Both the position numbers and the translations under genes were made by a program. A DNA stretch of 49,317 bases from Spirogloea muscicola (lineage: Eukaryota; Streptophyta; Zygnematophyceae; Spirogloeales; Spirogloeaceae): positions 626,971-676,287 of the forward strand of contig WELB01000021.1 of NCBI GenBank assembly GCA_009602725.1. Reading direction: 5' to 3'. Shown here piece after piece: positions 1 to 49,317 of the stretch. Positions within the stretch are counted from its first letter, which is position 1; every line of letters starts with the position of its first letter. Below the pieces are notes generated by a model that was not told the origin of the DNA, did not search any database, and saw nothing but the letters and a program-made list of their open reading frames with translations.

Positions 1-2083
1 GCCACCGAAGCCGCAACCTGCGCCCAACTCCCCAGGTGTGCTGCCCGGCAGGCACGAGCCAGCGGGCGGCAGCCCAGACCCCCTCGGCTCACAGGCAGGG
101 AGGCCTGGTGCACAGCAGCCGGCGTCTCCAGGAAGGCCGGGTGTTGGACCAGGGCCGCTGTGCAGGCCAGGATACCTGCATCGAAAGTTGCATAGGCGGC
201 CTGCGTCGCCGGGGAGGGGGGGAGGGCTCGAGCCAGGTACAGGGGACGGTGGGCTATGCTGCGCGTCAGCATGGCAAGCCCCAGCTGCATATCGTGCAGC
301 TCAGGGAGGCGGGCCGCCGGCTTTAGGTGCTCCTGCAGCTTGCTGCGCAGCTGCTCGTCCACGAAGGCAGGTGAGCCCAATGGAACCCCGAGGAGTGTGA
401 TGCCCCCGGCAGGTGTCTGACAGCCGGAGGGAAGGCGGAGGAGGGCTGCCAACCCTTGTGGGGACCAGGCGCTACACTTCGACGCTCGGATGTCCAGGCC
501 GATCTCCTTCAGCTGCTCCTCGAGCGTGGCGAAGGCAGCCAAGACCTCGTCTGGTTGCCCGACCAGGGAGGTGTCGTCGGCATACGTGGGCATGAGGACG
601 CCCGGGTGAGCAGCTGCCGTGGCCGTCAGGGCGCGGTCGTGGGCCAGCGCGTAGAAAAACCCCGCCAGCGGGTCACCCTGACGCGTGCCCGTGGAAGACT
701 GAAGGACCTCCATTCCTCCGGCTCCATGCCGCCATAGGAGATCACTGGGCTGGCCGTAGCCCAGCCGAAAGAACGGCAGCAGGGTGGGGAAGGCCGCACG
801 GAGCTCCTCGGCGACTGTGGCGCGGTCGACGCAGTTAAAGGCATTGCGGACGTCCACCGCCAGCACGACCCACTCGGGGTGCAAGTCGAGGGAAGCCCGC
901 ACCCCGTGGACAACCGCCTCGCCGCCGCTCCGCAGGCCTGCGCCGTACTGGTGTGGCGCCAGGTGTGTGGGCCGCATCGGCGTGCTGTTGCCAAAGTGCC
1001 CTACCCACCAGGCGGTACAGGACCTCGCCGATGGCAATGGGGCGGACGCCGCCAGTGACCTTGCTGAGGGCCAGCAGGGTGCTGGCGCAGAGCACACCGC
1101 GGATGCTGGCAGGGACGTGATCCCGGGCCATGTGTTGGCACACCTGGTGCAGCACCCGAAAGTCCGCCTCGTGTCCCTCGAGAAAAAGCTCTCTCAAATG
1201 CTCCGTAACCATGCGCGAGGGGCCACCTGCAGCTGCGCGCCGGCTGCTCTGCAGGGCCTTGCGGAGGGCTGCCGCATCCAGGGCCACTCCCTCCGGCGGG
1301 ACGTAGGAAGCCAACCACGAAGGCAAGGGAGAGCGTGCCGGGGGGTGGAGGGACGAGAGGGCTTGCCGCGTGTCCTCAGTCGCCGGCCAACACCGAATCA
1401 TCCAGTGCCTGGACTGCTCTCGAGAGCTCCCCGTCATGGCCATACCGAAGAGCGCGGCGGACACTGGCCGCCCTGTCAGGCGATGGCACTGTCTGCGAAG
1501 TGCGGCGGCCGGCTGTGGCCGCAGCCACGGCAGCGTCATGCCGCGCCAGAAGCTCCTCCCATCGCCCGCACTCGAAGAGGTAGATGCGGTCCAGGAGCAG
1601 CTGACGGCCTTGGCCGTGGCCCTGGGGGGGTGCACGCCCGAGCAGCAGCCTGGGGAAGAGGATGAACACTTTCCAGGCGGCGGAGTCCCTGTGGTCGTCC
1701 ACAATTCGTTGCAGAACAGGGCGGAGGGCGCGGCGCAGGTGTGGGCGCGCCCACAGCGGCACGCGGCGCAGGAGTGGGAGAGCCTCCTGCCGGTGGACCG
1801 CATCCAGGTCAAGGTCCGCTGCCCATTGCCAGTGGTAGGGACCTGGTGGGATCGGCCCTGGTGGGACACGCCGGCCTTCGCTGCCCCCGCGGCCGCGGCT
1901 GCCCGCTGCGGCCAGGTGGGCCGGGCCGCTCCGGCGTGCCGCCTTCTCAACTCCTGGCCGACAGCGACGTCGGCGCCCGGCAAAGCACGCCTTCCGTCTG
2001 CCTTCTTGTGATGGCCGCCAGCCGCACGGCATCGCCACAAGCTCGCCATGTGGTGTAAATTTCACAGCCAGTGCTGGTAGCAA
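1..2083 (-). pseudogene. Non-LTR (LINE-like) retrotransposon ORF with reverse transcriptase, frameshifted and cut by the window edge
   Basis: The encoded protein would copy element RNA into DNA at a chromosomal nick. Read on the minus strand, the coding signal moves through three frames: roughly 2083-1380, then 1390-1000, then 1000 to the edge. The middle frame shows a GGVRPIAIGEVLYRL block near 1010-1060, typical of reverse transcriptase. The last frame shows AVDVRNAFN near 840-860, GTRQGDPLAG near 660-690 and the catalytic YADD at about 573-584, followed by an LGVPLG block near 375-390. It continues open to base 1, where SRGGLG and LGSWAQ follow the palm and thumb region. The shifts fall near 1380 (a TGA after LAGD) and near 990, so one intact protein cannot be made without frame correction. 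The N-terminus is not clear. Sequencing error could explain one shift; two suggest a dead copy. The family assignment rests on motif order and is firm; the clade is not determined. Confidence 0.88.
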
Positions 2084-2739
2084 TTCCGCGTTCGCCCCCG
2101 TATTGAGTGCACCAGGCCCTGCCGGGTACCCCCGCCGCGGGCGGCTGGTGCCTTGTGCTCAGCCATTGCTGACAATCTGGAAGTGCCAGTCCTTCTGGAC
2201 ACGCTATGCTCCTGCTGCTTGCCCCCTTAGCTTTTCTCTATTACTTCACGAATTTATGTGTGACATTTTGTCGACAGGCTCACGCGGCAAGCCCCCTTGC
2301 TGTGTTGTTGGATGCTTTGCTCGCTCCCCTTGAGAGTTTGTCCTTCACCTGTAGGCCGTCTCTCAAGTCTTGCCCCAGCCCCAGCGGCCCTCCTCATACA
2401 GGACGCACCAAGTCTGCACACCCTCATGCAGCCAATTATTCACCACATTCTCGGCCGAGCCTAGTGCCCAATTTGCATCGTGTCATGCCTGGGCGCAGAG
2501 CGTTGTTGTAGCGTCGGCTGGAGGGCGGTTGGGCGGCACCGAGCAGGGCTAACCCTGGTCGGATATCTCAGGTAGGAAGATGGTAAGGGACCCTCAGCGG
2601 GGGGAACCTACAGAGTGACTCGCTGGGAAGGATGCAACGCGTATGGGCGGCCCGGAGAGCCCCGGGGCACCGGAACCAAGTCCTTGTACCTGCTGCCTTG
2701 AACCCCCCTCGCGGGGTGGGCTCTCGGAGAGCGAACGGC
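2084..2739. other. Intergenic stretch upstream of the retrotransposon ORF
   Basis: No coding signal is convincing here. It lies 5' of the minus-strand retrotransposon ORF and could include that element's 5' region, but no promoter or element boundary is visible. Confidence 0.4.
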
Positions 2740-2830
2740 GGAGAGCATGGCGCGCCCTGAGAGAAGTGGGGCTGGCAAAGCCAGCCCAGAAAAGAATGGA
2801 CTTGCGCGGAGAGGCCATCTCTCCGCAAGT
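2740..2830 (-). repeat. Retrotransposon 3' tail fragment with perfect hairpin
   Basis: On the minus strand a GTCCATTCTTTTC lead-in is followed by GGGCTGGCTTTGCCAGCCC at about 2769-2789, a 7-bp stem with a 5-base loop. The same lead-in and hairpin occur on the plus strand at 23040-23070 and 23695-23735, behind the conserved end of a retrotransposon protein. This copy is only the 3' region. An 18-bp palindrome-like segment (GCGGAGAG/CTCTCCGC) lies next to it near 2797-2827. Confidence 0.7.
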
Positions 2831-2850
2831 CCCGTGGGAGAAAGAGCCTA

Positions 2851-2889
2851 GCGCCGCCGCCGGCGCCGCCGGCGCCGCAGCCGCCGGCG
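2851..2889. repeat. GCC/GCCGGC triplet-rich low-complexity tract
   Basis: About 40 bases of almost pure GCC and GGC triplets. Several similar tracts occur in the window (23263-23310, 46270-46320, 48820-48895). It supports many spurious open frames. Confidence 0.85.
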
Positions 2890-2891
2890 AG

Positions 2892-4049
2892 GGTTCGGAG
2901 GGTTTAGGCGCGCGGCGCGCAGGCCAGCACTCCAGGTCAGGGTGTGCGGTGAAAGATCCCCCGGCGGGGGTGACCACGCAGCGGCGCAGGAGGCGCACGC
3001 GGGTGTGAGGGAGGCAAGTTAATTCTACTTGGTGTGGTGACTCTTCTGCCACGTCCTCTGCATGTCTGCTTACTTGGCAGTGAGGCCATGCAGGGCAGGC
3101 TGCTACTAGCCAAGCAGAGTCCTGGCCTGTAGGCGGAGCTTCAGATGTGGCACTTCGACCCGTAGAGAGCGCTATACGGGCAGGCACGACAAGCCTGAAA
3201 AGAGAGATTCTAGAAAGCAAAGGGAATGGGAGTCCATGCGGAAGGCAAGTGCCTGTAGCAAACGCGCCACAGAAGTCAGCGATACTTGGTTACACACGGT
3301 AATTCGTAGGAGCGGTGGTTGAGAGACCAGCCGATGGCGAGTTGGGCCAGACGCCGCTCGCTTCTGCAAGAGCGGGAAGCCATGCTCTCTTGTGATGGTC
3401 GTGCCATCACTTTGAGCACTACCATCATGTCTCGTCCTTTCGCTGGTAGTCACAGGCCCTATCAGTACTGCTAACTTTTACCACCCAGGGTTGGCATGCT
3501 CGTCTCTGTCAAATCCTTTGACTCTTGCTCGGTCAGCTTGATGGTGATCACTACAGATAGTGGCCAGAGCCACTACTTTAAGGGTCTCTTGTGAATAAGC
3601 CTTGCCCTTGGCCACAACTTAAATGCCAGAAAAGGACCACCCATGAATACTGAGAGGCGGCTGATAAGTGGACAGCAGAGTGGTTGTTGCATCCGAACAG
3701 TCTACTCATGACAAAATTCGTTGGCCTCTCTCGTATTGGATATGGTACGGTGTAATAGCGAGTTGGGCTGGAGAACCATCTAATGCACCCTTAAGGGCCA
3801 CGGGAGCACTCGCTGTGAGGGGATGGCCGGGCTCTATTTGCACTTGCAGCGACCGCGCCTGCTCCCATGCCTAGCTATGGCTGCTGCCTACTTGGCGTGC
3901 GGGCTCAGCCTGAGCTGATATAATGTCTGTCTGCCACTCTGAGCGAATCTGCGTCTGTAGTACTGAAAGGGGGCGGTCTGCTAATCCTCTTGAGAGGTTT
4001 GAACAGCCAGCTATATAATTGGCGTAGCAAAGACGTGAGAGGCCAGTCG
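2892..4049. other. Unassigned intergenic region
   Basis: I see no gene, RNA or repeat that I can support in this stretch. Confidence 0.4.
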
Positions 4050-4215
4050 AGAGAAGCAACTGGATGAGTTGCCAACTCGGTGAAAATGGGTCGAAGGGGC
4101 CACAAGGACGGAGGGGCCTGAAACTGCTATGTCAGAACGGGTGGAGGATGGACTACTCAGTAGCTACGATTGAGGAGCCCCAAATCCGACAGCCTAGACT
4201 GCCGGAAAACTAAAG
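4050..4215 (-). repeat. Retrotransposon 3' end: conserved protein C-terminus (SDLGLLNRSY-stop) plus 3' region
   Basis: The minus strand encodes LSDLGLLNRSY followed by a stop near 4157. The sequence beyond the stop reads on as GTCCATCCTCC, a C-rich stretch, then GTTCTGACATAGC. The same order is found on the plus strand after the stop at 43860 and again at 38340-38380, so these three copies form a sub-group of the tail family. Confidence 0.7.
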
Positions 4216-4394
4216 GAGAGGGGCTATTCGCAGGGGGCGAGGGTTGTGAGAACAAGCTCGTTTCGGCTGGGCTCTTACATGCCATCGACAGATACTCCAC
4301 TTCTTCTTGCACAGCAGACAGGGGCGGATTGACACGGATAGAACGATGAAAATCAATCCCCAGACGATAGACGATAAATTCGATGGGGTGGGCA

Positions 4395-4620
4395 ACCGGC
4401 GCGACCGCGCGGCGCCGGGGGAGGGCGGGGCCGCCGCCTCCCCCGCCGTCTCTCCCTCCCTCCGCGGCCCTCTGCGGTTTTACAGCGTGCGTCGCCCAGT
4501 GCCCCGCCACCTCCCTCCTGCCCTCCCCCTCCCCTGCCACATTTTGCCGCCCCAACTTCTTCCTCGGCGGGGGCCCCCGGCACGATAAGGTGTCCGCCAC
4601 CCCTGCCCCTGCCCCTGCAC
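4395..4620. other. GC-rich, C-tract-rich patch without a gene
   Basis: Runs of CCCTCC and CCCCTGCC produce several overlapping open frames on both strands that are low in complexity and lack any recognisable domain. I treat them as compositional artefacts. Confidence 0.5.
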
Positions 4621-4734
4621 CTGCGCCGCCGCTTTGTGCATATGTACGTTCCTCTGTGGTTGGCTTCTCACGGCCAGTATGAGGCAGTACAAGGCAATGG
4701 GCGCACCGCTGGGTGCTTGCGAATGCAGTTTCGA

Positions 4735-4815
4735 GCGGTGCTCGGACGAAAAGACGCTTCCAGGAGAGGGCGGTGGCAGTGAGAGGCCAGCTCAGAAGAA
4801 AGAATGAATGAAGGA
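4735..4815 (-). repeat. Retrotransposon 3' hairpin fragment
   Basis: On the plus strand GGCAGTGAGAGGCCAGCTC is followed by an AAGAATG-rich segment. The reverse complement is the usual GAGCTGGCCTCTCACTGCC hairpin arm followed by the CACCGCCCTCTCCTGGAAGC motif shared with the copy at 45350-45380. Confidence 0.65.
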
Positions 4816-5099
4816 CGGCAGCGTTTTGTTGCGCCCCATCCCGTCGGTAGCTCGTCCCCGCCTATTTGACCTGGCTTAACACGCCACTGTCTGAGGCTTA
4901 GTCATCTTCCCAGATGTGAACAGACTCGAGGCTGCGGTCCCAACCGTATTGTGATGGGCAAGAGGCGGACAGGGTACCCCGTAGCGTGTAACTCCCGTCC
5001 GGTTCCCGGTATATATGGTCGTCGACCATTTCATCGTCCGCTAATCGCTAACTACTCATTGTCGGTTAGGCCGATCCGGCACACTACACCCCCTTTGAT

Positions 5100-5605
5100 T
5101 GACAGTTGATGAAGGGCTCGCCCATTGAGGATAGGGGCTGGAAAAGCCAGCCGAATGAACAAAGGACGAGAAGGGGCCAGGGGAAGTACGAAGAGTTGTC
5201 CTCCGCGTCTCCAGCGTCCACCGCGGCGTTGAGGGGCGCATCCTCAGGCTCCAGGTCGTGGGGGGGCGAGACCTTAGTAGGAAACTGGCTCTCCCTAAGG
5301 GGGGCAAGGGCTGTGAACAGCCAGCCCGAAAAGGCAACAGCGCTTCCAACTTGACAGCAGTGGCTGTGAGAAAGGCTCGCCCATTGAGGATAGGGGCTGG
5401 AAAATGCCAGCCCAGAAAAGAGTGAACAAAGGACGAGAAGGGGCCAGGGGAAGTACGAAGAACAACAAGCACTAAAGAGGAACGAAGCAGCTACGAAGCA
5501 CTCAGTAATCCCTGCTAAGCAGCCTCAGGTCAGAGAGACTGGGTTCCTGGAAGCGGGTCCCCTGGCCAGAGCCAGAGGCAGCAGCGAGGGCTCTGCCTGC
5601 ACGCA
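5100..5605 (-). repeat. Cluster of retrotransposon 3' tails, one with protein C-terminus
   Basis: Three hairpin units lie in tandem on the minus strand: near 5122-5146, near 5303-5325 and near 5388-5415. The first and third share a nearly identical block of about 70 bases (GGCTCGCCCATTGAGGATAG, then the hairpin, then GGACGAGAAGGGGCCAGGGG on the plus strand), so this is a local duplication. The third unit is joined at 5490-5530 to the coding end that would read SDLRLLSR on the minus strand, here partly mutated, and to the GGACCCGCTTCCAGGAACC box at 5540-5565. Confidence 0.75.
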
Positions 5606-5624
5606 GGTGCAGCGCGCGGGCCAT

Positions 5625-5965
5625 AGACCTTGCTGTGAGAGGCCAGCTCAAAGGAATGGACATGGTCGGAAAGGGCCGGATGGCGCAAGAAGCAAGATAC
5701 TGATCGCTAAGATGTCAGCAAGTGGGCTCTCAGTAACCTCTAGTCAGTAAATGGAGGTCGGAATAGCTAAAGGGCGGAAAGACTTCGTTCGCCCTGACGG
5801 AACCCGGAGGCAGCAGCCAAGGCGCGGCCTGCACGCAAGTGGACGGCGAAGGCAAGGGACCTCTACAGGGAGATGGCCAGGCGCATCCTGAACACTTGAG
5901 CAAGCGACCCAGCGGAAGTGAAGCCGGGCTGCCGCTCTCTGCCCTTGGCGGCGGGCCACTGCACG
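5625..5965 (-). repeat. 5'-truncated retrotransposon copy: last ~75 codons and 3' hairpin
   Basis: The minus strand encodes an end resembling SLAQVFRMRLAISL, then sequence ending in YSDLHLLTRGY and a stop near 5737. In the full copy at 39735-40005 the same region reads MRLAVSLQRSLAFAV without interruption. Here CAG of SLQRSL has become TAG at about 5866, and the later part lies in another frame, so the copy is dead. The hairpin (GGCTGTGAGAGGCCAGCTC on the plus strand) is at about 5631-5650. Confidence 0.75.
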
Positions 5966-6700
5966 AAAAGAACTGACAAGGTGTTGGGGGGTCCACGCGC
6001 CAGCCAGGCTGCGTTCCGGTCCTGCCTCCCGCTTTCGAGGCTGTCGCTCGCCTGGGCCGTCTGGTCAGGCCGCTCTCCCGCCGGAATTCTCCGCCGTTGG
6101 GGATCAGCGCCCCTCAGGAGCCTTTCTTTCAGATACATTCGCGGCTCTTGCGGTAGACGTGCACGGGGCCAGCAGCCTTCACAACCGTCGGCAATACTGC
6201 ATTGGCAAACCCTCAGTGCTGCAAGGTGCTGCGGCCATCCTCTCACGCGTGATGTCTGATCCAGCAGACGAGCCGGCCTGCACAACGTACCTGCTCTCTC
6301 CTAAGCTTGTTCCTGGCCCTCTGTCCTCCTATGGTGGGGACGGCCGCAGCTGCCTCCTGGACAGGCTGGCTCGTTTAGCAAGCGGCAGTAAGAGTGACCT
6401 GGCCCACCAGCGTGCAGCATCCGCTTTGGGCTGGTCGGGCCGTGCTCTCAATACGATTTTGCACGTGGCAACGCAGTCAACCAGCCAATCTGCGCAGGTC
6501 CTCATCTCTACAACCTATTTGAAAGCATTGCCAGCCCTGGCTATGCTCATTATGAGGACGTCTTTCTGGTCGAGACGGCCTTGCCGGCAGCATCTCTTGC
6601 TCTTGGGCAGCCATGTGTCACAATGCCTGCAGCGAGCTCAGGCCAGGTGCTCTTCACTAGGAAGCTGTGTAAGCTTTACTTGGTATCAAGGCCGCCTGTG
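5966..6700. other. Region with long open frames but no recognised gene
   Basis: A plus-strand frame of about 180 codons (6159-6701) contains a plausible stretch reading LDRLARLASGSKSDLAHQRA, but I recognise no domain and there is no matching sequence elsewhere in the window. It lies between two retrotransposon remnants and may be decayed element sequence. I do not call a gene. Confidence 0.25.
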
Positions 6701-6704
6701 AACC

Positions 6705-6835
6705 GGCGTATGGTATTCAGGCATTGCTTAGCAGCCACTATGGGCTGACCCGCAGCGTGAGTCGGCATTGCTTAGCAGCAGGCGGCCTACATCTCTAGAT
6801 GTACTTTACTGTGTACATGGCCGCTTCTTCCCTCT
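6705..6835 (+). repeat. Retrotransposon 3' tail, second subfamily (B)
   Basis: The sequence TATGGGCTGACCCGCAGCGTGA resembles the end GDLYALTRGY-stop seen at 45930-45960. It is followed by a segment in the order AGCAGCAGG, ACATCT, then TTTGTAC-GGCC, found again near 15360-15420 and 45960-46025. The 3' region lacks the family-A hairpin. It lies about 0.9 kb upstream of the decayed reverse transcriptase. Confidence 0.5.
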
Positions 6836-7735
6836 ATCATTGGTACACGCTGTCCTCCTCCCCAGCACCACTGGGCTTGGGCTGACAAGATGGACATTTC
6901 AGCAGCTTTGTAGGGGCCTGGAATACTCCTCGATGTGGGAGTTGGATCGTCAGCCAGGCGCCGGGTTAGGAAAAGGAGGAGACCCACCGATTCAGGCTTG
7001 GTCAAGGTGTGTAGCCCGTTTTTGTGCTTTGCAAAGTCGAAGGAGACGGCGGGGGTAGCTGAGGTGGCAGGTCCAATACCAGATTGCTTTACCCCACTAA
7101 ACGCTAAGTGCGCTGCTTTTATCTCACCATGAGTTGTGTTCCACTATGGGCACAGCATAGGGGAACAAAGTCACACCGTGTGACACACCAAATACCACAT
7201 TATTCAAGCGCGGTGCCTGCTCTCTCAACTACTCGTATTTCTGGTTTGCATCTCTTTCACTTGCTTTGGTCTTGCTTGTACTCGCTTGATTCTGGTCTTT
7301 TAACTGTCTGGCTATCTCTTCTACTTTCATCAATATATATCGCTCTTGATGTTTCTTCTGACATGGATTCTTCTTCTGGCAAAGCCATCACTCGTCAATC
7401 TGACAATACAGAAAGCAAAGACTCCTGCAGCACAGCCTTCAGTAGGCGTGGTCACATATGCGCTATTCTCTGCAGTGAAGGTAACAAAGAAGCACTTTCC
7501 ACAATGAGGCGGCCGTGACGCGTTATCCCTGTCCTCATGGCAAGGCCCTTGCTGGGCTTCTTTCCTACGGAGGCGCAGCCTGTCTGCCAGCAGCTTCTGT
7601 ACTGCCTGCCGCTTCTTAAGTCGAGGTTGCTGAGGGAGCTCCTGGGCTTTTGGCGGATCAGGAGGCTGCACTGCACCCTCCTCCACCCTGATTGCAACTT
7701 GCATCTGGGGCCTCGGCAGCCCCCCAACAGCAGCC
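6836..7735. other. Unassigned region upstream of decayed reverse transcriptase
   Basis: Open frames on both strands overlap one another at 7330-7940. None shows a domain. The plus-strand part from about 7540 may already be the N-terminal part of the decayed retrotransposon that follows. Confidence 0.3.
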
Positions 7736-9305
7736 TTGCTCAAGCATGCCCTCCGCTTTGCCAATGCAAACGAAACCCTGCATGCCATGCAGGCCCTCGA
7801 GCCCTCCTCTCCTGCTCTGGCAGATGACACGGCGGTGCTGGCAGTGCAGGAGCTCCACCCGCTGCCACCTGCCGACACAGGGCCCATTGGCCCTTTGCTG
7901 GCCTCTAATACCTCCTCGATGGAGGATGACCTGGACACTGCAATTCTTACACGGGCAGCATTGCAGCTTAGCGCAGCTGTAGGGGTCCTTCAGGCATGCT
8001 TCTGGAGCACCTGAACAAGTTGAAGCTGGGGGGCGATGCAGCAGACTTTGTGCATGTCTGCCAACACATTGTAAGTGGGCCTCAGCTCCTCCGCAGGCTC
8101 TGTGTGCTTCTTACCAGCCTCCTGAAAACTCTAAAGGGAGGGGGGAATGGCAGCCCCTCAGTATGCGCGGGGTTTAAATTACTGGATGTGTCTTCTTTGG
8201 TGTCTACCTAAATCCACTCCAAGTCCTGTGTACTTGGCACTGGCCTGTACTGCAGCGGCAAGGCTACTACGTTCAGCACACGAGGTGCATTGGAAGCACA
8301 CCGCAATCTCCAGGTGCTATTTGGCAAAATAGGAGATGCTTCCAACACCATCCAGTGCTGCATAGGGTAGGAGCTCAGTGATGCCTTTTCCAACCTTGTC
8401 TGAATCCTCTTAGCTATGTAGGGCAAGATTAGTACGCTTTGGTGGTTGCATTGACATAATGCATCGCGCTGTTAACCACAGGCACACGGATCCCTGTGTT
8501 GACTTCCGGCGTCATTTCGGTGGACCTCTGCATCCTCTTCCTGTCTGCCGCTACCCATCCTTGCGTCCTCCTCTTGGCAATTGCCACTAATGTCTCCTTT
8601 GTTGCCCCCCACCCACCTTGTCCTCACAGCCTATGGCACCTTGCTCTAGGGGTTGGCACTCTGGGCCTCACATGAGACCCTCCGAGTACTTCTCGTGGTT
8701 TAGCATGGGGCTTGCTAGCCTGCCTCCTGCTACCCGAGTAGTGCCAGTCCCTGCACCAGGTCACCATCCTCGTCGGACGCTGGACGCCCGTGTGCTTGTG
8801 CAGGCCAAGGTCAAGGAGCATCTCCAGTACCACCTATGTCAACGGGCTCGGCTATCAGGCCTCCAGGGCTTGCAGAAGCCTTCCCAGGCTGCATCAATCA
8901 ACGCCTGACATTCATAACTTGATTTACTCTCTCGGGGTCTTTCCCCTTACGATGACCTCAGGGATGTCAATTCTGGCTTCATAAGAAGGTCCAATCGATG
9001 GTTGACCGAGAACTTGTTTGTGGATCTTCCTAGTCTAAGCTTCGACTAGACCTACCTTGCTGCAGTCCACGACGAGCTAATGGCTTGTGCAACACCCAAG
9101 GCTTTCCACCTCACAGCCTCCTACTATCTGCAACTTCCTCCCCAGCAGCCTCGGGCGGGCTTGGATTGACGCTGTCAGGACCAGGCTTGCAGGCCAGTCT
9201 ACCTTGCAGCTGGGCAGCTTCTGCGGCCCCAGTCTCATCTGGATTGTCCGAGCCATGGCTGGCACATCATTGAGGCACTCGTGAATGACATCCGCTGATC
9301 ACATC
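7736..9305 (+). pseudogene. Strongly decayed non-LTR reverse transcriptase
   Basis: The order of blocks follows the element at 1-2083 on the opposite strand. MLLEHLNKLKLGGDAADFVH (about 7996) matches the EHLRELFLEGHEADFRV region and continues as VCQHIVSG, as in VCQHMARD. GTGLYCSGKATTF (about 8235-8275) matches the GAGLRSGGEAVV region. NLQVLFGKIGDASN (about 8305-8345) sits where AVDVRNAFN should be, so the first catalytic Asp block is lost. VQAKVKEHL (about 8805) corresponds to EQLRSKLQEHL. Frame changes and stops occur throughout, and no YADD is left. This is an old copy of a related element, about 1.5 kb long. Which residues were lost is an inference from alignment by eye. Confidence 0.65.
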
Positions 9306-12300
9306 TGCTTCATGTTGACCTGCCCACCACCAGCTCTTCCGAGCCCGAACTGAGCTGCTACAGATACTTTCACAACAACAGTGTGCACGTGGATGGAGGA
9401 ACGCAGCAGCATAATCTCAAAGAGAGATCAGGCAGCTTTCAACTAGTAGCCAAATGCCGTGGTGTTTGACAACTGGAGTCAAACTAAGTCCCACTTGGTT
9501 TTCCTCTTCTTGCACCGGCATTTCCATCCTGCCACTCTTGGACGCCACGCCCTGCTTGTAGCAGGAACTGCTTACTGACTGATTGTTGCTGCTGCGCCTG
9601 GGCCCTCCTTGAAGCAACATGGCAGTGTTATGCAGTTTCCAGTAGGCAGATGCGGTCTTGATCCTGGTGCACATGGTTTGTGTGGCTGGAAGTAGTCTAA
9701 TGGCCGTCATGACTTGTGTGAGACAGCATCTTCGGGGGATTCTCTGAGTATCACTGAGGGGTTGTTAGATTATAGTGCCAATACACAGGTGCGTGCAGAC
9801 AACCTCCAGCGTGCAGACGACGGGAGGGTTTGTTGGGGTACTACTTGGTGGTGACCTTCGCCTCTTGCTTTCTTTGGAAAATCACCAAGTGGCGAATGTA
9901 TCTGTGCCACTGTGTCTGCACCAGAAGAGGGCTGAGCAGTCTGTGCTGCAAATATAGAAGGCAGCTCAGTATGCCCAATACCGCCCCCCTTCGCTGCTAG
10001 ATACACTCTTCAGCAATGAGCCTCATGAGCCTCATTGTTCATCATGAAAGTGCTGGCTTGCCCTTAGGCTCGCATTGAGCTGCAGGTCACGTTTGTGGCC
10101 AGCACAACAAGTGTTTGAGTTTGTACACCCCTCCCTGAAACAGTCCGGTCTTGAGGTACTTGTCCTGCTCCTCACAGCACTTGCAGGCTATGCCCTTGCA
10201 TTTACACGCTCTGTGGGCATTGGCTGCCACGTCTGTGATTGGCTTGACAGATGTGTGGCTCCGGAACTACGATCTTTTGAACTGCATCCAGCTCCCCTTA
10301 TCGTTATCAGAAGTGAGGGACATTATGCAGCCCTTTGCCTTTGCACTCGTTCTCGCCTCAACATGCCCGTCAGCTCCACAAGCCACGAGCTTCTGGGGAA
10401 AGACCTGGTGGATTGAAGAGATGGGGACGTCTTTTGCAGCTCGTCCCTGCCAGTTGCCCTTCGTATCCTTTTACCCACCACTAAGACTATGTAAGCAGCT
10501 CCAAATCTGCATCGCGTATTAGGTGAGCTTGAGAGCTCCACGGTAACACATAGCTGTGAATGGCCACCTTGCAAAAGAGGAGCGTGGAAGCGTGACGACA
10601 AGACAATATGAGCTCCTGATGTTTGTGGCAAGGGCCAGGCATATGCAGAAGAGGGTCCTGTTGAAAGGAGTACTGGCATGTGTGCAAAACTGACAGGCTA
10701 ATGAGAACGGGCACAGTATTTTGGATAGCTGCCAGGTGGCCCTCTCAGAAGAGTCTGTCGAGCAGCAAGCTAGAAGAGTGGTGGTGACACTGATGGTGAC
10801 GGTGGCAGCATGACCGTCACAAGAGTCTGGCCAAGCACTCAAATCAATGGCTAGGGTCATCCAAAAGCACCATTGATGTAAAATGGGCAGTCCGGCTTCT
10901 GCTAGCTAAGTAGCGATACATGAAAGCACATAGGTGGACCGCAAGGACACAGCATGCAGTGTAGGCGGTCTCTCCCTGGAGACAGGAGTGACTGCAGCAG
11001 CAGAACAAGTGCTGACGGTGCATTTGCGATACTTTATTTGCAGGCGTCCAAGGCTTGAGTGTACTCTGCACTTGACAATTGGTCTCAGTCGCGATGTTGA
11101 GCCCCTTTTGCTGGCATTCGGATGAATCATCCAAAAGAAAACGAAGATCACACTCCATTGCTTAATCATGTTGGCCTCCACCAAGCTAGCTTTACTGGCA
11201 TGCAAGGGGATCCAAGCACATACGTGCTCAAGCGAGTAGCAGTCTAGCTCCAACTACCAAGGATGAGACGATTGTTGGCACCGTGACAAGCACATTCTTG
11301 CATACCAGTTGCCCACCCTCTACGTGGCACATTTGAAGCTACCTGTGTGTGGAACTTTGTAGAACTGCGATATGATGCCAAATCATCACCTGTAACAAGC
11401 AGGTACGCTTCCGTGCACTTGCAGAACACTTGCGAACAATGACCTGTATATTGTGAAGGTGATACTGATGAAAGACTCATGTGAATCAGTAGGGTCCAGC
11501 CCGACGACTTAGCAGGTCAGATCTCAGGACGGTGCCAGTGCAGGCAGAGTATCTGTTATCCTGACCAGCGTCAGCATTGAGGTCCTTCATGTGTTGCTAG
11601 TAGAAGACCAAGCCAGGAAATGAAGCTAGTGAAGCTCAAGCTTCACTAACGACCTCAACGTCCTCTCTACATAAATACGTCCTTTGAGGAGGGACGAAGT
11701 ACCACCTTCATATGTTATGTAAAGTAACATCCTTAGTAATCAGTGATTTTTATGGATGTGACAAAGCAGCACTGTACGATATTCGCGTGCTCATGGTCAC
11801 CGGTTTTGCAGATCTTTCCAGTCAAGCACAAGGTTGTCCAGTGACATGTTTAGGCAGTTCGCACAGGCAAAAGGCAGGTCGTCCATGCGATATCCACACC
11901 ATAAGACAGCTGTTGCCTGCCAAGGCACAAGCCCTTCTTTAGTGGTCAGAAGCCCAATCCTGTGTGATATGAAGAGAAAGTATCATTGGACTCGAGAGCT
12001 CACTGACAGCGGTGAATCCTCTCTTTGATCACAAAGCGTCCGAAACCTTGGATTGCTAGCTTTACCTCAGGCAAAGCACTGAATCTTGAATAGAGATTCC
12101 AGCATCCAAGAGCTAGTAGCATTCCTGTGAAGGCCACAAGGACACCGGCTGCAATGTGGACGGTACCCATCCCGGATATGGGTGGGGGGCCCCATGCAGG
12201 CGTCCAAAGCTTTCAATCCGGGGCTCTTGAAAATCGGTTCCAGCTGTAACACTGTGTCCCTTCTTCATGTTCCTGAAGCTGTTAGCAACGCATTCATGGT

Positions 12301-12560
12301 GGAATCATGGTCACAATTCAATATCTGACCGTGGTGGCCTCCACAGATCCACCTATCCAAATCCATATATGCACAGACGTGCTCAAGGTTTTGCATGCTG
12401 GCTCTAACCTCCCGAAAGGAGATGTTCGCCGGCGCCGTGACGAGCACATCCCGGGCGCTGTGAGGCGCTGGTAGAATCAATATGATGGTTGAGCTGCAAT
12501 GCGGGGTAAGAGCTTCAGAGAGACATTGACGAGAACGGGATATGGTGCAGCATGAAGTTG
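9306..12560. other. Long unassigned region, moderately AT-rich
   Basis: No gene is supportable. Open frames of 60-125 codons exist on both strands without domains. Two stretches have diverged relatives downstream: 11500-11640 resembles 17235-17385, and the TGCAGGCGTYCAA neighbourhood at about 11040 recurs near 12195 and 17960. These suggest old non-coding repeats rather than genes. Confidence 0.4.
11500..11640 (+). repeat. Diverged non-coding repeat, copy 1
   Basis: It shares with 17235-17385 the ordered blocks CAGTGCAGGC, CCTGACCA, GGTCCTT/GGCTCCTT and AGACCAAGCCAG, ending in GAAGSTAGTGA. Similarity is moderate, so the duplication is old or the copies belong to a dispersed family. Confidence 0.4.
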
Positions 12561-12576
12561 CAAAATTTAGGGCACG

Positions 12577-13140
12577 TTGTGCGTAAGTCTACCGGCTCGT
12601 GGAGGAGGCGACGGCCGCCGTCCTCGGCGGCAGGGAAGGGGCCGCTGCGAGGGACTCGCATGCCTAGAGAGAGGCGCCACAATACGGGGGTTGGCGGCAG
12701 GGAACGGTGGACTGGGCGCGGAGACTGAGGCAGCTCTTGGGAGGGGGGGTGCACTGAGCGCCGGCTTGGAGCATCCAAGGCACGGACGAGCTCAGGAGAG
12801 TCGCAGTCTGCCTCTGACCGTCCATAAAATGGTGGTTGACCAAAGCGCGGAGAGAGCAGCCGTGGCTGTGAACGGCACCGGCAGGGGCGCCGCACGCTCG
12901 GCCATGGCGGTGCTGCTGCGAGATGACGCCGGGGCGAGCTTGAGCGCGAGAAGCCGGAGGCGCAGCATGGAACTAATCAATATGTGGCCCGAAAGGCAAA
13001 TTGCGCGTCGGCTTACCGGCTCGTAATGGAGGCGAGAGCAGCCGAGCTGGGCTGCGAGCCGGCGGCGGCAACGGCGGCGCCGCGGCGCGGGTGCGGCTGC
13101 TCGGCGGCGGCTGCGGCGGAGGGTGGTATCGGGAGTGCAG
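12577..13140 (+). repeat. GC-rich dispersed repeat, family C
   Basis: Shared blocks with 18230-18570 and 48256-48520 include GGGCGAGCTTGAGCGCG, TACCGGCTCGTGGAGGAGGC and GAGAGCAGCCGAGCTGGGCT followed by a GGCGGCGGC-rich end. The copy here appears to contain the block order twice (TACCGGCTCG at about 12588 and 13012). No open frame is conserved between copies, so it is probably a non-coding mobile or duplicated sequence. What moves it is unknown. Confidence 0.6.
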
Positions 13141-13149
13141 ACTGTTAAC

Positions 13150-13415
13150 GCTGAGAAATGTTTGCTTTGCTGCCTCTGGCTCTGGCCAGGGGACCCGCTT
13201 CCCGGAACCCCGTCTCTCTGACCTGAGGTTGCTTGGCAGGGGTTATTAAGTGCTTCGGAGCTGCTTCGTTCTCTTCGCCCGGGGGCCCCTGGCCGCGTGA
13301 GGTGGCGGTAGTGTTCCGCCACCCCCTGCGCCAGGCGCTGCCGCTCTGCGCATTTTGTACATTACTTGGGGCTCGCCTCTCACAGCCACTGCCATCACTT
13401 TGGAGAACCTCTTTC
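13150..13415 (+). repeat. Retrotransposon 3' tail with protein end LSDLRLLGRGY-stop
   Basis: GCCTCTGGCTCTGGCCAGGG is followed by the GGACCCGCTTCCCGGAACC box, then codons for LSDLRLLGRGY and TAA at about 13247. The 3' region keeps GTGCTTCGGAGCTGCTTCG and a degenerate hairpin (GGGCTCGCCTCTCACAGCC, about 13369-13387). The first arm carries C for G, so the stem is weakened. It directly follows family-C repeat DNA. Confidence 0.75.
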
Positions 13416-13726
13416 CTCTTGAGCTTATGGGGGCTTGCCGATGCAATCTCGAGCAGTGCTCGACGCTAGAGGGTCGGCAGCGCTTTGGTGCGCCCCATCC
13501 CATCGGTGGCTCTTTTCCGCCATAATTGACCTGGCTTGCCACGCTACTGTCTGAGGCTGAGCGATCCTTCCCCGGTGTGAACAGGCTCGAGGTTGGTCCC
13601 AGGTGGGTCCCAGGCTCGATCGAAGGTCAAGGCGGGCGCTCCACTGAAGTGCGGCATAACGGTAGCAAAATGACGGCAAAGGGGCAAGGCTCGCGCGCGT
13701 CCTCTGGCCCACTGCCAGATGACCGC

Positions 13727-13915
13727 TCAATGCTCAACAGCCAGCAAGCCCAATGGAGGAAGGGGGAATGAAGGTTTCCCAAACGAAACAGCTCTTCCCA
13801 TGTATTGCACTCGCTTTGAGTGGCCGGCCCAGAAGGAGTGTAGAAGGAACGAGTAGAAAGGAAGGCGGGCCATGCAGTCTGCTAAGCGGCAGGTGCTAAG
13901 GAGCGGAGTACTCAA
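13727..13915 (-). repeat. Degenerate tail-like segment
   Basis: GTGGCCGGCCCAGAAGGAGTG on the plus strand at about 13818-13838 resembles the reverse complement of the hairpin and its lead-in. The rest is too changed to place. Confidence 0.3.
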
Positions 13916-13929
13916 TTCACCCTACCGGC

Positions 13930-14195
13930 GACGATTTGTTTAAAGATTTGCTGGCTCGACCTGCTCCAGCAGCTTGCACTGCGTGCTGTGACCTGCCGTC
14001 AACGGCAGCAGAGCGAGCAGCCCGGCTTCGAAGCTGCCGGGTCGCTCGCTCATTTGTACAGTATGCGCCTTGCCATTTCTCTGCAGCGTTCTCTGGCGAT
14101 TGCCGCGCACTTGCTGGCAGGCCGCGCCTTCGCTGCTGGCTCCGAGTTTCCACACTTGCGAGCAGGTTGCACCTTGGCAGCTAGCTCAGGCTCTC
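13930..14195 (+). repeat. 5'-truncated retrotransposon copy, C-terminal coding part
   Basis: The plus strand keeps RQQSEQPGFEAAGSLAH, then MRLAISLQRSLAIAAHLLAG and RAFAAG. This is close to the copies at 39735-40005 and 22650-22956 over about 65 codons. The final LLTRGY and the hairpin are absent, so both ends are incomplete. The Arg-rich MRLAxSLQRSLA segment is the best conserved part of the protein end. Confidence 0.75.
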
Positions 14196-15540
14196 GGACA
14201 GGACGGGAAAATTTGTCCTCTTCTTACTTCAATATGCATTTGTAGACTAGAAATATTTGAGCGTCCCATCCGAAGAAGTCGGACCGTATTTGGGATTTAT
14301 GAAGACTAAAGGCCCTATCCAGCCTTGTTCATGGCTTTTGGACTGACCTCTCACTGGGAGAATCTGCCCCCACACACACAGTCAGGATTGAGTTGTCCTT
14401 GTTAGGTTCGGCTGTAAAGATTTATAGAATTACGCCAACTGTGCTGGTAACGTAACACTCACAGCCAACTCCTTTCTTTAGAGAAGCTGTCCCTTTTTCA
14501 AGAGGGAGCGAGCTCAAAACCCACAAAAGAAGCCGCTCTTCAAATTGGGGCAAATGGCTTTGAAGTGAAAGCTGTTCCCTGAATACTTCCAAAGGGGGGG
14601 TGATGGCTGTGAAGGGCAGACCAAAAGGACAGGGCACAGAGGACTCGACCATCCACGAGCACCTTGGATGTAGGTACTACAGATTCGGTGGTGAGGCGAT
14701 TGCAGAACGACCCTTGATTCAACAACCCATGGTCGCATGGACCACTAGGTCCTCAACCGATACAAGAAGAGCGTCATTGCATATCGCATCGCTTATCCGT
14801 ATCCGATTGGCAGAGGATTCAATTTTTGCAATGTAAGGCATAAGCGGTAGGAGTCAGGAAGCTGTCTGGCTTGAATCGAGCCGGGGATGGGGGAACTCTT
14901 CCAGATCAAAGAACGAGGGCCACATGCGATAATGGCATGACGACAAGCACCAAAGTATGAGAATCGATAATCTTTCTGCCTTTGATTCTCTGGATATGTC
15001 TCACTCTACAGTGGGGCCTGATGCTCGCAAAGGCGGCTTGCCTGGGCTACTTGCACTCCCACGTAGTAGCCTCGGTTGCAGTTGAGTCAGCCGGACCCGT
15101 GCTGATTGAGATAGGTACGCTGGCTCAGCGGACATCTTTGGGCGGGCCCCTTGCGCCCATTTCTTTGAGCAGAGCCCTAGGTCTGTCCACCGCCTCCGGC
15201 CACCGCCCTCTGTGTGAGCAGATCCTGTCATCGTCTATACAGAGGAAAATGGGCCTGTACGCACTCACTACCAACAGGGACCACCCACGCCACCTTTCTT
15301 GATTAGCTGCCGGCCTGCTTCCTTGGAGTCTGCCATCTCGTCGTTACTGAGTGGGTTATCTTAGCAGCAGGTGATGTACATCTGTCATCTATTTGCCTTT
15401 GTACTTGGCCACTCAGGCCCTTCACCACTCAATACAGACTCTATACCATCACCACCATGGGTTGATATAGCTCTGCAAGAGCAAGTATGAACAGAGGTAC
15501 AAAAAGAGCAGGTCGCTGCCAGTCGCTTTCCAGCGCTCCG
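14196..15540. other. Unassigned region with two tail fragments
   Basis: A degenerate family-A hairpin (GGCTGTGAAGGGCAGACC) lies near 14604-14622 on the minus strand. A family-B 3' fragment (AGCAGCAGG, ACATCT, TTTGTACTTGGCC) lies near 15360-15410. Otherwise I see nothing I can support. Confidence 0.4.
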
Positions 15541-15545
15541 GCACC

Positions 15546-15770
15546 ATGCTGTCTCGCGCTACTTCTTCCGGTTGCACCGTCGCCAGCTCAAAGAAGCAGA
15601 CAATTCACCCGGGTCGTCAGCCTGGTGAGGTACTTGCCTTTAGACTATATCAAGCTTTTCCTGCGGCATTGACAGTTCAGCTTCGAGAGGTGTCTAGTCT
15701 CCAGGCATCTGTCAGGTCTTTCTTTCGGAAGCGACTGTCCAGCTATGAGAGTACTATCACAATACACTAG
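15546..15770 (+). CDS. Hypothetical short ORF
   Basis: A 74-codon frame starts with ATG at 15546. It begins MLSRATSSGCTVASS and ends with a basic, Ser/Arg-rich part (VRSFFRKRLSSYES). The composition is protein-like, but no domain, splice site or duplicate supports it. It could be an exon or a chance frame. Confidence 0.2.
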   Translation: MLSRATSSGCTVASSKKQTIHPGRQPGEVLAFRLYQAFPAALTVQLREVSSLQASVRSFFRKRLSSYESTITIH

Positions 15771-17234
15771 AATCTTCGTCTCAGATCCAATTAGTCAAGG
15801 CTATATGCAGTTACAAGAGTCTTGCTATCGTTGCACAAACATCGTCTCAGAATCGAGGGCACTGCATATACTGCTCGCGTGTATGCTCTTACATGTATGC
15901 TGGCATCCACATGAAGCAAGATAAGCTGCGGGCTTGTCTGGGCAGTAACCTTGTCCTGGTCCGCTAGCGACTTCGTTTGTGCAGTCTCGTTGATGAGTTT
16001 CTGAACACTACGATCGACGAGCCATTGCCACTTGCCTATCTGTACTGGTTCATTTGGCCAGTACGCATCCCTTTACTTGCACAGCAGACTCTAGTGAGCA
16101 AGGGTGTGTTCAGTGGGTTGTGAAATCTTGTTAGTGATCGAAGGAAGCTTCAGGTTCAGAAGAAACTTCTATGATCAGTCCTAGGATAGGACTTCCGGTT
16201 GAAGACTAATTGTGCTTTCTTTACTACACTGATCGAGTTTGACACTGTTGGCCTCTCATCAGACTGTCTTTCCCGCAGACGAGCCATCCTATTTATTTGC
16301 GAAAGAAAGGCAGCGTAAGAGTACGAATGGCCTTTTGGGGTAACGAGCAAGCACAAGTTGGCAAGTTGGTTCGTAAGAACGTTGTTACAAAAATTTGACA
16401 ATTAGATGTCTCAGCCTCGGCCCTCCGCTCCGTTTAATGTCGGTCAGGCGAAGAATACATTGTTTGTTGGGGCAGGCCGTCTGGCCGTTTGGCTGCTCCT
16501 ATCCACATGGCCTGTGTCGTCCGGGACGAATTTTGAACAATATCCATAACCCCACAGATTGCCGACCAATACTCGCCATGGCGATGATATAAGTCAAAAC
16601 TCCTGACTTTCGCATATGGACCTTTGGTTTGCTATAGGGGCCGCTTTTTGAGCGCCGCGTGCACCAGGGTGATGCACCGATGCCGTCTTTGCCACGGCAA
16701 ATACAGAATTTTCCCGTCCGAAGCTGAGCCGAAGATACCGTGCTCGCAACTCCCTTTACATCAGACGCACAGTAAGTCTGCCTTATGTATCCACCTGTGC
16801 AGCCACCTCAGCATCCTTGTCAGAATTGTGTTATATAGCCACCAACGCAGTGTCGCACAAAGAGTTGCTAGCTGGAGCAGAAGGTCAGACACTTCAGTAG
16901 AGATCGAGACAGTCGGTCCTTCCTTTTGCTGTAATGACATGTGTGATAACAATGATCAAGCCTTGGATCTCAAGAAGGGTCCAGGACAACAGGACGAAGG
17001 GCAGTCAGCTTTAAACACTGTGCACATCTATTATTCGTCCTCTTCGTGTCACACATGAAGCTTCCTCTCAGCCTCTTTGTAGGAGCTTCAATTGCGTGCC
17101 CTGTGACGCCATTTTATACGTTGGAGGACTAGGAATATTTATTGGATTTGCATTGCATATGGTCAACCCGTGTTACTGAGGGTCTTGAAATAGTTACATT
17201 TGGGTAAGCAAGTCATGGGGGTCCGTACCCACGT
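15771..17234. other. Unassigned region
   Basis: A plus-strand frame at 16624-17058 contains CRLCHGKYRIF followed by a good donor (CACA|GTAAGT, about 16768), which hints at an exon. Joining it to the likely acceptor near 16852 gives a stop after about 16 codons, so I do not call a gene. Confidence 0.3.
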
Positions 17235-17385
17235 CTTGCAGAGATTGTCCAACTTCAGGATACCGGCAGTGCAGGCGGCTAATGGTTGCCCTGACCAACT
17301 TCAGCTAAAGGCTCCTTGACATGCGGCTGGCAGACCAAGCCAGAATTGAAGGTAGTGAGACACAAGAACAAGACACCTCAGCGTC
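17235..17385 (+). repeat. Diverged non-coding repeat, copy 2
   Basis: This is the partner of 11500-11640, with the same ordered blocks and the closing AGACCAAGCCAG followed by GAAGGTAGTGA. Confidence 0.4.
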
Positions 17386-18225
17386 TTGTCTACAACTGAG
17401 ACCAATCCTTACTTTATTCATGGCGTTAAATAGAGTCCAACAGGCATCAATCAACCGACGACATCCTCAGCCGGTGTTTGCTGGAACTCTAACAGACTTG
17501 CTGCCTATACATAATGCAGCCAGCTCTGCAGTTGCTTCCATGTATGCAGGAGGCTGTCCAGTTCAAATACATGATAGCCTCCTTCGTCATTCGCAGGCAG
17601 ATTGTCCGTGACGTTGAAAATTGCAGTCGGTGCCTTCTGCACAAGCCACTGAGCTCAGATCCAGAGGCCAACGGTCCATTATTTCAGATTGTTTAAAGTG
17701 GCCCAGAATGGCACTTGGAGTCACAGTCGACTGATTGGAGTTTGTTTGGAGCACTTAGTGTCTACTTAGACATCGCTAGCTCACCTCAACGTTTATGGGA
17801 GAGGCAGTCTGCCTTCCGAGGGCTTGTATCGATCCTACAAAGCCATAGAGGTGCATCCCAATAGCACAAACAACTTGGGCGGTCCCCCTTACCAATGCAG
17901 AAGCTTTCGCAGCCTACGAAATAGACAGAGGTGCCGAGTGCATCAACGACACTCGATCTGCAGGCGTTCAATGCTTGAGCGACCCTCTGACTGGCATGAC
18001 TTGACCAGTGGTCCTCTGCTGAAAAGTGTGCACCTTTCCTTTCTCATTAGATTGAGGCATCCATCCAAGCAAATCAGGGAAAAGATATGATCACACTCGA
18101 TGATTGACGTCTTGGAAACGAAGTAATCCTGTGACTGGCATGAAAGCATTTGATGCCCAGAATTGCTTACGTGAGTCGCATTCTGGCTAAATGCGACTCA
18201 CCACGTAGGTTGAGATTACCGTAGA
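17386..18225. other. Unassigned region
   Basis: No supportable gene. The TGCAGGCGTTCAATGCTTGAG segment near 17960 resembles one near 11040. Confidence 0.35.
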
Positions 18226-18575
18226 AACCGGGACGCCGTTGTTTCTGTACACCAGTGGCGAGTTGGCCATGACGGTAGTGCTGCAAAACGACGCGGGGCG
18301 AGCTCGGGCGCGGACCAGCCGCAGGCGCTCGCACGAGCAGGGGATTGCATTGTGAGCGTGCAGGCATGGGAGCCAATGGCGCGCCCATCTACCGGCTTCG
18401 TGGCTCAGAGCAGATGCCGGCTGGCGAGTGTTACCGGCTCCGTTAAGAACGCCGCGGCGGGGGTGTCCGCGAGCCGGGAGTGGCGCGCCGCCGGGAGCGG
18501 CTGCTGGCGGGGGGCGCCACTGAGCGAGCGGGAGCAGCTTTTGGGAGGGGGAGGGGGGGAAACAGCTCCCCACTA
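18226..18575 (+). repeat. GC-rich dispersed repeat, family C, copy 2
   Basis: It opens with TTGGCCATGACGGTAGTGCT, matching GCCATGGCGGTGCTGCT at 12901, followed by GACGCGGGGCGAGCTCGGGCGCG and TACCGGCTTCGTGG. It ends in GGGGCGCCACTGAGCG and a G-run, also seen near 12675-12760. Confidence 0.55.
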
Positions 18576-18594
18576 GGAAAAAGAAGTACGCCTC

Positions 18595-18750
18595 AAGCGG
18601 CTGCTAATATTAAAAGAGCGGCTGTGAAAGCCAGCCAGATGCATACAGGTGTTCATGACGGAGGAAGCAGCTCTCCACTGCAAGGCAGTGGCCGAGAGAG
18701 GCCAGCCCAGAAGGACTGCACGAGGCCAAGGGGGGGAGAGGATAGGGCGC
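18595..18750 (-). repeat. Two hairpin segments joined to the family-C repeat
   Basis: On the plus strand CGGCTGCTAATATTAAAAGAG is followed by CGGCTGTGAAAGCCAGCCAG and ATGCAT. The same arrangement occurs at 33420-33475 and 43335-43395. A normal family-A hairpin (GGCCGAGAGAGGCCAGCCC with AAGGACTG) follows at about 18688-18720. Confidence 0.6.
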
Positions 18751-19059
18751 GCACGCCCCGGGCGTGGGAGCTCTTTGGAAGTGAGCCCTCGCCGACTCAC
18801 CGCCCCCCCTATATCTGCCGCTGCCGCGCACGGGCGACCCCCTCTCACTCGGCCGCGTGGGAAGTCAAAGTCAGACGGTGTCCCATCGGGTGGGGCGCCC
18901 ACCCACACCGTCCTGCATGACGTTCGCTGTAAACCTTTCGAAGCCCGCCACGTGTGCCCTGGGGGGCCGAGTGCCGGGCTCCGCGAAAGCAGCCCAGGTA
19001 CTGGCGACTGCGTCAGGCGGAGAGTGCCCTCCCTCCCCTCTCAGCGCATTTTGACAGCA
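18751..19059. other. GC-rich stretch without a supportable gene
   Basis: Overlapping frames on both strands are dominated by Pro, Arg and Gly and look compositional. Confidence 0.35.
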
Positions 19060-20360
19060 CTACTCACATCGCTTTCGCCTCCCTCCCCCACTCCCGCCCC
19101 CCCCGGCCGCCTGGCCGTGCGCCGCGGCCCAGCCGGCAGCGCATTCTGAGCCCGCCACTTGGCGGGACCAGAGAAGCGCGCAGCGGCCCCGCCGGGACGC
19201 GGTCAATGGCTTCTTCGCCCAAGCTTCGCCCCCGACTCCTCGTGACTGTCTGCTGATCGCCACCGCGCCTTCAATAGTGGGTACTGTATCGTCAGCTCTG
19301 AATGAAGCAGACGCATGGGAAGCTTGCAAAAGACGTCCACGCTTTGCGCTGTCCCAAGATGCCTTATCTGTCTCGGTCGTCGCCACGGGAGCCGCCGGCA
19401 AGGGCTGGAGCTGTTCCAAGACGGTGATACTTGTCATGAAGCGTGCCTCACCTGAGCCACCTTCGCCAGCACCAGTGCGCCATGTGAACATTGTGATGAT
19501 GTCATACTTGTATATAGTCGAAACGTCGATGCCGTGGGCAGCCAGTTGTACAGATGCTTGGAGAGGCTAGGCACCTCACCAAGCAGTCTGGGGCAGTCTG
19601 GGGCAGGATCTGCTTACACGAGCAGAGAAAGATGAAAAGGTCGTGAATACGAGACAGCGTGGCGCAGGAGACTACAAGGAAAGGCGATATTTGCGAAATT
19701 TTCTACTGTGGTGTTCCTTCAGCGTTTCAGCAGTTGTGGTCCACCACTGAAAGAACATTACCTATGGACCTTTCTGGCAGTCAACCGAGTTGTTGGCAAT
19801 ATGCTGACGAAAGACCTTCGATGACCGTATACCGAGCAGGCCGGCGTACGGGATGTCGGGAGCCCACAGGGTGTCTGCTCGTCCTCCTACCCTCCTTCCG
19901 AAAATTGGGCTGACGCAATGGCTCGAGAAGCCGCGGACCGCACAGCGATTCAATGGGTACGTCCGGCACGCCAGGGCATCTGGATGAGACGATGGAGGGG
20001 TAGCGCATGCACAGCCGTTGAAGCGATGGCTCATAGTAGGAACGTCAATGCCCCGGAAAAGGCGATTTGATGGATGCATGGAGGATTTCGCCGCTTTGCG
20101 GCGATTTGCAAGGCGGACGGCTGGGGTTTTGCCCCTGGGACCTGAAAAGCGCGACCTCTTCGACATAGGCGAGATAGAGGGCCAGCCTGGCTGGAGTGTC
20201 CTGGGTATCGTAGGCCGAGCAGTACGGCTCGAGTCTGTACCCCTGGGACCTGAAAAGCGCGACCCGTTCGCCAAAGGCCAGATTGAGGGCCAGCCTGGCT
20301 GGAGTGTCCTGGGTACCGTACGCCGAGCAGTACCGCTCGATACGAGCTCCAAGCCCTCAA
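19060..20360 (-). pseudogene. Possible remnant of a repeat-containing (ankyrin-like) protein gene
   Basis: On the minus strand several short blocks resemble ankyrin-type repeats, scattered over different frames: DTPARLALYLAY followed by a VALFRSQG segment (twice, 20132-20345), RTPACSVYGHRRSFVSIL near 19830-19870, and LAAHGIDVSTIYKYDI near 19500-19545. The two 36-codon blocks form an exact-length tandem duplication. From about 19490 down an open frame of 143 codons continues, with an Ala/Gly-rich end. Several frame changes would be needed to link the blocks. The ankyrin reading is by eye and weak; the plus strand also has an open frame over the tandem repeat. Confidence 0.3.
20132..20345. repeat. 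108-bp tandem duplication (two units)
   Basis: CCCCTGGGACCTGAAAAGCG starts at 20132 and again at 20240, a period of 108 bases. The GGCCAGCCTGGCTGGAGTGT core is the same in both. 108 is a multiple of three, so the open frames are kept on both strands. Confidence 0.9.
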
Positions 20361-20399
20361 CAGGCCAGTCAGGCTCAGGTCACAGTACAGATGCGAAAG

Positions 20400-20818
20400 C
20401 TCATAGCTAGTCTACGACGCAGGTCGTATGACTATTTTAAAGCTTGGACTTCCCTCCTCTAAGACATTGGCTGTTGCTTGACATTGTACGTTGAAGTTTG
20501 ATGGGCATGCTCGAGGCCGCCAGGAATAACAACCAAGCCTGTAGCAAATGTCAGAAGTCGCTCCGAGCAAGCATACTATTGCTGACATTCTTCGTACAGT
20601 CTGACTGTCCCGGGTAGAGCGGAGCAGTTCAGAGCAGGCAACAGAAGCGGTCGGGAATCTTGATTCGGCATTGGTCCAGGATTCCTAGCGCAACATTAGC
20701 CCTCTTGCAAGAGAGGCTGATGTTAACAGCACTGCTCGCTGCAACATCAGGCAGACGTCCTGAGCTGCAGCTAGCTGACCTTCGTAAGACACAAACTGAG
20801 TAAAAGCCTTTGTTTCAG
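20400..20818. other. Unassigned region before candidate exon
   Basis: Nothing recognised. It may hold the intron or upstream part of the candidate gene that follows, since 20819 is preceded by a good acceptor (TTTGTTTCAG). Confidence 0.3.
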
Positions 20819-21274
20819 GTGTCGTTCAGAATTGGTGATGCTGTCCAGGAGATTGCTTAACTATAACAAATACCGCTCAACTCAATGTATGGGTCGCCAT
20901 GCCACGTTCATCACTCTTGCCAAATATGAAAAGCTTGCCGCACAACTCGCTGCAGCGAGCAGCAAAAAGACTGCCTTCTTGCACAGTCCAGGTCTGAAAA
21001 GTCAAGCCTCCAGGATAATGGCGCTAGCCTCAGTTAATCTCCAAGAGAAGCTGCAAAAGCTCCCAGAAAGGTGTTTCATAAGCAGGTCGCAGTGCACTAG
21101 CATTGCTGCTGAGGCTGGGACCATCTCAACAGACTCTCAAGGGTAAGCTCACTGACCACTGCTTTCCTCTGCAGGTATGACACGAGTGCTGATCCAAGCT
21201 TTTGCCAACGTCTTAAAGCAAGGTGCCTGCAAAGCGGCGCTTCTTCTCCTTCTACCATTTTTCGGCATGCTTGA
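20819..21274 (+). CDS. Candidate 3' part of an unrecognised intron-containing gene
   Basis: An open segment of about 107 codons follows the acceptor TTTGTTTCAG at 20818. It includes CMGRHATFITLAKYEKLAAQ and a Lys/Gln-rich helix-like part (NLQEKLQKLPERCF), and ends at GG|GTAAGC (21142). The next acceptor TTCCTCTGCAG at 21174 rejoins the frame and gives 33 more codons to a TGA at 21272-21274. The intron would be only 32 bases, which is very short for most nuclear spliceosomes. The first ATG is at 20838. No domain is recognised. Without the splice the protein would end at TAA after GG. Confidence 0.3.
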
Positions 21275-21419
21275 CAATCCGTCATGTGTCACTTGCATGA
21301 GTCAGGCAAGGGTTTCCATTTCAGCGAGACATGAACCTTGCCAAACACTCGAGAATACGTGGCTTTGTCTGAGACATGTCACCATTGTTAGTTACTTAAT
21401 TTTCATTTTATTGTCATAT

Positions 21420-21451
21420 CCTAAACCCTAACCCTACACCCTACACCCTAT
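21420..21451. repeat. Interstitial telomere-like array (CCCTAAA type)
   Basis: Four to five degenerate units on the plus strand: CCTAAA, CCCTAA, CCCTACA, CCCTACA, CCCTATG. The unit is that of plant-type telomeres. It lies about 150 bases after the stop of the candidate gene. The strand sense is opposite to the array at 24309-24359. Confidence 0.8.
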
Positions 21452-22554
21452 GCAGTGCTCTAGAAATTTACAAGCAAGAGAAACCGCACGGGGGGGATAC
21501 CCAGCCTTCGCAGATGCTATTGTCCTACAAGAGGTGCACTCTGAAAGCATCAGAAGGGCCATGCCTCTCGCAAAGAGATCGCGATCGCGTCAGCTTTGTC
21601 AATCATACAATGAGCCACTACTGAAGCACCCACCTCGCTTGACCTAAGAGCCTGATATGGATCTGCAGGGGACGCAATACTCTGCCACTGCAGGAGCTCT
21701 TCCTGGCCATATTGTAAGCTTTGAGAGCTATACACATAAGCAAGCCGAATCTTACCTTCCGTTGAGCCCATCATGTTGCTGCTGACAATTTTATACACAA
21801 TGAGCTCTAGAGTGGAGCATACGCCAGCATAGACAATATGGTAAAGACGTCGCTGGCTGGCATTCGTGCTAAGCTGTATACCAGAAATATAACACCTGGA
21901 GATGAGGAGGAATTGGCTATTAGATGGAAATCCCGCATGGTCCGGTGAAGCCTTTGGCTTCGCCACGCGACGAGGACGCCAGCCAATCAGGCTAGGCTAA
22001 CCATTCGGAGTTGGTGTTTGAATGCGTACAGGAAGGGATCTGAGGTGCTGCTGTTACAGACTTGACGAAGTCGAAGACTGGAGTACTGAAGGGGCCAAGC
22101 TTGCTTGGTTGAGGTGGGGAGCCTATGGGCGATGCTTTTCCGCCTCCTACTTACTCAGATCTGTACTTGTTGACTAGAGCTTCATTGAGCGTCCATCTGC
22201 AGAAGTAACGGAGGGTAGTCTCAGATTTTATCGCGTTCCCAGCCTTTCTGGACCTTGTTCACTCTATCGTCGCCGGCCGATCACAGCCTCTCCTCACTTT
22301 GGACAAGCTGATTCTTTCCTTCTTTCCTCTTGAGAGTGCTTCATCTCTGTTCGTGCTCAGCATGCCCTGACTTCTGCCTCCTCTACGGGAAAGGAGTTGC
22401 CCCGAAACACCCTGTTTACTTTTCTGAATTGTTTGGCCTCCCTTTCATCTCTTGCGCATAGCGCTCCTTCTCTCTTTCCTGATTAGCATCAATATTCTCG
22501 AGCAAAGTGGCCACGGGGCATGAGTAACAGTGGTACTGAGAAGTTCTTGCCAAG
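21452..22554. other. Unassigned region
   Basis: No supportable gene. Open frames are short and without domains. Confidence 0.35.
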
Positions 22555-22612
22555 CGGGCGCTATGGCTATGACAGGCCAGCCCTGAAAGGATGGACATGG
22601 TCCGAAGGGGCC
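22555..22612 (-). repeat. Retrotransposon hairpin fragment, inverted to the following copy
   Basis: GGCTATGACAGGCCAGCCC, then AAAGGATGGACATGG and TCCGAAGGGGCCGG, is the reverse complement of the tail's lead-in and hairpin. It lies directly before a plus-strand copy. Confidence 0.65.
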
Positions 22613-23125
22613 GGTTAGCGCTAAATCACACAGCTACGCAAGTGGCTTCCACGAATGGCTGCATATCAACCCTCAATCTGACAGGGGAGGCCTCTTTGGA
22701 TCTCATTCAGCGGCTTGCCCGCCAGGCCATTGACCGGCGGCCGGGTCTGCCAGGGGCGATGCCCGGCTTCAACGCCGCCGGTTCGCTCGCACAAGTCTTC
22801 CGCATGCGCCTGGCCGTATCGCTTCAACGCTCCCTTGCCCACGCCGTCCATACGCGCGCAGGCCGTGCTATGGCCGCCGCCTCTGGGTCTCGGCGGAGTG
22901 CCTCTTTCCCTGCAGCGAGCTACTCAGACCTGATGTTGCTCACTCGTGGGTACTGAGCTTTCCTCTGCATCGTTTCTGTGTTCTGCAGTGTTTTGTAGTT
23001 TCTCCGGCTCCTTTCTTTGGCTTTGGACATTGTCCATTCTTTTTTTGGGCTGGCTTTGCCAGCCCCTCTTTTCTATGGGCGCGCATTTCTCTTTGGGGAG
23101 TGCCCCTGCGCCTTCCGGCCCATTC
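22613..23125 (+). repeat. 5'-truncated retrotransposon copy: last ~90 codons, stop, 3' hairpin
   Basis: The open frame is uninterrupted from before 22680 to TGA at 22954-22956. It reads LDLIQRLARQAIDRR, FNAAGSLAQVFRMRLAVS, LQRSLAHAVHTRAGRAMAA and ends YSDLMLLTRGY. The 3' region contains ATTGTCCATTC and the perfect hairpin GGGCTGGCTTTGCCAGCCC (about 23048-23066), then TCTATGGGCGCGC. This is one of the best preserved coding ends of the family. The segment before it (CTTCCACGAATGGCTGCATA) recurs at 45805-45825, so the two subfamilies share sequence there. Confidence 0.8.
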
Positions 23126-23558
23126 AGACTAACGTTCAGATAATTAGTTCTGATATGCCGCGACGCCAACGCTTGCTGAGTAGCTGGAAGTCCGCAAGAC
23201 TTCCAGATGGGTGCACAAGGTCGTGGCGCAGCCGCCAGAGCGTGGCGTGGCAGCGGGCCGCCACCGCCACCGCTACCGCCACCGCACCGCCACAGCCACC
23301 ACCACCCGCCTCCCAGCCGCCACTCAGTCACAAAGGCCCACCTAGAGGCTGTGGAAAGAGCGCAGATAAGGAACTGTGCTGCCTTCCACACGGGCAGCAA
23401 GGAGGAGAGTTGCTGGAGGTTTCAGCCTGGCGAGGGTGCCGCCATAGGATGGAGGCGGCTGAGAAGGCAGTGTCAAATTGCTGACCTTGCAATCGCCTTT
23501 CAAGTGCCACTGTTTTGCTCATTCAGCCGGCTAGGTCTGGCGCACCTTCTATTGGAGT

Positions 23559-23761
23559 GACTCTTTCCCAGCTTCGAGTTGCTCTGACTTGCTGTTGCTC
23601 ACTCGTGGGTACTGAGCTTCCATCTGCATCATCTCGTGTCTACTTGTGTGGTTTTTCTTTTTGACACCTTTCTTGTGGCCTTTGGATATTGTCCATTCTT
23701 TTCTGGGCTGGCTTTGCTAGCCCCTCTTCTTCTATGAGCGAGCACTTTCTTCCACTGGAGT
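23559..23761 (+). mobile_element. Retrotransposon 3' tail inserted after the duplication
   Basis: About 195 bases are present here and absent from copy 2 at 46518-46525. The insert begins within the last 19 codons (FPASSCSDLLLLTRGY, then TGA at about 23614), continues with GTCCATTC, the hairpin GGGCTGGCTTTGCTAGCCC (about 23705-23723) and the AGCGAGCACTTTC segment. It is flanked by ATTGGAGT (23551-23558) and ACTGGAGT (23754-23761), a near-identical 8-base direct repeat; copy 2 has ATTGCAGT once. This fits target-primed insertion of a 5'-truncated element. Confidence 0.85.
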
Positions 23762-23940
23762 ACTCTTGGATGGTATGTGCCGCCAACTTGTGGAGCTCGG
23801 GTAGCGAAGGGGCAAGCAGACGCGTCGATGTTGCCCTCGACTCACACCTTCTTCACGACTTCTCGCGAGGCCTCCACTGAACGCCTGACCGAGTGTGGCT
23901 GACGAGCCTGAGGGTTCTGAGTACCTAGCGCACTCTTCCA

Positions 23941-25724
23941 ATGGGCAACCCCCTCAGCAAACCAGCAGAGACTGTAGGTAGAGCTATCATCGACTCTGCT
24001 GACAAGCTCAATGGAACAGCCTCATGGGCCGCTGGTAAGGCTGTCTGCTTGCTTGCTTCCAAGAGGTTGCCAAAAACAACATGTCAATCTGCTTATACAC
24101 TGCCTCCACCTCTGGCTCGCAGGCAACTTGATGACACATTGATAACTCAAACGAGCTGCCCTCACCGTGCAGCTCGAGTCGGCGAGTCAGCGGAAGCAGC
24201 AAAAGCTACAATGGCACAGATGAAAGTTGCGGCCAATGCCATTTCCAGAGCAGCCACTCATGCTGAAGTAGCAGCAGATTCAGCTCAGGTTGCTTGCGCC
24301 AAGGCCGGGTTTAGGGTTTAGAGTTTTAGGGTTTAGGGTTTGGGGGTTTAAAGTTTAGGCGATGCAAGCAATGCCGTAGAAATATCAGCCGTACAACAGC
24401 ATCATTGGTGGGAGAGCTTGGACCAAAGCTTAGCACGACGCTCGACCAAGCATCATCAATTCCTGGTGCTCTTCAAGATTCTGTCAACCAGATCACGCCA
24501 CAGGCAGCCTCGACTCCGGAGACGGTCCAAAAATGCGTCCAGATCTTGACACCCACTGCACAAAGTGCGCTGGACTCGTTGAGTTTCACAAGCAAGGCAG
24601 TGGGACAGAACATTCCAGCCTTGATGCAAAGCTGTCGTTGATTTGGCGAGCCTGATTTTGCTTGTTGAGTAAAGTGCTGCTTGCTGCATCATCGGCAAAC
24701 TTGATCTAACACACAGGCTGTGCTCATACCAGGCACAAACTGCTGCTTGAAGCAACAGAAAATCATGAAGCTCACAACCTGTAATTTACAATGTACCTGT
24801 ATAGTCCTACCTAGCCTTGGACGAACTTTCAACTCCGCTTTATGAGCATTTATTGACTAATGGCCATGTTTCTCTTCAGCTGTAGCAATCGTTGCAGGCG
24901 CTGCAGCTCTGGCCAGTCCAGCTCAGAATCTGAAAAGAATTGCTGTGAACTCTACAGAACTGGTTGCTACAAAAGAGGCCAGCCTGGTGTTCCGAGCAGC
25001 TGAAGGAACTTCCAAAAGAGCAGGCGGTTTCCTCAGGGGTTGGAAGCATGATCAGCATGGTGTATTCATCCCTGCCACTGAAGATGCATACTTAATGTGC
25101 TGCGACGATTTCACCAAAGAATTGCAAGAGCGTCACTTGGCAAGGTAAGTTGCAACATCCTGAGGAATGGCACACTGCCACCTCACTGAATGCATATCAA
25201 CCACTTATGCTCTACTTTCAAAATAATGCTTCACCCAGCAGTCCTGCCTCGCTTCTCCACTCTGCTTAAAGGCTTTGCAGTGATAGAGTTTAGCTGACAT
25301 CCAAGACAAGCTTCAGTGACGCTTTCTGTCGTCAGGCTGGGGATGGAGGTTTTGAAGATATGAATGAAAAAGTCTCATATGCTGCAGGACACCAAGGCAC
25401 GCAATAGAGAAGGTCAAGGCGATTCGCGAAAGTGGTGTGCTGCTAAAAGGGATGGAGGTTGTCTACCATCGCGACGTCATGAGTTTTACCTGTGATAAAG
25501 ACATTATTGAGAGGCCAGAAGGTATGGGTCTCTTTATCATGTGTGGCAGCACTGACTTGCATGGACAGCCTTACATCAAGTTGAAGGGGGTGATCTGTGA
25601 CATGGACAACTCCGGTGCACCAATGGGAAAGGTATGAATCTAGGATGGCAACCTCAACATGTGGCACTAGAGGTAATCTTCGACTTGCTGACCTTGGTTG
25701 CAGTGCCCGAATACACAAGTTTAG
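23941..25724 (+). CDS. Unrecognised intron-containing gene; putative N-myristoylated, Ala-rich helical protein
   Basis: Exons proposed: 23941-24034, 24173-24308, 24359-24636, 24880-25144, 25388-25631 and 25704-25724. The start MGNPLSKP fits the N-myristoylation rule (Gly2, Ser6), suggesting membrane association. Exon 2 is an Ala-rich helical segment (AEAAKATMAQMKVAANAIS), followed by a hydrophobic AIVAGAAALAS stretch and a compact domain (AIEKVKAIRESGVLL, then KGMEVVYHRDV) ending near DNSGAPMGK. Junctions use GT-AG with frame kept (G|GTAAGG, AG|GTAAGT, AAG|GTATGA), and the second copy at 46714-48265 has the same introns. Exon 2 is broken by telomere repeats (24309-24359); removing 24309-24358 as a GT-AG segment restores the later frame. 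The last short exon ends CPNTQV-stop; one base less would open into further sequence, so the end is uncertain. Family not recognised. Confidence 0.6.
24309..24359. repeat. 51-bp interstitial telomere repeat (TTTAGGG type) inside an exon
   Basis: About seven imperfect TTTAGGG units (TTTAGGG, TTTAGAG, TTTTAGGG, TTTAGGG, TTTGGGGG, TTTAAAG, TTTAGG). The second copy of the gene reads straight through at this point (AAGGCTGGCGAAGG near 47127), so the block was inserted here after the duplication, or lost exactly there. Read through, it brings an in-frame TAG within 5 codons. Confidence 0.93.
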
Positions 25725-25839
25725 TATGCTGGATCAGGTGTAATTATCACTCTGCTCGTCCCAAGAACGTAGAGATGAAGAAAGCTGAACTCCTCGAGGA
25801 ACATATCTCGACCTGACCAGTCCAACAACTGTTTGACAT

Positions 25840-26145
25840 ACTCTTGTGAAGGGAGCATTGTGGTCTGCAGCTGGAGGCGTTTTTGGAGGTGCCTCGCAAG
25901 AAATTCCGATCAAATTGTTGGGCACAAGGGTTGATCAAGCTTGCACTCAAATCCTGCCTTGTTGGTGTACTTCCAGGATATGGCATTATAATAACAACCA
26001 CAACTGTGTTGGAATTCACTTTCTGGGCGTGCAAGCAGTACAACTTGCCAAGAGACAAGCAGGTGGAGAGAAGGCTGTTCCATGGCGGGAAACCTTTACC
26101 AGTATGCAAAGGCATATTGAGCGCGAGCTGAGCCACCAAGATTAG
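25840..26145 (+). other. Possible further exons or broken 3' end of the gene at 23941
   Basis: After a candidate acceptor (CTTGTGAAG, 25850) the plus strand opens as GALWSAAGGVFGGAS and EIPIKLLGTRVDQ. A second frame then takes over with a membrane-like segment, SCLVGVLPGYGIIITTTTVL, and a basic end (NLPRDKQVERRLFHGG). The two look like one coding unit with a one-base shift near 25930-25945. If the exon at 25704 were entered one base later it would read ARIHKFSMLDQ and connect in phase to GALWSAAGG. So copy 1 may once have encoded a longer, membrane-anchored protein. This region has no partner in copy 2. Confidence 0.35.
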
Positions 26146-26283
26146 TGATGACTATGGTAACATAGTGAACCAGCTGGGCTGGGAAAGCACTAACTCAGCC
26201 CAGTGGTCACTTAAGCGCTTGTGTGTGTAGTGAGCGCACCAGTACATCTGGCTCATTCATTCCAAAGCCAAACCTCTGCATAA

Positions 26284-26339
26284 GAGAACTGTAGGAGTGA
26301 CCGTTCGCATCTCAGTGAGAACTGTAGGAGTGACCGTTC
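26284..26339 (+). repeat. 33-bp period direct repeat (two copies)
   Basis: GAGAACTGTAGGAGTGACCG plus TTC occurs at 26284 and 26317, with 10 other bases between. No function is evident. Confidence 0.9.
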
Positions 26340-26344
26340 CATCC

Positions 26345-28380
26345 TAGCGAATGAAGGAGTTCAAGAAGACGAGTCTGCACAGGACTTTGTAGACAGGGAA
26401 GGATTTGGCGCTACAATTTGCGGAACATCAAAGCAGCAGTTCTAGCTAGGCGTCAGCTGCTCATCATCCTCACGGGGCTTCCACCTTAATGCGGTGCTCT
26501 GTACGACTCCTTCCAGATGGTAGCTGGGGAGCAATTGACGCTACACTATGTGCTGGCTTGCCTGCTTCACAAAATTAAGCAAGAGAATTGGAGGAAGTAG
26601 CATGAGCTACTAGACAGCACATCAACCAATCAAAGTGGACCGCAACTCAGCAACAAGGCATACACAGGCAAATAACAGCGTACTACCGTCACCAAATTAC
26701 GGAGTCAAAGAAGTGGAACAAATCTGTGATGGAGACTGCCACTCTTTAAGTTTCCGTCTTTCTACTCCACCTAAATCCTGGGCACGAGGCCGCATGATCT
26801 TTGGACACGAGACAAGCCTACCGTAGCCCAGCTTAGGGTATTCTACTTTTGTGGGTGAATGCGCAATCCAAGCCTTGCAAGAAAATCTGTTCATGAACCT
26901 ATGCAAACAGGACTAAAAGCCGTCGATAGTTTAGTTCCTGTCGGTCGAGGTCAACGTGGACTCATTATTGGAGATAGACCGTCAAAGAATATGAGTTGCG
27001 AAAAGCTCGTCTCTCTCTTATGGTAGCGCGCGGTGGGCAAGTAGGAAGACGTTAGATCTTGAGGAAAGGGGGATAGTATACAGCAAAGATGCAACTCCTT
27101 GAGGAAAAGAAGGTCCAGACGACTCCGCCTGTCCCCTTCGGCCTTAAAGAGAGTAAATGACCTACAATAGTGGCCTGCACCTGAGGATCTGAGCTTTTGC
27201 CTGATGAGGAGGCAGGAAATGAGACTTGCGACTGAGTCGAAGGAATTGCAAGGAACTGACAGATGAGGCTGCTTAGTGGGAGATAGGTTGTGAAGCTGAA
27301 GAGGGGGTGGCCAGGACAGACACGCCAACTCTGAGAGAAGGTCGTGCTCTTGCCTCTGCTGTTTTTCATGAACCTCTTAGCATGTAAAAAGCCACGAGCA
27401 GTGCTGATGCTCCGAAGCAGGCTGCTATCCCCAAGAACCCACACAATGAAGGGAGATACGCTCTTCCATGCTGGCTATCGGTGAGTGTCACCACCCGCTC
27501 GCTCGCATGGTACTGGTAACCTTGCCAGATCCGTCCCGCTTCCGCAAGGCTCCAGTTTGACGACGGGCAGACAGAACGCCAATGACCACGGCTACGTAAG
27601 AAACGTTGGAAGGCAACGCATTGGCTGTAAATTCAATCAAGCAACGAATTCCATAGGCGTCCGACGTTGGAAGAGGAGCTCACCTCGCCCCGACACTCTT
27701 ACAATGTCCCCTTTACAGCTTCCCTAGCCTTTCGGCCTCAAATTACACTATTTGTAATCTGCAAGAATGATTCATCAACGGTCTGCCATCACCCGCCTAC
27801 ACCGACGGTCTACAGTCATCCATCTACCCTGTTCTGCCACCAAACGCTGTAAGTTGATCTGTTGTCAGAATTCATGAAAGCGTCCTCTCTGCACAGTGTC
27901 GTCTAGACTACTGGCATTGTAAATATACACCTGATGTGCTGCTTTCTGTAATACCTTTCAGGCAGCTCAGACCGAACAGCTCAGACGTGATGAAAGACTC
28001 TGACACCCTAGTAAGCATGATGTGCATACATTTGCACGAAAAGATTGGAAGTGCAATTTATTGATATCAGGATTGGCAGTTTGAGAGTATCTCTGAGGCG
28101 CTTCAAAAGTTCCTCAGAAGAAAATTTCTAATAGAGGAATGCCCTTGCGCACGGAAGCGGATCCTAAGTACACAGTACACAGAAAGTGGAGCCACATCAT
28201 TAAGGGAATCATCATTCACTGGAAATAGATTACTTCCAAAGCAGAGTCTGGACTTTGGTAGCATCTGAAATCAGCACAAGGCCTAGTCTTTATATCAGTC
28301 ATCAAGCTAGAATGGACATCCGAAGATCATGCTGACACCACGCTGTATGTCATTGACCTCCTTGCGTATGATCCTTGAAC
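26345..28380. other. Unassigned intergenic region between the duplicated gene and the WRKY gene
   Basis: No supportable gene. Minus-strand frames at 26951-27444 overlap and lack domains. An AAACCCTAA telo-box-like motif sits at about 28385, just beyond the WRKY stop. Confidence 0.35.
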
Positions 28381-28395
28381 CAACTAAACCCTAAG

Positions 28396-29953
28396 CTAGC
28401 TACACATGTCGAAGAAGGCTAGGAGACCAAGTGATGCAATGCCATTGTCTGACTCTGCTATTTCTCCAGAAGGCAGACGCCACTGATGTTGCGAGTGCAA
28501 GACATCTGCCTGTACTGAATCTGCTTCTGACTGGGTGCTGAAGAAAGAATCGACAGCCTCAAAGTCCGGGGAGAGATTTAGGGACTTGCTGGAGCTCGGT
28601 GTAGAACTGTAGTCCTCCAAGTCCTCTGCCCCTGAGCCTGCTGCAGCGACATCCGCATAGCCTGCACCCTGTCCCTCGAAGATTGCTGCGATGTCCGTGC
28701 TGCGATGTACGTCAGCCATATGTGTGTATTGCTCACATATAATCCATGGTTTCACGGGCACAGAATTTGATGCTTTTGAAATTGCTGGTGCAGGCCCCAA
28801 AGTCTGATGAGCTCCGAGAGGCGTAAGTGCGGCAGTGCTTGGTCCTCCTTTAGGTGGCGGATCAGGGTCTCTTGGACCGATGTCGATGGGTGGGCCCCCA
28901 CCCTGGCTGATAAGAGAGATCGTGATTGGTTTTGGTGGGGCAACGTGGTTATGATAGCCTATATAAGTGACATCAAACACATTCTTGTCGTCCTTAGACA
29001 CCTCCACTTTCTTCTTTGCCAGGCATGGCTGGTCAGAATCCTCCAGACTGCAGCGGAAGTAATTGCGAGGATTTGGCGAGCTCTTGATGGGCTTCCTGCC
29101 GTATTTGCGCCAACGCCAACCATCGTCAGGAATTTGCTTCTCGTCGAAAGGCTCTGGGACTATCACGTGTATCTGCTCAATGGGCACCTTCGGCCTGCAG
29201 AAGTTGGACTTTGAGGTGTTAGTACACATGTGGATTAGAAAGTTGCCACAGATAGCCGCTGACCGTTGCAGCACGTGCTTTGTTTGATGACATCCAAAGT
29301 CGATGCAAAGAGACAGACTTGTCTTGTCGGTGTTGATGAGCTCAATTCTCGTGGTGAGCAAGCTCATGAAATGTGGCTCATTGCAATTGACCACACACAA
29401 ATGCATGTAGCACTCACTTTCTTGAAGATTGGCGACTGCCATCCATCCTGTCGCCGTAGGAGCATCTGGTCCGCTTGGCGCCGGCACTTTTTGCAGCACG
29501 CTGGTTGAGAATATCAGCTCCCTTGTCGCAGTATGATTCATTCGACGCCCTCTTGGCACTGGCTTGCATACGGACATCCTCCTCCATCTTTAAGGGTAGC
29601 AAGGCTGAGTATCCATCGAGGTAAGCCGTGCTCTTCTCACTGGAGCTTGTTGATGCAGACATTGGGCTTGGGGGTGCCGTATGTGGGCCAAGGGCGTTGC
29701 TGCTGCATGCTCCCAGATGGACCCCTCGATCAAGGGCGAGAGAGGGAGAAGAAGCATGAGTACTGGCAACTCCTAGATGGCCTGCAAGGACACGGAACTC
29801 CAGTAACTGCTCTTGGGCTTGCAGCAATGTTTTCGTGAGATCCACCAGCTGCCCCTGCCCAGTGCTTGCTGTACTCGTGGCTGCTAATCCCTCGAAAGTT
29901 CTGTAACAAGTAGAAGAAGACGAAAAGTTGAAGGAACCGCGAGCGCCAGTCAT
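28396..29953 (-). CDS. WRKY-family transcription factor, two exons
   Basis: A sequence-specific DNA-binding protein that would act in the nucleus, normally on W-box promoters. Exon 1 is 29953-29418 and exon 2 29194-28396, giving 444 residues; the junction completes a Lys codon (AA|G). The first in-frame ATG is at 29953; a stop lies upstream. Exon 1 has a leucine-rich heptad segment (LVDLTKTLLQAQEQLL, about 40-55) and a basic stretch (AKSAGAKRTR) near its end. The single WRKY domain spans about 202-263: DDGWRWRKYGRK, PNPRNYFRC, then Cys, then HNH. The core is WRKYGRK, not WRKYGQK. The zinc spacing is C-x8-C-x23-H-x-H, between group III (C-x7-C, H-x-C) and groups I/II (H-x-H). The domain carries no intron. 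The C-terminus is Pro/Gly-rich, then Ser/acidic (GAEDLEDYSSTPSSSKSLNL), as in activation regions. The Q to R change may alter W-box preference (inference). Confidence 0.92.
29195..29417 (-). other. Intron of the WRKY gene with consensus branch point
   Basis: The donor is A|GTGAGTG and the acceptor TTCTGCAG. A perfect TACTAAC motif lies at about 29218-29224, some 23 bases before the acceptor. Without splicing, exon 1 stops at the donor (GTGA). The 223-base intron happens to be open in the frame of exon 2, which makes an unspliced reading of 393 codons look falsely continuous. Confidence 0.88.
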
Positions 29954-30120
29954 TGAAGCAGGCTCATCACACAATGTAGCAAACTCAAGCACAGCAAGGT
30001 TCCAGGTAGCAACTGAGCAGATGGGCGCATATGTTCAAGCAGCCGTGTGGAGGGTTTTACAGAAGACTCGCTGCTGCGAAGGGCAGTCTTGCGTCTGAGT
30101 GCGGAGAGGTGTACCTAGCT
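29954..30120 (-). promoter_or_regulatory. Likely 5' leader and promoter-proximal region of the WRKY gene
   Basis: This is the sequence immediately upstream of the chosen ATG. An in-frame TGA about 70 bases upstream rules out a longer N-terminus in this exon. No TATA box is obvious. Confidence 0.3.
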
Positions 30121-30850
30121 GCAGCTGTGCACGGTGCCAGCTGAGCGAGGTCGTGGCACATCTCCTGCTGGCAAGCAGAGCTCCTCTGGATCCACAACAG
30201 CTCGGCGAGAGCCGCGAGGTTTCCGACGGTGAGGCTCAGAGCGGAGGCGGCCTCCATGAGCCGGCGCGCAGCGTGAGCGTGGAGGTCCGAGCCGCCGGCG
30301 GGGCTTCCTTGGGGCAGCCGCGCCATTCGGGAGACGGCGCAAGGGTTTGGGAGAAGCGGGGGCGCGCTCGCTTAGCAATGGCTCGCTTAGCTGGGCCCTC
30401 CGCGACGAGGGGGAGCTGCTGGGGAGACGTCGCGGCGGTAGGTGGGCAATGCGGGCTTGTGCTGCGAGACGGGGCCCCAGGGCGCTTATATGGGCGTGGC
30501 GGTGCGGCGGCGGCGGCGGCCCGCGGCGGAGTCTGTCCTGCCCGGCGGGCTCCGCCAGTCCGCCACCGCCACAGCCGCGTGTACGTGTCTTGGACTCCGC
30601 CTCCACGGGCGGGGGCGCCCCCCCGGCCGGGCGGGGCCCGCCGCTAGGGTCAACGCCCCCCGCTCGCTAGCCGCCACGTGGAGCAGGCTCGAGGTCCCCG
30701 CTTCCAGCCACCGTTCTGTGCGCAATACCCGGCCCCGCTTCCAGGCCTCCTTCCGATACGCGTCGGGATTGCCACTGCTTGCTCTGCGCTGATAGCAGCC
30801 CATCCTCGAGACGCGACGCCTGCGTAAAAGTACACGAAAGACTCTTCTAG
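30121..30850. other. GC-rich stretch upstream of the WRKY gene
   Basis: Very GC-rich with GGCGGCGGC and CCCGGCGGG runs and a GCCACGTGG palindrome with a G-box core (CACGTG) at about 30672-30680. Long overlapping frames on both strands (up to 182 codons) are rich in Arg, Ala, Gly and Pro and resemble no family. It may be a CpG-rich promoter region or another GC-rich repeat. Confidence 0.4.
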
Positions 30851-30900
30851 TAGAGGGCGCTGGCTGTGACTGGCCAGCCCAGAGAGATAAGAAGTCGGGT
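30850..30900 (-). repeat. Retrotransposon hairpin fragment
   Basis: CTGGCTGTGACTGGCCAGCC with CAGAGAGATAAG is the reverse complement of the family-A hairpin. Confidence 0.6.
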
Positions 30901-31074
30901 CAATTGTAGACACAGGCTCGCTTCCCCTGCTTCTGCAGGGCCACTTAACAGGCTACCCGCGTATCTTGCGCCCACATCTGTGACGTCTTTTCCGCCTCCG
31001 AGTCGAGCGCACCCTCAATCACGGATTGCGAGCTCCACTTCCACCTTCGCTGTCCATGACCGCCACCAGCACGG

Positions 31075-31145
31075 CGCTGTTTTGAAGCTGGGCTGGCTTT
31101 CCATAGCCACTGCCCCCTGGAAGAGCTTTTTCTGCTCGAGCTAGC
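31075..31145 (+). repeat. Retrotransposon hairpin fragment
   Basis: GGGCTGGCTTTCCATAGCCA, then CTGCCCCCTGGAAGAGC, is the plus-strand hairpin and its CACTGCC downstream motif. It faces the fragment at 30850. Confidence 0.6.
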
Positions 31146-32196
31146 AATGCTGATCATCTTGACATTCAATCGACTCGCATGGTCTGAGGTGGCGGCTAAT
31201 GCATATCCTCGATCTGGTGGCGCGACCAACATTGCATGGAGAATTAAGAGGCAAGCTACCACGCCTTGCATGTTCAATGGACCTGCACCAACCAGACCGC
31301 TTATTAAATGTAGGGAGTGAAAGGATCTGACAAAGGACGCAATCCACAGTTTACACGGAGCCCAATTTCACTCTTATTTAGCAAAGCGAGAATTTTCCTG
31401 TGAGGCTGGCTCTTGTCGACTGCAGCGTTGACTTGAACTTCATAAATGCTGGCCCTGATGATCCCTTGCCGACTGCGGCAGTAAAGAAGCAAGTCATGTG
31501 CCACAAATGGCCCCCATTACGCCCAACATGCATAGCCTATTGCATACGCAGATGTTCACAGTCAAGGATCTGATGGTTAAGTCAAGTTGATGCACGACGA
31601 CATGAGAAGGATGCTTGCTGTCACAGCCAAGGGCGTCCCCTCAGGAACCGCACATGGAGCCTTACGTTCATGATGGCACGTTGCTGTCTATGCTCGCATT
31701 TACGAGACTAACACTGAAGAAAGGCGTGTTATGATGTAGTTAGTGAAAACAAAATAACAGTCCTCTTGCACTTTTGGAAACTGCGTATATTGGAAGAAGG
31801 GAAGGCTACAGTGGCCAACTACAAGAACAAGCACATCTGTTGACGTACATTAACCACTGCATATTGACCCGCTCAGTATCTACGAATCCGCACAAAGAGT
31901 TCGCTCATTGATGTCTGAAAACCGGATGGAAACTCCAAGCCTTTCTGCCACCAACCAGAGCTCGCCCAGCCTTCTGGTGCATAGCACGCTACAAACAGGC
32001 CGACACACGCCCGCGCAAGATCAACACTTATGCAGCTGGCAAGCCCATCTCGGCCAGAAGCAAATCTGCATGTCCTGCATAGCCTAGTTTGGCAATTAAT
32101 TCAAGGAGGGTGTAGAGCTGAGGACCTATACAGCAAAGATATCGACTGAAGCCGAGTGGGAAAACGCCGAGCGAGCCCGAAGAGAGCGAGAAAGGG
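31146..32196. other. Unassigned region
   Basis: No gene or repeat that I can support. Confidence 0.35.
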
Positions 32197-32822
<626 letters not shown>

Positions 32823-33094
32823 GTTTCGTCGTGTGAGCTCATGGTTCAGTATTGCACAGAAGAGTGACATGTATCGAGTGATGGAGGGCCAGAGTGACCA
32901 AAAACAAAGGGAAGCAACTTCATATCGGGCAGGGCAATCCACAAGCAGGTGAAGAGGGCAGGCGTGATACAAAAGGAGCCCGGTGATTGTTTGCAGCAGC
33001 AAGCATGGTGGTGCAGCCATGACGTCGATTGCAAAGAATGGGCTCGAGAAGCTGGAACGAAGCTTTATCTGCATCAGCAGTCTGCTTGCCCAGA

Positions 33095-33480
33095 GGCAGC
33101 CTTCGTCAGAGCCCCGCCTCGCGGCGGCTTTAGCGCTTGGCCCGTGCGCTCTGCTGTGGACGCCGCAGGTTGCTCAATGGCCGCTTGCTTGCTGCCTGAA
33201 CGTGGCAGTCGCAACAACTCTCTCCACTCTGCACTGCGGGGGGTGCGCCCTTCTTGGCACCATGCCTCGACCATGACGGGGCGGGCGACTTGTCGCCCTA
33301 GGTCAATGTCCGATCAGCGTTTCCAGCAGCCTGCACTCCCAGTAGACGGCGAACCTGAGATGATAAGTCGAGCCGGCGGCGGCCATGACTGCGGGAGCGC
33401 GTCGCGACGAGCTTGAAAACAATGCGGCTGCTGATATAAAAGGTAAAAGCCAGCCAGGTGCATTGAGCAGAGCGCTGCCT
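33095..33480 (-). repeat. GC-rich repeat with family-C-type hairpin end
   Basis: At 33422-33470 CGGCTGCTGATATAAAAGG is followed by TAAAAGCCAGCCAGGTGCAT, the same motif order as at 18597 and 43340. Upstream is GC-rich sequence with short similarity to other GC-rich repeats. Coding looks unlikely. Confidence 0.5.
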
Positions 33481-33490
33481 GGACGACATA

Positions 33491-33562
33491 GGGCCCACGG
33501 CCCCCCATCGGGCCCACGGCCCCACATCGGACCCACGGCCCGCCATCGGGCCCACGGCCAGC
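33491..33562. repeat. 19-bp GC-rich minisatellite, about 3.8 units
   Basis: Units GGGCCCACGGCCCCCCATC (33491), GGGCCCACGGCCCCACATC (33510), GGACCCACGGCCCGCCATC (33529) and a partial unit at 33548. The period is exactly 19. Confidence 0.95.
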
Positions 33563-33600
33563 CCAGCTTGTCGGTGGTGCGTTGACCCCTGCGCGCGGGG

Positions 33601-33951
33601 TCAATGCGCTTGATTGGGCGGGAGGTCCTCGCCCGGCCGCCCGTTGACCTCCACATAGGAGCTTGTGGGAGGGAGCAGTTGACTGGACGGAGACTTCACC
33701 TTCGAATTTTCAGATGTGGAGCGCACACTTCTCCAGCTCCTCGGTGCCCTCCTCGGCGAGCTGGAGGCAACGTGCCCGCCCTTAACTTGGATGGCGCTGA
33801 GTTGAGCAGCTCGCTGCTGCAGCGTCGTCGCAGCAGCAGCGGCAGAGAGGCGCAGCTCACACTCCCCGCCTAGGAGCACACTCCATAGGTCCATATGGCG
33901 ATGTAATGGGCTGCAAGGCTCTGCGTTTGTAACATCACCAGAGGCATTCAC
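33601..33951 (-). CDS. Hypothetical ORF, doubtful
   Basis: A 116-codon frame containing CSPLHRHMDLWSVLLGG. The duplicate unit at 34700-34810 keeps LHRHMKLWSV and CELRLAA in another local context. The similarity may reflect the DNA duplication only, so the coding call is weak. Confidence 0.2.
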   Translation of the reverse strand: MNASGDVTNAEPCSPLHRHMDLWSVLLGGECELRLSAAAAATTLQQRAAQLSAIQVKGGHVASSSPRRAPRSWRSVRSTSENSKVKSPSSQLLPPTSSYVEVNGRPGEDLPPNQAH

Positions 33952-35310
33952 TTAGCATCCGACACATTGACCAAAATATTGTATAATCCGATGCTGAGGA
34001 CTGCAACTGCAGTGGTCAAGCGTGGCTCGATGCTCACGCTTCAGTAGATGCCGTGTCGCTTGATGGTACACCAAGGATGTAAATGACAGCTAAATCACCC
34101 CTGAGCTTCATCCACACTCCATTCCTGTACAATTGACCACGACAAGAGTACCATACTTTGTGGCTGCTCCTGCTTGTGAAGCTTCAAGCGCCTCCATTTG
34201 CTATATGACAAGCGTTAACAGTCTTAGAGGCAACCCATGCAAGTGAGTTACCTTCTTGACAAATCTGCAGCAATTCACATTGGCAAACCACTAGATGACA
34301 GTGTCATTGTTCCATGGCACACAGAATGCATGATCTAGAAGCATATAGAACTTGCATCCATGCAAGAAAAGCACTTGCTCTCTACGAGAAGTGGTAACCT
34401 TCTTGAAGTCCTGCTCTTCGTTGTGGTATGAGAAGGTCATATTCATCAAGTGCGCACATTCTTAGAGGCAGCCCATGCAAGTGAGTCACCTTCTTGACAA
34501 ATCTGCAGCAACTCACATTGGCAAACGACTAGATGACAGTGTCACTGTTCCAACGGCACACAGAATGCATGATCTAGAATCACATAGAACTTGCATTCAT
34601 GCAAGAAAGCACTTGCTCTCTACGAGAAGTAGTAACCTTCTTGAAGTCCTGCTTTTCGTTGTGGTATGAGAAGGTGGTCATGACTATCAGAAATCTCAGT
34701 GCCGCCGCTGCAGCAGTGGCGGCGAGGCGCAGCTCACACTCCCTGCTCGAGATCACACTCCATAATTTCATATGGCGATGAAGTGGGCTGCAGAGACTCT
34801 GCGTGTGTGACATCAACAGAGTAATCTATATAGCATCCGACACACTGACCAAATACTTGTATTTTTCGATGCTGAGGGACTGCAATGCAGTAGTCAAGCG
34901 TGGCTCGATGCTCACGCTTCAATAGATGCTGTGTCACTTCATGATACACTGAGGATGTGAACCACGGCTGGATCACCCCTGACAGTTGACCACGACAAGA
35001 GTACCATACTTTGTGGCTGCTCTTGCTTGTGAAGCTTCAAGCACCTCCACTTGCTGCAATACAAGTGCGAACATTCTTAGAAGCAGTCCATGCAAGTGAA
35101 TCACCTTCATGACTAATTTGCAGCAACTCATATCAGAAAAGCACTAGAGGACGGGATCACTGTTCCAATGGCACACACAATCCATGAACTTGAATACCAC
35201 AGAACATGCATTCATGCAAGAAATGCACTTGCTCTACAAAATGTGGTAACCTTCTTGAAGTACTTCTCTCCACCGTGGGATGAGAAGGTGGTCATGTTCA
35301 TCAGAAAACC
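33847..35310. repeat. Compound tandem duplication, order A-B-B-A-B
   Basis: Unit A occurs at 33847-34222 and 34724-35075 (offset 877), both opening with GAGGCGCAGCTCACACTCCC and including GTCAAGCGTGGCTCGATGCT. Unit B occurs at 34223-34460, 34461-34690 and 35076-35310, opening with CTTAGAGGCARCCCATGCAAG; the first two are adjacent with a 238-base period. Divergence is lowest between the adjacent B units. No long frame is shared by all units, so the block is treated as non-coding. Confidence 0.88.
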
Positions 35311-35312
35311 AC

Positions 35313-35677
35313 ATGGCCAGCTTAGATGCAAATTTCGCTGAGAGTTGGTGATAATTTCTTGCCTTTCCTGATTTGTGTATAATATGCTTCTGCAGACAAG
35401 AGTTCTGACCAGACCATTATAAACGTCTATCAGGAAGTCACGTCAGCTAGCACGCCTTCTGACAGTAAAAATGAGTCATGGAAGCTGGGGTGCATGATTA
35501 CATCGCTGGAAAAAGTGCAGAGCTTACTGTTCTTCTTCTTGCTTCAGGCCTGGAGAAGCAGACAGCACCATCGTTGTTCTTGGGTCACTTCTGTTGTTGC
35601 AAGACAAGGTGGAGCTGTTCGAAAGTCTTTTGACTGCAGCTGCTGTGAAAGCTCGCAAACGATTAGCTGTACCTTAA
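35313..35677 (+). CDS. Candidate small three-exon gene, function unknown
   Basis: Exons proposed: 35313-35343, 35396-35489, 35548-35677, giving 84 residues. It starts MASLDANFAENKSSDQ, passes through a Ser/Thr-rich part, and ends with a leucine-rich amphipathic helix (VVLGSLLLLQDKVELFESLL) and a basic tail (VKARKRLAVP). Both acceptors are good (ATGCTTCTGCAG; a long pyrimidine run ending TTGCTTCAG). The donors are moderate (A|GTTGGT, GG|GTGCAT). The frame is kept across both introns and the total length divides by three. No second copy or domain supports it, and the first exon lies just past the repeat block, so the start is uncertain. Confidence 0.4.
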
Positions 35678-36020
35678 AACCTAAAAAATCCCCCAAACGC
35701 AACAGTACTGAAGGGCACTGTCGTCCAGATTTGTAATGACCCGCAAGGCATTACACAAGGGGTTAAAGTCTGTCTGACAACAGTCGATGTGTTCTTGATA
35801 CAGAATGCTTTGCTTACCGCACAGCAGCACAAGGAACAGTCCTTCATCAACCCTCCAAATTCCAGCCTACCGTAATGCATTCCGACAATCTCACGCAATC
35901 TACTGTCAATCAGTAGATGATGCTTAGAAGATGAAGTTGACATTGCATAGAGCCACAACTATCTGGCAACGAGCTCTTCGGAACTCTTTGGTAGGTGGTG
36001 GGACGTGCTAGGCTGCTATC
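35678..36020. other. Unassigned region
   Basis: Possible 3' untranslated region of the small candidate gene; nothing else recognised. Confidence 0.3.
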
Positions 36021-36392
36021 TTGGCACCTTCCAACGAGCAGCCTTACCTTCGGTTGGTTCGGCACCGCAAGCTGTTGTCTGTGTGCGACACATGCTGTGA
36101 GTTGCAGTGTGGTGACGATTTAGGAGCTGCTGAAGCCAGATTGGCGAACACCAGGGCCAGCATATGCTGGTTGGCCATGCACAAGAACATTGTCACGTCC
36201 ATGTATTGTTGCATACTCACCTGCACACTCTTCGTGCAGATAGCTCCACGCAACTGCTCGGACCTCGCTACACTTTCAAAGCAGAAGCAGCAGACCCAGC
36301 AGTCTCTGGCCAGACTCCTCTCAGCCGAAGGGGCTGCCCTTCAGACCTGTGATGACAAAGATGCGAGCTGTCTGCTCTGCTCCAGTAGCTGA
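36021..36392 (+). CDS. Hypothetical ORF or exon with Gln/Lys-rich coiled-coil-like end
   Basis: An open frame of about 123 codons without an ATG near its start. It contains GDDLGAAEARLANTR and, after a splice-acceptor-like CTCTTCGTGCAG at 36240, a helical stretch LATLSKQKQQTQQSLARLL. It could be one or two exons. No family is recognised. Confidence 0.25.
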   Translation: MAPSNEQPYLRLVRHRKLLSVCDTCCELQCGDDLGAAEARLANTRASICWLAMHKNIVTSMYCCILTCTLFVQIAPRNCSDLATLSKQKQQTQQSLARLLSAEGAALQTCDDKDASCLLCSSS

Positions 36393-37770
36393 AGAATCTG
36401 AATGTGAGCACATGTGAGCATGTGTAAGTTGGGCTGCAGGTCTGGATGGCATATTGTGTGCTGGACGTAAGCATATGTCTTGAGACTCCTTGACTACGAA
36501 GTGCTGCGGCACAACTGCTTAGTACTGGCAGACTTCTTGAGCAACCTGGGTGACTGCAGCATGTGCTGAGCAGGATGGCTGTGTGTCGCCGCTAGCAGTC
36601 ACCTGCAGTTTGTGGCTCTTAAGAGACAGGTAGTCAGAAGTTTCGGCCCTCTTCCTAGGACAGGCTGGATGCCCTCAAACAAAAGATGAAGGCACTGGCA
36701 AGCCTGCTGGCGGTGCTTGCAGATCTGGCTACGACCGCAATCAGCACATGTCTGGGTGCTTCTGCAGGCGGCCAAGTCCTTGGACGGCTGAATCCGCTTG
36801 TGCACCTGCAGTGTAGGCGAGGCGAGGGTGGCTTTTCCATCTGACCACCCACAAGCAGGAGAGGTGCATAGGCACATGCGAGCCTTAAGAGGGAAGGTGC
36901 TCCTCTGCAGAAGGCGGTGGCTGAGGAGGGCCAGCCTGACAGCATGGACATATGTCTGCAAGGAGACCATAACAAGTGGACATAACCTCTGCATAGCGTG
37001 TGGCCTGTTGCAATAGCCACTTATGCCCTCGAGTCACGACTGCAAGTCAGATTACAATTGCAGCAGGGAAGAGAGTTGCCACGCGAATCCCAGAGGTGGC
37101 AGTCATGGACAGAAGCTGCCATGAAGATGCAGAATGCCAGCTTGTGAAACTCAAGAAGGGCTGCGTAAGATACGAGGAGGGTGGATGCTGGCAGAGGCTT
37201 CGTGTACGCCAGAGTAGATGTGTGCATAGTATATGCATGATGGGGATGGGCAAAAGGCCGTTAGCATCGGGGAATTGCCTCGCGAATTGCCTCGGAGACA
37301 AAGTCTCGCAGCCAATTGCGCACCCGCCTCACCACCACTCACACTGTTGTGAGACTGAAGCGTCCGGCGGCAGCGCATGTGACTGCCATGTATGTGCGTC
37401 CATCCTCTCTCTTCCCTTCTCATAGCCTCCTCTCACAAGCCCAGTCACTCGCGCGCTTCAATCCATGCCGGTCCTCAGACTTGGTGGGACGCGCCTGCAT
37501 CCGCAGAGACCGAATGGTGGTCATGACTGCTTGTTGGTACACGTCGCATGACCACCCCGATCGAGCTCAAACTACTCAGCAAAAGCGCGGGAGGCTCCAG
37601 CAACCCCCGGTCCGGGCGATGATCGCACGGCAAGCGGCTGCGGGCGGTGCTGGCGCAGCAGGAGCCGGGAGGGACCCGCCTGGCCCCGGACGGCCGGCGG
37701 GCTGGCGGAGGCCCTCTCGCCGTGCAGGAGCCCGCCCGCCTCTAGGAAGCAGCTCTTCCAACGTAAGAAG
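36393..37770. other. Unassigned region with one degenerate tail
   Basis: A plus-strand frame (about 36660-36840) reads RLDALKQKMKALASLLAVLA and is protein-like but ends after 60 codons. A degenerate minus-strand hairpin (GGTGGCTGAGGAGGGCCAGCC) lies near 36911-36932. A 12-base tandem (GAATTGCCTCGC) is at 37271-37294. Confidence 0.35.
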
Positions 37771-37879
37771 TGTACAAGGTCTAGAAGGGCCGGCCTTGGA
37801 TTCTTGTCGGGACCACCGTGGAACGACCGCCGGGGGACGACCCGGCCTTGACGACCTCCAGAAAGATGGCGTGCATGAG

Positions 37880-38520
37880 CGGGTGCTCCTTTCTCTCTGC
37901 GCCATCCGGCTCCCTCAGACCTTGTCCTTTCCTTTGGGCTGGCCTCTCACAGCCACCAGTCAACTGGGCCGCGCTTTCTTTCTCTCGGCCCCTTAGGACC
38001 TCTGTCGATCCCGTTTTGGGCTGGCCTTTCACAGCCATCGCCCCATCCTGGGTCTTGGAGTCTTGGGCCTTTTAAAAGCCAGTCGCCTTCCTCCTACTTA
38101 CCTCTCCATTTTCCGGTGTTTTTTCCAGATGCATTACTCCAATGCTGAGTGCCGGTCATTGAACATGCATTCTGAAGTCACTCGCAGAGCTTGTGAAGTG
38201 AGCGCATCTCGTCTCTTTGGACTTTGTTCATCCTTTCCGGGATGGCTTTTCACAGCCCTCGCCTCCTTTGGTCGCCTCATAGTTTTCTGGGCTGGCCCTT
38301 CACATGCATCCGCGCGGGTCGCTCCGCGCGCAGCCTGCCGTCCTCCATCCTCCCCCGTTCTGACATAGCATCTTCAGGCCCCTTCGTAGCTGCTTAGCGC
38401 TTCTTGAGCCCCTCCATCATTTGGCCCCTTCGAACCTTTGTCAATTCCTTTCCGGGCTGGCTTTTCACAGCCCTTGCCCCCATTAAGAGTGCCACTTCTT
38501 CTTCTTCTCTTCAAAGCACT
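37880..38520 (+). repeat. Array of retrotransposon 3' tails (four to five hairpin units)
   Basis: Hairpins on the plus strand: GGGCTGGCCTCTCACAGCC (about 37938-37956), GGGCTGGCCTTTCACAGCC (about 38018-38036), a variant GGATGGCTTTTCACAGCCC (about 38240-38258), a broken GGGCTGGCCCTTCACATGC (about 38291-38309) and GGGCTGGCTTTTCACAGCCC (about 38455-38474). Each is preceded by GGCCCCTT and a GTC-rich lead-in, and mostly followed by CC(T/A)TGCCCCC. The protein end is absent from these units, so the units have multiplied or inserted without coding sequence. Confidence 0.75.
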
Positions 38521-38589
38521 TGCCCTATACTGGAAGAGTCTCTCTCTCCCTTTGGAGAAGTTTACTGCTTCTTCGCTCAAAGAAAGATA

Positions 38590-38665
38590 GATGCTGTCCC
38601 AAAGGGGGAAGGCTGTGAACCAGCCAGCCCGAAACAAATCTGACAAGGTCCGGTGGGGCCAGAAA
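38590..38665 (-). repeat. Retrotransposon hairpin fragment, inverted to the preceding array
   Basis: GGGGGAAGGCTGTGAACCAG, then CCAGCCCGAAACAAATC and GACAAGGTCC, the reverse complement of the usual unit. Confidence 0.7.
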
Positions 38666-39734
38666 GCGCCTTTCCAAAGCTTTCACGGGAGGTCATACAG
38701 AGGACTGAGAAAGGCAGGCTTGAAGAAAGGTCTGTGAGAAGTGTCTGCAAGGAAGCCGCAACGAGAAGAACCTTGCGAGCGGCCGCTCTACAGTGACAGA
38801 GGGCCGGAGCGGGCATGTACAAGGCAAATGTAGTCGCGAACGCACGTTGTCGAGGTCCACTGCGATTACTGGCTACCTGCTGGATGCTGACCTGGCGTCG
38901 CCGCTCCCCTGGGCGCGGCGCAGCAACATGGCAGCAGGAGTGTGATCGCTGCCCCTGTCGCGTCTCCGCTCGTGCTGCCGCCTGCTGAAGCCCATCAGGC
39001 ATGCCCAGGCCTTTGTCCTCGGGCATTTGTTCGCGGGTTCAGGCCCTGAATGCACGAACTGGGCGCCCAAGAGTTTGTATGCACATCTTGTCTAGTCTGC
39101 CTTTTATGTACGTATCCCTTTCCCTCCTGCTGCCTCAGGCATGTCTTCATCCTCTGCAACCTGCGGGGAGACTGGGCGAGCCCGTGTTTAATGATGATAG
39201 GTGCTGTCGAGTGAAGCGAAACACGCCTCAATGTCCATCTTGAGCCCTCCCTTCAAGGCCTGGCGTGGGGTGAAACCCATCGGGATTACTGGTTGCACGC
39301 GCTCACAGCCATGCCGGTACTGAGCACGCTGCAAACAGGGGGGGGATGCCTAGCTCAGATACTTTTACCATACCCCCAACACGAGAAGGAGCGCCGCTGT
39401 TGTTCTGAAGGGGACGACTTTGAAAGGCGAGCCAGCAAATGACGAATAAGGTCCGAAGAAATGGACAAACAAAATTATTGAGAACGCACAAACAAAGCAG
39501 CTATATAAGTGTTTAACACGATTTGGGCTCAGTAACCGTGTGTCAACACCCCCCCAGATGGCGAAATCCTTCCCCTTTGAATGACTTGCTGGCCAGGCTG
39601 GCCACCCATCTGGCCTGTTCTGGCCAATTAAGTCACTTTGGGCAAAAGCAGGAGATATCACGATTGTAAGATATTCAGAACACTTTTCAATCGATTTCGA
39701 TCAAGCTTTCTGACTCCCTTTGACGTCCATGGAG
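38666..39734. other. Unassigned region
   Basis: Minus-strand frame at 38577-39026 is long but compositional. No gene supported. Confidence 0.35.
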
Positions 39735-40215
39735 ACTCGGCGGCTCGACCTCCTGCAGCGCCTTGCGAGACGTGCAGTGGCCCGCCGCCAAGGGCAGCAG
39801 AGCGAGCAGCCCGGCTTCAGTGCGCCGGGTCGCTAGCTCAAGTATTTAGGATGCGCCTGGCCGTCTCCCTGCAGCGGTCCCTCGCCTTTGCCGTCCACCT
39901 GCGTGCAGGCCGCGCCATGGCTGCTGCCTCCGGGTTCCGCCAGGGCGACGTCTTTCCGCTCTCTAGCTGTTCCGACCTGCACTTGCTGACTAGAGGTTAC
40001 TGAGAGCCCCCTTGCTGACGTCTTAGCGCTTATTTTCTTGCTTCTTGCACCATCCGGCCCTTTCAGACCGTGTCCATTCTTTTGGGCTGGCTTCTCACAG
40101 CCACTGCCGTCAATCTGGAAGCACATTCATTACCCTTTGGACCTTGTCCACTTTTGGGCGGCCTAGCAGAGCCATTACCCTCTTGGAAGACCTCCTTGTT
40201 CACTTTAGCGAGAGG
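39735..40215 (+). repeat. 5'-truncated retrotransposon copy with intact C-terminal part of the coding sequence and two 3' hairpin units
   Basis: The coding end is in two frames before 39830 (RLDLLQRLARRAVARR, then AAERAARLQCAGSLAQVF) and then continuous: MRLAVSLQRSLAFAVHLRAG, RAMAAASGFRQGD and CSDLHLLTRGY-stop at about 40003. The 3' region has GGGCTGGCTTCTCACAGCC (about 40083-40101) followed by CACTGCCGTCAATCTGGAAGC, and a weaker unit near 40155-40195. This is the best template for the family's C-terminus in the window. Confidence 0.8.
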
Positions 40216-40690
40216 GTCATAGGCAAAACTCCCGCCGGAAGAGCTGAATGGTGTGCAGCCTTATCTGTGGTTTGCACTCTGTTTCCCATATCCTTGCTGA
40301 CATTCAATGCACCCGGGCTGGCAAATTTGAGACCAGGGATTGACAGCGTAGTAATCCACATATTCCTTTCCCGGCTTCCGGGATCCCCCCTGGAGGTCGC
40401 CTTTTAGTCGACAGGGCTTTCATTGCCAAAGCTTGCGCTGTTGACGTGACCTGAGCCGAGGCAATCCACTTCTGATGACAATTACACTTGACGACAGTTG
40501 AGGTGTGAACTTCGGCAGAGGGCAATATCCTGCTTCGGACTCGTTCATGGGAGGCCGCATAGCGTACAAATAACGTCAGCCTGCACTTGTGAAACATCTG
40601 GCAAGCTTTCCGCATGTGGTCAGTCGCTTATGCACCGTAGCTTCTTGCGCAGCAGAGGCACGGACTATGACTGGAGAACCAGACATGGAA
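40216..40690. other. Unassigned region
   Basis: Nothing supportable beyond short frames. Confidence 0.35.
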
Positions 40691-40693
40691 ATT

Positions 40694-40783
40694 TTAGTAA
40701 TCAGAAGGAAAGCTTCGACCCACTTCTAGATGGAGCCAATCGACGACTTCTCCAGGACCTCCTTAGGAAGTTTGACGAGTGTA
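40694..40783 (+). repeat. Direct repeat left of the mitochondrial insertion
   Basis: 90 bases starting TTAGTAATCAGAAGGAAAGC, matching 41073-41159 with four substitutions and a 3-base gap. Translation in one frame is kept (NQKESFDPLLDGANRRLLQD), but no gene is otherwise visible. Confidence 0.9.
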
Positions 40784-40846
40784 GATTTGAACTACTGACT
40801 TTACGCTTATCAGGCGTATACTCTACACCAACTGAGACATAGGCCC
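40781..40846 (-). tRNA. trnI: Truncated tRNA-Ile (GAU) of mitochondrial type
   Basis: The minus strand begins GGGCCTATG, has D-arm TCTCAGTTGGTGTAGAG, an anticodon stem TACGC/GCGTA around loop CTGATAA (anticodon GAT) and a T-arm GTAG-TTCAAAT-CTAC. The 3' acceptor strand that should pair with GGGCCTA is missing; the sequence changes at 40781 into the flanking direct repeat. It is therefore a 66-base pseudo-tRNA. Confidence 0.75.
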
Positions 40847-40882
40847 GACATGCTTGGAAAGATTTGAACTCTCAACCCCACT
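40847..40882 (-). tRNA. 3' part of a second tRNA-like sequence
   Basis: The minus strand reads GAGAG-TTCAAAT-CTTTC, a good T-arm, followed by CAAGCATG. The rest of the tRNA cannot be placed with confidence before rRNA-like sequence begins. Identity unknown. Confidence 0.4.
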
Positions 40883-40884
40883 TA

Positions 40885-41050
40885 GCATTCTCACTTCCAG
40901 GGAAAAATTTCGTAACATACCGTACCCCAAACCGACACAGGTGGACAGGTAATATATACTAAGGCAATTGAGAGAACCATGTTTGAAGGAACTCAGAAAA
41001 ATAACTCTGTAACAGTAAATTCGTGAGAAGGAGTGCACTCTTATAGTAAT
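40885..41050 (+). rRNA. Fragment of mitochondrial large-subunit rRNA
   Basis: From CACTTCCAGGGAAAA to GAGAAGGAGTGCAC the sequence follows the central part of bacterial-type 23S rRNA. The most conserved block is CCGTACCCCAAACCGACACA with GGTGG following. The segment corresponds roughly to E. coli positions 1560-1720 (from memory, approximate). Loops are changed as in mitochondrial rRNA. Confidence 0.85.
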
Positions 41051-41072
41051 ACACCACGGCTAGTGGTAGTAG

Positions 41073-41159
41073 TTAGTAATCAGAAGGAAAGCTTCGACCC
41101 ACCTCTAGATGAAGCCAATCGACGACTTCTCCAGGACCTTAGGAAATTTGATGAGTGTA
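41073..41159 (+). repeat. Direct repeat right of the mitochondrial insertion
   Basis: 87 bases, partner of 40694-40783 (NQKESFDPPLDEANRRLLQD in the same frame). Confidence 0.9.
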
Positions 41160-42560
41160 AGCCCTTCACATTCTGGCAAGGTTGGAGAAGCATCACGTCA
41201 AGCATCATCAGACAAGCATCCTTGCAATCAGGGGCAAGACGCGCTTGCAAGCATGCTATGCGGTTGAAAGCTTAGCAATGTCTAGGCTGATGTATCTCCT
41301 ACTCATTCATTGTGATCGTACACACACTCACAGCCAAGAGACCACTCATATACTGGCTGTCTGAAGTACCTATCAATAAGGAAGAAGATGCTCCGTGCAG
41401 CTTGCTCGTTCTTACGGCAGCTCAAATTGTTAGGATTGTCAGTATGGTCTTGTCTACAGCTTTGCCAAAAAAGAGACAGACTTGGATGTGGAAGCGGAGC
41501 AATTGCAGTCTCTTTCGTCATTCAGCAGACGTCCAACCAGGATAGTGGCGTGAAGCTCATTACACGCCTTCAGTTCAGTCCAGTGATGAAATATTCAAGC
41601 GGAAGCACGAAGACAGGAAATCAGTACAGGCAGGGAGGGACACGCATGACCAAGAATAGCTTCCTCCGTATCATCATGGCACCTACACATCATGGGCTGT
41701 ATTGGGGGTGGTCTGTACTAGCCGGTGTCTGACTATCCTAGTGCACTTATATTCAGTGCACAACCTCATGAAGCCCTACCGCTGAGGCTAAAGCGTGTTT
41801 GTCACTGAAAACGACTGGCCAGAGCAATTAGTGCCATCATGACACTTAGAAGGCCCACGATAACAGGTCCAATGTATTGCGCGTGCCTGCCAAATTATTT
41901 AGAAACAATCTTTGTCAAAGTAGCTCTCTGAACAGCTAGACAGCTGCGAGAGACTCAGCACAGGCAATTGGCAGCACAGATGGTGAAGCGCACAGAATAT
42001 CCTTTGGACAGGACTGGAGTGCTGATATCTCACATCTTTCTAGAACCCTTCTACAGAAGATGGAGATCCAGGTTGTGCATCACAGCTTCAGCACACATGC
42101 TTAGGACATCGTATAAACAAGCCTGCCACTCACCAGGACGGAACTTGCACTTGATGGAGACAGGGCTTAGTCAAGAGATACTGCTGACAACCTTTTGCCT
42201 CTGCGTCAAGGATTCCAAGGGCTAGGAAGAGTTGCACAGCGTAGTCATTTCGTGCTGCTTTCAGAGTTTCCAATGGCCCCCGTGATAGGTCACGCGCCTG
42301 CTCATACTAATAGTACAGCATCAGCTCACTAAGTTCAAGTCATAAAGACGTTGAAAGGGTTGCCAAGAAGGTCGTGCTTGAGGTATCTGAAAAGCTTGAA
42401 AAAGCTAGACTGATGACAAATGAGCAATTGAGAGCAAGTCTAGCAGTGGGTGGTAGTCTGTGGCAGCACACAGAGACTTAGTACATGTACACAGAGACAA
42501 GAACACATACCTTTCCGCACACATAAATTGCATCGTAAGTAGCTGCCACGAAAATCTCAA
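41160..42560. other. Unassigned region
   Basis: Frames at 41312-41732 are protein-like in parts (DAPCSLLVLTAAQIVRIVS) but conflict with one another, and no splice pattern resolves them. Confidence 0.3.
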
Positions 42561-42619
42561 GCCCAATCTTCATTCCAGTGGAAGGAGCTCTGTCTCTTTT
42601 ACAAGATTCCATTAGATTT

Positions 42620-42861
42620 TGCAAAACAGGTGGGATAGCCTGCAATGCGAGCTCTCTGAATTGTTCTTGTGGTTGCTGGCGACTGTCAGGCCAATTTTTC
42701 AGAACCTTTTCCCCCGCTTCTTTGACGGAGGTGTACAGCTATGCACACAAGCAGCAATGGATATTGGTCAGCTTAAGTGTGCTGTCTACAAGCAGTCCAG
42801 TAATTCGCAATCACAGACATGGGGTCGTCACAAAGGACATCAGAAGCAATCTGTCCTGTGA
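42620..42861 (+). CDS. Hypothetical exon or short ORF
   Basis: An open frame of about 80 codons after an acceptor-like GCAAAACAG at 42629. It includes CELSELFLWLLATVRPIF and FFDGGVQLCTQAAMDIGQL, then a polar, Gln/Ser-rich end. Hydrophobic and charged residues are spaced like a helical protein. No family recognised and no start found. Confidence 0.25.
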
Positions 42862-43109
42862 CACAGGCAACCAGCAACAAGATGCAAAAGCATGAAGGCT
42901 GTGGCACTTCGTTGACACGAGACTGCCACCACTTCAAGTGGCATGCAGTTATGGAGCCTTGTCGCTGACAGTGGAGCATCTGTTCAGAGGTTGCGTCCTG
43001 GAAGTCTCGCTTACTGTGGTTGGCCCGATGGAAGCGCTGTCAAGAGGGCGTTGACCATCACCCACACTGCTTGTCATTGACGCGGGCGGCTGTCCTGAGA
43101 TCACGGGCG

Positions 43110-43445
43110 TCATGTGAGGGCCTGGCCGGATCGCCAGAGGCACTTGTGCGAAGCGCCGACTGCGATCTGCGGAGCCGCCAGAAGTCAGGAGTCAGAGGTC
43201 GGCGCCGTCAGCAAGCCGTGCGCGCGCGGAGGAGCCGAGGGCAGAGCAAGCGGCGCAGGAGAGCGAGGGCGCACGAGAGGGCGGGCCTCTGGCAGGAGAG
43301 GGGTAAGGCGTGGGCTGCCTACCCGGCGGCTAGGAAGACTGCGGCTGCTGATATTGGAAGAGTGGCTTGTTGTGGCCAGCCAGGTGCATCCACCCGCTAC
43401 GGCTGGAGAGGTCAGAAGTGCAGAGCTCTGCGTCGCTTCTGAGCG
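43110..43445 (+). repeat. GC-rich repeat with hairpin end, family C-like
   Basis: A GC-rich part (GCGCGCGGAGGAGCCGAGGG) leads to CGGCTGCTGATATTGGAAGAG, then GTGGCCAGCCAGGTGCATCC at about 43341-43392. This end is shared with 18597-18650 and 33422-33470. Confidence 0.5.
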
Positions 43446-43499
43446 AGGCGCCGCCGGCTCGGCGCTGCAGAAGCAAGGTCGAGGGGAGGGGGGGGGGGA

Positions 43500-44045
43500 C
43501 TGGCACAGCCTTCCTCCCTTGTGGGACCCACTTCCAGGAGCCTAGCTTCTCGGACCTGAGGCTGCTTAGCAGGGGTTACTGAGTAATACGTAGCTGCTTT
43601 GTTTCTTGCTGTGCTTGTTTTTCTTAGCGTTTCCCCTTGGCCCCCTTTTCGTACTTCGTTCCTCATATTTTTGGCTGGCTTTTCGCTGTCGCTGCTTAGC
43701 TCGTAGTTTGGCCCCTTCGAACCTTGTCAATTCTTTTCGGGCTGGCCTCTCACAGCCCTTGCCCCCATTGGGAGAGCCACTTCTCTCTCTTTTCCGGCCC
43801 CTATCCTCAATGGGCGGCAGCTAGTCTGTCGGATGTGAGGCTCCTCACTCGTAACTACTAAGTGGTCCATCCTCCCCCGTTCTGCCATAGCCTCTTCAGG
43901 CCCCGCAGTCGCTGCTTAGCTCGTAGTTTGGCCCCTTCGAACCTTGTCAATTCTTTTCGGGCTGGCTTCTCACAGCCCTTGCCCCCATTGGGAGAGCCAC
44001 TTCTTCTATCCTCAATGGGCGAGCCCTTTCCACTTTCTGTCCCAA
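43500..44045 (+). repeat. Two tandem retrotransposon tails with protein ends
   Basis: The first reads FSDLRLLSRGY-stop at about 43580 after the GGACCCACTTCCAGGAGCC box, then a 3' region with hairpin GGGCTGGCCTCTCACAGCC (about 43739-43757). The second has SDVRLLTRNY-stop at about 43860 and hairpin GGGCTGGCTTCTCACAGCC (about 43960-43978). From AGTCGCTGCTTAGCTCGTAG through the hairpin to GGGAGAGCCACTTCT the two 3' regions are nearly identical, so this is a recent tandem duplication of about 220 bases. Confidence 0.85.
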
Positions 44046-44379
44046 AATTCCCTCCGCCCCCCGGATGGGGCTTTAGCGTTGAGAGGCCTCACGATTGGCC
44101 ACCCCTCGAAGCCGTCCCTGCCTGCCGTCCGATCGAAGATACCGCCAAGGTCAATGACCTCGGTCTTCCCGTTCAAAATTGTGAACCACTGACTCCTTCG
44201 ACCGTGCCCTTGCCCCCATCTGGAGAACCACTTCTTGCCACAGGGAGAGCCACTTCTTCGACGTGCCCACTCCACGCTATCTGCCTCCAAGGCTGGGCAT
44301 TTGGTGGCCTGCGCCGCCCGGGGACAAGGAATCAAAGCATGCGGATCACCCGCGGGAGGAAGAAAGCGCGGCCAGATTG
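44046..44379. other. Unassigned stretch between tails
   Basis: C-rich sequence with a repeated GAGAACCACTTCTT / GAGAGCCACTTCTT motif like that following the hairpin; probably decayed tail DNA. Confidence 0.4.
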
Positions 44380-44435
44380 ATAGGTGGCAGTGAGAGGCCA
44401 GCCCAAAGGAATGGACAAGGTCGCGGAGCGGGAGG
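44380..44435 (-). repeat. Retrotransposon hairpin fragment, inverted
   Basis: GGCAGTGAGAGGCCAGCCC with AAAGGAATGGACAAGGTC, reverse complement of the family-A unit. Confidence 0.75.
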
Positions 44436-44639
44436 ACGAAGTTTCCCGCTCGGTATCGACACTCACGGGGCTATTGGCGCCCGGTGGCTCGAGCTGCTCC
44501 ACCAGCTCTCGCCCAGCGCTGTATCTTGCTGGTACCACGGGGAACAGCCGACTTCCACACAGCCGGCTGGTGTACCGCACGTGCTTGGCCGTCTCTTTTG
44601 AGTCTACAGCGCTCCCAGGCACTCGCGTTACACCAGCGT

Positions 44640-44760
44640 GCTGGTCGTGCAATAGCCCAGGCTAATGGCTTCCGTGGTGGTGGTTTGGCGCCTCAGTAGA
44701 GCTTGTCAGATATGCATGTGCTCACCCGGGGTTATTAGTGTCCCCCTTAGCCAGCCCATT
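44640..44760 (+). repeat. Retrotransposon coding end (LSDMHVLTRGY-stop)
   Basis: AQANGFRGGGLAPQ, then a TAG in frame, then SLSDMHVLTRGY and TAG at about 44738. The internal stop shows the copy is dead. No hairpin follows. Confidence 0.7.
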
Positions 44761-44799
44761 ACCCAGTTACCTGGTCAATTGTAAGGCTAGAATTGGCCT

Positions 44800-45095
44800 C
44801 CCTTTCAGTATCATGCGCACCGCGCGCTTTCTCTCTCTGCAGAGGTCCATGGACCTGCACCTACGTGCCGGACGAGCCCTCGCTGCTGCCTCTGGCCCTG
44901 GCTAGGGGGCCGCTTACAGGAGCCAAGTTTCTCTGACTTGAGGCTGCTTAGCAGAGGTTACTGAGAGTTTCGTAGCTGCTTAGTTTCTTTGTGCTTGCTT
45001 GTCTAAGTGCTTCCCTGGCCCCTTCTCGCACTTTGTTCATTTCTTATTTTGGGCTGGCCTTTTCCAGCCCCCCTCCTCAATGGGCGAGCCCTTCT
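44800..45095 (+). repeat. 5'-truncated retrotransposon tail with hairpin
   Basis: Coding remnants resembling MRTARFLSLQRSM lead to FSDLRLLSRGY-stop at about 44964. The 3' region contains GTAGCTGCTTAGTTTCTTTG and the hairpin GGGCTGGCCTTTTCCAGCCC (about 45051-45070), then CTCAATGGGCGAGCCC. Confidence 0.8.
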
Positions 45096-45395
45096 TCTCT
45101 CGCTCTCTCGCGCAGGTATATTGCATGCGCCTGCCCGTCTTGCTGCAGAGGTCCATGGCACGTGCGCTGTCTGCGTGCCGGTCGCGCATTGGCTGCAGCC
45201 TCTGGCTCTGGCCAGGGGACCCGCTACTCGGAGATTGGTCTCTCCGGCCTGCGGCTGCTAAACAGGGGGTTACTGAGGTTTCGTGGCTACTTGCTTTCTT
45301 GTGTGCTTTCTCTGGCCCCTTCGACATTGTTCATTATCTATGGGCTGGCCTCCTCACAGCCACCGCCCTCTCCTGGAAGCATCTTCACTTTGGGG
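45096..45395 (+). repeat. 5'-truncated retrotransposon tail, joined head to tail with the previous one
   Basis: SLAQVYCMRLPVLLQRSMA, a frame change, then a decayed LSGLRLLNRG region and a hairpin GGGCTGGCCTCCTCACAGCC (about 45334-45353). The join with the preceding tail is at SRSLAQV near 45100-45115. Confidence 0.8.
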
Positions 45396-45429
45396 GAGCC
45401 ACTTCGCCCTCTACTGGGAGAGTCTTTCT

Positions 45430-45510
45430 GTGAAGGGGACGAGGGCTGTGAACAGCCAGCCCGGAAAGACTTGACAAGGTCCGAAGGGGCCGAAAAGTGC
45501 TGAAATACAT
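45430..45510 (-). repeat. Retrotransposon hairpin fragment, inverted
   Basis: GAGGGCTGTGAACAGCCAGC, then CCGGAAAGACTTGACAAGG and GAAGGGGCCGAAAAG. Nearly the same as 5300-5325 and 38600-38660. Confidence 0.75.
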
Positions 45511-45719
45511 GACTAAGCAGGGACCATGTAGGATTAGGCATGCCGCCCCAACCTATTCAAAGGCCTGCCTCCCCACCTATCTGACCGGAGTGTGTCATCT
45601 TTTGATTTTGCGACACCGTGTGTCAGCCATTTTACAGCGAGCTTAGGCTCATGCTTTGCACCAGAAAGTGGTTGAGCTTTGGCTGGTGGCAGAAGGGCTT
45701 GTCGTTTGCAGTCCGGTAT

Positions 45720-46030
45720 CCGGGCATCAGTTAGCGCCCTCTTCGTGCTGACTCGTTGTTGCTGAGCTGGTCAGCTTAGCAGCTTGTAACAGACATCTGT
45801 TGCTTCCACGAATGGCTGCATAGCCGTTATTCTTTCTGATATTGGGGGGTGCCTCGTGCCAGATTATGGGGTGCTCCTGCGCCTTCAAGCATTTGGTATT
45901 TGCCATCTGGTGTTCAGGCATCGATTGGCGACCTCTATGCGTTGACCCGTGGTTACTGAGCCGGTCAATTTGCAGTGGGTGATGACGGCATTAGATGTGC
46001 TTGCCTTTGTACTCGGCCATTTTGGCCTTC
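45720..46030 (+). repeat. Two family-B retrotransposon tails
   Basis: LFVLTRCC-stop at about 45758 and DLYALTRGY-stop at about 45957 are each followed by GAGC(T/C)GGTCA and then AGCTTGTAAC...ACATCT or GCAGTGGGTGATG. The second continues to TTTGTACTCGGCC. Between them is CTTCCACGAATGGCTGCATA, shared with 22650. The protein end is the same as in family A but the 3' region differs. Confidence 0.6.
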
Positions 46031-46159
46031 GATTCTTTCAACTTTACAAATAACTTACTTCCGGCCCTTTAAGACCTTGATCAATGTTATTGGGTCGGCT
46101 CTCACAGTCACTGCCGTATAAGCTGTTTCTTTTTGGTTGCCCTGTCATACGATGGGCCC

Positions 46160-48256
46160 CGCACGCCGCGACGCTTGCTGACCAACTCTTGCTGAGTACC
46201 TCGAAGTCCGCGGAACTTCCAGCTGGGTGCACACCAGGTCGTGGCGCAGCCGCCCAGAGCGTGGCGGCGGCGGCCCGCCACCGCCACCGCCAAACACCAC
46301 CACCCGGCCCCCCACCGCCAGTTAGTCGCAAAGACCTACCTAGAGGCTGCGAAAAGCATGCAAAACAAGGACTGAGTTGCTGGAGGCTTCATCTTGGCGA
46401 GGGTGCCGCCACAGGACGGGGGCAGCTAAGAAGTGGGCAGTGTGAAGGGGCTGATTTCACATCGCCCTTGTGCCATTGTCTTACTTATTCAGCCGGCTAG
46501 GTCTAGCGCACCTTCTATTGCAGTATTCTTGAATGTTGTGTACCGCGACCTGTGGAGCTCGGGTAGTCAAAAGGCAGGCAGAAGCCTCGATGTGCCCTCA
46601 ACTCACACCGTCTTCACGACTTCTCGCGAGGCCTCCACTGAGCGCCTGACCAAGTGTGGCTGGTGAGCCTTCTCACAGCCTGAGGATTCTGAGTACCTAG
46701 CGCACTCTTCCAAGGGGCAACCCCTTAGCAGACCAGCGGAGACTGTAGGTAGAGAATCAACGACTCTGCTGACCAGCTCAACGAAACAGCGCAGACTGTA
46801 CGTAGAGCTTTCATCGACTCTGCTGACAAACTCAACGGAGCAGCTTCATGGGCCGCTGGTAAGGCTGTCTGCTTTCTTCATTCACAGAGGTTGCCCAGTC
46901 AACAAATCAATTTGCAAATGCAATGCCTCCACCTTTGGCTCCTAGGCCACTTGGCAGCACATCTACCACTCACGCGAGCTGCCCTTCTTGTGCAGCTCGA
47001 GTCGGGGAATCAGCGGAAGCAGCAAAAGCTACCATGGCACAGATGAATGTTGCGGCCAATGCCATTACCAGTGCAGCCACTCATGTTGAAGAAGCAGCAT
47101 ATTCGGCTCAGGTTGCTTGCACCAAGGCTGGCGAAGGAAGCAATGCCATAGAAAAACTAGCCAACACAACAGCATCATTGGTGGGAGAGCTTGGACCGAG
47201 GCTTAGTACAACATCGATCAAGCATCGTTAACTCTTGGTGCTATTCAAGATTCTGTCAGCGAGATCACACCACGGGCCGCCTCGACTCTGGAGACGGTCC
47301 AAAAGACTGTCCAAGAATTGACGCCCACTGAACAAAGTGCACTGCACTCGTTGAGTGCCACAAGCGAGGCAGTGGGACAAAACATTCCAGCCTTGGTGCA
47401 AAGCTGTCAGGTCATTAGTTCGGCAAGCCTGCTTTTGCTTGTTGACCCAAGTGTTGCTCGCTGCATTATCGGCACGCCTGGTCTGAATTGCAGGCTGTGT
47501 TTATACCAAGCACAAACTGCTATTTGAAGCAACGGAAAATCATGAATCTCACAATCTGTATGGTCCTAGCCTTGGACGAACTTTTCTATCCGCTTTATCG
47601 GTGTTTCGTGACTGATTTATTTGTCAGTGTTTCTTGACTGATTGCTATATTTCTCTTCAGGCTGCAGCTGTAGCAAGTTTTGCAGGCGCTGCAGCTCTGG
47701 CTATTACAGCTAAGAGTCTGAAAACAATTGCTGTCAACTCTACAAGAATGGTTGCTACGAAAGAGGCCAGCCTGGTCTTCCGAGCAGCTGATAGAGTTTC
47801 CAACAGAGCAGGCGCCACTTCACCAGAAAAATGCAAGAGCGTCACTTGGCCATGTAAGTAGCAACATCTCAAGAATGGCACACTGCCACCTCACACAGTG
47901 CGATTCAACCATTCGTGCTGTGCTTTCAGTACAATGCACTACCCAGCAGTCCTGGCCCGCTTCTCAACTCTATGTGAAGGCTTTGCAGCACTCCAGTCAA
48001 GCTGACATTCCAATACAAGCTTCAGTGACTTTTTTCTGTCGTCAGGCTGGGCCATGAGACATTGAAGATGTGAATGGAAATTGTGTGTCATATGCTGCAG
48101 GACACCAAAGCATGCAATAGAGAAAGTCAAGGCAATGCGCGAAAGTGGTGTGCTGCTAAAAGGGAAGGAGGTTGTCTACCATTGCGATGTCATTGTTGCC
48201 ACCTGTGATGAAGACATCATTGAGATGCCAGAAGGGATGGGTCGCTTTATTGTCTG
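46160..48256 (+). repeat. Segmental duplication, copy 2
   Basis: Partner of 23155-25520, same orientation, about 23 kb downstream. It lacks the tail insertion and the telomere block found in copy 1 and is interrupted at about 48256 by a family-C repeat. Confidence 0.9.
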
Positions 48257-48265
48257 GCGAGCTTG
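46714..48265 (+). pseudogene. Decayed second copy of the putative N-myristoylated protein gene
   Basis: The start ATG of copy 1 is AGG here (46713-46715 region: CCAAGGGGCAACCCC), with one base lost soon after. A segment of about 60 bases in exon 1 is duplicated (ACTCTGCTGAC occurs twice). Exon 2 (46996-47410) has a one-base loss near 47213 leading to TAA at 47229. Exon 3 (47661-47853) lacks about 90 bases that encode the RGWKHDQHGVFIPATEDA part in copy 1. Exon 4 (48101 on) still reads TPKHAIEKVKAMRESGVLLK and stops at TGA 48263, in foreign sequence. Introns and most splice sites are kept. No intact product is possible, although transcription is not excluded. Confidence 0.85.
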
Positions 48266-48565
48266 AGCGCGGATCGGCAGGAGCAGCGTGGAATCGATGG
48301 ACTGCGGCCAGCATCGCCAGTGGTGCGTCGGCCTACCGGCTCGTGGAGGAGGCCGAGAGCAGCCGAGCTGGGCTGCGAGCCGGCGCGGCGGCGGCGGCGC
48401 CGCAGCGAGGGTGCCGCCGCGCGGGGGGAGAGTGGCCTGGGAATGCGGCATAAACCGTGCGTGTGCTTTACAGGCAACGACTCCGCTCCTCGCCGCCGCC
48501 TTCCAGCGGTGTAGCGAGCAAGAAGTGTCGTTAGGAACGAAAGGAAAGGAAGCGGCTGTGAGCCG
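48256..48565 (+). repeat. GC-rich dispersed repeat, family C, copy that breaks the pseudogene
   Basis: Begins GCGAGCTTGAGCGCG exactly where similarity to copy 1 is lost, then TACCGGCTCGTGGAGGAGGC, GAGAGCAGCCGAGCTGGGCT and a GGCGGCGGC tract. The end near 48545 has AAGCGGCTGTGAGCCGC, related to the hairpin end of the other copies. Confidence 0.65.
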
Positions 48566-48762
48566 CAGACGGGAGCTGGATCCCGCGACGTATCAGAAGA
48601 GCGTATTTAATGTATCCGCCCCCCTGACGGCGCTCCGCGCGTTTTCCTTCTCTCGGGCTGCCCTTACGCCCCCCTGGCCGCCTTCCCGCACTGGCCGGCC
48701 CCTTCGTTTCTTTCTCTGCCGATCTCTTGCTTTCACACCCACTAGCTTCTATTGGAAAAGTA

Positions 48763-48813
48763 GTTGTTTTCTGGGCTGCCTCTCATAGTTGTTTTCTGGG
48801 CTGCCCCTTCAGG
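48763..48813 (+). repeat. Short tandem of a tail motif
   Basis: TAGTTGTTTTCTGGGCTGCC occurs twice (about 48761 and 48788), 27 bases apart. The motif resembles the first arm of the family-A hairpin without its partner arm. Confidence 0.7.
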
Positions 48814-48815
48814 TC

Positions 48816-48897
48816 GCGGGCGTCGCCGCCGCCGCCGCCGACACCCCTCCAAAACCCCGGGCCGCCGCCGGCGTCGCTGCCGGCGGCGCCCGCCAAA
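48816..48897. repeat. GCC triplet-rich tract
   Basis: GCCGCCGCCGCCGCCG followed by mixed GCCGCCGGC sequence; low complexity. Confidence 0.85.
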
Positions 48898-48904
48898 GAA
48901 AGAA

Positions 48905-48981
48905 AGCAGCTACAAATTACTCAGTAACCCCTGCTAAGCAGCCGCAAATCAGAGAGGCTAGGGTCCTGGAAGTGGGTCCCC
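48905..48981 (-). repeat. Retrotransposon coding end (LSDLRLLSRGY-stop), minus strand
   Basis: The minus strand reads FQDPSLSDLRLLSRGY and stops near 48924. The 3' region beyond it is replaced by the GCC tract, so no hairpin follows. It directly abuts a plus-strand piece of retrotransposon body. Confidence 0.75.
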
Positions 48982-49317
48982 TGGAGGCCTTTCGGACATC
49001 GCTTCAACTCTTCCTCGGCCTCCCACCTAATTGCCTGATTGGGGTGCGCCAGTGCGAGTGCGGCTTCCGTGCAGAGGGTGCTGTGCTCGCCACTCACATG
49101 CTGAGATGCCCCACTGGACCAGAAGTGGTGGGCATTCACAACCTCCTTCGCGATGCCCTGGCGGGCTTGATGGGCGACGCCGGCTACCGTGCGGTCGTGG
49201 AAGTCAACAATATCATGCCTATCACCACGGACGCCCAGGGACGTCATCATCGCCGCACACTTGACATTGTGGGCGTGCAACCTGGTGGAGGACCACGGGC
49301 CCTGGTCGACGTTGTTG
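48982..49317 (+). mobile_element. C-terminal body fragment of a non-LTR retrotransposon ORF (zinc-binding and endonuclease-like region), cut by window edge
   Basis: The plus strand is open from about 48976 to the edge. It shows C-E-C-G-F and H-M-L-R-C (a CCHC-like set, residues about 28-50 of the fragment), then IHNLLRDALAGLMGDAGYRA, and a basic RRTLDIVGV followed by ALVDVV. In many site-specific and related non-LTR elements this order belongs to the region after the reverse transcriptase, where a restriction-like endonuclease has R/K-PD...D-V. Here the position of P is L, so the catalytic assignment is uncertain. It would follow, in protein order, the region ending at base 1 of the window in the minus-strand element. 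Confidence 0.65.

What the first reader, a model, noticed from the sequence alone, without database searches (positions are those of the whole stretch)
24309..24359. Telomere repeats inserted into an exon, with an empty-site control in the window
A 51-bp block of about seven TTTAGGG-type units sits in exon 2 of the gene at 23941. The duplicated copy at about 47127 reads through without it, and the join in copy 1 (GCCGG|...|CGATGC) leaves the flanks otherwise colinear. This fits telomerase-assisted or capture-type repair of a double-strand break and is a clean before/after pair inside one contig.
Basis: partly seen in the sequence, partly recalled or inferred. Interest (0 to 1): 0.85.

Follow-up and report, generated by a model that had tools for sequence, protein, structure and literature searches.

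The report
Telomere repeats inserted in broken gene
A 51-base scrap of chromosome-end sequence was dropped into one copy of a multi-copy gene in a photosynthetic eukaryote, most likely when a DNA break was mended; this kind of scar is well known from mammals, and similar blocks are common in this genome.

Summary
Window 24309-24359 is a 51-bp block of seven TTTAGGG-type units, three exact, with abrupt joins in exon 2 of a gene copy. The polarity question is settled within this genome: the gene is a family of 16 copies, and 11 of 11 other copies that hold the site lack the block (four more copies do not hold the site). It is a gain in the window copy, not a loss in copy 2. The insert keeps the phase but brings three in-frame stops; further lesions suggest a decaying copy. 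It differs from pure TTTAGGG by 4 substitutions in 51 bp, matching the copy's terminal branch (0.078 per site), so early insertion of a pure array would fit. The genome (153 Mb, photosynthetic, apparently triplicated) has about 3 internal two-unit arrays per Mb. Elsewhere, one block (C16) is empty in two homologs; another (C198, C12) is missing from a third (C9), direction open. This is a short interstitial telomeric sequence left by double-strand-break repair, a class described in mammals. Telomerase synthesis seems likelier than fragment capture; neither is shown.

The parts
24309..24359 (+). 51-bp TTTAGGG-type insert (G-rich strand on +); can slide left by up to 2 bases
24307..24308 (+). 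GG at the left edge, in register with the telomere unit and repeated at the right edge (24358-24359): 2-base overlap
23941..24034 (+). exon 1 of the window gene copy (ATG to GCTG|GTAAGG)
   Evidence: gene model from copy L013
24173..24636 (+). exon 2, interrupted by the insert; three in-frame stops (TAG, TAG, TAA) come with the insert
24880..25144 (+). exon 3 of the window copy; its acceptor side has lost 7 bp relative to other copies
   Evidence: (there printed one base short)
25388..25672 (+). exon 4 of the window copy, 1-bp deletion near its end
46715..48258 (+). copy 2 of the gene (degraded, 3' part missing), empty at the site (about 47127-47134)
21420..21450 (-). second, shorter telomere-type block (units TTTAGG, TTAGGG, TGTAGGG); no match covers it, so no empty homolog was seen

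Best explanation
A double-strand break fell between GG and CGATGC in exon 2 of this gene copy. The 3' end ending in GG was extended with TTTAGGG repeats, most likely by telomerase using GG as a two-base primer in register, and the extended end was joined to the other side by end joining without loss of flanking bases. The result is a short interstitial telomeric sequence. It put stops into the reading frame and has since gathered substitutions at about the copy's own rate. Shown: insertion and its direction, exact joins, TTTAGGG arrays at some contig ends, telomerase reverse transcriptase genes in the genome. Inferred: the break, the use of telomerase, the joining step.
For: Empty site in 11 of 11 other copies that hold it. 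TTTAGGG arrays at the starts of C10 and C22 and near the end of C112. Three telomerase reverse transcriptase loci. A 31-base core of the block matches only itself exactly; 5 other places match at 3 mismatches, 4 of them TTTTAGGG-bearing arrays closer to the pure repeat. 4 substitutions in 51 bp against a terminal branch of 0.078 per column: P(4 or more) 0.56 if inserted at the start of the branch. A block on C16 is missing cleanly from both homologs C175 and C38. [quoted passage not shown] in the mammalian papers 67-80% of informative loci have one or more.
Against: Two bases in register can arise by chance. The donor search allowed no insertions or deletions, so it could not have found a donor that differs by one base in length, such as the block on C75. 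Variant units recur: 34 places (this one included) of TTTAGAGTTTN{0,2}AGGG against 3 control matches, and L055 on C75 has TTTAGAG and TTTGGGG in the same order (by eye, not tested against chance); a shared degenerate source would also explain this. Of 17 other contig starts fetched, none shows telomere repeats in its first 400 bases, but 6 of the 17 read only N. The telomerase RNA is unknown here, so no template test was made.
Confidence: 0.62

Rival explanations
1. Capture: a fragment of a subtelomere or of an older internal telomere block was ligated into, or copied into, the break; telomerase was not involved at this locus.
For: Variant units recur in other blocks, and L055 (C75) carries TTTAGAG and TTTGGGG in the same order; the end of C29 has variant units too. 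The donor search missed donors with indels.
Against: No other place matches the 31-base core within 2 substitutions. The deviations are no more than expected from decay of a pure array.
Confidence: 0.3
2. The block is ancestral and was lost precisely from copy 2.
For: None found beyond the two-copy comparison itself.
Against: 11 of 11 other copies that hold the site lack it, including the relatives on C361, C9, C394 and C370 that group with the window copy in the tree; it would need many identical losses.
Confidence: 0.01
3. The insert works as a spliced mini-intron: GT at 24309 and AG at 24357-24358 give a 50-bp GT...AG stretch, and with the 1-bp deletion downstream the exon-2 frame becomes open again.
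For: The spliced model is open through exon 2 and, if the next donor and acceptor and the exon-4 donor have also moved, through exons 1-4.
Against: 2 of 12 GT...AG pairs of 20 bp or more in and around the block open exon 2, so one fit is not surprising. The model needs three moved splice sites; with the old exon-4 donor it meets stops; a later exon has an uncompensated +1 shift. No clear pyrimidine tract (by eye). Changes on this branch do not depart from neutral (13 of 38 synonymous, p 0.21), and the lack of nonsense changes is not telling (P 0.28 for none in 38).
Confidence: 0.05
4. Assembly error.
For: Not tested with reads. 6 of the 23 arrays listed run up to an N, so some arrays in this assembly are incomplete.
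Against: No N near this block; one other block is shared by three homologous places (C100, C262, C3).
Confidence: 0.02

Closest known systems
Short interstitial telomeric sequences of primates, rodents and horse, inserted at double-strand breaks (PMC2246262, passages seen; PMC7215372, outline with abstract and section 2.5 read)
   Same: Short array of the species' telomere unit, abrupt joins, empty homologous locus, one-step insertion, bases in register at the break, 'no modification of the flanks' class (23% rodents, 16% primates, about 17% horse in those papers)
   Different: TTTAGGG in a photosynthetic eukaryote; empty sites are gene copies in the same genome rather than orthologs of other species; inside a coding exon by the family's gene model
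Telomeric repeats flanked by retrotranscribed telomerase RNA (PMC2246262, passages seen; PMC8537989, search listing only)
   Same: Telomere repeats at a mended break
   Different: No extra bases at this insert; the telomerase RNA of this organism is unknown
Plant telo boxes / short interstitial telomere motifs (PMC3022908, outline with abstract and passages seen)
   Same: Plant-type telomere unit at an internal site; those authors also propose telomerase acting on free 3' ends
   Different: Telo boxes are short motifs preferentially in 5' gene regions; here seven units in an exon, in a gene copy that looks broken
Interstitial telomere repeats of Chlamydomonas reinhardtii (PMC6549138, passages seen)
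   Same: Internal telomere repeats in a green alga; one band absent from a divergent strain
   Different: In the passages seen, possibly ascribed to end-to-end fusion and not resolved to an insertion site; unit TTTTAGGG

Membership tests
Short interstitial telomeric sequence from break repair | Internal tandem array of telomere-type units | tested here: met
Short interstitial telomeric sequence from break repair | Unit equals the organism's telomere unit | tested here: met
   TTTAGGG arrays at the starts of C10 and C22 and near the end of C112; 0 of 17 other contig starts show one, 6 of them all N
Short interstitial telomeric sequence from break repair | Related locus without the array, flanks colinear | tested here: met
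   11 of 11 other copies with the site
Short interstitial telomeric sequence from break repair | One-step insertion, no intermediate array in relatives | tested here: met
   none of the 11 aligned copies has any part of the array
[quoted passage not shown]
   GG, 2 bases; one locus has little power
Telomerase-RNA-flanked insertion | Flank copied from telomerase RNA | not testable with these tools
   telomerase RNA not known here; no extra bases at the joins
Telomere-fusion relic | Head-to-head arrays | tested here: not met
   single orientation, 51 bp
Plant telo box | Short motif in a promoter or 5' UTR | tested here: not met
   seven units in exon 2
Spliceosomal intron | Removed from RNA | not testable with these tools
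   no RNA data; a 50-bp GT...AG stretch exists

The most novel reading that the evidence does not exclude
Telomere repair as a source of ready-made introns: a run of TTTAGGG units carries many GT and AG steps, and here the 50-bp stretch 24309-24358 would be spliced out, with a downstream 1-bp deletion and moved splice sites keeping exons 1-4 open, so that the copy still makes a protein with a changed C-terminus.
Probability: 0.05. Interest if true: 0.65.

Novelty: new member of a known kind. Interest (0 to 1): 0.3.

Why it matters
The single insert is ordinary. What is useful is the setting: an apparently triplicated genome with roughly 480 (extrapolated) internal two-unit telomere arrays, where homologous copies can act as built-in empty-site controls. 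That would let one measure how often breaks are mended with telomere repeats, whether bases in register are in excess, and how fast such arrays decay, outside mammals.

Tried and rejected
A WRKY domain in 1 of 10 window frames scanned, 68 light-harvesting matches and TTTAGGG point to a green alga or plant (inference).

Function of the gene family: the 374-aa exon 1-4 product of copy L013 gave no Pfam family over its cut-off (7 weak ones up to E 1, best 0.0085) and no solved structure up to E 0.1.

Selection test: the window branch has 13 of 38 changes synonymous, neutral expectation 0.27 (p 0.21); the nine other copies lie at 0.21-0.39 (none below p 0.05), so it decides nothing.

Decay against error-prone synthesis: 4 substitutions fit decay, but a late insertion of an already variant array cannot be excluded. 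The two one-base insertions and the substitutions were counted by eye.

Homologous sets elsewhere: six of the 43 blocks printed, chosen by eye, were searched and five sets aligned. C16 is filled, C175 and C38 empty (an insertion by parsimony). C198 and C12 are filled, C9 lacks the stretch; a loss in C9 is as possible as a gain. C100/C262/C3 and C114/C399 are filled in all members. C13/C87/C65 is not resolved. C56/C232 was judged filled from match lengths alone.

Literature: no title or start of abstract listed (20 of 67 shown; 11 of 11; 15 of 145; 12 of 496; 12 of 12; 12 of 16) describes break-repair insertion of telomere repeats with empty-site controls in an alga; full texts were not read for this.

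Full report
Observation. Window 24309-24359 holds 51 bp made of seven TTTAGGG-type units (three exact). TRF finds it. In 152.9 kb not fetched for telomere repeats (the window, family copies, telomerase-gene loci, contig starts), a wrap-around alignment to TTTAGGG found two blocks, both in the window (24307-24359, score 37; 21420-21450 on the minus strand, score 24); four control motifs found 0, 0, 0 and 1, the one being the same block.

Direction of the change. The gene is a family. A search of the window's own genome (153.1 Mb, 471 contigs) gave 16 copies with the window's, plus distant partial matches on C26, C18 and C16 that do not cover the site. Eleven copies other than the window's hold the site; all 11 lack the block and read straight across it. 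Four more copies (C421, C1, C23:804k, C21:945k) do not hold the site. The insert was therefore gained in the window copy. In a tree of 12 copies the window copy groups with those on C361, C9, C394 and C370.

Joins. The ancestral ...GCYGGCGATGC... becomes ...GCCGG, 51 bp, CGATGC.... No flanking base is lost; GG stands at both edges, so the insert can slide by two bases. One substitution (T to C at 24306) lies next to the left edge in the window copy only.

Effect on the gene. The frame comes from a copy on C25 (L013: exons 1-4 open, 374 codons). Seven of the 11 other copies have an open exon 2, although two of these (C361, C9) have lost the ATG and the GT of the exon-2 donor. In the window copy the insert keeps the length in phase but brings TAG, TAG and TAA. 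The copy also has a 1-bp deletion in exon 2, a 5-bp deletion that removes the exon-2 donor, a 7-bp loss at the next acceptor, a 1-bp deletion near the end of exon 4 and a 1-bp insertion in a later exon. It is most simply a decaying copy. A spliced reading exists: a 50-bp GT...AG stretch whose removal, with three moved splice sites, leaves exons 1-4 open. 2 of 12 GT...AG pairs would open exon 2, and a later exon stays shifted, so I give this little weight.

Age. The window copy's terminal branch is 0.078 changes per column (tree built with the block left out). The block differs from pure repeats by four substitutions in 51 bp, 0.078 per site, and two one-base insertions (counted by eye). P(4 or more) is 0.56 if inserted at the start of the branch, 0.14 at its middle, 0.02 with a quarter of the branch left. 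A pure array inserted early is enough; a variant array inserted later is not excluded.

Genome setting. The 21-mer of three units occurs 439+313 times (overlapping matches counted) with 0+0 control matches, the 14-mer GTTTAGGGTTTAGG 741+645 times with 2+0. On contigs C1-C14, the part of the capped list that is complete, the 14-mer forms 70 clusters in 22.0 Mb, one of them within 5 kb of a contig end: 3.1 internal per Mb, about 480 for the genome by extrapolation. Of 23 arrays in the 20 loci, picked because they matched, 20 are 20-90 bp long; 6 of the 23 run up to an N. TTTAGGG arrays stand at the starts of C10 and C22 and near the ends of C112 and C29; 0 of 17 other contig starts has one in its first 400 bases, 6 of them being all N. 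Three telomerase reverse transcriptase loci are present, 88-91% identical to each other.

Other filled and empty sites. Six other blocks, chosen by eye from 43, were used as one query, and homologous stretches of five were aligned. C16 is filled while C175 and C38 are empty, an insertion by parsimony. C198 and C12 are filled while C9 lacks the stretch; with no fourth copy the direction is open. C100, C262 and C3 all carry the block; C114 and C399 both carry one; C13/C87/C65 is unresolved. Telomere-repeat insertion has thus happened more than once in this genome (window and C16), and other blocks are older than the duplications.

Mechanism. Published mammalian cases show one-step insertion at breaks, 67-80% of informative loci with bases in register at the break, and part of them without change of the flanks (PMC2246262, passages; PMC7215372, section 2.5). 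This locus fits: GG in register, no loss, no extra bases. I favour telomerase synthesis over capture because a 31-base core of the block has no other match within 2 substitutions and the block needs no variant source. Against this, allowed no indels; TTTAGAGTTTN{0,2}AGGG occurs at 34 places, this one included (control 3), many of them in degenerate telomere-like surroundings by eye; and the block on C75 has two of the same variants in the same order. Capture keeps about 0.3.

Known or new. It is a short interstitial telomeric sequence: a new member of a known kind. No title or abstract start listed describes an algal case with empty-site controls; these lists were in part capped and the texts were not read for this.

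Noticed in passing
G000 C8:566243, C39:399826, C42:560545 (L065-L067): Three telomerase reverse transcriptase loci, 88-91% identical over most of 4.5 kb including flanks. The flanks of 4 of 6 searched telomere blocks also turn up in threes, the other 2 in twos, and some light-harvesting genes look similar: this points to a triplicated genome (hybrid or polyploid).
   Followed up: partly
L045 5784-6319 (C27:905784-906319): Two telomere arrays head to head (TTTAGGG then CCCTAAA) with a single N between: a chromosome-fusion relic or a scaffold join.
   Followed up: no
L101 (C103 near 43278): A telomere block lies between two direct repeats of about 40 bp (by eye), as if a widely staggered break had been filled in.
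   Followed up: no
window 21420-21450: A second, more degenerate telomere block (TGTAGGG, TTAGGG units) 2.9 kb from the first.
   Followed up: partly
window 32181-32822: A 642-bp AG dinucleotide run (TRF, 95% matches).
   Followed up: no
L055 (C75:256568-256613): Telomere block with TTTAGAG and TTTGGGG in the same order as the window block (by eye).
   Followed up: partly
window 28396-29577, minus strand: Open frame with a WRKY DNA-binding domain (Pfam E 1.1e-21).
   Followed up: no
C21:697-945k, C25, C361, C370, C9, C421, C394, C23, C1: The gene family lies in multi-kb duplicated units, several on C21 itself, with a downstream stretch 83-90% identical between several units.
   Followed up: no
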